Shown here piece after piece: positions 1-64,000 of a stretch of DNA of 64,000 nt. The notes under the pieces are model-generated. The model saw only the letters and a program-made list of their open reading frames with translations, made no database searches and was not told the DNA's origin. The position numbers were made by a program, and so were the translations under genes. Every line of letters starts with the position of its first letter. Within the stretch, counting starts at the first letter, position 1. This DNA is from Lysobacterales bacterium (lineage in GTDB: Bacteria > Pseudomonadota > Gammaproteobacteria > Nevskiales > Salinisphaeraceae): contig PBAO01000015.1 in assembly GCA_002715985.1 (NCBI GenBank), positions 50,519 to 114,518 of the forward strand, in the 5' to 3' direction.

Positions 1-17
1 CGGCATGGCAATGCCGG

Positions 18-1133
18 CTAGTTCTCCTCGACCTTGATATTCGGGAACTTGCTGGCGTAATCCTTTTTCTGGCGCGCCAGACGGGCGCTGGTGCGGCGCG
101 CGATATCGAAGTACGCCGCGGCCACCTGGGACTCGGGCGCGGCCACCACGCTGGGCGTACCGGCATCGGCGTTCTCGCGGATGCTGATATCCAGGGGCAG
201 CTGGCCGAGCAGCGTGGTGTCGTAGTCGTCGGCCAGGGTCTGGCCGCCGTGCTCACCGAAGATATGCTCCTCGTGGCCACACTGTGAGCAGATATGCGTG
301 CTCATGTTCTCCACGATACCCAACACCGGCACGTTGACCTTCTTGAACATCTCTACGCCCTTGCGCGCATCGATGAGCGAGAGATCCTGCGGTGTCGTGA
401 CCACCACGGCCCCCGAGACCGGGATCTTCTGGGCCAGAGTCAGCTGGATATCGCCGGTGCCCGGCGGCAGGTCGATGATCAGATAATCCAGATCCGCCCA
501 GGCGCTCTGGAACAGCATCTGCTGGAGTGCCGAGGTGACCATCGGCCCGCGCAGGATGGCCGGGCTGTCCTTGTCGATGAGATAACCGATCGACATGGTC
601 TGGATCCCGTGCGCCTCGACCGGCAGCAGCGTGTTCTCGCCGGCGGCCTTGGCCTTGGTGTCCATGCCCATCAGCCGCGGCTGGCTGGGGCCATAGATAT
701 CGGCATCCAGCAGGCCGACGTTGGCCCCGTCGGCCTTGAGCGCCAGCGCGAGGTTGGCCGCGACGGTGGATTTGCCCACGCCGCCCTTGGCCGAGGCCAC
801 GGCAATGATATTGGCCACGCCGTCGATGCGCTTGATGCTCGGCTGCACGGCCCGTGCTTGCACGGAGAAGCCCACCGTCACATCGGCCTGGGTCACGCCG
901 TCCATGCCCTGGAGCGCGGTCTGGACCTGCTCGGCCAGGCGCTGGCCGTGATCGCCACAGGGAAAGCCCATATCGAGCTCGAGCGTGACGTGGCCGTTGT
1001 CGATCTCCAGCGAACGCACGGTTCGTGCGCTGGCCAGGTCGGTATCCAGATGCGGTTCGTGAATCGTCGCCAGTTTGGCTTCGATATCTTGTCTCAGCGT
1101 ATCGCTCATGGGGCTTTGCCGATGGTCGGGCAA
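18..1133 (-). CDS. apbC: Iron-sulfur cluster carrier protein ApbC/Mrp (P-loop NTPase)
   Basis: ORF contains ASAKGGVGKSTVAANLALAL (deviant Walker A), DLPPGTGDIQLTLAQ and the ENMSTHICSQCGHEEHIFG CxxC motif of Mrp/NBP35; N-terminal MIP18-like domain. True start is probably the internal MSDTLRQ. Confidence 0.93.
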   Translation of the reverse strand: MPDHRQSPMSDTLRQDIEAKLATIHEPHLDTDLASARTVRSLEIDNGHVTLELDMGFPCGDHGQRLAEQVQTALQGMDGVTQADVTVGFSVQARAVQPSIKRIDGVANIIAVASAKGGVGKSTVAANLALALKADGANVGLLDADIYGPSQPRLMGMDTKAKAAGENTLLPVEAHGIQTMSIGYLIDKDSPAILRGPMVTSALQQMLFQSAWADLDYLIIDLPPGTGDIQLTLAQKIPVSGAVVVTTPQDLSLIDARKGVEMFKKVNVPVLGIVENMSTHICSQCGHEEHIFGEHGGQTLADDYDTTLLGQLPLDISIRENADAGTPSVVAAPESQVAAAYFDIARRTSARLARQKKDYASKFPNIKVEEN

Positions 1134-1248
1134 ATGATGATGATCACGATGATAGCAATTCGCGCCGCCAGAGCGGTGGCCGCCGGCCGTGGCCTGGCTG
1201 GGCTATGGCATACTGCGCGGCTGACTTGACGGCGTCCGCGACACGACC

Positions 1249-3309
1249 ATGGCACGCGATATTCTCGTTACATCCGCCCTGCCCTACGCCAACGGCGCAA
1301 CCCATCTGGGCCATATGCTCGAGCATATCCAGACCGATATCTGGGTGCGTTTTCAAAAGCAGCGCGGTCACAACTGTATCGCAGTCTGCGGCGACGATGC
1401 CCACGGCACGCCGATCATGCTCAAGGCCCGCGATGCGGGGATCACCCCCGAAGAGCTGATTGCCGGCGTGTCCGCCGAGCGCCAGCGTGATTTCGCCGAT
1501 TTCCATGTGGTCTACGACAAGTACCACTCGACCCATTCGGACGAAAACCGCGAGCTGTCGAGCGCGATCTACAACAAGCTCAAGGACGCCGGCCACATGA
1601 CCAGCCGGACCATCAAACAGGCGTTCGATCCCGAGCAGCAGATGTTCCTGCCGGATCGTTTCATCCGCGGCGAGTGCCCGAAATGTGGCGCGCCCGATCA
1701 GTATGGCGATGCCTGCGAGGCCTGCGGGGCGACCTATCAGCCCACGGAGCTGGGCAACCCGGTCTCGGTTCTGTCCGGGGCGACACCGGTCGAGCGCGAG
1801 TCCGAGCATTATTTCTTCAAGCTGGCGGATTTCGAGGCCTTCCTGCGCGACTGGACGCGTAGTGATCATCTCCAGGAAGCCATCACCCGCAAGCTGGACG
1901 AGTGGTTTACCGCCGGCCTGCGCGACTGGGACATCTCGCGCGATGCGCCTTATTTCGGCTTTCAGATCCCCGGCACCGAAGACAAGTATTTCTATGTCTG
2001 GCTGGATGCGCCGATCGGTTACATGGCGGCTTTCCAGGCACTGGTGGACGAGCGGGCCGATCTGTCCTTCGACGGCTTCTGGGGCCAGGAGTCGACCGCC
2101 GAGCTGTATCACTTCATCGGCAAGGACATCGTCTATTTCCATGCGCTGTTCTGGCCGGCCATGCTGGAAGGCGCGGGCTATCGCACGCCCACGGCGATCC
2201 ATGCCCATGGGTTTGTCACCGTCAACGGCGAGAAGATGAGCAAGTCGCGCGGGACATTCATCAAGGCCCGCACCTGGCTGGATCACATCGAGCCGGAGTT
2301 TTTGCGCTATTACTTTGCGGCCAAGCTCACGCATCGGGTCGAGGACCTGGATCTCAACTTTGACGACTTCATGGCCCGGATCAACTCCGATCTGGTCGGC
2401 AAGTACGTCAATATCGCCTCGCGCTCGGCCAATTTCATCACCAAGCGTTTCAACGGGCGACTGGCCGGCGAGCTGGATCGCCCCGAGCTGGCCCAGCGTT
2501 TCGCCGACGAGGGCGAGACCATAGCGGCACACTTCGAAGCCCGGCGCTACTCCCAGGCCATTCGCGCGATCATGGCACTGGCCGACGAGGCCAATGCCTA
2601 TGTCGCCGAGCGCGCGCCCTGGCAGCTGGCCAAGGAAGACGGCCGCGAGGCCGAGCTACAGGCGATCTGTACGACCGCGCTCGAGCTGTTCCGTCAGCTC
2701 ACGATCTATCTCAAGCCCGTGCTGCCGGCCACGGCCGAGCGCGCCGAGGCGTTTCTGCAGGTGGCCCCGCTGACCTGGGCCGATCTCAAACAGCCGCTGC
2801 TGGACCACAAGATCGCCAAGTTCAAGCCGCTGCTGCGCCGGGTGGAACAGCCGGCCATCGACAAGATGATCGAGGCCAGCAAGGACGATCTGGCGGCGGC
2901 CGCCGCGCCGGCCACAGAGGCCCAGGCCGAGCCGAAGAAGACAGCCAAGGCCGAGAACAAAGAGTCCGATGCGCCCACGCCGGACGACGGCATCATTGGC
3001 ATCGAGGATTTCGCAAAGGTCGATCTGCGGGTCGCCAAAGTGGTGGCGGCCGATCATGTCGAGGGCGCGGACAAGCTGCTGAAGCTGACGCTGGATGTCG
3101 GCGAGCTGGGCCAGCGTCAGGTCTTTGCCGGCATCAAATCGGCCTATGCCCCGGAAACCCTGGAAGGCCGACATGTCGCGCTGGTGGCCAACCTGGCCCC
3201 GCGCAAGATGCGCTTTGGCATCTCCGAAGGCATGGTGCTGGCCGCCGGCGACAGCCCCCACGTGCTGGCCCCCGACGAAGGCGCCAAGCCGGGGGATCGA
3301 ATCAAGTAG
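1249..3309 (+). CDS. metG: Methionyl-tRNA synthetase with C-terminal tRNA-binding (EMAP-like) domain
   Basis: [41 protein letters not shown] zinc motif, [10 protein letters not shown] signature; C-terminal [31 protein letters not shown]. Confidence 0.97.
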
Positions 3310-3486
3310 TTCGGCGTGTTTCAAGCCAGTCCGCAGATGAGCGCTGATCGGAGACCGACATGAAGCACGACATCGGTGCCGACGCGGGTCTGACACAGAT
3401 CGATGGTCGTCGTTGGCGTGCTCGACGTTCATCGAGCGGATTGTCTTCACGACCGATGCCTTGGCGCATGAGCGGAGCGATGAGCG

Positions 3487-4149
3487 ATGACTGACGCGTT
3501 CGTGAACGACATCGACGCGCTATTGCCACAGACCCAGTGTCGACGCTGTGGTTATGACGGTTGCCGACCTTACGCCGAAGCGATCGCCGCCGGCGAAACC
3601 GATATCAATCGCTGCCCGCCCGGCGGGCCGGAGACGGTCGAGGCCTTGGCCACGCTGACCGGTCACACCGTCAAACCGATCGATCCGGAATGTGGCGATG
3701 CCAGCGTGGCCAAGGTCGCCTTCATCCGTGAAGCCGAGTGTATCGGCTGTACCCGTTGTATCCAGGTCTGTCCGACCGATGCCATCGCCGGGGCCGCCAA
3801 GCAGATGCACACCGTGATCGGTGCCGACTGCACGGGTTGCGAACTGTGCGTGCCGGCCTGCCCGGTAGACTGTATCGACATGCCGGAATCCACGGCCGAA
3901 ACCGGCCAGCCACTCTGGCCGCCGCCGCGTGCGATTGACGCCGAGCGCGCCGCCCGTGCCCGCGACCTGTTCGAGGCCCGCCAGGCACGCCTGAACATGA
4001 CCACCACGCGCCGACGGCGAGCCAACCGACACGACCAGACCTACGACGCCCGCGAAGACGCCATCGCCACCTCACCGGAAAAACAATCGACGATCGCCGA
4101 TGCCATCGCTCGGGCCAGGGCCCGTCGTGCGTCACGCGAGAATGAATAA
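3487..4149 (+). CDS. rnfB: RnfB-like electron transport ferredoxin (soluble form)
   Basis: [23 protein letters not shown] (RnfB 4Fe-4S region), NRCPPGG, then two 4Fe-4S ferredoxin motifs [16 protein letters not shown] and [16 protein letters not shown]. Confidence 0.85.
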
Positions 4150-4189
4150 TCGTCTGCAACTGAACGCGCATACGAGAGAAGAAGACACT

Positions 4190-4356
4190 CCACCGATTGA
4201 CGCAGATGGCCGCAGATAAAAGAGAGATGATTTCTAGGCGTTTCGTGACTGCAGAGCGCTCTCATTCTTCTGTCTTCCATCTGATTTCAGTCGGCGCCAA
4301 CCGGCGTGCACCAGCGGATAAATGCCTGTATTTATTCATTGGCGTTCATGCGCGGA
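4190..4356. repeat. Degenerate interspersed-repeat-like segment with GACGCAGATG/GCCGCAGATA units
   Basis: CACCGATTGACGCAGATGGCCGCAGATAAA at the left and TTTATTCATTGGCGTTCATGCGCGGA (loosely inverted) at the right of the rnfB-nth intergenic region; resembles common 10-bp-phased 'GCAGATgaaC' intergenic repeats. Confidence 0.3.
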
Positions 4357-4388
4357 CTGAAAAAACGCGCCTCCAGGCCCGATAACCC

Positions 4389-5039
4389 ATGAACAAAGAC
4401 AAACGCACGGCGATCTTCGAACGGCTCAAATCGGCCAACCCGGCGCCCCGGACCGAACTGGAATACAGCTCGAATTTCGAGCTGCTGATCGCCGTGATTC
4501 TCTCGGCCCAGGCCACGGATGTCGGTGTGAACAAGGCCACGCGCCGGCTTTATCCCGTGGCCAACACCCCGCAGGCGATCTGGGATCTGGGCGAGGCCGG
4601 GCTGATCGAGTACATCAAGACCATCGGCCTGTATCGATCCAAGGCCGCCAACGTGATCAAGACCTGTCGGGCACTGCTTGATGATCATGACGGCGTCGTG
4701 CCGGCCACGCGCGCCGAACTGGTCGCTCTGCCCGGCGTGGGCCGCAAGACCGCCAATGTGGTGCTCAATACCGCGTTCGGCCAACCCGCCATGGCCGTGG
4801 ACACGCATATCTTTCGTGTGTCCAATCGTACCGGCATCGCCACCGGCAAGACGGTGCGAGCCGTCGAGGACCGACTGATGCGTCTGGTGCCAAAGCCTTA
4901 TCTGCAGGATGCGCATCACTGGCTGATTCTGCACGGACGCTATACCTGTCGCGCCCGATCACCGGCCTGTAGCGCGTGCGTGATCCTCGATCTATGTGAA
5001 TATCGGCACAAGAATCTGCCCACGAACAACACGCCATGA
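4389..5039 (+). CDS. nth: Endonuclease III
   Basis: LIAVILSAQATDVGVNKATRRLY, LPGVGRKTANVVLNTAFG (HhH), VDTHIFRVSNR and C-terminal 4Fe-4S cysteines CRARSPACSACVILDLC. Confidence 0.97.
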   Translation: MNKDKRTAIFERLKSANPAPRTELEYSSNFELLIAVILSAQATDVGVNKATRRLYPVANTPQAIWDLGEAGLIEYIKTIGLYRSKAANVIKTCRALLDDHDGVVPATRAELVALPGVGRKTANVVLNTAFGQPAMAVDTHIFRVSNRTGIATGKTVRAVEDRLMRLVPKPYLQDAHHWLILHGRYTCRARSPACSACVILDLCEYRHKNLPTNNTP

Positions 5040-5698
5040 CCCACACCCAGGCCGCTGCCTTTGCCCATCGCCAGACGCCGCGTATCTTCTGTATCGGGCG
5101 TAATTACGCCAAGCATATCGCCGAGTTGAACAGCACCCTGCCGGGGGCTGAATGCGTCATCTTCATGAAGCCGCTCGCCAGCCTGGTCGCGCCCGACGAT
5201 GCGCTGATGCTGCCCCTGGAGCGCGGCGAGATCCATCACGAGGCCGAGCTTGTCATCGAGATCGGCCGGGGCGGACACGAGATCCCGAGCGATTCGGCAC
5301 GCGACCATATTGCAGCCCTCGGGCTGGGCCTGGATCTGACGGCCCGCGATGTCCAAACCGAGCTCAAGTCCTCCGGCGAGCCCTGGGAGCGCGCCAAGGC
5401 CTTCGAGCAGAGCGCACCGCTGGGTCCGATGACGCCGTTGACCGAAGATATCGATCTGGCCGACCTGCACTTCGAGTTGACCATCGACGGCCAGACCCGA
5501 CAGGTCGGACATACCGCGAACATGATGGTCGGCATCACCCGCCTGGTGGCTGTCGTCAGCCAAACCTGGACGCTGCGCCCCGGCGATCTGATCTTCACCG
5601 GCACACCCGAAGGCGTCGGCCCGGTCGTGCCGGGACAGCGTCTGTGCCTGTCGGGCCCGCAATTCCAGCCCGCGACCTGGACGATCGGCACCTCCTGA
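5036..5698 (+). CDS. Fumarylacetoacetate hydrolase family protein
   Basis: IFCIGRNYAKHIAELN, FMKPLASL, HHEAELVIEIG, GDLIFTGTPEGVGPV motifs; ATGA overlap with nth. Confidence 0.92.
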   Translation: MTHTQAAAFAHRQTPRIFCIGRNYAKHIAELNSTLPGAECVIFMKPLASLVAPDDALMLPLERGEIHHEAELVIEIGRGGHEIPSDSARDHIAALGLGLDLTARDVQTELKSSGEPWERAKAFEQSAPLGPMTPLTEDIDLADLHFELTIDGQTRQVGHTANMMVGITRLVAVVSQTWTLRPGDLIFTGTPEGVGPVVPGQRLCLSGPQFQPATWTIGTS

Positions 5699-5774
5699 TC
5701 CGAAAAGAAATCTTGTCATTTCGCCGATCCTGGAGGAGGATCAAGCTCACGGTATCGCCACCCTGAGGCGTTGC

Positions 5775-6884
5775 TTGAGTCCCAAGAAGAAGATCATCGT
5801 GGGTGCCGGTATGGCACTGGTCGCGATCGCCGTTATCGCGATCGGTGTCTCGTACCATCTAGCCGAGCGAAACCGCCATGCCCGCAATTCGCCGCTGGTC
5901 GCTGCCAAGCAACAACAGCTGGCCAATCTGAAACAGCTCGACGCACAGATGCTCGCCCCCGGCGAAGCCGCCTGGAATCCGGCCACGCGGACAGCCACCC
6001 TGCGCGATTCAGGTCGTGCGGGCGTGGGGTTGTTCATCCGTCATACGTTTTTTCATATCGTCGGCGATATCGGCTTTGATGTCGCTACGCTTTCTGCCCT
6101 GCTCGAGCCGACAACCAGCGGCGCACCGGTCGTTCTGGACGATCCGACATCGTTCATCTTCAAGCCGCTGCACGGTGACGTGGTGATGCCGGATTCGGCA
6201 CTGACCGCGCTGTTCAATGATTATCTGATCGATTATCCCGACACTCAGCTGCGGGATCTGACGATCACGAGCAGCGACGACGGCACGCTGCGCGTGACCG
6301 GCCAGACCCAGAAGATCCCCGGGCTGTGGCTGGATTTTGAAATGGCCGGGCCCGTGCGCCTGGTCGACCATCATCTGTTCGTCTACGAGCCCACCCGGAT
6401 CGAGATCGCCAAGATTCCGGCCAAGGGGCTGCTCAAGGTGGTTCGTCTTCAGCTTTCCAATCTGGTGCAGATCGATACCGAAGGCGCCGAGCTGTCGGGC
6501 GACGCCATCGTGCTCGACCTCAATCATTCCCTGCCACCGCCCACACAGGCTGTCCACGTCGCCGACATGAGGCTCGACGCCGCCGGCCTGCATCTGAGTT
6601 TTACCAGCGAGCATCGCCCGGCCTGGCCCGAGCCGGTCATCGACCGGGACAGCTATGTGCTGCTCGAAGGCGGCGATCTGAAGACCTTTCGTGCCTTGAT
6701 CACGCATGTCCGGATGCAGCTGGTGGCTGCCGGCGGCGGCAAACTCGACACCTCGCTCTATGACTATCGCCAACAGATCGTGGGCGGACATTTCCAGGCC
6801 ACCCGCGCCGGCGAGCTGATCGCGTTCATGGCCCCGCTGCCACCAACGGCAAGCGCACCGTCCGAGAGCCCCGCTCATGACTGA
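5775..6884 (+). CDS. Uncharacterised membrane-anchored envelope protein (paralog of the next ORF)
   Basis: 369 aa, TTG start; N-terminal hydrophobic segment KKKIIVGAGMALVAIAVIAIGVSYHL; shares SGAPVxxDDP, DSYVLLEGGD and LYDYRQQ motifs with the downstream ORF. Confidence 0.75.
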   Translation: MSPKKKIIVGAGMALVAIAVIAIGVSYHLAERNRHARNSPLVAAKQQQLANLKQLDAQMLAPGEAAWNPATRTATLRDSGRAGVGLFIRHTFFHIVGDIGFDVATLSALLEPTTSGAPVVLDDPTSFIFKPLHGDVVMPDSALTALFNDYLIDYPDTQLRDLTITSSDDGTLRVTGQTQKIPGLWLDFEMAGPVRLVDHHLFVYEPTRIEIAKIPAKGLLKVVRLQLSNLVQIDTEGAELSGDAIVLDLNHSLPPPTQAVHVADMRLDAAGLHLSFTSEHRPAWPEPVIDRDSYVLLEGGDLKTFRALITHVRMQLVAAGGGKLDTSLYDYRQQIVGGHFQATRAGELIAFMAPLPPTASAPSESPAHD

Positions 6885-8019
6885 TCGCTTATTATCGTCG
6901 TGGCTCGTGATGGGGCTCGTGGCCACCCTCTGGCTGGTGGCCGGGCCCGCCGATGCGGCTGACGAGCAGGCCAATACCCTCGATCCCCAGGATGCGGCGC
7001 ATGTCCCCGCACTCGTGGAGAAACAACAACAGCGCTATCGGGCGCTACAGGATGAATGGCAGGCCCGACACGTACCGCGCGGCCTGGCGCGCCCGACAGA
7101 CGCGCCCACGGCGCGGGATTCCAACGTGCCGACGGTCGGCATCAGGCTCCAGGATGTCGACTATGAAATCGCCGACGGTATCGGCTTCTATGTGAAATCG
7201 CTGGTCGGGGCACTCGTGCCCAATACCGCCGGCGCGCCGGTCGACTTCGACGACCCCGATCAGTATCGGATTCAAGTGCATGCCGGCGAAGTCACGCTGA
7301 GCCCGGCGCAACTGGATGCGGTGTTCAACCGCTACGTGCTGACCCATGCACCGCGCTCGCTGTCCAGCGTCACCAACCACACCCGCGACGGGCGTCTGAT
7401 TGTCGATGTTGGCGCGCGCCTGCGCGGCTTTCTGCCCCCGATCGGCGGCCTGCCGACACGCTTGTCCGGCCCGGTTCATGTAACCGAGGACAACCGTCTG
7501 GCCTATACGCCGGACCGGGTCAGCAGCTTCGGGGTATCGCTTCGCCCGTTGCTGAACGCCACCGGGCTCACACTCGCCGATCTCACGCCGCTCGATCGCC
7601 CCGGGGCCCATCTCCAGGACAATACGTTGCTGATGGACCCGGAAACACTGTTTCCTGGCCCACGGCTCGAAATCGACACGATCGAGAAGGTCACGCTGTC
7701 CGAGCGCGGGATGACGCTCGTTTTCACCAGCGACGCCCCCGAGCCGACGTTCAACGATCCGCCGGTCGAAGCCGACAGCTATATCTGGCTACAGTCCGGC
7801 GATGCACGGTTCTACGGGACAGTGCTGGTCAATGCCCGCCTGGCACTCGTCAACGAAAACAATAAGCGCCTGCATTTTCATCTTTACGATTACCGGGCCC
7901 AGACCGCGGCCGGCCGTATCGACGGGCTGGCCGACGGTACGTTGATTGCTCGGGTGCCGAATACCGCCCCGAGCGCCAACGACAAGATCGTCATCACCGA
8001 AAACCGAACGCCGGATTAA
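6877..8019 (+). CDS. Uncharacterised exported protein (paralog of the preceding ORF)
   Basis: 380 aa; signal peptide LVMGLVATLWLVAGPADAADE; starts inside the end of the preceding gene (8-nt overlap); collinear motifs AGAPVDFDDP, DSYIWLQSGD, LYDYRAQ. Confidence 0.75.
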   Translation: MTDRLLSSWLVMGLVATLWLVAGPADAADEQANTLDPQDAAHVPALVEKQQQRYRALQDEWQARHVPRGLARPTDAPTARDSNVPTVGIRLQDVDYEIADGIGFYVKSLVGALVPNTAGAPVDFDDPDQYRIQVHAGEVTLSPAQLDAVFNRYVLTHAPRSLSSVTNHTRDGRLIVDVGARLRGFLPPIGGLPTRLSGPVHVTEDNRLAYTPDRVSSFGVSLRPLLNATGLTLADLTPLDRPGAHLQDNTLLMDPETLFPGPRLEIDTIEKVTLSERGMTLVFTSDAPEPTFNDPPVEADSYIWLQSGDARFYGTVLVNARLALVNENNKRLHFHLYDYRAQTAAGRIDGLADGTLIARVPNTAPSANDKIVITENRTPD

Positions 8020-8178
8020 GGCGTGTCGCACGCGCCGCACGACGGTTGAGAACAGGAAATTGCGCCCCGGAACCGATCCCATGATCGATTCGGGACATAA
8101 GGCGTTGCGCCCAAAACCCTTCTTTTCTAGTCTTCTGATCTTTTGCGACACGACGCCGGCCGTCGACGGAGATTGTGC

Positions 8179-9828
8179 ATGACATTGACTCGGGAACTGG
8201 AGCACTCGCTGGGATTGGCCGGTATCGAGTTCCGGCACAACCTGGCCCGCCCTGCCTTGTTTGCCGAGGCGATCGCCAACGACCGCGGGCGTGTACGCGC
8301 CGATGGCCCGGCCGACGAACACAAGGCCTTCGCCACCCGGATGGGCGCCGATGGTCCACTGGTCTATTACTCCGACCCCAGCTGTACCGGACGCCCCGTG
8401 GGCGATACGTTCGCCGTGGCCCGCGATTCGGTCATCGACACGGTGTGGTGGAAACGTGATTTCCAGCCGTTCTCGGCCGATGCCTTCGATGCGCTGTTGC
8501 CCCGCGTGGTGGCGCATCTGAATGCGCGTGGCGGTCATCTCTACGTACAGGACACGTTCTGCGGCTGGGACCCGGATTACGCGGTGCCCTATCGGCTGGT
8601 CAGCGAGTTCGCCACCCATGCCCTGTTCGCTCAGAACATGTTTGCCAGCGACGTCCCCGTGGCCGACCCAAAGTCGCGCCGCTGGACACTGATCAACGCC
8701 CCCAGTTTCATGTGTGACCCGGCCCGTGACGGCACGCTCTCCGAGCGCGCGGTGATCGTGGATCTGGAAAATCGTGTCGCCCTGGTGCTGGGCCCGGCCG
8801 ACTATTGCGGCATCGTCAAGAAGACGATGTTCACCGTCATGAACTATCGCCTGCCGGCGCGCGGTGATCTGCCCATGCACTGCTCGGCCAATCTGGGCGA
8901 CGCCGATGACACGGCCGTGCTGTTCGGTCTGTCCGGTACGGGCAAGACCACGCTGTCGGCCGATCCGGCCCGACAGTTGATCGGCGACGACGAACACGCC
9001 TGGACGGCGAACGGCGTATCCAACTTCGAGGGCGGTTGCTATGCCAAGCTGATCGATCTGAACAAACAAGCCGAGCCGGTGATCGCACGGGCCCTGTCCA
9101 TGCCCTGCTCGATCATCGAAAACGTGCCGCCACTGCCGGACAAGCCGTTGGCCGAAACCGATCCTCAGGATCTGGATCTCACTGACGACTCGATCACCGA
9201 GAACACGCGCCTGTCCTATCCGCTGGCCGCCAACGACAACGTCGCCGCCGGCGCACGGGGCCCGCACCCGACCACGATCGTGCTGCTGACCGCCGATGCC
9301 TTCGGCGTACTGCCACCGATCTCGATCCTGTCGAGCGACGAGGTCATGTATCACTTCGTCTCGGGCTTCACCGCCAAGCTCGCGGGCACGGAAGTCGGTG
9401 TGACCGAGCCCCAGGCCGCATTTTCGGCCTGCTACGGCGCGCCGTTCATGCCCCGCCCGGCAGCGGTGTATGCCGAGCTGCTGGCTGCCAAGATGAAGAC
9501 CCACGGCGCACGCTGTGTGCTGCTCAATACCGGCTGGACAGGCGGGCCACACGGCGTGGGCAAACGGATATCCATTGCGCACACCCGGAATCTGTTGTCT
9601 GCCGCCCTGTCGGGTGCGCTGGATGATGTGGCCTGTGACACCCATCCCGTCTTCGGCCTGGCCATGCCGCGCGAATGCCCGGACGTGCCCAGCGAGATTC
9701 TCGACCCGCGCAACACCTGGGCCGACCAGGACGCCTACGATGCCCAGGCACGAACGCTGCGCGATATGTTCCAGGCGAACTTCAAGACCAACGATTTCGC
9801 CTCGATGGGAATCCGTGCCGTGATGTAG
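8179..9828 (+). CDS. pckA: Phosphoenolpyruvate carboxykinase (ATP)
   Basis: VLFGLSGTGKTTLSADPARQLIGDDEHAW kinase motifs, NFEGGCYAKLIDL, LNTGWTGGPHGVGKRISI. Start MTLTRELEHSLGLAG preferred over the upstream in-frame codon at 8143. Confidence 0.95.
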   Translation: MTLTRELEHSLGLAGIEFRHNLARPALFAEAIANDRGRVRADGPADEHKAFATRMGADGPLVYYSDPSCTGRPVGDTFAVARDSVIDTVWWKRDFQPFSADAFDALLPRVVAHLNARGGHLYVQDTFCGWDPDYAVPYRLVSEFATHALFAQNMFASDVPVADPKSRRWTLINAPSFMCDPARDGTLSERAVIVDLENRVALVLGPADYCGIVKKTMFTVMNYRLPARGDLPMHCSANLGDADDTAVLFGLSGTGKTTLSADPARQLIGDDEHAWTANGVSNFEGGCYAKLIDLNKQAEPVIARALSMPCSIIENVPPLPDKPLAETDPQDLDLTDDSITENTRLSYPLAANDNVAAGARGPHPTTIVLLTADAFGVLPPISILSSDEVMYHFVSGFTAKLAGTEVGVTEPQAAFSACYGAPFMPRPAAVYAELLAAKMKTHGARCVLLNTGWTGGPHGVGKRISIAHTRNLLSAALSGALDDVACDTHPVFGLAMPRECPDVPSEILDPRNTWADQDAYDAQARTLRDMFQANFKTNDFASMGIRAVM

Positions 9829-9845
9829 GCCTTGTTGGCGCAAAA

Positions 9846-9874
9846 AAAAGCCGCCGGATGATCCGGCGGCTTTT
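9846..9874. terminator. Bidirectional intrinsic terminator between convergent pckA and FKBP gene
   Basis: AAAAGCCGCCGGATGATCCGGCGGCTTTT: GCCGCCGG/CCGGCGGC stem, ATGAT loop, flanking A- and T-tracts. Confidence 0.92.
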
Positions 9875-9898
9875 CGCTATCCAACGGGCGTGCCCGGT

Positions 9899-10720
9899 TT
9901 ACTGACCGCTGTTGGCGCTATCCGTGCTATCGGCACTGTCGCTGTCTTCGCCCGTGCCCTTGTTCTTGTCCACGCTCACCAGCGTGACGTCGAAGATCAG
10001 GGTTTCGTTCGGGCCGATCTTGGCGCCGGCGCCGCGCTCGCCATAAGCCAGATCCGGCGGGATGAACAGCTTGTACTGGCCGCCCGCGTGCATCATCTGC
10101 AAGGCTTCCGTCCAGCCCGGGATCACGGCGTTGACCGGGAAGGTCACCGGCTTGCCGCGCTCTTCGGAGCTGTCAAAGACCGTACCGTCGATCAGCTTGC
10201 CGGTATAGCGGACCGTCACGCTGTCGTTGGCATCCGGTTGGGGGCCATCGCCTTTCTCGATGACCTTGTACTGCAGGCCATCCTCAAGCGTCTTGACGCC
10301 GTCTTTCTTCTTGTTCTCGGCGAGAAATTCCTGACCCGCCTTCATGTTGGCCTGAGCTTCCTTGTTCTGTTCCTTCTGCTGGGCGGCCTGCATGTCAGAC
10401 ACCACGCCCTGCATCACGGTCTGGAGCTCGTCCTGGCTGATCCGGGTCGGGCCTTGGCCGACCACGTCGCGTACGCCCTGGGTCAGTTGATCCAGATCGA
10501 GATTCATCGGCAGATCCTTAAGAGAGTTGCCGATATCCATGCCCAGCGCATAGCTGCGTTTGGCGCTTTTGCTGGTGAACTGCTGGTCGCCCGAGCTGGT
10601 GTTGCTCGCCGTATTCGAGGCCGTGGTGTCAGTGCTCGTGTTGTTCGATGCACCTTCATTGCCACAGGCGGTCAGTGCCAGCGCGCAGGCACACAGTACA
10701 AACGTTTTCTTCATGGCCAT
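9899..10720 (-). CDS. FKBP-type peptidyl-prolyl cis-trans isomerase, lipoprotein (FkpA/Mip-like)
   Basis: Lipobox ALTACGNEG; N-terminal KRSYALGMDIGNSL; C-terminal FKBP domain VTVRYTGKLIDGTVFDSSEERGKPVTFPVNAVIPGWTEALQMM...IPPDLAYGERGAG. Confidence 0.94.
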   Translation of the reverse strand: MAMKKTFVLCACALALTACGNEGASNNTSTDTTASNTASNTSSGDQQFTSKSAKRSYALGMDIGNSLKDLPMNLDLDQLTQGVRDVVGQGPTRISQDELQTVMQGVVSDMQAAQQKEQNKEAQANMKAGQEFLAENKKKDGVKTLEDGLQYKVIEKGDGPQPDANDSVTVRYTGKLIDGTVFDSSEERGKPVTFPVNAVIPGWTEALQMMHAGGQYKLFIPPDLAYGERGAGAKIGPNETLIFDVTLVSVDKNKGTGEDSDSADSTDSANSGQ

Positions 10721-10829
10721 TTCCTGTCCTTGTTGAACGTCCCGAGACTACGTGAAAGAAGACCGGGGCAAAAGCTGCATGCCCGCTCGGCGGACATGCG
10801 TCTTCAAAGGTCAACCACGATCCGTCGAA

Positions 10830-12041
10830 TCAGCCCTGGCGGTGCCCCAGGCGCAGACGCAGCGCGTTCAGGCGGATGAAACCCTCGGCGTCTTTCTGAT
10901 CATAGGCCCCACGGTCATCCTCGAAGGTGGCGATAGCCGAATCGAACAGGCTATCGCGCTCGGAGGCCCGGCCCACGATCGAGACACTGCCCTTGTAGAG
11001 CTTGACCCGAACCGTGCCGTTGACGTGGTGCTGGGACTCATCGATGGCCGCCTGCATCATGCGACGCTCGGGCGAGAACCAGTAGCCGTTGTAGATGAGC
11101 TTGGCATAGCGCGGCATCAGCTCGTCTTTCAGATGCGCGGCCTCGCGGTCCAGCGTGATCGACTCGATGGCGCGATGCGCGCGCAGCATGATGGTCCCGC
11201 CCGGGGTTTCGTAGCAGCCGCGCGATTTCATGCCGACGTAGCGGTTCTCGACGATATCGATCCGTCCGATGCCGTGGGCCCCGCCCAGTTCGTTGAGCTT
11301 GGCCAGCACCTGGTACGGGCTCAGGTCCTGACCGTCCACGGCCACGATGTCGCCGGCGGCGAAGGTCAAGTCGACCTCCTGGGGCGTGTCGGGCGCGTCC
11401 TCGGGTCTGACCGACCACTCCCACATGACATCTTCGGCCGGGGTCCAGGGGTCTTCGAGTACGCCGCCCTCGTAGGAGATATGCAGTGCGTTGGCATCGG
11501 TGGAATACGGCGAGCCGCCGTCGGCCTTCTTGCGGATATCGATGCCGTTGTCCTCGGCATAGGCCAGCAATCGCTCGCGCGAGTTCAGATCCCACTCCCG
11601 CCAGGGCGCGATGACCTTGATGTCCGGGGCCAGCGCATAGGCAGACAGTTCGAAGCGCACCTGATCATTGCCCTTGCCGGTGGCGCCGTGGGCGATGGCG
11701 TCGGCCCCGGTCTCGCGCGCGATCTCGACCAGGCGCTTGGAGATCAGGGGCCGGGCAATGGAGGTGCCCAGCAGATATTCGCCTTCATAGATGGCGTTGG
11801 CCCGGAACATCGGGTACACGAAATCGGCCACGAACTCTTCGCGCAGATCGTCGATGAAAACCTGGCTGACCCCCAGCGCGCGTGCCTTGGGTTCGACTTC
11901 GGACAGCTCCTCGCCCTGGCCGATATCCGCGGTGAAGGTCACGACTTCGCAGTCGTATTCGTCTTGCAGCCATTTCAGAATGACCGAGGTATCGAGTCCG
12001 CCCGAATAGGCCAGGACCACTTTGGCAACGTCGCCGCTCAT
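10830..12041 (-). CDS. argG: Argininosuccinate synthase
   Basis: [53 protein letters not shown]. Confidence 0.98.
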
Positions 12042-12129
12042 GGGTGCGCTCCGCTCAAGGGTTGTCGCAAAGCCACCGAGTATACAAAACCAGCGCTCGG
12101 CACGTGCCCGGCAGTGCTACCATCCGCAT

Positions 12130-12786
12130 ATGAATGACTTATCCCAGACGAGTGAGACATCGCCGCGCATGGCCACGCGCTTCCGTGGGTTTCTGCCGGT
12201 CGTCATCGATGTCGAGACCGGCGGTTTCAATTCGGCCACCGATGCCCTGCTGGAGATCGCCGCCGTTACGGTGGGGTTCACCGAGGATGGCAGCCTGGAC
12301 CTGATGGAATCCATCTCCTACCACGTTACACCGTTCGAGGGCGCGAACATCGAAGCTGCCTCGCTCGAGGTCAACGGGATCGATCCGCATCACCCGCTGC
12401 GCCCGGCCATTCCGGAACGCGATGCTCTGGGCCGGATCTTTCGGCTCGTGCGCGAAGCCATGAAGACCACCGGATGCAAGCGCGCGGTACTGGTCGGGCA
12501 TAACGCCCACTTCGATCTGGGGTTCTTGAACGCCGCGATCGCCCGAACAGGCATCAAACGCAGCCCGTTTCATCCGTTCTCGTGCTTCGATACGGCCACG
12601 CTGGCCGGCGTGGCCTATGGCCAGACCGTGCTGCGGCGTGCGGCCACAGCGGCCGGCATGGACTGGGACAACCAGGCCGCCCACTCGGCACTTTATGACA
12701 CCGAACAGACCGCGCGTCTGTTCTGTCGTATCGTCAATCGCTTTCAGCCGGTCTACGATGCCGTGCCGCCCGAGCCACAAAGCTAG
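12130..12786 (+). CDS. rnt: Ribonuclease T
   Basis: [24 protein letters not shown] (DEDD ExoI), [31 protein letters not shown]. Confidence 0.93.
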
Positions 12787-12843
12787 GCACTGGCACGATC
12801 TTCAAAGCCGACTTTCTCGATCTCTGGCTGACACAACCGATCT

Positions 12844-13653
12844 ATGTCCGCGACCCAATCCTCGTTTTCCAGTGACCGTCCGTTGCTCGGGCGGGCCCGC
12901 CTGATCCTCAAGGGCATCCACTTTGCCGGCGTGCTGTTGCTCGGCGTGGTGCTGTTGCCCAGCGTTGCGCTGCTGGGGCGCCACGCCAAGCATCTGATCA
13001 ACTGGTGGCTGGGTCGCATGCTGGCCGCACTCGCGGTCGATGTCGAACTCGATGGCCAGGCGCCGGCCGCGCCCATGCTGGTGGTTGCCAACCACTGCTC
13101 GTGGCTGGATATCCTGGTGCTGGGCTGGGCGTTCAACACCGCGTTCGTTTCCAAGGCCGAGGTCGGCAAATGGCCGATCGTGGGTTCGTTTGCACGCGCC
13201 GGTGGCACATTGTTCCTCTCGCGCGGGGCCGGCAAGACCGGCGAGACCAGCGCGCGGATTCGCGAGGTACTGGATAACGGGCGCTCGGTGTTGTTCTTTC
13301 CCGAAGGCACGACCACTTGCGATCCCAGTCCGCAGCGTTTTCATGCCCGTCTATTTGCGGCCGCGATCGACGGTGGCTATTCGGTTCTGCCCGTGGGGCT
13401 TCGCTACTGCGACGACACCACCCCGCCCGGCATGCACCACGCGCTGGCGCCCTGGGTGAACGAGGCGCCGCTGGGCCCGCATTTCAAGGATCTGTTTCGG
13501 CTGCGGGGCATCACCGCCCAGCTGCGCATCTGCGCGCCCATCAATCCGCGCGGCTATGATCGACGCAGCCTGGCCGAAGCGGCGCGCACGGCCGTGGCGC
13601 ATCGCCAGGCCGTGGCCACCGCCAAGGAATTGCGCAGCGACTCACTCAGTTAG
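12844..13653 (+). CDS. plsC: 1-acyl-sn-glycerol-3-phosphate acyltransferase family protein
   Basis: VVANHCSWLDILVLG (NHxxxxD motif), VLFFPEGTTTCDPSPQRFH. Confidence 0.88.
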   Translation: MSATQSSFSSDRPLLGRARLILKGIHFAGVLLLGVVLLPSVALLGRHAKHLINWWLGRMLAALAVDVELDGQAPAAPMLVVANHCSWLDILVLGWAFNTAFVSKAEVGKWPIVGSFARAGGTLFLSRGAGKTGETSARIREVLDNGRSVLFFPEGTTTCDPSPQRFHARLFAAAIDGGYSVLPVGLRYCDDTTPPGMHHALAPWVNEAPLGPHFKDLFRLRGITAQLRICAPINPRGYDRRSLAEAARTAVAHRQAVATAKELRSDSLS

Positions 13654-14611
13654 CCTCGTCGCGCGCAGGCGGTGCGATATGGCCATCGCCCGGCAGGCCA
13701 CGTAGCGCGTAATAATCGGCGTTGTCGGTGCCGTCGTAGCGCCGCTCGTTGATGAATCGCTGAATCACCGCGGCGCATTCATTGGCACGCAGCAACAGGA
13801 ACAGGTGCCCGCCACCGCGCACGATATGAACGTGCGATTTGGGGATCAGCCAGTACAACAGACGGCTCTGATACAGCGGAGCGATCGGGTCATCGTCGCC
13901 AGCCATGACCAGCGTGGGACACATCAGATTGTGTAGCCGATGGATCGTCATCCAGCCCACACGCGCCACCAGCTGATTGATATAGCCATGCAGCTCTGGC
14001 GCGGCCAGATGCTCGCGCGCGGTCGCTGTCTCGACCGGCGTCTGTTGTACCAGGCCGCTATAAAACCCGGACATGCCGTCCGGGGTGGCCTCGTCGGCAT
14101 GGAAACGCCGTATCGCCCTGAAGCGTCGCAGGCTGTTGGTATTCAGCGCGTTGATGCCCACGCCAACGGTACCCGCTGCCAGCACCAGGCGATTGACCGG
14201 ATGGCTGTCATCCAGGGCAAACGACTGGGCCAGTGCGGCGCCCCACCCCAGGCCGACAACGTTGACAGCGCTGTCATACCCCAAGCGCGCCAGAAATGTC
14301 TTTAGAAGCCGGGCATGCCAGCCCATGCCGCGCGGTATCCGTCGCGCGGGCGAGGCCCCCGAGCCCGGCATTTCGGGGATGATGACCTCGATATCATCCA
14401 GGGCATCGACCAGCGGCAACAGCATATCCAGGTGCGTCCCCACGGTGCCGAGCAGTACCATCGGCCGCCCGGCCCCGCGACGCACGCCATAGCGCAGCCG
14501 GACGCCGTCGACATCCAGCCAGTCGATCTGCATGCGGGTACGCCGACGCAGCGCGCTCTGTGCCGGGGGCAGTGCGCGGCGAGCGCCGCGTGCGGAGGCT
14601 TGTGCCATCAT
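13646..14611 (-). CDS. Alpha/beta hydrolase related to mcl-PHA depolymerase (PhaZ-like), nucleophile Ser replaced by Gly
   Basis: NVVGLGWGAALAQSFA at the lipase-box position, GWMTIHRLHNLMCPTLVMAGDDDPIAPLYQSRLLYWLIPKSHVHIVRGGGHLFLL resembles PhaZ C-terminus; 4-nt overlap with the upstream gene. Possible internal start MQIDWLD. Confidence 0.8.
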   Translation of the reverse strand: MMAQASARGARRALPPAQSALRRRTRMQIDWLDVDGVRLRYGVRRGAGRPMVLLGTVGTHLDMLLPLVDALDDIEVIIPEMPGSGASPARRIPRGMGWHARLLKTFLARLGYDSAVNVVGLGWGAALAQSFALDDSHPVNRLVLAAGTVGVGINALNTNSLRRFRAIRRFHADEATPDGMSGFYSGLVQQTPVETATAREHLAAPELHGYINQLVARVGWMTIHRLHNLMCPTLVMAGDDDPIAPLYQSRLLYWLIPKSHVHIVRGGGHLFLLLRANECAAVIQRFINERRYDGTDNADYYALRGLPGDGHIAPPARDEAN

Positions 14612-15459
14612 CGTTCCTCGAAAAGCGCCAGGAATGCCTCGATTCGTCGCAGCGATTCGCTGCGACGCTCGATCAGCAGCCAGTGCCCGGCCCCGTGCAG
14701 CACGGACAGCTCGGCGCGCGGCATGAGCAGTTGTAGCAGCCGCGCGTTGGCCAACGGCACGATTCGATCATCGTCGCCGGCCAGTATCAGCGTCGGCATG
14801 CTGATGCGGTGAGCAAACATCAGACTGGAAAAACCGACCACGGCATAGAGCTGACCGGCCAGCGCGGCCGCGCTCGGCGTGCGGGCCCCCGCCAGGGCAA
14901 GCGCCACGTCGCGACAATCGCGTTCGCAGCGCCCGCCGAAGATCTCGCGCGCTTGGCGGGCATCCACGTTCAGACCGGCCCGCCCGGCGATACCGGCCAG
15001 GCCCTTCAGAGCTCGCCAGCGCCCGGGCAGCATCGTCTGGCCACAGGACGTGGCCACCAGTACGAGCGCGTTCACGCGTGCTGCCTCACGATAGGCCAGC
15101 TGCTGGGCCAGCAGGCCGCCCCAGCCCATGCCGAGGACGTTGACCCGGGCCAGTCCCAGCTCATCAAGCAACCTGGCGATCTGATCCGCGCGCGCAGGCA
15201 TGCGCTGACGTGCCGCGGCGAACGAGACGCTCTGCGTGCCGTGCATGCCCGGCCAGTCGAATATCACCGTGGGACAGGACAAGGCCCGGCAGAAGGAAGC
15301 CAGAAGCGCGCGATCCGCGCCGTAGTCGCTGCATAGAAGCAGCGTGGTGCCCTGGCCGGCGGTGCGGGTCACACCCAGCCGCTGACCGGCCAGATCGATC
15401 TCGAGGTCGACCTCGAGATCGCCGGCCGTCGCGCGGCTCGATTCAGCGTTGTCGGACAT
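14608..15459 (-). CDS. Alpha/beta hydrolase, PhaZ-like paralog, nucleophile Ser replaced by Gly
   Basis: NVLGMGWGGLLAQQLA at the lipase-box position; PTLILAGDDDRIVPLANARLLQLLMPRAELSVLHGAGHWLLI. Start MSDNAESS chosen by short overlap with the phaC-like gene; the listed ORF extends further upstream. Confidence 0.78.
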   Translation of the reverse strand: MSDNAESSRATAGDLEVDLEIDLAGQRLGVTRTAGQGTTLLLCSDYGADRALLASFCRALSCPTVIFDWPGMHGTQSVSFAAARQRMPARADQIARLLDELGLARVNVLGMGWGGLLAQQLAYREAARVNALVLVATSCGQTMLPGRWRALKGLAGIAGRAGLNVDARQAREIFGGRCERDCRDVALALAGARTPSAAALAGQLYAVVGFSSLMFAHRISMPTLILAGDDDRIVPLANARLLQLLMPRAELSVLHGAGHWLLIERRSESLRRIEAFLALFEER

Positions 15460-17161
15460 AACGCCCCGGTGCGATATCGATCGGGGCAAGGCCCGTGGCC
15501 GTATCGCCGTAGTGAACGGGGGCGGGGCGCGCGGCTGCACCGTGCGCCTGGCACCAGGCCAGCCATTCGTGCCACCAGGACTCATGATAGCCCGGCGCCC
15601 CGGCCCGCCAATCAGCGGCCGTCTCCCCCTGACCACAGACATCACTGGCATACATCGTGCCCTCGCCCGGTGGACAGACCAATGACTGCACGTGCCCGGC
15701 CCCAACCAGCACGAAACGAGAGGGCGCACTCAGACGTGCGGCGCTTTCGTGACAGGCGCGCCACGGGGTGATGTGGTCTTTTTCCCCGGCCATGACGAAC
15801 ACATCGCAGTCGATCGCCGACAGGTCGATCGCGATATCGTCGATCATGATCCCGCCGGGGCGCGCCAGCGCGTCGTCGCCATAGATGCGCAGCAGATCGG
15901 CGTGCAGTCGCGCCGGCAGCCGGGTGGTATCGGCGTTCCAATACAGGATATCGCTGGCCGGCGGGCGCTGGCCGAGCACGTAGTTATTGGTCACGAACCG
16001 CCAGATCATGTCCTCGGGGCGCAGCCAGGCAAAAGCCCGTGCCATGTCGGCCCCATCGAGTACGCCCGTCGTCGAGGATCGCGCCAGGGCGTGTCGCACG
16101 GCGCGTTCGTCATGGGCCCGGCCGGCGTCGTCGGTTGCCAGACTCTTGCCCAGCAGCGTGACGAACAACGACAGACAGGCCACATCGGCCGATGCGGCCC
16201 CGGGCGCGACGTCGCGGGCGCGACGATAGGCCAGCGCCACGGCCGCGGTGAGCCCGCCGGCACAGGCGCCCACGAGCTTGACCGCGGCGCCGTCATTGAG
16301 GGTGGCCACACGCTCGATCGCTTGATCCACGGCCTTGACGTAATCCGCCAGCCCCCAGTGCTTCTGGGCAGCCGTGGGGTTGCGCCAGGACAGCATGAAA
16401 ACCGGCTGACCGGCGGCCAGCGCATAGCGCACAAAGCTGTTCTCGCCCGATAGATCGAAGACATAGAACTTGTTGATCTGAGGCGGCACGATGAGGATGG
16501 GCGATGCATCCTGCTCGGGCGTGGCCGGGGCGTACTGGATCAGCTCGACCAGTGCATCACGATAGATGACCGCCCCCGGCGTGGCCGCGATGTTCTTGCC
16601 GATCGTGAATGCGGACGTGTCGACCTGGCGCGGCAGCCCGTGGTGACGCGTCATGTCATCGACGAACTGCACCAGCCCGGTGAGCATCGATGCGCCCTTC
16701 GTGGCCCGGGCGCGCGCATAGAAACCGGGATGCAGGAAGAAAAGATTGCTCGGCGCCCCGGCTGCCATGGCATGACGCACGACAAAGCGCAGGCGATCGC
16801 GCGTGGTGTCGTCGACCGTGAGTGCGTCGACCAGATCGGTCAGCGCCTGTGACCAGGCCAGATAGATCTGCAGGGTGCGCCGGAACACCGGATGCGCCTG
16901 CCAGGAGTGATCGGTGAAACGTCGGTCGCCGGCGTGCGGGGCGAGCGGCGCACGCCCCAAGGCGATGAGCGCCAGACGGGCAACCAGGGCCATCTCGATG
17001 CGTGCCACGGTCAAGGGCTGGCGCGCACTGGCCGCCACGAGTTCGGACATCGAGCGCGACAACGAGGGCCACTCCGCTCGACGGCTGGGATCCATGACCT
17101 CGGGCTCGGCCGAGGGCAGTTCGGGGGAGCTAGCAGCTGAGCGGGGCCTGGCAATCGGCAT
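15443..17161 (-). CDS. phaC: Polyhydroxyalkanoate synthase (PhaC-like)
   Basis: PILIVPPQINKFYVFDLSGENSFVRYALAAGQPVFMLSWRNP, LVGACAGGLTAAVALAY (GxCxG with catalytic Cys), MAGEKDHITPW, VGAGHVQSLVCPPG. Start MPIARPR proposed. Confidence 0.9.
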   Translation of the reverse strand: MPIARPRSAASSPELPSAEPEVMDPSRRAEWPSLSRSMSELVAASARQPLTVARIEMALVARLALIALGRAPLAPHAGDRRFTDHSWQAHPVFRRTLQIYLAWSQALTDLVDALTVDDTTRDRLRFVVRHAMAAGAPSNLFFLHPGFYARARATKGASMLTGLVQFVDDMTRHHGLPRQVDTSAFTIGKNIAATPGAVIYRDALVELIQYAPATPEQDASPILIVPPQINKFYVFDLSGENSFVRYALAAGQPVFMLSWRNPTAAQKHWGLADYVKAVDQAIERVATLNDGAAVKLVGACAGGLTAAVALAYRRARDVAPGAASADVACLSLFVTLLGKSLATDDAGRAHDERAVRHALARSSTTGVLDGADMARAFAWLRPEDMIWRFVTNNYVLGQRPPASDILYWNADTTRLPARLHADLLRIYGDDALARPGGIMIDDIAIDLSAIDCDVFVMAGEKDHITPWRACHESAARLSAPSRFVLVGAGHVQSLVCPPGEGTMYASDVCGQGETAADWRAGAPGYHESWWHEWLAWCQAHGAAARPAPVHYGDTATGLAPIDIAPGRYVRQR

Positions 17162-17229
17162 GAGCAACTCACGGCTCGACGAGGCCACGGGAATGGCTCG
17201 TCGCAGGGAATACCCTGTCAATCGTTACA

Positions 17230-18648
17230 ATGCGCCGAGCATCAATTCAAGCGAAACCGGTCATGGCATCTTTCGGCGCGATCAAACAAGGCTACGAACG
17301 CATCGTTTGGGCGCGCGACCCCGAGGATCTGGCGCTCTACAAGCGCGTGCCCCTGCGTGCTGCGCGTATCATCATCGCGCTCATCGGCGATTTTCGTGAC
17401 GGCGATATCACGCTGCGCGCCATGAGCCTGGTCTATACCACGCTCGTCTCGCTGGTTCCGCTTCTGGCACTGGCGTTCTCGTTGCTCAAGGCCTTTGGCG
17501 CGGACAATGCCCTGCGGCCGACGCTGGCCCGTTTTCTGGCGCCGTTGGGCAGTGGCAGCACGGCCATCGTCGACAAGATCGTGGATTTCGTCTCCAACGT
17601 GCAGGTCGGCGTTCTCGGGGCGATCGGCGTGGTGGCCCTGATCTATTCCGTGCTGTCGCTGATACAGAAAGTCGAGGCCGGCTGCAATTTCATCTGGCGG
17701 GTGCGCCAGCCCCGCCCGCTGGGCCGACGTGTCACCGAATACATCAGCGTGCTGGTCGTCGGGCCTCTGGTCATCCTGGCGGCAGCGAGTCTCACGGCCA
17801 GTGTGTCGAAGAATTCGACCGTGGTGTATCTGTCGCAGTACCAGGGCTTTGGCATGGCGCTGTATGCAGCCGGCCACGTCCTGCCCTATGTGCTCTACAG
17901 CATCGCCTTCACGGCACTGTTCAAGTTCATTCCCAACACGCGCGTCAAGCTTGTACCCGCAATCGGCGGCGGCATTTTCGCCGGCGTGCTGTGGCAGACC
18001 GCCAGTATCGGGTTTTCCGTGTTCGCCAGCAACGCCGGTAACGTCAACGCGATCTACTCGAGTTTCGCGATTCTCATCCTTCTGCTGATCTGGCTGTATG
18101 TGTCGTGGATGATCGTGTTGCTGGGGTGCCGGGTCGCGTTCTGGATTCAGCACCCCGAGCGTTTGATGCCCGGCGACTACCCGCCACGGCTGGGCAGCCG
18201 CGAAGCCGAGCGTCTGGTGCTTCGTATCGCGACCGAGATCGCGCGTCGCTTTTCGCTCGGCGAGCCCGCCACCGATGTAGCGCATCTGTCACAACAGCTG
18301 CATGCCGCCCCCGATCATGTCCATCGCGCGGTCGAGCGTCTGGTCGTCGCGGATGTCCTCATCGAAACCGAACAGGGCTCTGCCACCCAGGCCCTGGTCC
18401 CCAAACGCGATATCCGGCGCATCCGCGTGGCCGATATCGTCGCCGTGGTGGCCAACGGCGATGCCACCGCCCGAATCGCCCTGCCTGTACATGCGCCCGG
18501 CGCGGCAGTCGACGAATTACTGATACGCGCCGAGTCGGCACGCCAGCATGTCATTGCTGACACCACGCTGCGCGATCTCGTTGAATCAACGGGACAATTC
18601 GAAGAAAAAGCCTTCGACACGGGCCAGTCCACGGCACTAAAGACGTAG
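17230..18648 (+). CDS. yihY: YihY/BrkB family inner-membrane protein with C-terminal extension
   Basis: GDITLRAMSLVYTTLVSLVPLLALAFSLLKAFG, PNTRVKLVPAIGGGIFAGVLW, FAILILLLIWLYVSWMIVLLG. Start may be MASFGAIKQ (17263). Confidence 0.9.
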   Translation: MRRASIQAKPVMASFGAIKQGYERIVWARDPEDLALYKRVPLRAARIIIALIGDFRDGDITLRAMSLVYTTLVSLVPLLALAFSLLKAFGADNALRPTLARFLAPLGSGSTAIVDKIVDFVSNVQVGVLGAIGVVALIYSVLSLIQKVEAGCNFIWRVRQPRPLGRRVTEYISVLVVGPLVILAAASLTASVSKNSTVVYLSQYQGFGMALYAAGHVLPYVLYSIAFTALFKFIPNTRVKLVPAIGGGIFAGVLWQTASIGFSVFASNAGNVNAIYSSFAILILLLIWLYVSWMIVLLGCRVAFWIQHPERLMPGDYPPRLGSREAERLVLRIATEIARRFSLGEPATDVAHLSQQLHAAPDHVHRAVERLVVADVLIETEQGSATQALVPKRDIRRIRVADIVAVVANGDATARIALPVHAPGAAVDELLIRAESARQHVIADTTLRDLVESTGQFEEKAFDTGQSTALKT

Positions 18649-18749
18649 AAACAGCGGCTGGTCGCGGCCCCTGTCGCGGCTGATATACTCGAATCAACCG
18701 GATTTCTTGGCTCGACGGGCCGCTAGACGTCTTATTTCAAGGAGACAGC

Positions 18750-20408
18750 GTGGACAAGGTTTGGCTCAAGCAGTATCCGAAAGGCGTACCTGAGGAGATT
18801 CCTGCGACGAAGGACGAAACGCTGGTCGACCTGATTCTGGGCAGCTGTCGAGAGTTCGCCGACAAGCCGGCGTTCACCAACATGGGCGCGACGCTGACCT
18901 ACCGCGAGCTCGATGAACGCTCGGCGCACTTCGCGGCCTATCTGCAGCACGAGCTGGGCTTTGCCAAGGGCGATCGCGTGGCGATCATGATGCCCAACCT
19001 CCTGCAGTACCCGATCGCCCTGATCGGCATCCTGCGGGCCGGCATGGTGGCCGTAAACGTCAACCCGCTCTATACCGCCCGAGAGCTCGAACATCAGCTG
19101 TCGGACGCAGGCGCGCGCGCGATCGTGATCGTCGAGAACTTCGCCGCCACACTGGAGAAAGTGGTCGACAAGGTGCCGCTCGAGGCGGTGATCACCACCC
19201 AGATCGGCGATGCACTGCCAACGGCCAAACGGTTGCTGACCAATTTCGTGGTCAAACACGTCAAACGCATGGTGCCGGCATTCAAGCTGCCGGGCGCGAT
19301 CGCCTTCAACACAGTGCTGGCCGACGGCGCCAAACAGTCGATGAAGCCGGTCAAGGTCTCCCCCGACGATATCGCGTTTCTGCAGTACACGGGCGGCACG
19401 ACCGGCCTGGCCAAGGGCGCGATCCTTCTGCACCGCAACATGGTGGCCAACGTCAGCCAGGCCGAGGCCTGGCTCGATCCGTGGACCGAGAAAGGCAACG
19501 AGGTGATTCTCACCCCGCTACCGCTGTATCACGTGTTTGCTCTGATGGCGAACTGTCTGATGTTCATGCGCCAGGGCGGCAAGAACGTGCTGATCACCAA
19601 CCCGCGCGATATCCCTGCGCTGGTCAAGGAATTCGATACCCACAAGCCCACGGCCTTCACCGGCGTGAACACGTTGTTCAACGCATTGGTCAACAACGAA
19701 GCCTTCACCAAGCTGGATTTCTCTCGGCTCAAGATCACGTTGGGTGGCGGGGCCGCGGTGCAGAAGGCCGTGGCCGAGAAATGGCAGAAAGCCACCGGCG
19801 TGGCGCTCATCGAAGCCTATGGCCTGACCGAGACCTCACCGGGCGTGTCGATCAACCCGTTGACGCTCGAGCGTTACAACGGTTCGATCGGCCTGCCGCT
19901 GCCCTCGACGAATATCTCGATTCGCGACGAGGCCGGCAACGAGGTCGAACCCGGCGAACCGGGCGAGCTTTGTGTCTCTGGCCCGCAGGTCATGGCCGGC
20001 TACTGGAACAAGCCCGAGGAGAATGAAAGCACTTTCTTCCCCGATGGCTATCTGCGCACCGGTGACGTGGCCCGCTTCGACGAACAGGGCTTTCTGTATA
20101 TCGTCGATCGCAAGAAGGACATGATTCTGGTCTCGGGCTTCAACGTCTACCCCAACGAGGTGGAGGACGTTGTCTCCGCGCATCCGAAGGTCATGGAAGC
20201 CGCCTGTATCGGCGTCGACGACGAGCGCTCGGGTGAAGTGGTCAAGGTCTTCGTGGTCAAGGCCGATGCCTCGCTCACCGAAGACGAGCTTCTGGCTTAT
20301 TGCCGCGAGGAGCTGACCGGCTACAAGGTGCCCAAGCATGTGGCCTTCATCGACGAGCTGCCCAAATCCAACGTCGGCAAGATTCTGCGCAAGGACCTGC
20401 GGGGCTAG
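18750..20408 (+). CDS. fadD: Long-chain fatty acid-CoA ligase
   Basis: [25 protein letters not shown] (AMP-binding), [58 protein letters not shown] start after AAGGAGA. Confidence 0.96.
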
Positions 20409-20412
20409 CGCA

Positions 20413-21375
20413 TCACCCGCCGGCCACGGCTCGCGTGGCCGGCAGAACCATCAGGCAGACCGTCAGCGTGATGATTGAACCGACGGTGCTCCAGAGAATC
20501 ATCTTCGAGGTCAGGGTGAGATCCCGGCCATAGAACTCGGCCAGCATATACGGGCCGGTTCCGGTGGGCAGCGCGGCCAGCAGTACGGCCGATGCGGCCC
20601 AGACCGGCGACAGGTCGAATACCCCGTAGGCCAGCACCGCCGACAATCCCGGATGCACGATGAGCTTGGCTGCCAGCAGGCCGAGCAGCCCCGTTGACGG
20701 TGCTTCGGCGGTCTTGATTGCTGGCCGGGCGAGAAACGCACCGATCGATACCAGCGCACACGGCGTTGTCGCGGCCCCCAAAAGATCGACGAACTGGTCA
20801 AGCGGCCGTATCAGTTGTGCACCACTGGCCGCCCACAGCCCCCCAATGACCGGCGCCACCACGATCGGGTTCTTGGCCAACGCCATGAATACCGTCACGA
20901 ACGGCCGGACGATACCGTGTCCGGCCTGCCGGAACACCTCGATGAGCACGATGGCCAGTGCAAAGACGACACATACCACGATCAGTGTCGCGATCAGCGC
21001 CGGGGCCAGTGCCGAATCCCCCAGCACGAGCACACATAGCGGAATACCGACATAGCCCACATTGGCATACGCCCCGGCCAGCGCGTCGATCGCCGCATCG
21101 ATGCCGGGCTGACCGCTGCATTGTCGCCAGACCAGTGTCGCGACAAAGACGCCGACACTGGCCAACCCGTTGACCGCGATGAAGCCCGGATGCCACAGCG
21201 CCGAGAAGCTGGCCGTGGCCGTCGCGCTGAACAACAGTGCCGGCAGGCAGAACCAGACCACGAACCGATTGAGCTCGCCGGCCGCGGTGTCGCCGAGCAC
21301 CCTGCCACGACGCCCGACAAACCCGGCCAGAATCAGGCCGAATATCGGCAGCAGAACATTGATCACCGCGCTCAT
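20413..21375 (-). CDS. AEC (auxin efflux carrier) family transporter
   Basis: Multi-TM protein: VLLPIFGLILAGFVGRRGRVLG, NRFVVWFCLPALLFSATA, AYANVGYVGIPLCVLVLG, LLAALPTGTGPYMLAEFYG. Confidence 0.88.
   Translation of the reverse strand: MSAVINVLLPIFGLILAGFVGRRGRVLGDTAAGELNRFVVWFCLPALLFSATATASFSALWHPGFIAVNGLASVGVFVATLVWRQCSGQPGIDAAIDALAGAYANVGYVGIPLCVLVLGDSALAPALIATLIVVCVVFALAIVLIEVFRQAGHGIVRPFVTVFMALAKNPIVVAPVIGGLWAASGAQLIRPLDQFVDLLGAATTPCALVSIGAFLARPAIKTAEAPSTGLLGLLAAKLIVHPGLSAVLAYGVFDLSPVWAASAVLLAALPTGTGPYMLAEFYGRDLTLTSKMILWSTVGSIITLTVCLMVLPATRAVAGG
20419..20443. terminator. GC-rich hairpin overlapping the 3' end of the convergent AEC transporter gene
   Basis: GCCGGCCACG-GCTCG-CGTGGCCGGC, perfect 10-bp stem 10 nt downstream of the fadD stop; no strong T-tract. 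Confidence 0.45.
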
Positions 21376-21449
21376 GGCGCCTCGACAAAAACCCGGAACG
21401 CGCGAACGGTATCAGACCGGGCGCCTCCGGCACGACGGGCGAGCGGTTG

Positions 21450-23081
21450 CTAGGCCATACGATCGGCGATAATCATGTCTGCAGCCTTTTCGGCGATCGC
21501 GGTGGTTGGCGCATTCGTGTTGCCGCCCACGATCGTCGGCATGATGGAGGCATCGACCACGCGCAGGGCTTCGAGCGTATGCACGCGAAGCCGATCATCA
21601 ACGACCGCGGACTTGTCATGGCCCATGCGACAGGTGCCCACCGGGTGATAGATCGTCTCGGCGCGCCGCCGTACATAGTCGGCGATCGCGGCATCGTCTT
21701 TGACATCGGCCTCCTGAGGCTCCAGCGGGCGCTCGAGATGTTCGGCCAGCGGCTTGGCGCGCATGATGTTGCGCGCGATCTTCACCGCCTTGATCATCTG
21801 CTCGATGTCTCGCGGCTCGGCCAGGTAGTTCGGATCAATGATCGGATAGTCGCGCGGTTTGGCGCTCGCCAGCGTGATGCGCCCGCGTGAGGCCGGATGA
21901 AGGTCGCACACGCGCAGGCTGTAGCCGTGATGCTTCATCGTGTTGATCAGGTTGCCGTGGTCCTGCTCGATCGTGGCGATGAAGTGAAACTGTAGATCCG
22001 ACTGGCGCGGATCGTCGGTCGTACTGATGAAGCCGCCGGATTCGGCGATATTGCTCGTGAACTGGCCACGACCGTGGCGAAAGTACTGATAGATCGCCTT
22101 GGGCGCGTCGATCAGAATGAACCTGGGCGACATGCGCAGGCTCAGCCTGGTCTTTTCGATATCGATGACGCTGATATCCAGATGATCCTGCAGGTTGCGC
22201 CCGACGCCATCGAGCTCGGCGACCATGGGGATGCCGTGCGGCTCGATCGCGTCTCTCGAGCCCACGCCGGAGAGCATGAGCAGCTGCGGCGAGTTGATCG
22301 CACCACTGCACAACAACACTTCCTGCCTGGCGTGCAACGTACGCTTTCGCTTGAGCAGGCCCTGGCGCAGCGTGACCCCGGTGGCTCGTCTGCCTTCGAA
22401 AAGGATCCGCTCGGCCTGTGCGCGCGTGAGTATCGTCAGGTTCTTGCGATGCTTGACGGGATGCAGAAACGCATCGGCATTGGAACAACGACGCCCGTTG
22501 TGCTGGGCCACGTCATAAAGACCGAAGCCCTGATCCGTGGCGCCACCGAAATCATCATTTCGCGGATAGCCGCAGGCCTGGGCGGCCTGAATGAACTTTT
22601 CGTTCAGGGGATTGGAATGGCGCGGCTTGCTCACGGCATAGCCGCCACCGGCCCCGTGGTAATCGTTTTCGCCGTCTTCAAACCGCTCGGAGCGCTTGAA
22701 ATAGGCCAGCATTTCGCTGTATCCCCAGCCGCGGTTGCCAAGCTCGGCCCAGTGGTCGTAGTCGGCCGCGGAGCCACGGGTGTAGCACTGGGCATTGATG
22801 GCCGAAGACCCGCCCAGGGTCTTGCCACGCGGCCAGTACAGCTTGCGCCCGCCCATGTGCTGCTGTGGCGCGGTCCAGTAGTACCAGTTCAGAAAACGCG
22901 ACCACATCAGCCCGATGATGCCACTGGGGATATGGATCAGCGGACTCCAATCCGGAGGCCCGGCTTCGAGCATGACGACCGAGATATCGGGATCGGCGGT
23001 CAGCCGGTTGGCCAGAACACATCCGGCCGAGCCGCCTCCGACAATTACGTAATCGTAAGACGCCTGTGTCTCGTCGCCCAT
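21450..23081 (-). CDS. GMC family oxidoreductase (choline/alcohol dehydrogenase-like)
   Basis: YDYVIVGGGSAGCVLANRLTADPDISVVMLEAG, WPRGKTLGGSSAINAQCYTRG, GAINSPQLLMLSGVG, TIYHPVGTCRMGHD. Confidence 0.95.
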   Translation of the reverse strand: MGDETQASYDYVIVGGGSAGCVLANRLTADPDISVVMLEAGPPDWSPLIHIPSGIIGLMWSRFLNWYYWTAPQQHMGGRKLYWPRGKTLGGSSAINAQCYTRGSAADYDHWAELGNRGWGYSEMLAYFKRSERFEDGENDYHGAGGGYAVSKPRHSNPLNEKFIQAAQACGYPRNDDFGGATDQGFGLYDVAQHNGRRCSNADAFLHPVKHRKNLTILTRAQAERILFEGRRATGVTLRQGLLKRKRTLHARQEVLLCSGAINSPQLLMLSGVGSRDAIEPHGIPMVAELDGVGRNLQDHLDISVIDIEKTRLSLRMSPRFILIDAPKAIYQYFRHGRGQFTSNIAESGGFISTTDDPRQSDLQFHFIATIEQDHGNLINTMKHHGYSLRVCDLHPASRGRITLASAKPRDYPIIDPNYLAEPRDIEQMIKAVKIARNIMRAKPLAEHLERPLEPQEADVKDDAAIADYVRRRAETIYHPVGTCRMGHDKSAVVDDRLRVHTLEALRVVDASIMPTIVGGNTNAPTTAIAEKAADMIIADRMA

Positions 23082-23167
23082 GGTCTGCCTCCTCGTCGCA
23101 CCTGCGATGTCGCGATCTGTTCTTTTTATCGGTCAGAACATATCGCGTCTTGCCGGGCGACATGCCT

Positions 23168-23196
23168 GATCGGGCCACGACGGTGTTGGCCCGATC
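23168..23196. terminator. Hairpin downstream of minE
   Basis: GATCGGGCCA-CGACGGTGT-TGGCCCGATC, perfect 10-bp stem; no clear T-tract on either strand. Confidence 0.4.
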
Positions 23197-23214
23197 CGGC
23201 AATCGTATCAGAGG

Positions 23215-23475
23215 CTAGTGTCGAGATTCTGGAAGTGTGATGTTCAGCTCGAGCACTTCGAGATCGCCCTCGCGCTCGATCTCCATCTGTACGGCATCAT
23301 CACCGACCTCGATGTACTTGCGCAGCACATCCAGCAGGTCCTGTTGCAGCTGCGGGAAATACGCCGGCTGTTCGCCGCCGCCGGACCGCCGATGGGCGAC
23401 GACCAGCTGCAGTCGTTCCTTGGCCGTCTGCGCCGAACTTTTCTTGTCTGATCGGAATACGTCAAGCCAACCCAT
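23215..23475 (-). CDS. minE: Cell division topological specificity factor MinE
   Basis: 86 aa; TAKERLQLVVAHRRS, LQQDLLDVLRKYIEV; directly downstream of minD. Confidence 0.95.
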   Translation of the reverse strand: MGWLDVFRSDKKSSAQTAKERLQLVVAHRRSGGGEQPAYFPQLQQDLLDVLRKYIEVGDDAVQMEIEREGDLEVLELNITLPESRH

Positions 23476-23478
23476 GGT

Positions 23479-24285
23479 TTATCTCCCCATCAGCCGTTCG
23501 AAGAAGCCTTTCTTGGCCTGAGTGAAGCGCATCGGGCGTTCTTCCCCCAGAAACCGCGCCACCATATCGAAATAGGCGCCACCGGCATCGGCTTCCTGCT
23601 CCAGAACGACGGGACTGCCGGCGTTGGAGGCGTTGAGCACGGTTTCGGATTCGGGCACCACGCCGAGCAGCGGGATGGCCAGGATATCGCCGATATCCTC
23701 GAGCGACAGCATCTCGCCCTTGCCCACACGGCCGGGGGCATAGCGCGTGACGACCAGATGCTCTTTCACGCCTTCGCCGCCCTCCTGGGCACGCTTGGTC
23801 TTGGACGACAGCATACCCAGAACGCGGTCGGAGTCGCGCACGGAGGAGACTTCCGGATTGGTCACCACCAGCGCCTCGTCGGCAAAGTACATGGCCATGA
23901 TCGCCCCGGTTTCGATACCCGCGGGCGAATCGCAGATGATGTATTCGAAGTCCTCGGCCAGCTTGTTGAGCGTGCGCTCTACCCCTTCCTGGGTGAGTGC
24001 GTCCTTGTCGCGGGTCTGCGAGGCGGCAAGGATATACAGGTTCTCGATCCGCTTGTCGCGAATCAGGGCCTGCTTGAGGTTGGCTTCGCCGTTGATGACG
24101 TTGACGAAATCAAAGACCACCCGGCGCTCGCAGCCCATGATGAGGTCCAGATTGCGAAGGCCGACGTCGAAGTCGATGACCACGGTCTTGTGCCCGCGCA
24201 TGGCAAGCCCGGCAGCGAATGACGCCGAGGTGGTCGTCTTGCCGACCCCGCCCTTTCCCGACGTGACTACGATGATCTTGGCCAC
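23479..24285 (-). CDS. minD: Septum site-determining protein MinD
   Basis: AKIIVVTSGKGGVGKTTTSASFAAGLAMRGHKTVVIDFDVGLRNLDLIMGCERRVVFDFVNVI; C-terminal amphipathic helix KKGFFERLMGR. Confidence 0.98.
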   Translation of the reverse strand: MAKIIVVTSGKGGVGKTTTSASFAAGLAMRGHKTVVIDFDVGLRNLDLIMGCERRVVFDFVNVINGEANLKQALIRDKRIENLYILAASQTRDKDALTQEGVERTLNKLAEDFEYIICDSPAGIETGAIMAMYFADEALVVTNPEVSSVRDSDRVLGMLSSKTKRAQEGGEGVKEHLVVTRYAPGRVGKGEMLSLEDIGDILAIPLLGVVPESETVLNASNAGSPVVLEQEADAGGAYFDMVARFLGEERPMRFTQAKKGFFERLMGR

Positions 24286-24288
24286 TGC

Positions 24289-25038
24289 TTACTCCTGCAA
24301 TTCGATCAGCAAATTATCATTATCGAGCCGGACGACCACCGGCCTCGACACGAGCCCCTCGTCGATCGCATCAGCGACCTTGTAACAGCCGGCGATGGCG
24401 ACCAGATCCGGCTCGAATCGCTTGCAGAAGATTCGTGCCGAAGTGTCGCCGGAAGCGCCGGCCAGTGCACGCCCTCGAAGCGCGCCATAAACATGAATAT
24501 GCCCATCGGCCAGCAGCTCGGCGCCTTCCGAGACCGAGTTCGTGACCACGAGATCCCCGCCGCGGGCATAGATCTGCTGGCCCGAGCGCACCGGCTTGGT
24601 CACGAGCCGTGCGGGCCCGCGCGTCGCCGTCTCGTCCTCGGCCGAGTCCGATGTCTCCGGCTCGGCCTCGGCGGCATCGAGCACCGGGTTGGCACGCGCC
24701 GGCGGCGGGTTTTCCGCGCCGCGCCCCGGCGAGTTCATCAGCGCCAGGCCTGCCTGGCTGGCGGCATCGGCAGCCGCCTCATCGGCGTCGAGAACGCCGA
24801 CCACCACCAGATTGGCGGCGTGAAAGATCGCGGCCAGACGCGACAGATCCGGCAATACATCGATCAGCGAGACCAGCACCGGCATGCGCGCGAAGAAACC
24901 CGGCGCGCGTGCCAGTTGCGTATCGATCTGTGCGGCGATCTGTTCGCAGTCGGTCTCGCGGATCTCAACCACGGTCAAGGTCATCATGCGTCCCTTGAAG
25001 GTTACGCCGGCCGCTGTGCTGGACGTCTGTTGCGTCAT
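24289..25038 (-). CDS. minC: Septum site-determining protein MinC
   Basis: C-terminal VRSGQQIYARGGDLVVTNSVSEGAELLADGHIHVYGALRGRALAGASGDTSARIFCKRFEPDLVAIAGCY; minCDE order. Confidence 0.95.
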   Translation of the reverse strand: MTQQTSSTAAGVTFKGRMMTLTVVEIRETDCEQIAAQIDTQLARAPGFFARMPVLVSLIDVLPDLSRLAAIFHAANLVVVGVLDADEAAADAASQAGLALMNSPGRGAENPPPARANPVLDAAEAEPETSDSAEDETATRGPARLVTKPVRSGQQIYARGGDLVVTNSVSEGAELLADGHIHVYGALRGRALAGASGDTSARIFCKRFEPDLVAIAGCYKVADAIDEGLVSRPVVVRLDNDNLLIELQE

Positions 25039-25218
25039 GCCCCGAGTCGCTTGTTATAAAGCGGCGAGTCTATCACGCGTGGGACGCGCTTCAGGCTGAC
25101 ATATGCCGCCCGATACAGGCATCCGCGCAACACTTGCAAGACAGCGCCAACCTGCCACGCTTTTCCGGTGTTTCTCATCCGGCTTTTCGTGATGCCTGAC
25201 AATCCAGAGACAGACGCT

Positions 25219-26088
25219 ATGCAACAGCACTCGATCAACGGGCTGAATCTGTGCTGTCGCAGCCGGGGCCAGCCGGGCGAGCCTGTGGTGGTCTGTCTGC
25301 ACGGATTGCTCGATAACGGGGGCTCGTTCGCGCCGTTGATCGACGCATTGGCGCCTCGGTTGGCCTCGCCGGCGTACTGGCTGGCGCCGGACTGGCGAGG
25401 TCACGGAGACTCGGCGTGGACGCCGGGCGACTATGTCTTTTGCAACTATCTCGCCGATCTCGAGGCCCTGCTGGACACTCTCGTGCCCGGCCAGACCGTC
25501 CTTCTCATCGGCCACAGCATGGGCGGCCAGGCGGCGAGCCTGTACGCCGGCATTCGCGCCGAGCGGATCGCCGGGCTGATACTGCTGGATACCCTGAACG
25601 TCCCCGAGGGCGACCCGAACACCGCCGGCGAGCGCTATCGCGACTGGCTGGATACATGCTACGCCCCGCCGGCGCCCCGTCGTTATGCCGATCCGGAGGC
25701 GTTTACGGCACGTCTGGCGCGGCGCTATCCCGAGCTTGGCCGCGCGGCCACGACGGCGCTGGCCGAGCTCTGGCTGCGCCGTGACGGCGATGGCTATCGG
25801 CTGGCGGCCGATCCGGCCCATCTGCGCAAGAGTCCTTACGGCTTCCGCGCCGACGAGGCCATGGCGATCTGGGCCGAGATCACGGCACCGGTGTTGATGA
25901 TCGACGGCGCCGCCTCGCCGGCCAAGGGATTCATCGACGAGGCCACACGCGCCGAACGCCGTCGCGTGCTGGCCGATCTCGAACACACCGAACTCGATGA
26001 CCTGGGGCATATGCTCCATTGGCAGGCGCCGGATCGTGTGGCCGAAACCATCGCCGATTTCATCGCCAGCCGCCGACTGCTCGCGTAG
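25219..26088 (+). CDS. Alpha/beta fold hydrolase
   Basis: VCLHGLLDNGGSFAPL, LAPDWRGHGDSAW, LLIGHSMGGQAASLYAG (intact GHSMG), C-terminal DLGHMLHWQAPDRVAETI. Confidence 0.88.
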   Translation: MQQHSINGLNLCCRSRGQPGEPVVVCLHGLLDNGGSFAPLIDALAPRLASPAYWLAPDWRGHGDSAWTPGDYVFCNYLADLEALLDTLVPGQTVLLIGHSMGGQAASLYAGIRAERIAGLILLDTLNVPEGDPNTAGERYRDWLDTCYAPPAPRRYADPEAFTARLARRYPELGRAATTALAELWLRRDGDGYRLAADPAHLRKSPYGFRADEAMAIWAEITAPVLMIDGAASPAKGFIDEATRAERRRVLADLEHTELDDLGHMLHWQAPDRVAETIADFIASRRLLA

Positions 26089-26195
26089 CGGCACGCGGGG
26101 CGGTATCAGTTGCGCGGTCACTGAGTCCGCGCCTATGCTCGAAAGCTGTTCTGCCCGACCCGCCGGCCTCTTAGAGACGGCGATGGAGATGTCAT

Positions 26196-28673
26196 ATGCT
26201 CACCCTGTTCTGGATCGCTGTCTTCTTCGTCGCGTTCGTTGCCCTGGCCTATAAACGTGCACGGCTGGTGACGGCCGCGGGCGTCATCGGCGTGCTGCTG
26301 GCTGTTTGCACGGCAACCAGCATCGGCGCCGTCACGGCCCTGGTGCTTTGGGCCGTTTTCGCCGGCGTATTCGGGGTGCTGCTCGTGCCCGGCCTGCGAC
26401 GTCGGCTGATCACACGGCCCGTGCTCAATATATTCCGCCGCGTGCTGCCCACCCTTTCGGCCACCGAGCGCACCGCGCTGGATGCCGGCACGGTCTGGTG
26501 GGAGGGCGAACTGTTCTCGGGGCAGCCCAACTGGCGCCGCCTTGAGGAAATCCCGCCGGCGGCTCTGACCGCCGACGAACAGGCTTTCATCGATGGCCCG
26601 GTTCAGCAGCTGCTGGATCTATGTGACGAGTGGCAGATCACACAGGTCGACGGCGACCTGCCCCAGGCCGCCTGGGACCACATCAAGGACAACAAGTTCT
26701 GGGGCATGATCATCCCGCGTGCCTACGGGGGGCTGGAATTTTCGGCCTACGCGCACTCCTGTGTGCTGGCCAAGATCGGTTCCGGCCCGGCCGGAGCCAC
26801 CGTGGGGCCGATCGTCGCCGTACCCAACTCGCTCGGCCCGGCCGAGCTTCTGATGCACTACGGCACCGAGGCCCAGAAGGATTATTATCTGCCCCGGTTG
26901 GCCGTGGGCGACGAAATTCCGTGTTTCGGGCTGACCAGCCCGCACGCCGGCTCGGATGCCGGGGCGATTCCGGATCGCGGCGTGATCTGCTACGACGACT
27001 GGCAGGGCGAACAGGTGCTGGGCATGCGCCTGACCTGGGACAAGCGTTATATCACCCTGGCCCCGATCGCCACCGTGCTCGGTCTGGCGTTCAAGCTCTA
27101 TGATCCGGACGGCCTGCTGGGCGGCGAGCGGGAGCTGGGCGTGACCTGTGCCCTGATCCCCACAGCCATGCCGGGCTGTCATACCGGGCGCCGGCATTTC
27201 CCGGCCAGCGCGCCCTTCCAGAATGGGCCCACTTGGGGCAACGACGTCTTCCTGCCGCTGGATGCCATCATCGGCGGCCGAGCGATGATCGGCCAGGGCT
27301 GGCGCATGCTCATGGAGTGTCTGTCGGTGGGGCGCTCGATCTCCCTGCCTTCCGGCTCGGCGGGGGACGCCATCGCCAACGCCCGCTATACCGGCGCCTA
27401 CTCGGTCATCCGTCGTCAGTTCAATGTCTCGATCAGTGCCTTCGAAGGTGTGCAGGAAGCGCTGGCACGCATCGGGGGCAAGACCTATGCGTGTGAGTCC
27501 ATCCGACGCTTCACCGCCAACGCGGTGGATCTGGGTGAAAAACCCTCTGTGGCTTCGGCCATCGCCAAGTATCACGTGACCACCATGGCTCAGGAGGTCG
27601 CCAAGGACGCCATGGACGTTCACGCCGGCAAGGCCGTCATGCTGGGCCCGTCGAACCCCATCGCTCGCAGCTTCCAGGCAGCCCCGGTCAATATCACGGT
27701 CGAGGGGGCGAATATACTCACCCGCTCGATGATGATCTACGGCCAGGGATCGATTCGTTGTCATCCTTATGTGCTGGCCGAGATCGAGGCCGCCAACAAT
27801 CGCGACCAGGACGAAGCCCTGGACGCCTTCGACGCGCTGCTCTATGCCCATATCGGGCACGATTTCGCAGCCGCAGCCCGCTCGCTCGTGATGGGCTTTA
27901 CCGGCGGGCTGGGCTCGGCGACAGGCAAGCAGGCCGATGTGGCGACGTTCTACCAGACCATGAATCGCTACTCGGCCAATCTCGCGCTGCTGTCCGATCT
28001 GGCCATGGCCACGATGGGCGGCACACTCAAGTTCCGCGAATCGATCTCGGCACGCCTGGGTGATGTGCTGTCCCAGCTCTATATCGCCAGCGCCACCCTC
28101 AAACGCTATATCGAGGACGGTGCCCACGCTGACGACCGGCCTTATGTGGCCTGGGTGTGTGAAACCGCGTTCGCAGAAATCGAGGTCGCGTTGTCCGGTG
28201 TGTTGCGCCATCTGCCCAATCGCTTCGTGGCGGCCCTGGGCCGGGTGCTGATCTTCCCGCTGGGCCGCACGGCACGCCGCCCCAGCGATCCGCTGGGCCA
28301 GCGCGTGGCCAAGCGCGTGACCACGCCGGACGCCGCCCGCGACCGTCTCACTCCCCGCTGCTTCATCTCGTCAACCCGGCCCGACCGTGATCTCGCGCTG
28401 TTCGAGCGGGCCATGCAGGCAACACTGGATACCGCCGAGACCGCCAAGAAACTGGTCAAGGCTCGCAAGAGCGGGGCGATCACGGCCGATCACCCGTTCG
28501 AGCAGATCATCGAAGGGCATGACAACGGCGTGATTTCGGCCGATGAAGCCGCGGCCATGCGCCTGGCCTTCGAGCTGCAGATGAAGGTCATAGACGTGGA
28601 CGACTTCGACCCCGGCGAGATGCGCGGCCGCGCCAAGACAACCGCCTCGGCCGCCGCGAGTCGGGCTGCATGA
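26196..28673 (+). CDS. fadE: FadE-type acyl-CoA dehydrogenase
   Basis: 825 aa; N-terminal TM segments, DGPVQQLLDLCDEWQITQVDGDLPQAAWDHIKDNKFWGMIIPRAYGGLEFS, GLTSPHAGSDAGAIPD, EGANILTRSMMIYGQGSIRCHPYVLAE. Confidence 0.95.
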   Translation: MLTLFWIAVFFVAFVALAYKRARLVTAAGVIGVLLAVCTATSIGAVTALVLWAVFAGVFGVLLVPGLRRRLITRPVLNIFRRVLPTLSATERTALDAGTVWWEGELFSGQPNWRRLEEIPPAALTADEQAFIDGPVQQLLDLCDEWQITQVDGDLPQAAWDHIKDNKFWGMIIPRAYGGLEFSAYAHSCVLAKIGSGPAGATVGPIVAVPNSLGPAELLMHYGTEAQKDYYLPRLAVGDEIPCFGLTSPHAGSDAGAIPDRGVICYDDWQGEQVLGMRLTWDKRYITLAPIATVLGLAFKLYDPDGLLGGERELGVTCALIPTAMPGCHTGRRHFPASAPFQNGPTWGNDVFLPLDAIIGGRAMIGQGWRMLMECLSVGRSISLPSGSAGDAIANARYTGAYSVIRRQFNVSISAFEGVQEALARIGGKTYACESIRRFTANAVDLGEKPSVASAIAKYHVTTMAQEVAKDAMDVHAGKAVMLGPSNPIARSFQAAPVNITVEGANILTRSMMIYGQGSIRCHPYVLAEIEAANNRDQDEALDAFDALLYAHIGHDFAAAARSLVMGFTGGLGSATGKQADVATFYQTMNRYSANLALLSDLAMATMGGTLKFRESISARLGDVLSQLYIASATLKRYIEDGAHADDRPYVAWVCETAFAEIEVALSGVLRHLPNRFVAALGRVLIFPLGRTARRPSDPLGQRVAKRVTTPDAARDRLTPRCFISSTRPDRDLALFERAMQATLDTAETAKKLVKARKSGAITADHPFEQIIEGHDNGVISADEAAAMRLAFELQMKVIDVDDFDPGEMRGRAKTTASAAASRAA

Positions 28674-28709
28674 CCAAGCGATTGATACGATAACCGCACG
28701 AAGACAAAA

Positions 28710-28733
28710 GACGCTCCCATGAGCGTCTTTTTT
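28710..28733 (+). terminator. Intrinsic terminator downstream of fadE
   Basis: GACGCTC-CCAT-GAGCGTC followed by TTTTTT. Confidence 0.92.
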
Positions 28734-29099
28734 CATACCGACACGTATGAAACCGGCCCGCGAATGCCGTCATACAACGACAAAAGCACGACTGATCGAT
28801 TGCACACAACTGCAATAAAAGATCGCGCAGAACAGACGCGTTCGTGCCCTTTGGTCGACGCCTCAGACTAAGGTATGAAACGCGTCATGCCGAGCGCGCC
28901 CTCTACCCGCTCCCTCCTGAAAGGCTTGTCATAGCGAGCTTTTTGCGCCCCGGCGTCAAAGACGCTGATCCGTATCGATGACCATCGCCGCCCGCTTACC
29001 GGGCCAGGATTCAGACATGGCATCTTTTCGGCTAGGCTTGGATCCCAGAACTCTAAAAACGCGCTATCGGCCATTGGGCCTTCACCAGGGAGATTCATC

Positions 29100-32000
29100 G
29101 TGAAGAAGAAGCGTTCCAAGGGGATGCAACCGGAGCCATTGGCGTCCGGTTTCGGGACAGAACTCAGGAGAACGGTCCGCCACGCCGGACTCGCGGCCTG
29201 CCTGGCCGCGACCAGCGGCTTGATGCTCAGTGCCTGCGACGCTGGCTCTGGCGGCGACAACGGCCGTACCCCGGCCGAACAGCAGGCGATCGAAGACGGG
29301 CCGATGGGCCTGGTGTTCAGCTATCCGTACAACGGCCAGCAAAACGTCACGCTGACCAGCCAGATCGCGTTTCGCACCCAGAGCGCTTTCGAAAACGATA
29401 TCGCCGATGCGATCGTCCTGCGCACCGCCTCTGGTGAAATCGCACCGGATCTGTCGATCAACGTGGTTCAGGACGATAATCAGCCCAACGTCTATCGTGT
29501 TCAGACGTCGCGGCCGCTGCGCGGCAACGTCACGTATCGTCTGGTCACCACCCGAGCCCTCCAGTCGGGGGATGTGCGTTATGACGCCGGCCAGACGTTG
29601 TTTCAGTTCACCACAGCTCCGACGCCCGGCGGCCCGTCGGACGGCGAATTCCGTGTGACGGAAGTCGCTCCCGGCGAAACCAATCCGGTCACGGGCCGGA
29701 CCTCGATCTTCGCGCAGTTCAATACCCTGCATATCTCGTTGTCCGAAACGATCGACCCGTCGAGCATAGTCGATGGTGAGACGTTTACCGTCACCGGCCC
29801 CGACGGCGATGATGTCGACGGCGCACTGATCGTATCCGGCCACGAAATCGCTTTCGACCCGGCCGATAACCTGGCGCCTGGCGACTACACGATCTCGTTG
29901 TCCGGCGACGTGCGTTCGGCGTTCGGCAAATCGCTCGAGCCGATGTCGGTCACCCGAACCGTGCTCGATTCCGGTGAAATCGTCCAGCAGAACCTGCTAG
30001 TCGATAACGATCAGGGCTTTGCCGGTGACGCCGACGATAGCCCGCTCGACGGCCTGATGGACAACCTGATCACGATTCGCACCCAATTGATCGGTGTGAA
30101 CCAGCAGCCGGCTCGCAACAAACCGACGCGCGGCGGGGTTCTGACCAACCTCAGCCAGCCCGGCATGCCCGGCTTTGGCGATGTGTTCCCGAACAGCATT
30201 CCGGCCGGCCAGATCATCGAGCTCAAGCCGTTGAGCGTCTCGCTCAACGGCGACGTCCCCACGCCGCTGCAGAGCGGGCCGATCCAGGTGCAGTTCGGTA
30301 CCGATGCGAATGTGTACCTGATGGCCAACGACTATCAGGACATCGCCACACCAACGGCGGTCCGTCTACGCTTCGACCTGAACAACACCACGTTGATTTC
30401 AGCCGCCCCCGGCACCCCGGAATATGTCGTTCAGGCCCTGGCCAATGGCGTGTTCAACCAGTCGGCGCTGAACATCCAGGCTTCGGGGCTGGCCATTCCG
30501 CAAGACAACGGCGACCTGGTGATCTCCACACTCGGCACCTTCCCGCTGACCGTTAACCGCAGCGACGATCTCACGATCGATTTCTCATTGACGCTGCGTC
30601 TGCCGGCCAGCGAGCAGGATCCGGTCCAGGCCGACACGATCGCCCCCTTCATCATCGCCCAGTCGCCAAGCGCCTGTCTGTATACTTTCGGCACGCCGGC
30701 GTATCGCCCGCTTTACGAGCAGCGTGGTTCCGCCCCGACGGTACTCCCGGAACAGGCCTGCGTACAGGTTCTGCAACAGGGCGGCGCTCTCAGCACGCCC
30801 TCGGGCATTAACGACTTCCAGATCGAGGCCAGCCCGGCGCTGACCTTCAGCGAGCCGCTGGACCCGTTGTCGGTGAACCGCCAGAGCATTCAGATCACCG
30901 GACCGGCCGGTAACGTGCCGGTCTCTTTCCAGCTCGACGGCTCCTCGGTGGTTCTGCGTCCGGATGATCTGCTTCAGCCCGACACCCAGTACACGATCAC
31001 TCTGGGCAGCGGGAGCGCGCTGCGCGACCTGGGCGGTAACGCGTTAGTGGCCAATCCGGCCGGCGGCCCCGGCCAGAGCATTCGTTTCACCACCGAACCC
31101 CTGGTCGACAACGATGCCCGTGAGGCTCCGGTGATCCTCGGCGAGCTGACACCCGGCGTGCCCTGTGCACTCGAAGGCGGCAACTTCATGAGTGGCGGCA
31201 ACACAGCCGGACGTTGCGTCGGCAGTGATTCGTCCGACACGACGGCAACGCAAGATGACGACGCCGACAGCATGGACGGCGGCATGGTGACCGCCGATTA
31301 CCCGGTGTTTCAGAATCCGAAGAACGTATCGATCAACCTCTCGTTCTCGAAATTCGTGCAACGCGATACCGTCGTCCTGGCCGATGGCTGCCTGACTCAG
31401 GGCAGCGGCGATGGCAACAGCAATGGTGATGCGACGCTCGCTCTCGAGCGTATCGATGCCAGCGGCCAGTGCATTGGCACCCCCGAGGCCTCGCTGGCGT
31501 TCTTGAACACTAACGACGAAACGACTCGCGGGGTCACGATTCGCCCGGTCGAGGAACTGGAAGAAGGCGCACGTTACTGGATCGTGGTGTGTGGCAACGA
31601 CAGCGACTCGAGCTGCGGTGCCACAGTCCTCGATACCGACGGACTGGCGTTGAACACGGATCCATATACCGGGACCGGAACGACGCCCGCCTCGCCGGAC
31701 GAGCAGGCTGCTGGCGGCCCGGACATCATCATGCCCTTTGATGCGATCGGCTATACCACGGACTTCTACGCCGACCAGTTCACGCTACCCTATACCGACA
31801 CCAACGGAAACGGCCAGTTCGACGATGCCAGCGGCAACGGCGTATACGATGACGGCGACGAGCGGCCACAACCCAGCAACCGTACGCTGGTCGATCTGTC
31901 GCTTGCCGGTAGTCAGATCGCCAACAGCGATGACATCGGCATGGCCAATGGCGGCGCCTTCCCGGCCTATCTGTCTCTGACCCGGCCCGTCGCCATCCGC

Positions 32001-32771
32001 AAGACCGTCGGCAACTGCGGCGCCCGGTTGGACAGCATCGTGAACGATGATGGCGAGAACGCCGTGGGCGATGTCCCGGATGACTGTATCCAGGTGTCGT
32101 TACTGCCGGGTGGCTTCAGTGCGCTGACCGGTATCGGGATTTCCGGGCCGGAAGCCGCTTCGGCAATCACCGGAACGCTCACCGACCTGGTCAACGATGG
32201 CGTTGTTGGTTTGACCACACCGCTTCAACAGATTCCGCTGGTCGGCCCTCTCCTTGACGGCGTCAACGGCACGCTTGGCGATCTGTTGGATGAGACCAGC
32301 GGATTGCTGGACGAGGTACTTGGGGGGCTTGCTGAAGGGTTGATCCCGGTCAACGGCGATCCGATCAATACAGGCCAGCTGCTGCTGCGCTTCCCGAACG
32401 ACACCGACGACGGTGCGGCCATGGACAGTGCCCAGTCCGGCTATATCGTTCCTCGTTGCGAAGGCACTCTGAACGGCCAGGATTACGAGTACGAGCCCTG
32501 CTTCACGGCATCGCTCAACCTCGTGGCCAATGCACCGGACGCACAGGGCTTGACGCTGAGCCAGCAGAGAATCGTGGTCAACGTCGTCGGCCCCGTGGCC
32601 TTCGAGCAGAACGGTCGTCTGGTCATTTCGCTGAACAACGTCAATACGTTCAGCCTGCAGGCCACGGCTCTGGGGCTTCTGCCCGCGAGCGCCGAAATCC
32701 GTCCGGGTCGGCTGAATTTCCAGCTCACCGGCAACGAAATCCACGGTGGCCGTGCCTTCCCGGAGCGCTAA
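29100..32771 (+). CDS. Large Ig-like domain-containing putative lipoprotein of unknown function
   Basis: 1223 aa; LAATSGLMLSACDAG lipobox-like N-terminus; repeated Big_5-like segments (ALTFSEPLDPLSVNRQSIQITGPAGNVPVSFQLDGSSVVLRPDDLLQPDTQYTITLGS); acidic; DTNGNGQFDDASGNGVYDDGDE Ca-loop-like motif. Confidence 0.85.
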   Translation: MKKKRSKGMQPEPLASGFGTELRRTVRHAGLAACLAATSGLMLSACDAGSGGDNGRTPAEQQAIEDGPMGLVFSYPYNGQQNVTLTSQIAFRTQSAFENDIADAIVLRTASGEIAPDLSINVVQDDNQPNVYRVQTSRPLRGNVTYRLVTTRALQSGDVRYDAGQTLFQFTTAPTPGGPSDGEFRVTEVAPGETNPVTGRTSIFAQFNTLHISLSETIDPSSIVDGETFTVTGPDGDDVDGALIVSGHEIAFDPADNLAPGDYTISLSGDVRSAFGKSLEPMSVTRTVLDSGEIVQQNLLVDNDQGFAGDADDSPLDGLMDNLITIRTQLIGVNQQPARNKPTRGGVLTNLSQPGMPGFGDVFPNSIPAGQIIELKPLSVSLNGDVPTPLQSGPIQVQFGTDANVYLMANDYQDIATPTAVRLRFDLNNTTLISAAPGTPEYVVQALANGVFNQSALNIQASGLAIPQDNGDLVISTLGTFPLTVNRSDDLTIDFSLTLRLPASEQDPVQADTIAPFIIAQSPSACLYTFGTPAYRPLYEQRGSAPTVLPEQACVQVLQQGGALSTPSGINDFQIEASPALTFSEPLDPLSVNRQSIQITGPAGNVPVSFQLDGSSVVLRPDDLLQPDTQYTITLGSGSALRDLGGNALVANPAGGPGQSIRFTTEPLVDNDAREAPVILGELTPGVPCALEGGNFMSGGNTAGRCVGSDSSDTTATQDDDADSMDGGMVTADYPVFQNPKNVSINLSFSKFVQRDTVVLADGCLTQGSGDGNSNGDATLALERIDASGQCIGTPEASLAFLNTNDETTRGVTIRPVEELEEGARYWIVVCGNDSDSSCGATVLDTDGLALNTDPYTGTGTTPASPDEQAAGGPDIIMPFDAIGYTTDFYADQFTLPYTDTNGNGQFDDASGNGVYDDGDERPQPSNRTLVDLSLAGSQIANSDDIGMANGGAFPAYLSLTRPVAIRKTVGNCGARLDSIVNDDGENAVGDVPDDCIQVSLLPGGFSALTGIGISGPEAASAITGTLTDLVNDGVVGLTTPLQQIPLVGPLLDGVNGTLGDLLDETSGLLDEVLGGLAEGLIPVNGDPINTGQLLLRFPNDTDDGAAMDSAQSGYIVPRCEGTLNGQDYEYEPCFTASLNLVANAPDAQGLTLSQQRIVVNVVGPVAFEQNGRLVISLNNVNTFSLQATALGLLPASAEIRPGRLNFQLTGNEIHGGRAFPER

Positions 32772-32806
32772 ACCGTGACGACATGATTCATCGGCAACGG
32801 TGAGTC

Positions 32807-32841
32807 GGCCCCGGTCATCCGTTCGATGATCGGGGCTTTTT
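32807..32841 (+). terminator. Intrinsic terminator downstream of the Ig-like lipoprotein gene
   Basis: 12-bp stem GCCCCGGTCATC / GATGATCGGGGC (one G-T wobble) followed by TTTTTATT. Confidence 0.88.
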
Positions 32842-33256
32842 ATTGGGCGCAGGCCGGCCCGCCGAGCCAGGCCCCGATCGAACAGCACCAATCAATCAGC
32901 CGGCCCCGGGCGCAGGGGCGGTTTCGAGGATCTCGACCGACTCGCGTACTTGTATGACAGCACGGTGTCGAGCCCGGCGTCGCCGAGCAGCTACCCTGGC
33001 GTCTTCACGAGGCGGGTAATGGGGGTGGCCCGACGAGACGTATCACGCCTCACACGGCAAGAACGAGTCAGAACGCAGGCCAGGCGCCATGATGGACACC
33101 GTGTCGCGGCCGCTTGGCTGGTGCCCCCGCGCTTGCCTGCCAGGCGACCCGACCCCGTTCGGGATGGAGGCGTCACATCGATCGTAGCCGCACCGCCCGG
33201 GGCCACGCCCCCGGCGGCCATACATCATCGCCGGCGCCTCGCAATGACGATAGACG

Positions 33257-33811
33257 CTAGCCGGTCTGGGCCAGAATCTGCATGGCCAGCTCGCGCACCG
33301 CGTTCGACATGGCGCGGCCGATGACCTCGGCGTTATCGCTCGACCCCGCCGGCAACGATTCTCTGATCAGAGCCGTATCACGCGCCACGGTGGTATCGGC
33401 ACTGTCGGTGACCCGCCACTGTGCCGCCAGCACCAAGGTGCCGCCCGGTTGCGGCTCAAACGTTGAGACATCGACATGGACGTCGTAGGGCTTGTTGCGC
33501 CCTTGCACGAGTTTCTCGTCGATGGTCTCTTGCAGAAGACGCGTCATGGCCACGGGCAAGCGGATCGCCCATTTGGCATTGGGCAATTCCGACAGGACAT
33601 GGGCATCGCTTCGGATCTGGAGATGATAGTTGTCCAGATATTCGGGCACCTGGACCCGCATGACATGCCAGTCGCTGGGCCGGGCCGGCAGGCGCTCGGT
33701 CTGCGGCGGCGACAGCGTTATACGCTTGAGCGGCGCCACGCCGCCGCAGCCGGCCAGCAGACCGCCGGAGACCAGGATCATGCCGGCCCATTGTAGCGTT
33801 GCGTGTTTCAT
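33257..33811 (-). CDS. ABC-type transport auxiliary lipoprotein (PqiC/YmbA-like)
   Basis: Lipobox VSGGLLAGCGG; MRVQVPEYLDNYHLQIRSDAHVLSELPNAKWAIRLPVAMTRLLQETI; last gene of an MCE operon. Confidence 0.85.
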   Translation of the reverse strand: MKHATLQWAGMILVSGGLLAGCGGVAPLKRITLSPPQTERLPARPSDWHVMRVQVPEYLDNYHLQIRSDAHVLSELPNAKWAIRLPVAMTRLLQETIDEKLVQGRNKPYDVHVDVSTFEPQPGGTLVLAAQWRVTDSADTTVARDTALIRESLPAGSSDNAEVIGRAMSNAVRELAMQILAQTG

Positions 33812-34794
33812 CAGCGGCCATCGCCTCCGTAGAGCAGCGCATGCGGATTGCGCTCGAGTGTTTCAGCGAAACGACGAATCGATGACGCCGCCGCCGCCAG
33901 ATCACGCAGGGTGCTCTCGACATCCTGACGGGTGCCGGAATCGGGATCGGTGACCTGCTGAATCTGTCTGGATAGTTCCGCCAGGCTATCGCTGGTCGCC
34001 TGCACGTTGTTGAGCACCTGAGTGATCTGTTCGTCGCGTGAATCGATCTGCTTGGTCGCCGTTTCGCTGAGCCGCTCGACGCTGGCCAGCGTCTGCTGCA
34101 GCTGTTCGTTGTTCTGATTCACCGCTTTTGTCACCGCACTCAGCGTATCGTCGGTGTTTTCGGTGGTCTGCTTGATCGCGGGCGTGAGCGTGGTGACAGC
34201 GCTGTCAACGTCTTCGGCCAGCGTCACCATGGTCTTCAAGGCATGGTCGATACGGTCGAGGGTCTGTTTCCAGGGCAGCTGCGCCACCGTGTCCTTGAGC
34301 TGATCGAGCTGAGACGGTACGGCGGGAATTTCCGGCACATCCAGCTTCGAGGGATCGACCACGAAGTTGGCGGGCTCATCGGGCTGGAAATCCAGATTCA
34401 CTGCGAGCTGTGAAGTGACATAGCTGTATATGACCAACTGAGCGCGCAGACCGCGATCGACCATCGATTCGATCGACATGTCGCTGTCGGCGCGCTCACC
34501 GTCGAGCATGGTCATATTGTCGCCGCTCATGTCCACGGTGACCGCGATGCGCGCGCCCTCCCCCTGGCCGGCCAAACGCAGCTGGACTTTCTTGACCGTG
34601 CCGACCTGCACACCGCGGAACAACACACGCGAGCCGTTGGTCAGCCCGAGCACGGACTGATCGAAAAAGATGATCGCCTGACGATCCTGGCGCAGCAGCC
34701 CGGTATTGCCGAACGCGAGAATCCCGACCGCGATGAGTGCCAACGCGCCCAGAAGAAACGCGCCGATGATCGTATAGTTGCGATTACTCGCCAT
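33811..34794 (-). CDS. MlaD family (MCE domain) protein
   Basis: N-terminal TM, FFDQSVLGLTNGSRVLFRGVQVGTVKKVQL (MCE); long coiled-coil-like C-terminal region. Confidence 0.93.
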   Translation of the reverse strand: MASNRNYTIIGAFLLGALALIAVGILAFGNTGLLRQDRQAIIFFDQSVLGLTNGSRVLFRGVQVGTVKKVQLRLAGQGEGARIAVTVDMSGDNMTMLDGERADSDMSIESMVDRGLRAQLVIYSYVTSQLAVNLDFQPDEPANFVVDPSKLDVPEIPAVPSQLDQLKDTVAQLPWKQTLDRIDHALKTMVTLAEDVDSAVTTLTPAIKQTTENTDDTLSAVTKAVNQNNEQLQQTLASVERLSETATKQIDSRDEQITQVLNNVQATSDSLAELSRQIQQVTDPDSGTRQDVESTLRDLAAAASSIRRFAETLERNPHALLYGGDGR

Positions 34795-34809
34795 GCGTCA
34801 CACGCTGCG

Positions 34810-35604
34810 TCATATCGATTCTGTCTCCTCGGCCTCGATGGGTTCGCGTTTTAGAAAAGCTCGTACCCGGTCCGGGCCCTGCTCGACGAGCCGGTGCGGG
34901 TCGCCGTGGGCGATCGCTGTCTTCGAATGGTTGTCGAGATAGATACTATCGTCGGCGATGGTGAAAATACTCGGCAACTCGTGCGTGACCGCGATGACCG
35001 ATAGTTTGAGCGCATCCCGCAGCCGCATGATCAATGCATCCAGGCGCTGTGAGGTGATCGGGTCGAGCCCCGCACTGGGCTCGTCCAGAAACAGATAATC
35101 GGGATCCAGCGCGATCGCCCGGGCCAGCCCGGCCCGCTTCTGCATGCCGCCCGACAGTTCGCTGGGCATGCGTGACTGCTGTCCGGCAAGCCCTACGAGC
35201 GCCAGCTTGAAGGCCACCTGATCGGCGATTTCACCGGCGCCCATCTTGGTGTGCAGCTGCATCGGCAGTGCGACGTTCTCGCCCACCGTCATCGACGACC
35301 AGAGTGCTGTGGATTGGAACAACACCCCGATGCGTCGCTGCAGCGCGGCCCGTTCGAGGCGATCGTCGGTCACCAGCCGCATGCCGTCGAACACGATATC
35401 GCCCTGATCGGCCCGTGCCAGATCGATCATGTGTCGAAGCAGCGTGCTTTTGCCACAGCCCGACACGCCCATGATCACGAAGATCGAGGCCGGGTGAATC
35501 GCGAACGATAGCGCCTCTTGCACCAGTGTATCGCCAAAAGCCAGACGCAGATCGCGCACGACGATACCGCGCTCGAGGTTCTGATTATCGGAGAGCTCGG
35601 CCAT
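34810..35604 (-). CDS. ABC transporter ATP-binding protein (MlaF-like)
   Basis: VIMGVSGCGKSTLLRHM Walker A, LSGGMQKRAGLARAIALDPDYLFLDEPSAGLDP signature/Walker B. Confidence 0.94.
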   Translation of the reverse strand: MAELSDNQNLERGIVVRDLRLAFGDTLVQEALSFAIHPASIFVIMGVSGCGKSTLLRHMIDLARADQGDIVFDGMRLVTDDRLERAALQRRIGVLFQSTALWSSMTVGENVALPMQLHTKMGAGEIADQVAFKLALVGLAGQQSRMPSELSGGMQKRAGLARAIALDPDYLFLDEPSAGLDPITSQRLDALIMRLRDALKLSVIAVTHELPSIFTIADDSIYLDNHSKTAIAHGDPHRLVEQGPDRVRAFLKREPIEAEETESI

Positions 35605-35615
35605 AACGGAGCGGC

Positions 35616-36764
35616 TTAAATGCCCAGCGCGTTCGTACAGAGCGCGGCCACGGCATCGATGGAGATGATCCCGATGATACAGACAACCACCGTTCGTGTT
35701 GCCGCGCGCCCGACTTCGGCCGCGTTGCGTCCGGCGTTCAGCCCGATATAACAGCTGCTCAGGGCGATGAGCACGCCGAATGCAATGGATTTGACGAAGC
35801 CGATCACGAATTCGGACACGCTCATCGCATCCTGCAAGCGCTCGACGAAGGCCATCGGCGGCGTGCCGAGCACGATATGGGCCACGATCATGCCGCCAAC
35901 GATAGCCAACGTGGCCCCGTAGAGAAACAGCAGCGGCATCATCAGCGAAAGTGCCGCCAAACGCGGCAAGGCCAGAAACTCGAACGGCGAGACGCCGATC
36001 ATGCGCAGAGCATCGATCTCTTCGTTGGATTCCATGGTCGCCAGATGCGCGGCGAACGTGGCCCCGATACGCCCGGCCATGATGAATGCCGTCATGATCG
36101 CCGCCATTTCTCGTGCCGAGGCAATCCCCACGAGATCGGCCAGATACATGCCGGCGCCGAATGTCTGAAGCTGAACAGCGCCGATGAAACCGAGTACGGC
36201 CCCGATCAGAATATTGACCACCGTGACCACCGGCAGCGACGCGGCCCCGGTCTCGCGAACCAGCTCCACGAAATCCCGCCAGCGCGTCTGTGCCCGGCCG
36301 GATATCAGCGCTGGCGTGAGCGCCAGGGCATGACCCACGAGATTCGCGGTGTTGCGCGCGGTGTTGGCCTGCCCTCCCGCGCGGCGGCCCACCCGGGCCA
36401 GCAGCCCCGGCCGCCGAGGCTGTTCGGTGGCTGTCGGCGTCGGGCTTGCCAGCGCGATGAGTGCCGAGACATCACTCGGCAGATCGCGTGTTTCCAGCGA
36501 TACATCGACCTCGCCGAGCGCCTGACTCAACGCATGAACAAAAGCCGCGACGCGCGGGTGCGCATTATCAAGCGCCGCACCATCGACCACCACACGCGAC
36601 TGGTCACCCGTATCGAGCGTATCGGCCACGTGCGCGGCCGATGGCGGACGCACGGCACGGCCCCAGTCGCCCGACAGATGAACCACCGGCGTACCCGACT
36701 CGGTCTCGACGGCAATCAGCCTGGACGTCGTTTCCCGCACGCTCACGATAAACGCCGCCGGCAC
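35616..36764 (-). CDS. MlaE family ABC permease with N-terminal STAS-like domain
   Basis: GVSPFEFLALPRLAALSLMMPLLFLYG, GRIGATFAAHLATMESNEEIDALRM; N-terminal ~110 aa GTPVVHLSGDW...VVVDGAALDNAHPRVAAFVHAL resembles MlaB/STAS. Confidence 0.92.
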   Translation of the reverse strand: MPAAFIVSVRETTSRLIAVETESGTPVVHLSGDWGRAVRPPSAAHVADTLDTGDQSRVVVDGAALDNAHPRVAAFVHALSQALGEVDVSLETRDLPSDVSALIALASPTPTATEQPRRPGLLARVGRRAGGQANTARNTANLVGHALALTPALISGRAQTRWRDFVELVRETGAASLPVVTVVNILIGAVLGFIGAVQLQTFGAGMYLADLVGIASAREMAAIMTAFIMAGRIGATFAAHLATMESNEEIDALRMIGVSPFEFLALPRLAALSLMMPLLFLYGATLAIVGGMIVAHIVLGTPPMAFVERLQDAMSVSEFVIGFVKSIAFGVLIALSSCYIGLNAGRNAAEVGRAATRTVVVCIIGIISIDAVAALCTNALGI

Positions 36765-36926
36765 CGATCACCGATATGGCCAGGCATCACGGGCGAACCG
36801 GTCCGGACGTGGGCAGGACTGAATCTCACGCAAAACGAGCGATTGCCGATCATGCCGCGCAGCTTAACCCAGCCGGCCCGGACGTGCCCGGCCGGGCCAG
36901 ACAACGAGCAAGAAGGCCCAGCCCGA

Positions 36927-38549
36927 TTACGGATCGTTGCCCGGAATCGGCGCGTTGGCGGTGGCCGCACCGGCGCCGTCTTTCTCGCCGGGCACCGGCT
37001 CGTAGTCGTTGGCCACTTCCTGTAGCGCCGGATCCAGCGAATCGGACTGCTGTGTCCAGCCGCCTCCCAGCGCCTTGTACAGATCGGCCGTGGCTGTAAA
37101 GCGCGAGGCGATCGCATCGGCCAGCTCCAGCTGGCTGGAGAACAGGTTGCGCTGTGCATCGAGCACGTCGAAGAAATCGGTACGACCGACCTGATAACGC
37201 AGCCGGGCCAGACGCAGCGTCTCGCGATAGCTTTCGACCTGATCCTGAATGGCCAGATAGCGCTGGCGGCTGTACTTGACCGCCTGAAGGGCATTCTCGA
37301 CTTCCTGGAAGGCTTGCCGCACGGCCTGGCGATACTGAATCTCGGCCTGTGCCTTCTGTGCCTTGGAGCTTCGATACTGGGCGTTGATTCGGCCGAAATC
37401 CAGAATCGGCGCGGTGATCGAGCCGCTGATGCGTTGCAGCTCCGAGTAAGGCTCGAACAGATCCGAAACATCCAGAGCCTGGGTCCCCAGACCTGCGCTC
37501 AGGTTGAGCGTCGGGAAGAAACGGGCCTTGGCGACGCCGACATTGGCATTGGCCGCGATAAGCGAGGCTTCCGCGGCACGAATGTCCGGGCGACGCTCGA
37601 TCAGCGACGACGGCAGCACGACCGGCAGATCGGTCGGCAATGTCAGATCCTCGAAATCGCCGTCGGGCACCGTCGTGGTGTTCATGATCTGGCGCGGCGT
37701 CTTGCCGGTCAGGATCGCCAGCGAGGTCTGGAGCCGGTCAGCCTGTTGCTCCAGCGGCGGCAACTGGGCCCGTGCCGATTGCAACAGTGACTTCGTCTGC
37801 AGCAGGACCAGCTTGTTGATCGCGCCGAATTCATAGCGCTTCTTGTCCAGCCGGTAGCCCTGGAGTCGTGTCTTGATCGTCTCCTTGGTCACCGCGATCT
37901 GTCGCTGGAAGGAGCGCAACGACATATAGTTGGTCACCACATCCGAGACCACCATCAGACGCAGGGAATCCTGGGTGTAGGCCGAGCTCAACAGCTGAGC
38001 GCGCGCCTGCTCTGCCGAGCGACGCAGCGCGCCCCAGAGATCGAACTCGTAGTTCAGCGTCCCGGTGACGGAAAAGAAATTGAAGCGCTGAACCTGGTTG
38101 CCGCCGCCACCGCCGGCGCCACCGCCGACGTTGTTACTGCTATTACCGCCGGCAGAACCGCCGCTCGTGCCGGCGCCCCCCAAGCCACTAGCGCCGCCGC
38201 CGCTGGCAAAGCCACCCACGCCCGTGCGCTGTCGCTGTGCCTGGGCCTGACCCTCGACCGACGGATACAGCTGGGCGTTCTGAAAACCCAGCTCGGCCCG
38301 GGCCTGGCGGATACGCTGGAACTGCAGCGCAATCTGCAGGTTCGAATCCAGAGCCTGGTCGATCAGCTTGTTGAGCGTGGGGTCATGATAGCGCGTCCAC
38401 CAGTAAGCCAGCTCTTGTTGCTGCTGTTGTGAAAGCAGCGTCGAGTCGAACCGGGATTCCGGCAGGTCGAGATCCGGACGTTCATAGTCCGGCCCGACTG
38501 CACAACCGGCCAGCAGGACGACAGCACCGAGGATCAGCGCACTACGCAT
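36927..38549 (-). CDS. Efflux RND transporter outer-membrane lipoprotein (OprM/NodT family)
   Basis: Start MRSALILGAVVLLAGCAVGPDYERPDL (lipobox), TLNKLIDQALDSNLQIALQFQRIRQARAELG, RRPDIRAAEASLIAANANVGVAKARFFPTLNLSAG. Confidence 0.95.
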   Translation of the reverse strand: MRSALILGAVVLLAGCAVGPDYERPDLDLPESRFDSTLLSQQQQQELAYWWTRYHDPTLNKLIDQALDSNLQIALQFQRIRQARAELGFQNAQLYPSVEGQAQAQRQRTGVGGFASGGGASGLGGAGTSGGSAGGNSSNNVGGGAGGGGGNQVQRFNFFSVTGTLNYEFDLWGALRRSAEQARAQLLSSAYTQDSLRLMVVSDVVTNYMSLRSFQRQIAVTKETIKTRLQGYRLDKKRYEFGAINKLVLLQTKSLLQSARAQLPPLEQQADRLQTSLAILTGKTPRQIMNTTTVPDGDFEDLTLPTDLPVVLPSSLIERRPDIRAAEASLIAANANVGVAKARFFPTLNLSAGLGTQALDVSDLFEPYSELQRISGSITAPILDFGRINAQYRSSKAQKAQAEIQYRQAVRQAFQEVENALQAVKYSRQRYLAIQDQVESYRETLRLARLRYQVGRTDFFDVLDAQRNLFSSQLELADAIASRFTATADLYKALGGGWTQQSDSLDPALQEVANDYEPVPGEKDGAGAATANAPIPGNDP

Positions 38550-41500
38550 CGTTGTTGTTCCTGTCATTCGTTTCGCCACGACGCGAGTCGTCGGAAAGTT
38601 CTTGCGAGCGGTCTTCATCTTCAATGGTATCCGCTTCCGGAGTCTTGCCACGCATGCGTGCCAGCTTGTTCGATCCGCTCTCGATCAGATCGTAGAACAT
38701 CGGAACGAACAGGATCGCGAAGAACGTGGCAAACAGCATGCCGCCGATCACCGATGTCCCGATCGCGATACGGCTGTTGGCCGAAGCACCGCTGGCGACC
38801 GCCAGAGGCACCGAGGCCAGCACGAAGGTCAACGAGGTCATGATGATCGGGCGGAACCGCAGCTTGGCTGCCGAGTAGGCTGCATCCGCCGGGCTCTTGC
38901 CGGCCTGGCGCTCGATCACCGCGAACTCGACGATCAGAATCGCGTTCTTGGCCGCGAGCCCGATCAATACGAGCAGGCCCACCGTGAAGTAGATATTGTT
39001 GTCGACTCCACGCAGCCAGACCGCGATATACGCCCCCAGAGCAGCGAACGGCACCGCCGTCAACACGGCCAGCGGCAATGTCCACTTCTCGTACTGAGCC
39101 GCCAGAATCAGGAACACCATCACCACACCGAAGCTCAGAGCGATGATCGCCGAGCTACCCACATGCTGGGCCTGATAGGCCGTACCGGTGAATGACCAGC
39201 TATAGCCGCTGCCCAGCACCTGATCGGCCACTTCCTGAATCGCGGCATTGGCCTGGCCCGAACTGAAACCGGGCGCGGGCGCGCCTTGCACCATGGCCGC
39301 GGGGAAGACGTTGAAGCGTTGCACCACGTCGGCCGAGGTGGTGCGCTGCATCGATACCAGTGAGGACACCGGAATCATCTCGCCCGTCTTGTCGGACTGG
39401 ACATAGACCTGGCGCAGATCGTCCGGGTGCATACGATACGGCGCATCCGACTGCAGGTTCACCTGCCAGTTTCGGCCCAGAAACGTGAACTGGTTCACGT
39501 ACAGCTGCCCGAACGTGGCCTGCAGCGTGTTGAACAGATCATTGATCGGCACGCCGAGATTCTTGGCCTTTTCGCGATCGGCCTTGATCTTGTAGCGCGG
39601 CACATCCGTCGTCAGCGTCGTGCGCACGCGCTGCAGCTCGGGCCGCTGGTTGGCTGCGGCAACCAGCTTCTGGGTCTTGTTGTAAAGCGCGCTATAGTTC
39701 GAGCCTTCCTTGCTCTGGACATAGCCTTCAAAGCCGCCCGTGGTCGACAGCCCGATGATCGGCGGCGGGTTGAAGGCGATGATCCGCGCGTCCGGCAACT
39801 GTGCCCCCAGGCCGAACGCCTGATCGACCAGATCGAACGACGAGGGCGCACGTTTGCCCCAATCCTCGAGTGTAAGAAACATCACGCCGGCCCAGGTGCG
39901 CGGCGCACCGGCCAGAAAGTCATAGCCGGGCACGCTGATCACGCCGGCCAGACCGTTCATGTTGTCACGAGCCAGATGATAGAAATCCTGGCTTACATCC
40001 TCGGTGCGCTGCAGCGAGGCGCCTGGCGGCAGCTGGTAGTAGGCAAAGATATAGCCCTGGTCTTCCTGCGGGATCAGGCCCGATGGCACCTGAGTGGACA
40101 CAGCCCACGTCGCCACGATGACGCCGATGAACATCAGAACGCCCAGAATGGCGCGCTTGAGCAGGAAGTTCACCCCCCACAGATAAGCGTCCGCAAGCTT
40201 GCCAAAGCCCTGATTGAACTTGCGGAAGAACCAGTTCTTGTTTTCTTTACTGGGCTTGAGGAACAGTGCGCAAAGCGCTGGCGTGAGCGTGAGCGCAACC
40301 AGTGCCGAAATCAGTACCGATACCGCGATCGTGATCGCGAACTGACTGTACATCTGGCCGGACAGACCGCCCAGAAAGCCCACCGGCACGAACACCGCGT
40401 TCAAGGCCAGGGTGACGGCGATGATCGGCCCGGTGACCTCCTCCATCGCCTTGATCGAGGCTTGACGCGGCGAGGCTTTCTCGTCGGTCATGATGCGCTC
40501 GATGTTCTCGATCACGATGATGGCATCGTCGACCACCAGCCCGATGGCCAGGATCAGACCGAACAGGGTCAACAGGTTGATCGAGAAGCCCAGCACGAAG
40601 ATGCCGGCAAACGTGCCGACCACCGCAACCGGCACGGCCAGCATCGGGATCAGCGTGGCCCAGAAGTTCTGGAGAAAGATGAATATCACCAGCAACACGA
40701 GCACGAGCGAGATGAAGAAGGTCAGCACCACCTCGTGAATCGAGGCATCGACGAACTTCGTCGTGTTGTAGGGAATCTTGTACTCGAGCCCGGCCGGCAT
40801 CTCCTGGCTGAGCTCGTCCATGAGCCCGCGCACTCGCTCCGCCGTGGCCAATGCGTTGGCCCCGGGCTGGAGATAGATGGCTGCCGGCACCGCCGGCTCG
40901 CCGTTGTAACTGTGCAGGGTGGAATACGCCTGTGCCCCCAGCTCGATCCGCGCAACGTCGCGCAACCTCAGCACACGCCCGTTGTCCATGGACTTCAGGA
41001 TGATCTGCTCGAACTGTTTCTCGTTCGAGAACCGTCCTTCGGTACTGGCGGTGAACGTGAAGGCGATATCGGCACCGCCGTAGGGCCGCTGCCCGAACTT
41101 GCCGGCAGCAAACTGCGAGTTCTGTTCGTTGATCGCGGCCTGAACATCGCTTGTGGTCACACCGAAACGTGCCATCTTGGCCGGATCGAGCCAGATGCGC
41201 ATCGAGTAGTCCTCGCTCGAGAACAGCCGCGCATCACCCACGCCCTGCAGGCGTTTGATGGGGTCGATGACATATACCAGCATGTAGTTGCTGATGAAGG
41301 TCGTATCGAACTTCTGCCCCGGGGAGAAGACCGTGACGACCTGCAGAATACTGGTGGACTGCTTGCGCACGGTCACACCGGTCTGCTGCACCACATCCGG
41401 CAACAGCGCCAATGCGGACTGCACCCGGTTGTTGACATCGATGGTCGCCAGATCCGGATCGGTGCCGATCTTGAACGTGACGTTCAACTGCATCTGACCG

Positions 41501-41757
41501 GAGTCGGACGCCGTCGAGGTCATGTAGATCATGTTCTCGACGCCGTTGATCGAGGTCTCGAGCGGCGCGGCGACCGTCTTGGCGATATCCTCGGCGCTGG
41601 CACCGGGATAGTTGGCACGCACCACCACTTCCGGCGGCACGACATCCGGATACTGCGCGATCGGCAACGAGCGCATCGCCAACACCCCGGACAGGGTGAT
41701 GACGATGGCCAGAACTGTCGCGAATACCGGCCGTTCAATAAAAAACTTCGACAGCAC
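38542..41757 (-). CDS. Multidrug efflux RND transporter permease (AcrB/MexB-like, HAE1)
   Basis: MLSKFFIERPVFATVLAIVITLSGVLAMRSLPIAQYPDVVPPEVVVRANYPGASAEDIAKTVAAPLE, LVVDDAIIVIENIERIM, GLAAKNAILIVEFA. Confidence 0.98.
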   Translation of the reverse strand: MLSKFFIERPVFATVLAIVITLSGVLAMRSLPIAQYPDVVPPEVVVRANYPGASAEDIAKTVAAPLETSINGVENMIYMTSTASDSGQMQLNVTFKIGTDPDLATIDVNNRVQSALALLPDVVQQTGVTVRKQSTSILQVVTVFSPGQKFDTTFISNYMLVYVIDPIKRLQGVGDARLFSSEDYSMRIWLDPAKMARFGVTTSDVQAAINEQNSQFAAGKFGQRPYGGADIAFTFTASTEGRFSNEKQFEQIILKSMDNGRVLRLRDVARIELGAQAYSTLHSYNGEPAVPAAIYLQPGANALATAERVRGLMDELSQEMPAGLEYKIPYNTTKFVDASIHEVVLTFFISLVLVLLVIFIFLQNFWATLIPMLAVPVAVVGTFAGIFVLGFSINLLTLFGLILAIGLVVDDAIIVIENIERIMTDEKASPRQASIKAMEEVTGPIIAVTLALNAVFVPVGFLGGLSGQMYSQFAITIAVSVLISALVALTLTPALCALFLKPSKENKNWFFRKFNQGFGKLADAYLWGVNFLLKRAILGVLMFIGVIVATWAVSTQVPSGLIPQEDQGYIFAYYQLPPGASLQRTEDVSQDFYHLARDNMNGLAGVISVPGYDFLAGAPRTWAGVMFLTLEDWGKRAPSSFDLVDQAFGLGAQLPDARIIAFNPPPIIGLSTTGGFEGYVQSKEGSNYSALYNKTQKLVAAANQRPELQRVRTTLTTDVPRYKIKADREKAKNLGVPINDLFNTLQATFGQLYVNQFTFLGRNWQVNLQSDAPYRMHPDDLRQVYVQSDKTGEMIPVSSLVSMQRTTSADVVQRFNVFPAAMVQGAPAPGFSSGQANAAIQEVADQVLGSGYSWSFTGTAYQAQHVGSSAIIALSFGVVMVFLILAAQYEKWTLPLAVLTAVPFAALGAYIAVWLRGVDNNIYFTVGLLVLIGLAAKNAILIVEFAVIERQAGKSPADAAYSAAKLRFRPIIMTSLTFVLASVPLAVASGASANSRIAIGTSVIGGMLFATFFAILFVPMFYDLIESGSNKLARMRGKTPEADTIEDEDRSQELSDDSRRGETNDRNNNDA

Positions 41758-41768
41758 GCGAGCGCCCT

Positions 41769-43043
41769 CTACTGATTGTCTTTAGCCGACGAGCGGTTGC
41801 CCGACGACTTCTGATTGTTGCCCGCGGCACTGGCGCCGGCTGTCGAATCCTTGTTCGATGACGTATCGGCCGGCTTGATCTCGACCGGCATACCCGGCCT
41901 CAACGTGCCCAGCCCGGAGGTGATGACCTGGTCACCGGCCTCAAGGCCCTTGGTGATCACGCGGCCGGAGTCGGTATCCGGGCCGAGCGTGACCGCCTGT
42001 GTCCTGGCCTTGCCATCCTCGCCGACCACGAACACGTTGACCCGCTGACCGCTATCCGAGACTGCTTCGTTGGGAATGACCAACGCGTCCTCGATGGTCT
42101 GGATACGAATACGGGTCCGTACGTAGCGCCCGGGCATCAACGCGTTTTCCGGGTTCTTGACCACGGCGCGCAGCTGCACGGTGCCGGTCTCCGGATCGAT
42201 CGTGCTCTGCGTGAAGTCGACCTGCCCCTTGTAGGGAAACACATCGCCCGTGCCGGTGATGATCGTGGCCTCGCGGGTGGATGCATCGCTGGTCTGCTTG
42301 CCCATTTCGCTCAGCGCCTTGCGCCGCGCGAACGCATCGTCTTCGGGCAGCGCGAACAGCACATAGACCGGGTCAAGCTGCGTGATCGTGGTCATCTGGG
42401 TCTGATTGGCCGTAACCAGCGAGCCGAGATCGATATCGCGCAGACTGGTCACGCCCGTGATCGGCGCTTCCACGTGGGTATAGCCCAGATCGATCTGAGC
42501 CGATTCGAGATTGGCCTGGGCCTGTTGTACCGCGGCCTGATCCGAATTGAAATTCGCCAACGCCTGATCCCGTTCGGCCTCGCTGACTGCGTTGGCCTCG
42601 TACAGGCGTTTGGTACGGTTATAGATGCGACGCGAGTTGGCCAGACTGGCCTTGGCACTGGCCAGTGCAGCCTTGCGTTGATTGACCGTGGCGCGATAAG
42701 GCTTGGGATCGATCGTGAACAACAGATCACCCTGATGGACGATCGAGCCCTCCTGATAGTTCTTGGCCAGGAGAACGCCGTTGACCCGCCCGATGATGCG
42801 CGCGGTCTGCTTGCCTTCGACACGGCCGGGATATTCGCCGTATACCTGAACCGCCTTCGGCTGGACAGTGACCGCCGACACCTTCGTTGCCGGCTGCTTT
42901 TGTGACGGGCCGCTCTTGCCGGCGCCACCGCCGGACGATTCTTCACCCCCGCTACAGGCGGCCAACGTCGCCGTGAGACTGAAAAGGACAAGCGCACGAA
43001 ACGCTGTCATGCGTCGCCGGGCGACGTCGTTACGAAAACGCAT
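41769..43043 (-). CDS. Efflux RND transporter periplasmic adaptor (AcrA/MexA-like)
   Basis: Lipobox ATLAACSGG; VQVYGEYPGRVEGKQTARIIGRVNGVLLAKNYQEGSIVHQGDLLFTIDPKPYRA. Start taken at MRFRND (MTAFRAL at 43010 also possible). Confidence 0.95.
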   Translation of the reverse strand: MRFRNDVARRRMTAFRALVLFSLTATLAACSGGEESSGGGAGKSGPSQKQPATKVSAVTVQPKAVQVYGEYPGRVEGKQTARIIGRVNGVLLAKNYQEGSIVHQGDLLFTIDPKPYRATVNQRKAALASAKASLANSRRIYNRTKRLYEANAVSEAERDQALANFNSDQAAVQQAQANLESAQIDLGYTHVEAPITGVTSLRDIDLGSLVTANQTQMTTITQLDPVYVLFALPEDDAFARRKALSEMGKQTSDASTREATIITGTGDVFPYKGQVDFTQSTIDPETGTVQLRAVVKNPENALMPGRYVRTRIRIQTIEDALVIPNEAVSDSGQRVNVFVVGEDGKARTQAVTLGPDTDSGRVITKGLEAGDQVITSGLGTLRPGMPVEIKPADTSSNKDSTAGASAAGNNQKSSGNRSSAKDNQ

Positions 43044-43084
43044 ACCGATATCCCTGAGCTCTGAGGCTGTATCGCACAACATGA

Positions 43085-43108
43085 TACATACATTCGTGTA
43101 TGTATGTA
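43085..43108. promoter_or_regulatory. AcrR/TtgR-type operator palindrome in the divergent efflux promoter
   Basis: TACATACATTCGTGTATGTATGTA (near-perfect 24-bp inverted repeat) between the adaptor gene and the TetR gene; matches the E. coli AcrR box as I recall it (TACATACATTTGTGAATGTATGTA) at 22 of 24 positions. Confidence 0.9.
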
Positions 43109-43156
43109 ATATAGCATCACGCCGACCCATGATGACGATCCAGATTTTTTCGCAGT

Positions 43157-43804
43157 ATGGCACGCAAGACGAAAAGCGAATCAATACAGACCCGCGAGCG
43201 CATACTCGATGCCGCCGAGATCGAGATGATGGCGTGCGGCGTCGGCAAGGCATCACTCGAGCAGATCGCCCGGCGTGCCGCAGTCACCCGTGGCGCGATC
43301 TACTGGCATTTCGAGGATAAGGCCAGTTTGTTGCAGGCCATGATCGCGCGCACGAAGATGCCGATGCGGGATCTGCGACGCTGTATCGGCGACCATATTC
43401 CCAATGCGGCGCCCCGCGAACTGCTGCGCGAGATGATGTTGCATGCCATACAACGCCTGGCTGGCGATGCCCAGCATCGCCGTGTTTGTCACATCGTGCT
43501 GCATCGCTGTGAAATCAATGACCGAGAAGTCATCAGTAACCGCGTACTCGAGACGATGTTCGATGACACACGAACCGCGCTGCTGGCCCTGTGTGAAGAG
43601 ATCGCGGATGATTTCTGCCTGGCTCCGGGCCTGTCCCCGGCCGATGCCAGCGATGTGATCGTGGCTTTCCTGGCCGGCCTGTATGAGTGCAGCCTGCGCC
43701 ATCCGGCCACCTACGCCGTGGAAAACAACGCCGCGGCCAAGATCGATGCGTTGTTGAACGGGCTGTTCCCGGCATCGGCCGATGTGCCCATGCCCGCTAG
43801 TTGA
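43157..43804 (+). CDS. TetR/AcrR family efflux repressor
   Basis: TRERILDAAEIEMMACGVGKASLEQIARRAAVTRGAIYWHFEDKASLLQAM; divergent from the RND operon. Confidence 0.95.
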   Translation: MARKTKSESIQTRERILDAAEIEMMACGVGKASLEQIARRAAVTRGAIYWHFEDKASLLQAMIARTKMPMRDLRRCIGDHIPNAAPRELLREMMLHAIQRLAGDAQHRRVCHIVLHRCEINDREVISNRVLETMFDDTRTALLALCEEIADDFCLAPGLSPADASDVIVAFLAGLYECSLRHPATYAVENNAAAKIDALLNGLFPASADVPMPAS

Positions 43805-44525
43805 AAGGCACGCTGGCCGCCGCCGGCCAGCGCCCGATCCGGCCACGCCATTCCGGGCCATAGTAATCCAGCACCGCAGGCGGGCGCGTATCGATCGGCC
43901 GCGTCGGGCCGAGAAAACGCGGCGACGTATCCAGCACGAACAGATCCAGCACCGCCTTCACCCGTGCAAGATATTCGCGACTCTCGGTCCGTAGCGGTTG
44001 GCGCCGGTCTTCATCGGGCCAGGTATAGCCCACGGCCGATAGACCGGTTCGTTTGGCCAGAAACAGCGCGCGATACTCGTGATAACGCTGTGTGATTAAC
44101 GTCACGTGTGACAGGCCGAAGACTGTCTTGGCACGAACGACCGAATCCAGCGTGCGAAAACCGGCGAAATCCAGTGTGATGGCGTCATCCGGCACGCCCA
44201 GCTTGCGCAAGGCCTGATACATCTTCTGAGGCTCGTTGTAGGCCCGCGACGGATTGGCGCCGGAGACGAGCAGATAACGCACCTTGTGAGCATGGAACAA
44301 CTGCGCGGCAGCGTTGATCCGGTTTTCGAACAGCAGATTCGGCCGCCCCGTGTGCGTATAGGGACTGGTGCCCAACACCAGCGCAACGTCGGCCATGGGC
44401 ACACGCTGGACCGTGTCGTAGACCGCCTCGCGCGTGGCGCCGATCATCCAGGCATTGATGGCGAGCACGGCCAGTGCGGCCGTACCGGTCAGGGAAATCA
44501 GCGTCTTGACGACACCGATGATCAC
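43797..44525 (-). CDS. SanA/YdcF (DUF218) family protein
   Basis: VALVLGTSPYTHTGRPNLLFENRINAAAQLFHAHKVRYLLVSGAN, THVTLITQRYHEYRALFLAKRTG. GTG start VIIGVVK proposed; listed ORF extends to 44612. Confidence 0.82.
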   Translation of the reverse strand: MIIGVVKTLISLTGTAALAVLAINAWMIGATREAVYDTVQRVPMADVALVLGTSPYTHTGRPNLLFENRINAAAQLFHAHKVRYLLVSGANPSRAYNEPQKMYQALRKLGVPDDAITLDFAGFRTLDSVVRAKTVFGLSHVTLITQRYHEYRALFLAKRTGLSAVGYTWPDEDRRQPLRTESREYLARVKAVLDLFVLDTSPRFLGPTRPIDTRPPAVLDYYGPEWRGRIGRWPAAASVPFN

Positions 44526-44568
44526 GGGCTGCTCGCTGTCGACAGGCCATACCCGAAACGAGCACCGC

Positions 44569-45771
44569 TCATTGCCCGGCCCCACTCGGCGAAGCGGGCC
44601 GTGACAGCGCACTGATCGCTTCGGTGAGCCCGGCGGGCGTCAATGGATACATCCGGTCGGCCATGAGACGACGGGTCATCTCGATCGAGGGCGTAAAATC
44701 CCAGCGCTGCTCGGATACCGGATTGAGCCAGACCGAACGGGGAAACGCCTCGCGCATGCGCGTTAGCCATGTTGCCCCGGCTTCGTCGTTCCAGTGCTCA
44801 ACCGAGCCACCGGGGTAAGCGATTTCATAAGGGCTCATCGTCGCATCCCCCACGAACAGCACGCGATAGTCGCTGCCGAATGTCCGGCACAACTCGGCCG
44901 TGGACAGACTTTCCTGACGTCGACGCTTGTTGTCATCCCACACCGCTTCGTAGATGAAGTTGTGGAAATAGTAATATCGCAGGTGCTGAAATTCCGAACG
45001 CGCGGCAGTGAATAACTGCTCGCAAGCGGCCACGTGATCGTCCATCGAGCCGCCTACGTCGAACAAGATCAACAGTTTCAGCGCGTTGCGGCGGCTGGCG
45101 TGATAGACCAGATCGAGCTGACCGCCGCGCCGCGCCGTCGACGCGATCGTGTCGTCCAGATCCAGCTCCTCGGCCGCGCCCTCGCGGGCAAAGCGCCGAA
45201 GCCGGCGCAGCGCGATCTGGATATTGCGTGTTCCCAGCTCCCGATCGTCGGCCAGATCCGCGTATTCACGCTGCTCCCAGACCTTCACGGCGCGTCGGTG
45301 CCGGCTCTTGTCCTGCCCGATACGAATGCCTTCGGGATTGTAGCCATACGCACCGAAGGGCGAGCGCCCGGCCGTTCCGATCCACTTGTTGCCGCCCTCG
45401 TGGCGCTCGTCCTGCTCGGCCAGACGCTTTTCCAGCGTCTCCATGAGCTTGTCCCACCCGCCGAGCGCCTCGATCTGGGCTTTCTGATCATCGGTCAGAT
45501 CCAGCTCGGCCAGTTTTTCCAGCCACTCGTCGGGAATCGCCACGCCGTCAGCGCCGACCTGCTCGACGCCCTTGAAGTAAGCAGCAAACACGCGATCAAA
45601 TCGATCGAAATGTGTTTCATCCTTGACCAGACACGTCCGTGCCAGCACATAGAACGAGTCGATCGATAACCCTGCCACGTGCGCCTCGAGGCCTTCCAAT
45701 AGCGCCAGATACTCCGTGATCGAGGTTTTCAGACCACCATCGCGCAGCGCATAGAAGAAGTCGATCAGCAT
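44569..45771 (-). CDS. VWA domain-containing CoxE-like protein
   Basis: MLIDFFYALRDGGLKTSITEYLALLEGL, LILFDVGGSMDDHVAACEQLFTAAR, YYFHNFIYE; downstream of a MoxR ATPase. Confidence 0.92.
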   Translation of the reverse strand: MLIDFFYALRDGGLKTSITEYLALLEGLEAHVAGLSIDSFYVLARTCLVKDETHFDRFDRVFAAYFKGVEQVGADGVAIPDEWLEKLAELDLTDDQKAQIEALGGWDKLMETLEKRLAEQDERHEGGNKWIGTAGRSPFGAYGYNPEGIRIGQDKSRHRRAVKVWEQREYADLADDRELGTRNIQIALRRLRRFAREGAAEELDLDDTIASTARRGGQLDLVYHASRRNALKLLILFDVGGSMDDHVAACEQLFTAARSEFQHLRYYYFHNFIYEAVWDDNKRRRQESLSTAELCRTFGSDYRVLFVGDATMSPYEIAYPGGSVEHWNDEAGATWLTRMREAFPRSVWLNPVSEQRWDFTPSIEMTRRLMADRMYPLTPAGLTEAISALSRPASPSGAGQ

Positions 45772-45788
45772 TCGGCCGCCGCCCTGGC

Positions 45789-46634
45789 CTAGCGCCGACC
45801 GCGCCGGCTCATGAAAGCCAGGCGCTCGAACAGGTGGATGTCCTGTTCGTTTTTCAGCAAAGCGCCGTGCAGCGGCGGCAGGTCATCGCCGGTCGCTTGC
45901 AGGGCATCGGCCGGGATATCTTCGGCCAACAACAGCTTGAGCCAGTCGATCAGCTCGGATGTGGACGGCTTCTTCTTGATCCCCGGCACCGCGCGGATAT
46001 CAAAGAACAGATCCAGCGCGTCGGAGAGCAGACGTTGCTTCAGATCCGGAAAATGCACGGCCACGATATCGGCCATCGTGTCCTTGTCCGGAAAATTGAT
46101 GTAGTGAAAGAAACACCGCCGCAGAAACGCATCCGGCAGCTCTTTCTCGTTGTTCGAGGTGATGATGATGATTGGCCGGTGCCGGGCCTCGATGGTCTGG
46201 CGGGTCTCGTAGACATCAAACGCCATGCGATCGAGCTCGCGCAGCAGATCGTTGGGAAATTCGACATCGGCCTTGTCGATTTCGTCGATCAGCAGCACCG
46301 GCTGCTCATCCGCGGCAAAACACTCCCACAGCGGGCCGGGCACGATGTAATTGCCGATATCTTGCACCCGGGCATCACCGAGCTGGGAGTCGCGCAGGCG
46401 CGAAACGGCGTCGTATTCGTACAGCCCCTGCGCGGCCTTGGTGGTGGACTTGATATGCCAGGCGTGCAGGGTCTTTCCCAGTCCGGCGGCCACTTCCTCG
46501 GCCAACATCGTCTTCCCGGTCCCCGGCTCCCCCTTGATGAGCAGGGGCCGGGACAACGTGGCAGCCGCGTTGACGGCCAGCTTCAGATCGTCGGTGGCGA
46601 CATATCGATCGGTACCTGCGAACTCCACGCTCAT
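45789..46634 (-). CDS. MoxR family AAA+ ATPase
   Basis: LLIKGEPGTGKTMLAEEVAAGL Walker A, VLLIDEIDKADVEFPNDLLRELD Walker B, RPIIIITSNNEKELPDAFLRRCFFHYI. Confidence 0.95.
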   Translation of the reverse strand: MSVEFAGTDRYVATDDLKLAVNAAATLSRPLLIKGEPGTGKTMLAEEVAAGLGKTLHAWHIKSTTKAAQGLYEYDAVSRLRDSQLGDARVQDIGNYIVPGPLWECFAADEQPVLLIDEIDKADVEFPNDLLRELDRMAFDVYETRQTIEARHRPIIIITSNNEKELPDAFLRRCFFHYINFPDKDTMADIVAVHFPDLKQRLLSDALDLFFDIRAVPGIKKKPSTSELIDWLKLLLAEDIPADALQATGDDLPPLHGALLKNEQDIHLFERLAFMSRRGRR

Positions 46635-46635
46635 G

Positions 46636-47817
46636 TCAATGTTCCCGAGCCCGCTCGGCCAGTATGGCTATCGCCGGCAGCACCTTGCCCTCGAGAAACT
46701 CCAGAAACGCGCCGCCGCCGGTCGAGATATAGCTGACGTCATCACCGACGTCGAATTTCTCGATCGCGGCCAGCGTGTCGCCGCCGCCGGCGATCGAAAA
46801 CGCATCACTGGCGGCGATGGCGTCTGACAACGCTTTCGTGCCGCCGGCGAACGCCTCGATCTCGAACACGCCGACCGGGCCGTTCCAGACGATGGTGCCC
46901 GCCGATTTCAGAATATCGGCCACAGAGTCGCGAGCCTTGGTGCCGATATCCAGAATCATCTCGTCGGCCCCGACGTTTTCGATGGCGCGTTCGTGCGCCG
47001 CGGCGTTTTCTGAAAGCTCGGTCGCCACGACCACGTCTTCGGGCAAGGGAATATCCCCACCGCGCTCACGGATATCGGCATGGATCGCCCGGGCCTCGTC
47101 GACCAGATCGGCCTCATGGAGCGATGCCCCGACATCGTGGCCGGCCGCGGCGAGAAACGTATTGGCGATGCCCCCGCCCACGATGAGCTGATCGGCCAGC
47201 GTGGAGAGCGATTTCAGCAACGACAGCTTGGACGAGACCTTCGAACCGCCAACCACGACCACCAGCGGTCGCTTGGGATCGTCCATCGCCGCCGTCAACG
47301 CCTCGACCTCGGCGATCAGCAACGGCCCCGCACAGGCGACCGGCGCGTGGCGTGCCACGCCTTCAGTCGAGGCCTGTGCGCGATGCGCCGTACCGAATGC
47401 GTCCATGACGAACACATCACACAGCCCGCCCATCTTGCGGCTCAGCGTGTCGTCGTTGGCTTTTTCACCGACGTTGAAACGTACGTTCTCGCAAATGACG
47501 AGCTCGCCTTCGGCGACATCCACACCGTCCAACCAGTCCTTGATCAGGGGCACGTCGAAACCGAGCTCGCCGGACAGCCAACGCGCAACGGGGGCCAGGC
47601 TATCGGCCTCGGTCGGCTCGCCTTCGCTCGGACGGCCCAGATGGGCCATGACCATCACGCGCGCCCCGGCCTCGATCGCCTTCTTGATCGTGGGTAATGC
47701 CGCTCGTAACCGCGCGGCCGAGGCCACCTCACCGTCCTTGACCGGCACGTTGAGGTCTTCTCGGATCAGCACGCGCTTGCCGGCGAGCTCGACGTCGTCC
47801 ATCGAAAGCAGCTTCAT
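46636..47817 (-). CDS. pgk: Phosphoglycerate kinase
   Basis: [62 protein letters not shown]. Confidence 0.98.
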
Positions 47818-47893
47818 GGGAATCCCGAAATTCTTGTCGATTGTAGCGACCGTCGAAACGCGTGACGGCCGAGTGTTTCAGAGCATACAAACA

Positions 47894-47920
47894 CAAAGAC
47901 CGGAACAGGTCCGGTCTTTG
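47894..47920 (-). terminator. Hairpin between gap and pgk
   Basis: CAAAGACCGGA-ACAGG-TCCGGTCTTTG, perfect 11-bp stem; minus-strand continuation TGTGTTTGT is only weakly T-rich. Confidence 0.6.
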
Positions 47921-47948
47921 TGGTCTGACAGAGAACGCGCGGCGATAA

Positions 47949-48959
47949 TCAGCCGGCGTTGGCCAGTGCCAGGGCCGAGTCGAGCATTCGGCTGGAGAAG
48001 CCCCACTCGTTGTCGTACCAGGAACAGACCTTGATCAGACGGCCACCGGCCACCTTGGTCAGCTTGGAGTCGACCGTGGACGACGCCGGGTTGTGATTGT
48101 AATCCGTAGAGACCAGCTCTTCGTCGGTATAGGCCAGCACGCCCTTGAGTTCGCCGCCTGCGGCTTTTTTCAGGACGTCGTTGACCTGCTCGACCGTGAC
48201 ATCCTGCGACACGGTCGCCGACAGATCGACGAAAGAGACGTTGATCGTCGGTACGCGCACGGCAAAGCCATCAAGCTTGCCTTCCAGCTCCGGCAGCACG
48301 AGGCTGACGGCAGCTGCGGCGCCGGTCTTGGTCGGAATCATGCTCTGGGTGGCACTGCGTGCGCGGCGGATGTCCTTGTGATAGACGTCCGAGAGCACCT
48401 GGTCGTTGGTATACGAGTGGATGGTGTTCATCAACCCGTACTCGATGCCAAAGGCTTCATGCAGCGGCTTGACCAGCGGTGCCAGGCAGTTCGTCGTGCA
48501 CGAGGCGTTCGAGACGATCTTGTCTTGCGGGGTCAGCGTCTCGTGGTTCACCCCGTAGACGATGGTCTTCATGTCGCTGCCGGCCGGAGCCGAGATCAGC
48601 ACCTTCTTGGCGCCACCTTTCAGATGGGCGCTGGCCTTTTCCTCGCTGGCGAACAACCCGGTGCACTCCAGCACGACGTCCACGCCCAGATCACCCCACG
48701 GCAGGTTGGCCGGATCACGTTCGGACAGAACCTTGATCTTGTGGCCATCCACGACCAGATGATCGCCTTCGGCGGTGACCTCGCCCGGGAACTTGCCGTG
48801 TGCGGTGTCGTACTGCGTCAAGTGCGCATTCATCTGGGCGTCGCCCAGATCGTTGATTGCAACGATTTCCAGTTCACTCGTCCGCTTGCCCTCGAACAAG
48901 GCGCGCAGCACGTTGCGGCCGATACGGCCATAGCCGTTGATGCCGATTTTCACTGCCAT
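47949..48959 (-). CDS. gap: Glyceraldehyde-3-phosphate dehydrogenase, type I
   Basis: [58 protein letters not shown]. Confidence 0.98.
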
Positions 48960-49004
48960 GTTGGCTCCTACACTCTATTTGAATACAAAACGGGCGGCTC
49001 GCGC

Positions 49005-51002
49005 TCAGAGCTGTCGCTTGATGGCCTGTACCACGCCGTCCACGGTCACGCCGAACTCGGCATAGACTTCTTCCGCGGGCGCCGACAGACCGAAGTCATC
49101 CACCCCGACGACCTCGCCCGTCGCACCGACGAACCGGTACCAGCTGTCGGATACGCCGGCCTCGACGGCCACGCGCGCGGTCACGCCGGAGGGAAGAACG
49201 CTATCACGATAGCCCGCATCCTGGCCGGCAAACACCTCGATACAAGGCATGGACACCACGCGAACCGCCACGCCGTCATCTGCGAGTTTACTGGCGGCGT
49301 TCACCGCCAATTCAAGCTCGGTGCCGGTGCCGATCACGATCGCATCGGGCGTGCCCGTCGTGTCGACAAGCACATACCCGCCCTTTTCGATCGCCGCCAC
49401 GGTATCGGCATCACGCTCGTGATGATCCGTATCCTGGCGCGACAGCGCGATGGCACAAGGCCCGTTCGTGCGCTCGATCGCGGCACGCCAGGCCACGGCC
49501 GTTTCGACATCGTCGCCCGGACGCCATACATGCAGGTTGGGTATCAAACGCAGGGCCGCCACATGCTCGACCGCCTGATGCGTCGGCCCGTCTTCGCCCA
49601 GCCCGATGGAATCGTGCGTATAGACGAACACGTTGCGTGCCTGCATGAGAGCCGCCATGCGCACCGCGTTTCGCGCATAGTCCGAGAACGTCAGGAATGT
49701 TGCGCCGAAGGGCACCAGGCCGCCATGCAGGCTCAAGCCATTGGTGATGGCCGACATCCCGAACTCGCGCACCCCGTAGCACACATAGTTGCCGGATTTA
49801 TCGGTCGCCGTGATCGGTTGGTAGCCGTCGAAATCCGTGCCGTTCGAGCCTGTCAGATCGGCTGAGCCGCCAAACAGCTCGGGCAGCAGGTTGGAAAACG
49901 CACTCAGTGCCGCCTTGGACGACTTGCGCGTGGCCGTGCGCTTGCCGTCGGCCTGCGTTTTTTCGATGAACGCTCTGGCCTGGTCGGCCCAGTTGTCGGG
50001 GAATCGGTTCCCCAGACGTCGATCGAACTCCGCAGCCAGATCCGGGTGGCTGCGGGCAAAACGATCATAGCGCTCTTGCCAGGCTGCCTCGGCCTGCTTG
50101 CCGGCCTGCCGGTGATCCCACGCTTCGTACAAGGCCTCGGGCACGGCGAATCGTGTTTCGTCCGACCAGCCCAACTCCTTGCGAGCTGCGCTGATCTCTT
50201 CGTCGCCCAGTGCCGCACCGTGAACCTTGGCCGTGCCCTTCATGTTGGGCGCTCCCCAGCCGATCACCGTCTTGCAGCAGATGATCGTCGGACGCTCGGT
50301 ATCGGCCTTGGCCTGGCGCATGGCCGCATCGATCTCGCCGGCATCATGGCCGTCGACATCGGCGATCACCTGCCAGCCGTAGGCCTCGAAACGCCCCGGC
50401 ACGTCGTCGGTGAACCAGCCTTTCGTCTCGCCGTCGATGGAAATGCCGTTGTCGTCATAGAAAACAACGAGCTTGCCCAGGCCCAGCGTACCGGCCAGCG
50501 AGCACGCTTCGTGGCTGATGCCTTCCATCAGACAGCCATCGCCGGCAAAGCAATACGTGTGGTGATCGACCACGTCTTCATCACCCACGTTGAAGTGCGC
50601 GGCCAGACTTGCCTCGGCCAGCGCCATGCCGACGGCATTGCCAAGCCCCTGGCCCAGCGGCCCGGTCGTGGTCTCGACGCCCGGCGTCATGAAGTTTTCC
50701 GGGTGCCCCGGTGTCTTCGAGTGCAGCTGGCGAAACGCCTTTATATCGTCCAGCGAGACATCGTAGCCGGTCAGATGCAGTGCAGCGTACTGCAACATTG
50801 AGCCATGGCCGTTCGAGAGCAGGAAGCGATCGCGATCCAGCCACTCCGGATTGGTCGGGTTGTGTTTGAGATGGTCGTTGAACAACACCTCGGCGATATC
50901 CGCCATGCCCATCGGCATACCGGGATGGCCGGAATTGGCCTGCTGGACAGCATCCATCGACAGAATACGAATCGCATTCGCTAGATCGCGACGTTCGGGC
51001 AT
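49005..51002 (-). CDS. tkt: Transketolase
   Basis: [69 protein letters not shown]. Start [12 protein letters not shown]. Confidence 0.98.
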
Positions 51003-51441
51003 CTCCACTCCAATACGAGTTTTTTTATCCACGACATTGTCTGGCAAAGCGTAGCAGCGAGCAACATGAGCACGTAACGCCCCGTCGTGAGCGCTCATCG
51101 TTCACCCACTCGTCCACATATTTGCAATTTCAATAAAAATCTTGAATCGATAGCTTTCAACTACCTGCCCTGTTCTTTGATTCGCCTGCTTATTCATATG
51201 CTTATGTTTTTTTATTGAAGAACAGGCTCAGCCATCACCCGCTACGCAACCGGCTTTCGGGTCATTTGATTGCCGACAGGTTGATTTATTTTCTTTTTTA
51301 TGTGCTAGCGTCAAATTCCACGTATGGCAAAGCACGCAACACGTGAATGAAACATTGATGTATCGCGCAGATTGTTCGTGCGATCAACATCATGACACCG
51401 ATCAGCGTAAAGCCGGCCAAACCTGGCAAGGGGAGATCAAC

Positions 51442-52569
51442 ATGACCAATGAGATCAAGGACAAGAACGAGCAGTCACCGATTATCGATGCATCGACCGG
51501 CGGCCCGTTGAGCAAGAGCCGTCGCCGATTTCTGGCACACAGCGGCATGTACACCGCCGGCCTCGTCGGCAGTGCCCTGCTCGGCGCCTGCAGCGACGAC
51601 AAGAACGTCGCGCTTGCCCAGGACGACAACGACAACATGAATGGCGGGATCGATCCGAATAATCCGGACATCGTCGATCTTCGTGGGGCCCCGAGCGATG
51701 CGGCCGTTCTCCAGTTTGCTTTGAACCTCGAATATCTGGAAGCCGAGTACTACCTGCGCGCCGTGACCGGAAGCGGGTTGGTGGACGACGATATTAACGG
51801 CGGCCCCGAGGATCCGGGCATGGTCACCGGTGGTCGCATGGTCGATTTCTCCGGTGAGCCGCTGATCGGGCGATACGCCGCCGAGATCGCCTCCGATGAG
51901 CTGGATCACGTTCAGTTCCTGCGGCGTGGCCTGGGCGATGGTGTCATCTCCCGGCCGCAGATCAACTTCACGGACGCCTTCAACGCGGCCGCGCAGGCCG
52001 CTGGCCTCAGCAGCTTCGACCCGTTCGCCAGCCCGATCAACTTCCTGATCGGCGCGTTTGTTTTCGAAGACGTCGGCGTGAGCGCATACAAAGGTGGCGC
52101 ACAGTTCATCCGCAACCGCGATTTCCTGACCGCGGCTGCCGGCATCCTGTCCGTCGAGGGTTATCATGCAGGGCTCGTGCGAACTGTTCTGACAGCACGC
52201 ATGGACGAAGCCGTTGGCGATACCGGGCTCAACATCGGCCAGATCGTCAACGCGATCTCCGATGCACGTGACAACCTGGACGGCCCGGAAGATATCGACC
52301 AAGGGATCGGCAACGGCAACACCACGGTGTCGATTTACAACACCAGCTATCAGTCGACCAATATCGTGCCCGTCGACGATGATGGCATTACCTACAGCCG
52401 TACCCCGGGTCAGGTTCACAACATTGCCTACCTGACGCCGGAAGTCGCCCAGATGGGCGGTTTCTTCCCGCAAGGCACCCGTATCCCGGCCAACCCGGCG
52501 TTGTCGACGAGCAGCGACGCGAGCGACAGTGATGATGCCGATGATGCCAGCGCCGAAAGCGGTATGTAA
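51442..52569 (+). CDS. Ferritin-like domain-containing protein, predicted Tat-exported lipoprotein
   Basis: SKSRRRFLAHSGMYTAGLVGSALLGACSDD (twin-arginine plus lipobox-like Cys); AVLQFALNLEYLEAEYYLRAVTG, EIASDELDHVQFLRRGLGD ferritin-like helices. Confidence 0.85.
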   Translation: MTNEIKDKNEQSPIIDASTGGPLSKSRRRFLAHSGMYTAGLVGSALLGACSDDKNVALAQDDNDNMNGGIDPNNPDIVDLRGAPSDAAVLQFALNLEYLEAEYYLRAVTGSGLVDDDINGGPEDPGMVTGGRMVDFSGEPLIGRYAAEIASDELDHVQFLRRGLGDGVISRPQINFTDAFNAAAQAAGLSSFDPFASPINFLIGAFVFEDVGVSAYKGGAQFIRNRDFLTAAAGILSVEGYHAGLVRTVLTARMDEAVGDTGLNIGQIVNAISDARDNLDGPEDIDQGIGNGNTTVSIYNTSYQSTNIVPVDDDGITYSRTPGQVHNIAYLTPEVAQMGGFFPQGTRIPANPALSTSSDASDSDDADDASAESGM

Positions 52570-52608
52570 GCTCTCGCCCAAGACGTCATGTACGTTTCCA
52601 ATGAAGCG

Positions 52609-52646
52609 CAAGAAGGCCCCGGGTAAAGCCCCGGGGCCTTCTTGTT
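52609..52646 (+). terminator. Intrinsic terminator downstream of the ferritin-like gene
   Basis: CAAGAAGGCCCCGGG ... CCCGGGGCCTTCTTG followed by TTT. Confidence 0.85.
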
Positions 52647-53200
52647 TCAAGCACTGGCCAAGCGAGCGTGGTGTTTCATCAGGCCCCGCAGCCGACACGG
52701 GCCCTGAGCAACACGGTGTCGGTTTCTGCCATGCAGACAGGCCAGGATGATCATCACATCGAGCGAGCCGATAAAGTGCCGACTCGTGATCGTCTGTGTC
52801 ATTGCCTGAAGCCTGACGATCATCGGTCGCTACGATGATGTGAGTTGGCGACAGCGCGCGGAACATGACGCGCAATCTGCCTGGAGCCACGCACTACTCT
52901 CGTGCATGACCCGTGGATACGGGCTCTGTTTACGCTTCGACTTGCAGTGGCGCACGTCGAAGATGCCAACGATCAGCGCCTGGCCCGCGTTGATCGTGTC
53001 TTGTCGTATGCCCGCGCCGAAAGCATGCGCTCTGTCCCGAGGGCCTCGTCGCGCATTATCGCGCCGGACCGGTTGTCGGCCGGGCGCCCTTGCATTCATG
53101 CATGGCGGAAAGTCCGTTCCGACGATAGCGATTGCACAAGCGCAATGGAACGAGACGGGCCGTGCGCAACGACTTGCAATTGGGCTATACTTTTTCGTGT

Positions 53201-53345
53201 CTTCAGGGCGGGGCGTAATTCCCCACCGGTGGTATGGCCGTCAAGGCCGAGCCCACGAGCGCTTCTGCATCTTCGCAGAAGGTCAGCAGATCTGGTGAGA
53301 GGCCAGAGCCGACGGTGACAGTCCGGATGAAAGAAGACGCGAGAA
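53201..53345 (+). ncRNA. FMN riboswitch (RFN element)
   Basis: CTTCAGGGCGGGGCGTAATTCCCCACCGGTGGTATGGC...GAGCCCACGAGCGC...GGTCAGCAGATCTGGTGAGAGGCCAGAGCCGACGGTGACAGTCCGGATGAAAGAAGACG; conserved RFN core 5' of ribB. Confidence 0.97.
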
Positions 53346-53422
53346 GGCGAGGCCGCGCGGCTCATGCACGCCCGTCTTCAAGCTGTGCCCTGAAACGTTG
53401 TCTCACCAATCGAGGACGTTTC

Positions 53423-54067
53423 ATGTCGGATCATCCGCATCACGATTTTTCTGATTTTCCGCGTATCGCCGCAGCGGTGGCGGCTTATCGTGCCGGCCAG
53501 CCGGTACTGTTGCTCGACGACTCGGACCGCGAGAACGAAGCCGATATCGTCGCGGCAGCCGAAAACCTGTCGCTGGACACCATGGTCAAGATGATCCGCG
53601 ATGGCTCGGGCATCGTCTGTGTGTGCTTTTTGCCCGACGATGTCGATGCGCTGGGGCTGCGCCAGATGGTCGAGAACAATCAGAGCAAGAACCACACCGG
53701 GTTCACCGTGAGCATCGAGGCGGCCACGGGCGTGACCACGGGGGTCTCCGCCGCTGATCGACTGGTCACGATCGAGTCGGCCATGGGCGCTCTGGACGGC
53801 ACGGCCGAGATCGTGAGCCCCGGGCATATCTTTCCGCTTCGCGCGAGCCGCAACGGCGTGCTGGATCGACGCGGGCATACCGAAGGCTCGATCGATATCG
53901 CGCGCCTGGCCGGGATGCGCCCGGCGGCGGTGTTGTGCGAGCTGATGAATCCGGACGGTACGATGGCCGGTAACGCCGCCATTCAGACCTACGCCCAACG
54001 CCATGACATGCCGGTGCTCACCATCGACGAGCTGGCACGCTATCGCATGACGCTGACACCGGCATGA
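53423..54067 (+). CDS. ribB: 3,4-dihydroxy-2-butanone-4-phosphate synthase
   Basis: GQPVLLLDDSDRENEADIVAAAENL, NQSKNHTGFTVSIEA, SPGHIFPLRASRNGVLDRRGHTEGSIDIARLAG; preceded by FMN riboswitch. Confidence 0.97.
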   Translation: MSDHPHHDFSDFPRIAAAVAAYRAGQPVLLLDDSDRENEADIVAAAENLSLDTMVKMIRDGSGIVCVCFLPDDVDALGLRQMVENNQSKNHTGFTVSIEAATGVTTGVSAADRLVTIESAMGALDGTAEIVSPGHIFPLRASRNGVLDRRGHTEGSIDIARLAGMRPAAVLCELMNPDGTMAGNAAIQTYAQRHDMPVLTIDELARYRMTLTPA

Positions 54068-54125
54068 CACACCTCGCCCACGCAGCACACGTGACGTTTC
54101 CCGCGGCCGCCGTTATCATCGCGTG

Positions 54126-54926
54126 ATGACGAAAGCAGCCCCCGATGCCGACGACAGCGACGCGATCGTCCATCCCGAGTTCTCAATCGACGAGCTGGCG
54201 CGCAAGACGGGCTCGACCGTACGCAATATTCGCGCCTATCAGGACCGGGGGCTGTTGCCTCCGCCCGAACGACGCGGACGCAAGGGGATCTACAACGATG
54301 CCCATCTCTCGCGTCTGCGTATCATCAACCGACTGTTGGAGCGAGGGTACACCCTGTCCAATATCGGCGAATTGATCGAGTCGTGGGAGCAAGGCAACGA
54401 TATCGGCTCGCTGCTGGGGCTGGAAACCGCCGTGGCCAGCCCCTGGTCGGACGAACTGCCCGATTACGTGACCATGCCGCAGCTGCTCAAGATGTTTCGC
54501 GGCAATTTCTCTCGGCGGGCTCTGTCCAAGGCCATCGAGCTGGATGTGTTGCGCCCGGAGGGCATGCGGTTCCGCGTGCCCTCGCCGCGCATGCTGCGTG
54601 CCGGCGCTGAACTCGTGGCTGCCGGCATCCCGCTGGAAGACATGCTCGATGTGGTCTCTCATCTGCGCGCCAACGTCGAGCAGGCTTCGGATGCAATGGT
54701 GCGGCTCGTCGCGCGTCATGTCTTCGATCAATACGGCGAAGGCCAATTGCCGCCAAGCAACGAGCTGCCCGAGCTGGCCGATCTGGTCTGGCGGCTTCGC
54801 CCGTTGGTCGAAATGGCCGTGCTGCCTGAAGTGGCTCGGGCGATGTCCAAGGCTGCCGATCAGCACCTGGGGGATCGCCTGGCGATGATCATGGAACACC
54901 TCCACGACGACCCCGAGCACGTCTGA
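54126..54926 (+). CDS. MerR family transcriptional regulator
   Basis: FSIDELARKTGSTVRNIRAYQDRGLLPPPERRGRKGIYNDAHLSRLRIINRLLERGYTLSNIGELI. Confidence 0.93.
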   Translation: MTKAAPDADDSDAIVHPEFSIDELARKTGSTVRNIRAYQDRGLLPPPERRGRKGIYNDAHLSRLRIINRLLERGYTLSNIGELIESWEQGNDIGSLLGLETAVASPWSDELPDYVTMPQLLKMFRGNFSRRALSKAIELDVLRPEGMRFRVPSPRMLRAGAELVAAGIPLEDMLDVVSHLRANVEQASDAMVRLVARHVFDQYGEGQLPPSNELPELADLVWRLRPLVEMAVLPEVARAMSKAADQHLGDRLAMIMEHLHDDPEHV

Positions 54927-54985
54927 GCCCCACGGCGCCCGCCCGCCGGGCCGCCGGGTTCATTTGCCTCACGAGACACAACGCA

Positions 54986-55018
54986 CCCGCGCCGGCTGAA
55001 ATACGCTGCCGGCGCGGG
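54986..55018. terminator. GC-rich hairpin downstream of the MerR gene
   Basis: CCCGCGCCGGC-TGAAATACGCT-GCCGGCGCGGG, perfect 11-bp stem; no T-tract. Confidence 0.45.
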
Positions 55019-55080
55019 CTGCTTGCGGGCAGTCACTATATGTGACATCTTTCAGTGTAAATATTACACCGATTCCAGTA

Positions 55081-56025
55081 ATGCCGGGCCGTGCCACGCG
55101 ACTGATCCATACCACGCGTTGCCCCGATGCGATGATCGCCAGCGATGGCGTGCGCCTCGCGGTTTATCGCGACGGCAACCGCCGCGGCCCGACACTCGTA
55201 TTCGTGCACGGCTATCCCGACACGGCGCAGGTCTGGGAGCGATTGATCGCCGAGCTCGGCGGCGCTTATGACTGTGTGCGTTACGATGTTCGCGGCGCGG
55301 GGCATTCGGAGACGCCGACACACACAAGCGCCTACCGCCTGTCCTGTCTCGAGCGTGATCTCGCGGCCGTGATCGACTGGGCCTGCCCGGACGGCGAACG
55401 CGTGCATCTGATCGGCCACGACTGGGGCTCGATACAAAGCTGGGAAGCCGCGACCGATCCGGCCATGCGTGATCGTCTGGCCAGCCTGACCAGCATATCC
55501 GGCCCCTGCCTGGATCATGTCGGTCAGAACCTGCGCGCACAGTGGCGCGACAATCGGCGCGCACTGGCCCGCCAGGCTCGGCGCTCCTGGTATATCGCAT
55601 TGTTCCAGATCCCTGGCCTGGCTGAATTCGGCTGGTCACGCCTCATGGCGCCGCGCTGGCCGGCCACGCTGGCCCGGCTCGAAGGCCAGGCCCTGCCGGT
55701 GGCCGCCACCTGGGCCGAAGACGGCCGAGCGGGCATCCGTCTGTATCGAGCGAACATGGGGCCCCGGCTGGCGTATCCGCGTCAGCGATTCGCGGTCGTG
55801 CCCGTGCATTTGATCGTCGCCCGGCATGACCCGTTCGTCGGCCCGGGGCTGGCCCGGCGCGCCCTCGACTGGGCCGACCCCGTCACCGTGACCGAGCTGG
55901 ATGGCCGTCACTGGGTCATTGCGACCGACGCCCCCGCCGTGGCCGAGCGAATAAACGAGCACATCGCCGCCCTCGAAGCGTCTGCCATTCCACGCCGGCG
56001 CACGCCACACGAGACAGCCTCGTGA
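55081..56025 (+). CDS. Alpha/beta fold hydrolase (epoxide hydrolase/dehalogenase-like fold)
   Basis: TLVFVHGYPDTAQVWERLIAELGGAYDCVRYDVRGAGHSETPT, HLIGHDWGSIQSWEAA (GHDWG Asp nucleophile elbow). Start ambiguous (55042 or 55081). Confidence 0.85.
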   Translation: MPGRATRLIHTTRCPDAMIASDGVRLAVYRDGNRRGPTLVFVHGYPDTAQVWERLIAELGGAYDCVRYDVRGAGHSETPTHTSAYRLSCLERDLAAVIDWACPDGERVHLIGHDWGSIQSWEAATDPAMRDRLASLTSISGPCLDHVGQNLRAQWRDNRRALARQARRSWYIALFQIPGLAEFGWSRLMAPRWPATLARLEGQALPVAATWAEDGRAGIRLYRANMGPRLAYPRQRFAVVPVHLIVARHDPFVGPGLARRALDWADPVTVTELDGRHWVIATDAPAVAERINEHIAALEASAIPRRRTPHETAS

Positions 56026-56098
56026 GGTTGTCGCTATCCGCCCGGCAGAAGACACGCGATCACCGCGCTGTCTATTTCATCCGCACCGGAGATTGATC

Positions 56099-57001
56099 AT
56101 GAGTACGACGGCTGACCCCGGCACTTCCCACGCCACGCCCCCGCACAGCGAGACGTTGCAGGTCATGCCCGAGCGGCGCGATCTGCATTTCCTGCCGCCG
56201 GCTGACCGCATCAGCGACTGGCATGTGGCCGGGCCCAACGTCACGCAGTTCATGAACGCGCTGTCGCTGCTGTTTCCGGCCGGCGAGCGCATGTTCATCG
56301 ATGCCGTGCGCGCGTATCGCGACGAGATTCCCGATCCGGACCTGAAAAAAGCCGCCACCGCGTTCATCGGCCAGGAGGCCATGCACTCGCGTGAGCATAT
56401 CGAATACAACGAACTGATGGCCGAGGCCGGCCTGCCGGCCCACAAGCTGGACGCCTTCGTCTGGGGCCTGCTCGATATCATCAAGGACAACACGCCACGG
56501 TCCATGCCGCTGGCCGCCACGATCGCCCTCGAGCATTACACCGCCTTGATGGGCGATATGCTGTTGCGTCATCCCGAACAGCTGGCCGGCTCACAGGTCG
56601 ATTACGAGCGCATGTGGCGCTGGCATGCGCTCGAGGAAGTCGAACACAAGGCCGTGGCCTACGACGTCTACGAAAAATGTATCGGCCGCGGCCCGCGCAA
56701 CTGGCTCGAGCGCAGCGGTGCGATGATTGCCGCCACGGGCCTGTTCTGGCCGATCGTCGTGTCGTTCTATTGGCAGATGAGCCGGGCCGATCCGAAATGC
56801 CGGGCCGAGGGCTGGCGCGGCCATCTCAAGGTGCTGGACTTCAGCATCGGCCGGCAGGGCTATATCCGTCGGCTGGTGCCCGAGTTTCTGAGCTATTTCA
56901 AGTACAGCTTTCATCCCTGGCAACAGAACAACGCGCATCTGTTGGCCGAGCTGGACGCGCTCGTCGCCGACGCCGAGACCGCCTACGCAACCCACCATTG
57001 A
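56099..57001 (+). CDS. Metal-dependent hydrolase (PF10118-like)
   Basis: NALSLLFPAGERMFIDAVRAYRDEIPDPDLKKAATAFIGQEAMHSREHIEYNELM, WRWHALEEVEHKAVAYDVYE (His/Glu-rich). Confidence 0.88.
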   Translation: MSTTADPGTSHATPPHSETLQVMPERRDLHFLPPADRISDWHVAGPNVTQFMNALSLLFPAGERMFIDAVRAYRDEIPDPDLKKAATAFIGQEAMHSREHIEYNELMAEAGLPAHKLDAFVWGLLDIIKDNTPRSMPLAATIALEHYTALMGDMLLRHPEQLAGSQVDYERMWRWHALEEVEHKAVAYDVYEKCIGRGPRNWLERSGAMIAATGLFWPIVVSFYWQMSRADPKCRAEGWRGHLKVLDFSIGRQGYIRRLVPEFLSYFKYSFHPWQQNNAHLLAELDALVADAETAYATHH

Positions 57002-57034
57002 CCTCGGCGACGAGGCCCTGAGCCGGGCGCGACC

Positions 57035-57706
57035 TCAGTCGTGCCCGGCGGTGTCCACCATCGAGACCGCCATGGCCCGGTAGAGCGCCAGTGCGGCGTT
57101 GACCACGGCATCCAGCGATTCGCGGTAACCGTTGAGGTTCCAGTACATCGCGATATGAATGGTCGAACCCACCAGCCCCATCGACAACAGTCGCGGGGTG
57201 GTGCCCTGGGCGTTCACCACAGAGGGATCGAACAAGCGCGCGGTCAGATCTTCGGTGAGCTCGGCGAATTTCAGAGTCGTTGCGCGGTATGTGCGATCGA
57301 TCCGTGTACTGATGCCAAAGATCTCGATCAGCACGATACGTGCGACCCGCGGCCGCGCCATATGGGCGAAATACACGCGAAGCGCGGCTTCGGACATCGA
57401 CTCCGCCTCGGCCGGGGCCTGGTCGACGGCATCGCGCATTTCGTGCTCGATATCGCCGACCAGCGTCTTGTACACCGTGGCGAACAAGGCCTCGCTGTTG
57501 GCAAACGACTCGTAGAAATAACGCTCGGTCAGCCCCGCCTGGCGACAGATGGCCTTGACCGTGGCCCCGCGAAACCCGTGATCGCCGAATATGACCACTC
57601 CGGCCTCGATCAAAGCCTTGCGCCGCTGGGCTCGACGCTCACTCAGCGTACGACCGGCATAGTCACGCCCGCTGGGCGCGGCGGTATCAGAAGACCTATC
57701 GTTCAT
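57035..57706 (-). CDS. TetR family transcriptional regulator
   Basis: ERRAQRRKALIEAGVVIFGDHGFRGATVKAICRQAGLTERYFYESFANSEALFATVY; start MNDRSSDT. Confidence 0.92.
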   Translation of the reverse strand: MNDRSSDTAAPSGRDYAGRTLSERRAQRRKALIEAGVVIFGDHGFRGATVKAICRQAGLTERYFYESFANSEALFATVYKTLVGDIEHEMRDAVDQAPAEAESMSEAALRVYFAHMARPRVARIVLIEIFGISTRIDRTYRATTLKFAELTEDLTARLFDPSVVNAQGTTPRLLSMGLVGSTIHIAMYWNLNGYRESLDAVVNAALALYRAMAVSMVDTAGHD

Positions 57707-57741
57707 GCGCGCATTCTGACATGAAACATTGTCAAATCCAT

Positions 57742-57761
57742 CTGACAACGAGTATTGTCAG
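57742..57761. promoter_or_regulatory. Inverted repeat, candidate TetR operator
   Basis: CTGACAA-CGAGTA-TTGTCAG (perfect 7-bp arms) in the divergent TetR/SDR intergenic region; a second TGACA...TGTCA pair lies just upstream. Confidence 0.7.
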
Positions 57762-57802
57762 AATCACCCGATCAGAAAGCTGCGTTTCAGAACGCCACGA
57801 CA

Positions 57803-58609
57803 ATGAACAATCTCAACAAGCGTGTAGTGGTCATCACCGGCGCCGGGGCCGGCATCGGCGCTTCCCTGGCCCGGCAGGCAGCCGAACAAGGCGCGCGCCT
57901 GGCTCTGTGTGATGTCAACGATGCAGGGCTGGCCGAGACGAAGACGGACTGTGGCAATGCCGATGTTCTAACCGAACACGTGGATGTGTCCGACCGCGCG
58001 GCCATGAACGCGTTTCGTGATCATGTCATCGAACGATTCGGCCAGGTCGATCTGGTGATCAACAACGCCGGCGTGGCACATATGCAGATGCTGGCCGAGG
58101 CCTCCTACGAGGATTTCGAATGGATCATGGGCATCAACTTCTGGGGTGTCGTCCACGGAACCAAAGCGTTCCTGGCCGATCTTGCCAACCGTCCCGAGGC
58201 CGCGCTGATCAATGTCTCGAGCGTTTTCGGCCTGGTCTCGGTGCCTTCACAGGGCACGTACAACGCCTCAAAGTTCGCCGTTCGCGGGTTCACTGAAGCC
58301 CTGCGGATCGAGATGGCGGGCTCCGGCGTCCACGTCATGTGCGTGCACCCGGGCGGCATCAAGACAGCCATCGCCCACTCGGCGCGATTTTACACCGATC
58401 ATCGCGGGCACAGAAACCAGCAGAAACTGGCCGACAATTTCCGGAACAGGATGGCCCGCACCTCGCCGGACGACGCGGCCAGGACGATCTATAACGATCT
58501 GGCCAAGAACAAAGGCCGGTGCCTGATCGGTGCCGATGCCAAGTTCATCTCGCTGATTTCGCGCTTGATGCCGGTCAACTACTGGCGGGTCCTGGGCAAG
58601 CTGACTTGA
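57803..58609 (+). CDS. SDR family NAD(P)-dependent oxidoreductase
   Basis: VVVITGAGAGIGASLARQAAEQGARLALCDVN, LVINNAGVAHM, YNASKFAVRGFTEALRIEM. Confidence 0.95.
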   Translation: MNNLNKRVVVITGAGAGIGASLARQAAEQGARLALCDVNDAGLAETKTDCGNADVLTEHVDVSDRAAMNAFRDHVIERFGQVDLVINNAGVAHMQMLAEASYEDFEWIMGINFWGVVHGTKAFLADLANRPEAALINVSSVFGLVSVPSQGTYNASKFAVRGFTEALRIEMAGSGVHVMCVHPGGIKTAIAHSARFYTDHRGHRNQQKLADNFRNRMARTSPDDAARTIYNDLAKNKGRCLIGADAKFISLISRLMPVNYWRVLGKLT

Positions 58610-58760
58610 GCAGAACCGGCCAGCCGGCAGACAGTGACGGGCCAGCCCGGCCCGGCCGGATATCGCGCCCCACCGGCCGCGAGCGCGCTCGGCGCCCTGG
58701 CTGGCCACCGGTCGGCCGTCGGCGCGACGGCTTATCCGTTCATGTCGGGCCCTGACCGGC

Positions 58761-59324
58761 TCAGGCGGCTTTCCACTTGATCGAGCACCCCTGGCTGGGC
58801 ACCTGGGCTTCTTCAGGGATCAGATCGCCTTCAAGTACGGCATCGAGCGAGGCGCGCAGATCGGCGCCCGTCACCGGCTCGCCGTTGTTCGGGCGCGAGG
58901 CGTCGAACTGGCCGCGATAGGCACAGCGGCCCTTGGCATCGAACAAGAAGAAATCCGGCGTACAGACCGCATCATAGGCCTTGGCCACGTCCTGGCTCTC
59001 GTCGTAGAGATAGGGAAAGATGAAGTTGTTGGCCTCGGCGAACTCGGCCATCGCCTCGGGCCCGTCTTCCGGACGCTCGGCGACATCGTTGGACGAAATG
59101 GCGACGAAGCCGATCCCCTTCGGATCGTACTCGGCGGCCACACCGGCGATCTCGCGCGCGATATGGATGACATAGGGGCAATGGTTACAGATGAACATCA
59201 CCAGCGTGCCCTTCTCGCCGGCCACGTCGGCAAACGTCTTGTGCTTGCCGGATACGGTATCGGGCAGGGAAAAGTCCGGCGCGGGGGTGCCGAGCGGCAT
59301 CATGGCAGAGTCTTTAAGAGACAT
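58761..59324 (-). CDS. Thioredoxin-like (AhpC/TSA redoxin) family protein
   Basis: TPAPDFSLPDTVSGKHKTFADVAGEKGTLVMFICNHCPYVIHIAREIAGVAAEY, CTPDFFLFDAKGRCAYRGQFD. Confidence 0.92.
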   Translation of the reverse strand: MSLKDSAMMPLGTPAPDFSLPDTVSGKHKTFADVAGEKGTLVMFICNHCPYVIHIAREIAGVAAEYDPKGIGFVAISSNDVAERPEDGPEAMAEFAEANNFIFPYLYDESQDVAKAYDAVCTPDFFLFDAKGRCAYRGQFDASRPNNGEPVTGADLRASLDAVLEGDLIPEEAQVPSQGCSIKWKAA

Positions 59325-59385
59325 ACGGGTCTGATAATCGTTGAGACAGCATCCCAGTTTATCGGGCTAACACGGCCGCGCCCAA

Positions 59386-60555
59386 CTACGGCCGGTTCAA
59401 CAGGCGCGCGTTGTCCTGACCCAGGCCCGGCGCCTGAGCCAGTGACGCCGGGCGCTCGCCGTTGATACAGACCGGGCAGGCCGGCGCTGCTCCCTCGACC
59501 ATGCCACGGGCCACGACCTGTGGGTGCGCGAGTGCGTCCTCGAGCGTCAAAACCGGTGTGACACACGCATCCACTTCGCCGAGGCGGCGCAACCACCAAG
59601 CACGCGAGCGGGTTCGAAACAGGCCCGCGAGCGCCCAGTGCACGGGCCGACTCCAGCGCGCGGCCTTGACCGGGTCAGCCAGCAGACGCTCGAGGCGCGT
59701 GACCAACCGCCTGTTGTCATGGCTGGCCACGGGCGTTCTGGCAGGTGCTGGGCGCATCAGGGGACGGTCTTGTCCACGCAGGACTGCCAACAGCCGTTTA
59801 AAGAACACCGGCTCCAGTGCCCCCACGGCCAGATCAAGCCCGTCACGACAGCGATAGATCCGATAGTTCGGCAAGGCGCCGGTCAGGATGTCGGCTCCGC
59901 GCGGCTGCGTATGGCCGCTGGCCTGAAGACGCGCAAACGCCGCGGATTGAAGCGCCAGGCTGCCATCGAGCATGGCCGCATCGATGAAACTGCCGCGGCC
60001 CGAACTGCGGGCGCCGATCACCGCGGCCAGTATGGCCATACCGGCAGTCAGCGCGCCGCCAGCCAGATCAGCGATCTGTACGTTGGACAACGCCGGGCGC
60101 CCCCGGGCCGGGCCGGTCTGATCGAGAACACCGGACAGGCTGAGATAGTTGATATCGTGCCCGGCAGCCGAAGCCATCGGACCGGTCTGGCCGTACCCGG
60201 TCAGCGCGGCATAGACGAGCGACGGCTGGCGCGTGGCCAACGTGTCGTAATCACAGCCGAGACGGGCCATCACGCCCGGCCGGAACGACTCGATGACCAC
60301 ATCGGCGTCCGCCACCAGCCCCATGAACGCCGAAACATCATCGGCATCGCTCAGATCGAGCGTGACGGAGGCCTTGCCGCGATTGACCTGCTCGAACAGC
60401 GCCGGCGACAGCGTGCGCGCATAGTCACCGCCCTCGGGGGCTTCGATCTTGATCACCTCGGCGCCGAGCTGTGCGAGATACTGGGTAAGGAACGGCCCTG
60501 GCAACAGCCGGGTCAGATCCAGTATCCGAACACCGCTCAGAACACCCGGTGCCAC
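59386..60555 (-). CDS. CaiB/BaiF CoA-transferase family protein (AMACR-like)
   Basis: GVLSGVRILDLTRLLPGPFLTQYLAQLGAEVIKIEAPEGGDYAR, NRGKASVTLDL, VVIESFRPGVMARLG. GTG start at 60555 overlaps the stop of the upstream small ORF. Confidence 0.92.
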   Translation of the reverse strand: MAPGVLSGVRILDLTRLLPGPFLTQYLAQLGAEVIKIEAPEGGDYARTLSPALFEQVNRGKASVTLDLSDADDVSAFMGLVADADVVIESFRPGVMARLGCDYDTLATRQPSLVYAALTGYGQTGPMASAAGHDINYLSLSGVLDQTGPARGRPALSNVQIADLAGGALTAGMAILAAVIGARSSGRGSFIDAAMLDGSLALQSAAFARLQASGHTQPRGADILTGALPNYRIYRCRDGLDLAVGALEPVFFKRLLAVLRGQDRPLMRPAPARTPVASHDNRRLVTRLERLLADPVKAARWSRPVHWALAGLFRTRSRAWWLRRLGEVDACVTPVLTLEDALAHPQVVARGMVEGAAPACPVCINGERPASLAQAPGLGQDNARLLNRP

Positions 60556-60689
60556 TACGACGCCTCGCGCGCGCCGTGCAGCGTCGCCCCGGCCATGAAG
60601 GCGATCACAGAGGCCGGCACGCGCGCCTTGGGTGAAAGGCCGGGCATGCTCGGACGAGCCTGTATCCATTGCACGAACGATCGACGCAT
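60555..60689 (-). CDS. Candidate small protein, 44 aa, unknown
   Basis: MRRSFVQWIQARPSMPGLSPKARVPASVIAFMAGATLHGAREAS; GGAGG SD 4 nt before ATG (TTCTGGAGGCACCATG); stop TAG overlaps next GTG start (TAGTG). Confidence 0.5.
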   Translation of the reverse strand: MRRSFVQWIQARPSMPGLSPKARVPASVIAFMAGATLHGAREAS

Positions 60690-60712
60690 GGTGCCTCCAG
60701 AATACGAGCCGG

Positions 60713-62953
60713 TCAGCCGTAGAAACGTCGCCGGCGCGGCGCGCGTGCCGCGGCCATGGCCTGCAGCACCGGTGCCGGAGTGAAACGCGCCCCGTGCAGA
60801 TCGGCGAGCATCCACAAGGTTTCGACGACGTGATCGATACCGAGCCGGTCGACATAGCGAAACGGCCCGCCGGTGAACGGCAAGAAGCCCAGCCCCAGCA
60901 CGGCACCGATATCACCCTGTAACGGGTCGGCGATCACGCCCTCGGACAGGCAGTGCGCCGCCTCGTTGACGAATGCCATGGTCGCCCGATCGACGATGTC
61001 CTGGGCCCCGGGATAAGCCCCGCCTTTGTGTACGCTGGGTGCCAGTACAGCCTCGAGCCGCGCGTTGACCGGACGCTGGCCGTGTTTCTTGGCGCTCTGG
61101 TAGTCATAAAATCCGGCACCGCTCTTGCGCCCGAGAAAACCGGCTTCGACCAGACGCGCCGCGGGGGCGGGCACGGCCATTCGCGGGCCGAACGCTGCCT
61201 CCAGAATCGGGCCCACCTTGACACCGACATCCACGCCGACTTCATCGAGCAGGGCAAGCGGCCCCACCGGAAAGCCGGCCTTGGTCAGCGCATCGTCGAT
61301 CGCCCGAACGCCGGCACCTTCACCGAGCAGACGGGCGGCTTCGTTCAGATAGGGCGATAGCACACGCGTGGTATAGAAGCCGGGCGCGTCGCGCACCACG
61401 ATCACCGTCTTGCCCTGCGCCCGGCCGAGCGACACGGCCGTGGACAGGGTTTTGCGAGAGGTCTGCTCGGTGGCGATGATCTCCAGCAGGGACATCTTGT
61501 CCACCGGCGAGAAATAGTGCATGCCCACCACATTTTCCGGACGGGCCGCGCGGGCCGCGATATCGCTGATCGGCAACGCCGAGGTGTTCGAAGCAAAGAT
61601 CTGATCGCCCCGCCCGGCTGTATCTGCCGCGGCCTCGCACACTGCAAGCATCTGCTGCTTGAGCGCCAGATCCTCGAACACAGCCTCGATGATCACGTCA
61701 CAGCCGGCGAGATCGGCGTCGCTGAGCGTGGTTACCAATCGAGCCAGGCGTGCATCTCGCTGATCAGCAGCCAGTGCCCCGCGATCGACTCGCCTGGCCA
61801 GTTCAGCCTCGATACGAGCGCGCCCGCGGGCCAGTCTCTCGCTATCCACATCCTTGAGCTGCACTGCGGCGGCGGTCCAATCCAGCGAAATCGAGGCGAT
61901 GCCGGTTCCCATCAAGCCGGCCCCCAGCACGCCGAGGCGCGTAACGGTGTGCGGCTTGGCGTTGCCGGTCCGGAAGTTGGCTTTCTTCAGCGTTTGCCCG
62001 GCGTGATGCAGATGTCGCAACGCATGCGAGACCTCGCCCGTCACCAACTCACCAAACGCCTTGGCCTCGGCCATCAGCCCGGCATGCGTGCCGCGCTCAT
62101 AGCCGATTTCCACCACGTCGATGAGGCGAGCGGCGGCCGGGTAATGACCACCGAGTCGGGCACGGGTTCGCGTGCGTGCCTGATCGAACAGGACATGGCG
62201 GCCCGGCCCGTTATCCTCCAGCGCGAACTCGGCCAGCCCGGCGCGACCGCGGGATACACGGGTTTGCAACTGTCGGTACCAAGAGCGCCGTTCAAGAAGA
62301 TCGCGCTTGTGCTGTTGTCGGGCCCGGGCGAGCGCCGTATCCAGCAGCTGATCGGCCGAGACCCGCGCATCAATCAGGCCCATCGTCTGTGCCTGGACTG
62401 GCGAGAGCGTGCGCCCGGTCAGCATCAGATCCAGACTGTCGCCGATGCCCACGAGGCGCGGCAGGCGCTGGGTCCCGCCGGCGGCCGGCACGAGGCCCAG
62501 CTTCACCTGCGGCATCGCAAACCGCGTGGCCGGCGTATCCGCGGCCACGCGCCCATCGCATACCAGCGCCAACTCCAAGCCGCTGCCCATACAGGTGCCT
62601 TCAATCGCGGCCACCACGGGAATCGAGAGCGCCGCCAGGCCAGCCAGACCTGCCTGTACGCGTCGACCCCACTGCTCGGCGGCGAGCGCGTCGGTAAAGC
62701 CGTCGAGCGAGGCGATATCGACGCCGGCCATGAAAGTGTCGGGCCTGCCCGATATGAGCACCAGGCCGCGAATATCGCGATCGGCTCGAATGACGGCGAT
62801 ACGCTCGATCAAGGCCTCGACCAGCGCGTCGGTGAGCACTGTCTCGCGATGCGCCGATACACCGAAGCGCAACACGGCAATACCGCCTGCGTGGTGCTCG
62901 AGACGGATCAAGGACGGCGAATCGGCCGCGTCAGGAGCCATGACATCGTTCAT
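60713..62953 (-). CDS. Bifunctional enoyl-CoA hydratase / 3-hydroxyacyl-CoA dehydrogenase (FadJ-like)
   Basis: IEGTCMGSGLELALVCDGRVAADTPATRFAMPQVKLGLVPAAGGTQRLPRLVG; LGVLGAGLMGTGIASISLDWTAAAVQLKDVD; NVVGMHYFSPVDKMSLLEII. Confidence 0.94.
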   Translation of the reverse strand: MNDVMAPDAADSPSLIRLEHHAGGIAVLRFGVSAHRETVLTDALVEALIERIAVIRADRDIRGLVLISGRPDTFMAGVDIASLDGFTDALAAEQWGRRVQAGLAGLAALSIPVVAAIEGTCMGSGLELALVCDGRVAADTPATRFAMPQVKLGLVPAAGGTQRLPRLVGIGDSLDLMLTGRTLSPVQAQTMGLIDARVSADQLLDTALARARQQHKRDLLERRSWYRQLQTRVSRGRAGLAEFALEDNGPGRHVLFDQARTRTRARLGGHYPAAARLIDVVEIGYERGTHAGLMAEAKAFGELVTGEVSHALRHLHHAGQTLKKANFRTGNAKPHTVTRLGVLGAGLMGTGIASISLDWTAAAVQLKDVDSERLARGRARIEAELARRVDRGALAADQRDARLARLVTTLSDADLAGCDVIIEAVFEDLALKQQMLAVCEAAADTAGRGDQIFASNTSALPISDIAARAARPENVVGMHYFSPVDKMSLLEIIATEQTSRKTLSTAVSLGRAQGKTVIVVRDAPGFYTTRVLSPYLNEAARLLGEGAGVRAIDDALTKAGFPVGPLALLDEVGVDVGVKVGPILEAAFGPRMAVPAPAARLVEAGFLGRKSGAGFYDYQSAKKHGQRPVNARLEAVLAPSVHKGGAYPGAQDIVDRATMAFVNEAAHCLSEGVIADPLQGDIGAVLGLGFLPFTGGPFRYVDRLGIDHVVETLWMLADLHGARFTPAPVLQAMAAARAPRRRRFYG

Positions 62954-63169
62954 GAAAAACCTGCATCATCAAAACGTGAACATTTTCGAATTCAGGCGCA
63001 ATCAAGCCGTTCCCTGTAACCCGAAAAAATTCGGATATCGGCCTCGAGCCGGCCTGTCACGCCAATAGGCGGCGTATCTTGTGTCTAGGCGGCCGTAAGA
63101 GGCGTCTGTGATCGAATGTACACTGCCAGCCAAGGGAATTGATCCCATCCAGCCAGCCCAGAACTACAG

Positions 63170-63189
63170 TTAACATCGCTCGATGTCAA
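63170..63189. promoter_or_regulatory. Near-perfect 20-bp palindrome, candidate operator
   Basis: TTAACATCG-CT-CGATGTCAA between divergent fadJ-like and TetR genes; one mismatch between arms. Confidence 0.6.
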
Positions 63190-63243
63190 AATACAGCCAT
63201 AACGAAAAAATCAAATGTAATGGGAATCACAGAGCGCAAGACC

Positions 63244-63879
63244 ATGACTGAGACTCGTCCCACCCCCCGGGGCACGTCCGCCTCGCGCCATGCCGGCAGT
63301 CGCGGCGCGTGTGAACGCATCGAGGCCGCCGCGCTCGCGTTGTTCGCCGAACGTCCGGCCGAACAAGTGCGTCTGAACGAGATCGCGGCCGCCGCCGGCG
63401 CCTCGTTGGCCACTATCTATCGTCATTACGACGACAAACAGGCCCTGCTCGAGGTGTGTCTTCTCAGATGGGCCGATACGCTGGCCAATCGGATGCTCGA
63501 ACACTTGCAGGCCGTGCACACCTATCGCGAGCGGCTGCACAAGACGTTCTGGGTGGTACTGGATTTCTTCGAGACCTATCCCGAAGTGGCGGCCATGTTG
63601 CTCAGCTCGGTCTATCCGCAGGCCATGCGACGGCATACCACCGATACACAGAAACACCTGACACGGCTTTTGACGGGCGTGCTGGCTGACGGTCAGGCCG
63701 CTGGGCTGCTCAATCAGCGCGTGAGCGAATCGGTGTTGCTGGATTATTTCTACGGCGTGCTGGCCCGGCTTGTCCAGATGCAGCCGCTGCGTCACGGCGA
63801 GCCGCGTCTGACCGACCAGCACGAGGAGCTTTTCGACATGCTCTGGCGCGCGCTGGCCGAGCCCGATCGCGGCGTGTGA
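63244..63879 (+). CDS. TetR family transcriptional regulator
   Basis: ERIEAAALALFAERPAEQVRLNEIAAAAGASLATIYRHYDDKQALLEVCLLRW; start MTETRPT. Confidence 0.92.
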   Translation: MTETRPTPRGTSASRHAGSRGACERIEAAALALFAERPAEQVRLNEIAAAAGASLATIYRHYDDKQALLEVCLLRWADTLANRMLEHLQAVHTYRERLHKTFWVVLDFFETYPEVAAMLLSSVYPQAMRRHTTDTQKHLTRLLTGVLADGQAAGLLNQRVSESVLLDYFYGVLARLVQMQPLRHGEPRLTDQHEELFDMLWRALAEPDRGV

Positions 63880-63953
63880 AAAAAATCGGTGTAGAAGCTG
63901 CAACGAAGATACCGTATAGTCCATCCGCATATCCGGATGGAGAGATATCTGAA

Positions 63954-64000
63954 ATGAGCCGTACCCTGTTTACTTCCGAATCGGTGACCGGTGGCCATCC
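63954..64000 (+). CDS. metK: S-adenosylmethionine synthetase (5' end only, truncated by window)
   Basis: ATG at 63954 translating MSRTLFTSESVTGGH, the MetK N-terminal signature. Confidence 0.9.
   Translation, partial: MSRTLFTSESVTGGH

Follow-up and report, generated by a model that had tools for sequence, protein, structure and literature searches.

Two PhaZ-like proteins encoded beside a PHA synthase gene in a Salinisphaera genome lack the catalytic serine and are probably maintained pseudoenzymes

Two tandem genes of the mcl-PHA depolymerase (PhaZ) family, ORF1 and ORF2, lie beside a PHA synthase gene (phaC) in a 64,000-nucleotide stretch of Salinisphaera DNA (the window, meaning the whole stretch that was analysed), and both encode Gly in place of the catalytic Ser. 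The two proteins are probably maintained pseudoenzymes of this family, with a binding or steering role at the PHA granule or at PhaC. Judging from their sequences, neither ORF in the clade of the window genome is expected to hydrolyse PHA through the classical triad, and the retained function would be binding of the polymer, the granule, PhaC, or each other.

The gene order on the minus strand is phaC, ORF2, and ORF1 (Table 1). The overlap is 17 bp between phaC and ORF2 and 4 bp between ORF2 and ORF1 (ATGA, 14608-14611). The ATG at 17161 was used as the start of phaC, the open frame of which opens at TTG 17221, and the catalytic Cys, Asp, and His of PhaC are intact. A gene for an acyltransferase resembling lyso-ornithine lipid acyltransferase OlsA (12844-13653, plus strand) is convergent with ORF1 and overlaps its end by 8 bp. 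The gene at 17230-18648 (plus strand) encodes a membrane protein of the YihY/BrkB family, the C-terminal part of which weakly matches Rrf2. The closest named relative of the window genome is S. japonica YTM-1 (Salinisphaera), with 93% identity for ORF1.

Table 1. Features of the phaC-ORF2-ORF1 locus (window positions).
Feature	Position	Strand	Remarks
ORF1, PhaZ-like paralogue 1	13646..14611	-	321 aa; Gly at nucleophile position
ORF1 conserved 16-residue C-terminal tail, residues 286-301	13709..13756	-	FINERRYDGTDNADYY; part predicted at low confidence
ORF1 His269, kept	13805..13807	-	alignment
ORF1 Asp241 (GxxD acid), kept	13889..13891	-	alignment
ORF1 Gly122 codon in place of catalytic Ser	14246..14248	-	sequence, alignment
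ORF1 loop matching KT2440 FNGIG (34-38), now L-G-T-V-G-T-H	14432..14455	-	alignment
ORF2, PhaZ-like paralogue 2	14608..15459	-	283 aa; nucleophile Gly common to all Salinisphaeraceae loci found
ORF2 His259, kept	14683..14685	-	alignment
ORF2 Asp231 (GxxD acid), kept	14767..14769	-	alignment
ORF2 Gly112 codon in place of catalytic Ser	15124..15126	-	sequence, alignment
ORF2 loop matching KT2440 FNGIG (34-38), now C-S-D-Y-G-A-D	15313..15333	-	alignment
phaC, PHA synthase	15443..17161	-	best match TIGR01839 (class II), under cut-off; Cys-Asp-His present

The best family for both proteins is TIGR02240 (PHA_depoly_arom, poly(3-hydroxyalkanoate) depolymerase; E-values of 4e-46 for ORF1 and 7e-41 for ORF2), with scores of 158 and 141 bits, respectively, under the curated cut-off of 250.6 bits. 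Seven Ser-bearing ORF1 orthologues reach this cut-off, and the highest Ser-bearing score is 279 bits. Both proteins are members of the alpha/beta-hydrolases (PF00561) by family score and by fold. The catalytic Ser motif G-x-S-W-G is replaced by GLGWG in ORF1 (elbow V-V-G-L-G-W-G-A) and by GMGWG in ORF2 (V-L-G-M-G-W-G-G), and Gly falls exactly on the nucleophile position when the proteins are aligned to PhaZ relatives or to Est1, an esterase of solved structure that reads GVSMGG. The predicted structures are canonical alpha/beta-hydrolases (mean pLDDT of 73 for ORF1 and 86 for ORF2), and their nearest matches among solved structures are esterases and further hydrolases sharing this fold. In the models, Gly occupies the elbow turn between strand and helix (strand 116-121 and helix 123-133 in ORF1; strand 106-111 and helix 113-124 in ORF2). 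A shifted nucleophile was ruled out by the models and the alignment, in which neither the elbow nor the positions next to it contain Ser, Cys, or Asp, and the changes specific to the Gly clade of ORF1 offered no convincing candidate for a new nucleophile. Sequencing error or strain mutation was also ruled out because identical residues are present in independent genomes. The Asp of the GxxD motif and the His of the GH motif are invariant in the 28 aligned ORF1 and ORF2 proteins. The initial annotation had reported Gly at both elbows together with retention of the Asp and His motifs, and had named a usable Ser, Cys, or Asp at the elbow as the finding that would overturn this; the sequence, the alignments, and the models agree with it on each point. 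Its assertion that Ser was the only residue replaced has to be abandoned since the N-G-I-G loop (residues 34-38 of the KT2440 enzyme) is altered as well.

Deletion of the FNGIG loop (residues 34-38) from KT2440 PhaZ abolished activity (PMC12504323). The equivalent residues are LGTVG in ORF1 and CSDYG in ORF2. The N-G-I-G loop is present in nearly all Ser-bearing homologues outside Salinisphaeraceae; within the family, NTIG or NAMG is found in some ORF1 proteins, LGTxG in the Gly-bearing ORF1 proteins, and CNDFx or CSDYG, for example, in ORF2. The Gly clade of ORF1 additionally displays the pocket changes N55G, A59T, N60H, and G125A. The C-terminal tail of ORF1 (consensus FxNERRYDGTDxxDY) shows 89% identity among 13 Salinisphaera, equal to the conservation of the His motif, versus 48% for the lid, and it is retained in Ser-less copies too.

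The order phaC-ORF2-ORF1 was found in the window and at 13 other Salinisphaeraceae loci, which together represent two genera. The ORF2 elbow contains Gly at all 14 loci, including that of the other genus (G015). The ORF1 elbow contains Ser at nine loci, Ala at two (Q1T1-3 and GH4), and Gly at three (the window genome, S. japonica, and UBA1666). Homologues with an elbow Gly beside phaC, of the kind that the initial annotation had proposed to seek in related genomes, are general for ORF2 and restricted to 3/14 loci for ORF1. Ser is present in all readable elbows (about 40) of PhaZ-type relatives outside Salinisphaeraceae, drawn from the same order, other classes, and plasmids, and the rest of the order harbors a single phaC-phaZ pair with Ser. 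A class-wide scan of 369 genomes, a sample with few PhaZ genes, for a narrow DNA pattern of the GxGWG elbow retrieved true relatives only in Salinisphaera. ORF1 and ORF2 form separate clades in the tree, with the G015 sequence basal in each, although the long branches make the date of the duplication less certain. For ORF1, parsimony gives two Ser losses and three residue changes overall on the premise that Ser was never regained. The AU test against a single clade of Ser-less ORF1 gave p=0.0002 for phaC, ORF2, and ORF1 combined and p=0.028 for ORF1, the latter value being only moderate evidence because the tested group was defined by the trait. Assuming no regain, these data indicate that the ORF1 Ser was lost independently at least twice. 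Joint loss of Ser from both copies was ruled out by the relatives in which a Gly-bearing ORF2 stands beside a Ser-bearing ORF1. By sequence comparison, ORF2 is an ancient, family-wide Ser-less paralogue and the loss in ORF1 is later, clade-specific, and recurrent. The pair did not lose Ser in one step, and most relatives have kept Ser in ORF1.

Across the window and loci L086-L098, the ATGA overlap couples ORF2 to ORF1 in the Gly clade and in Q1T1-3, and in Ser-bearing species the two genes lie from tens of bp to about 250 bp apart. The shift to coupled ORF2-ORF1 translation accompanies the loss of Ser in one clade. G015 harbors a further PhaZ-like gene (C17, L188, approximately 4546-5253) with an intact Ser (GHSWGG) and the acid motif GERD, and a phasin gene is present in the same stretch.

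Between the window genome and S. japonica, dN/dS (Nei-Gojobori) was 0.085 for ORF1, 0.26 for ORF2, and 0.15 for phaC, for a dS of about 0.4. The ratio of ORF1 to phaC dN/dS ranged over 0.57-0.65 for pairs within the Gly clade, compared with 0.60-0.89 for Ser-bearing pairs at a useful distance, estimates from more distant pairs being rougher with a dS near or above 1. These ratios are alike, indicating that loss of Ser did not relax the constraint on ORF1. Pairwise dN/dS thus shows that the Gly-bearing ORF1 is not decaying and is under purifying selection in this lineage. ORF2 evolved somewhat faster than phaC, with 21% of its columns invariant. Both genes combine the lost catalytic residue with the purifying selection expected of a pseudoenzyme, and cross-species conservation and low dN/dS lend good support to the original proposal that the pair is maintained as such. 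The overlap of both frames with phaC, invoked at that stage against decay, exists for ORF2, ORF1 overlapping ORF2 instead, and is weak evidence in comparison with dN/dS. Homologues with an intact Ser, which were to have exposed the Gly codons as errors or strain-specific mutations, do exist for ORF1 (9/14), but Gly is a fixed change of the lineage under selection.

The pair was detected in all 14 Salinisphaeraceae genomes with a full-length PhaC_N match; the other three (G007, which is incomplete, G014, where one contig contains a PhaC fragment, and G016) have neither the pair nor such a match. The window genome also encodes a Phasin_2 protein at another site. Searches of the window genome (82% complete) and of S. 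japonica (99% complete) for the depolymerase families TIGR01849, PF10503, and NF050089 gave nothing above cut-off, and TIGR01849 was found in G015. Another depolymerase may exist since these genomes encode many alpha/beta-hydrolases without family assignment. In P. putida, loss of phaZ resulted in a shorter polymer, and the authors did not rule out that PhaZ acts in synthesis or in setting chain length (PMC3918157).

The tree and the gene order suggest that an ancestral phaC-phaZ pair gave rise to the locus by duplication of phaZ early in Salinisphaeraceae. The copy adjacent to phaC, ORF2, exchanged Ser for Gly and was retained without Ser in all species that have a full phaC. In most species, ORF2 is probably a binding or regulatory partner of the Ser-bearing ORF1 beside it. 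In at least two lineages, including that of the window genome, ORF1 also lost Ser, and pairwise dN/dS shows that selection was not relaxed in the window lineage. The fold, lid, and pocket may have been kept in both proteins to bind PHA chains, the granule, or PhaC, and the two proteins would steer synthesis, granule structure, or polymer protection instead of hydrolysis. The conserved C-terminal tail of ORF1 is a likely docking segment. Invariance of Asp and His in 28 proteins exceeds the needs of a pure scaffold and counts against it, though 21% of the ORF2 columns are invariant anyway. The somewhat faster evolution of ORF2 relative to phaC also speaks against the pseudoenzyme reading.

The Ser-less proteins might still be enzymes in which the Asp-His dyad activates water or the substrate and Gly provides room, catalyzing hydrolysis without an acyl-enzyme or a lyase- or oxygenase-like reaction. 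Cofactor-free dioxygenases of the alpha/beta-hydrolase fold depend on a His-Asp dyad, and such chemistry would fit the invariant Asp and His, the constant Gly of ORF2, and the way in which pocket residues changed together in Gly-bearing ORF1. We regard this as unlikely: the conserved N-G-I-G loop is gone, the elbow has no new Ser or Cys beside it, and the occurrence of Ala as well as Gly in ORF1 argues that no single new geometry was selected. A heteromeric depolymerase comprising Ser-bearing ORF1 and ORF2 as its obligate subunit, converted to a purely PHA-binding (phasin-like) complex in the Ser-less clade, is also improbable. Adjacency of ORF2 and ORF1 in 14/14 genomes and their coupling in the Gly clade and Q1T1-3, with the ORFs apart in Ser-bearing species, speak for it; this coupling amounts to one event because it arose in one clade only, and the heteromer would be a special case of the pseudoenzyme reading.

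The lost Ser could finally mean that ORF1 in the clade of the window genome is on its way to decay, its role as a depolymerase having become dispensable once the lifestyle changed, with ORF2 as an unimportant remnant, as might be expected from the repeated loss of Ser in ORF1, the lowered TIGR02240 score (158 bits versus up to 279 bits with Ser), and the lack in S. japonica of another known-type PHA depolymerase above cut-off. This is very unlikely as it is strongly opposed by a dN/dS of ORF1 below that of phaC, and also by frames intact in three species and by family-wide retention of Gly and of an open frame in ORF2. Beyond the maintained pseudoenzymes that we favor, a more specific proposal is at present tentative and somewhat doubtful, namely that a former PHA depolymerase pair is now a dedicated non-hydrolytic PhaC/granule complex or that the Asp-His dyad runs a new Ser-independent reaction on PHA. 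If true, the dedicated complex would show that hydrolases of a storage polymer can turn, repeatedly, into regulators that bind it.

PHA turnover is taken to depend on hydrolysis by PhaZ. With the known-type families searched not above cut-off in S. japonica, mobilisation must go another way or not happen if these bacteria make PHA. The natural Ser/Ala/Gly series in this gene family is suited to testing a non-catalytic role of PhaZ in PHA synthesis or granules, a question raised by the P. putida phaZ mutants with shorter polymer. These findings also speak against annotating genes such as ORF1 and ORF2 as PHA depolymerases.

No report of a PhaZ-family pseudoenzyme was found in the open-access literature searched, and the titles and abstracts retrieved for Salinisphaera and polyhydroxyalkanoate contained nothing relevant. 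ORF1 and ORF2 resemble PhaZ (TIGR02240; P. putida KT2440, Ser102/Asp221/His248) in their best family, phaC neighbor, lidded alpha/beta-hydrolase fold, and Asp and His motifs, and differ from it by the replacement of Ser by Gly in both proteins, the altered FNGIG loop, a score under cut-off, and the C-terminal tail specific to ORF1. The esterase Est1 (PDB 6eb3, 8v16), which ranks first or close to first among solved structures for each ORF by sequence and fold, has the Ser that they lack. Phasins and the synthase subunits PhaE and PhaR are granule or PhaC partners encoded with phaC and have no fold relation to ORF1 and ORF2, the likeness being only in the proposed role. Animal neuroligins and NDRG proteins are Ser-less members of the alpha/beta-hydrolase fold that kept the fold, lost the nucleophile, and have a binding role; in contrast, ORF1 and ORF2 belong to an unrelated subfamily, are bacterial, are encoded beside a PHA synthase, and have kept Asp and His.
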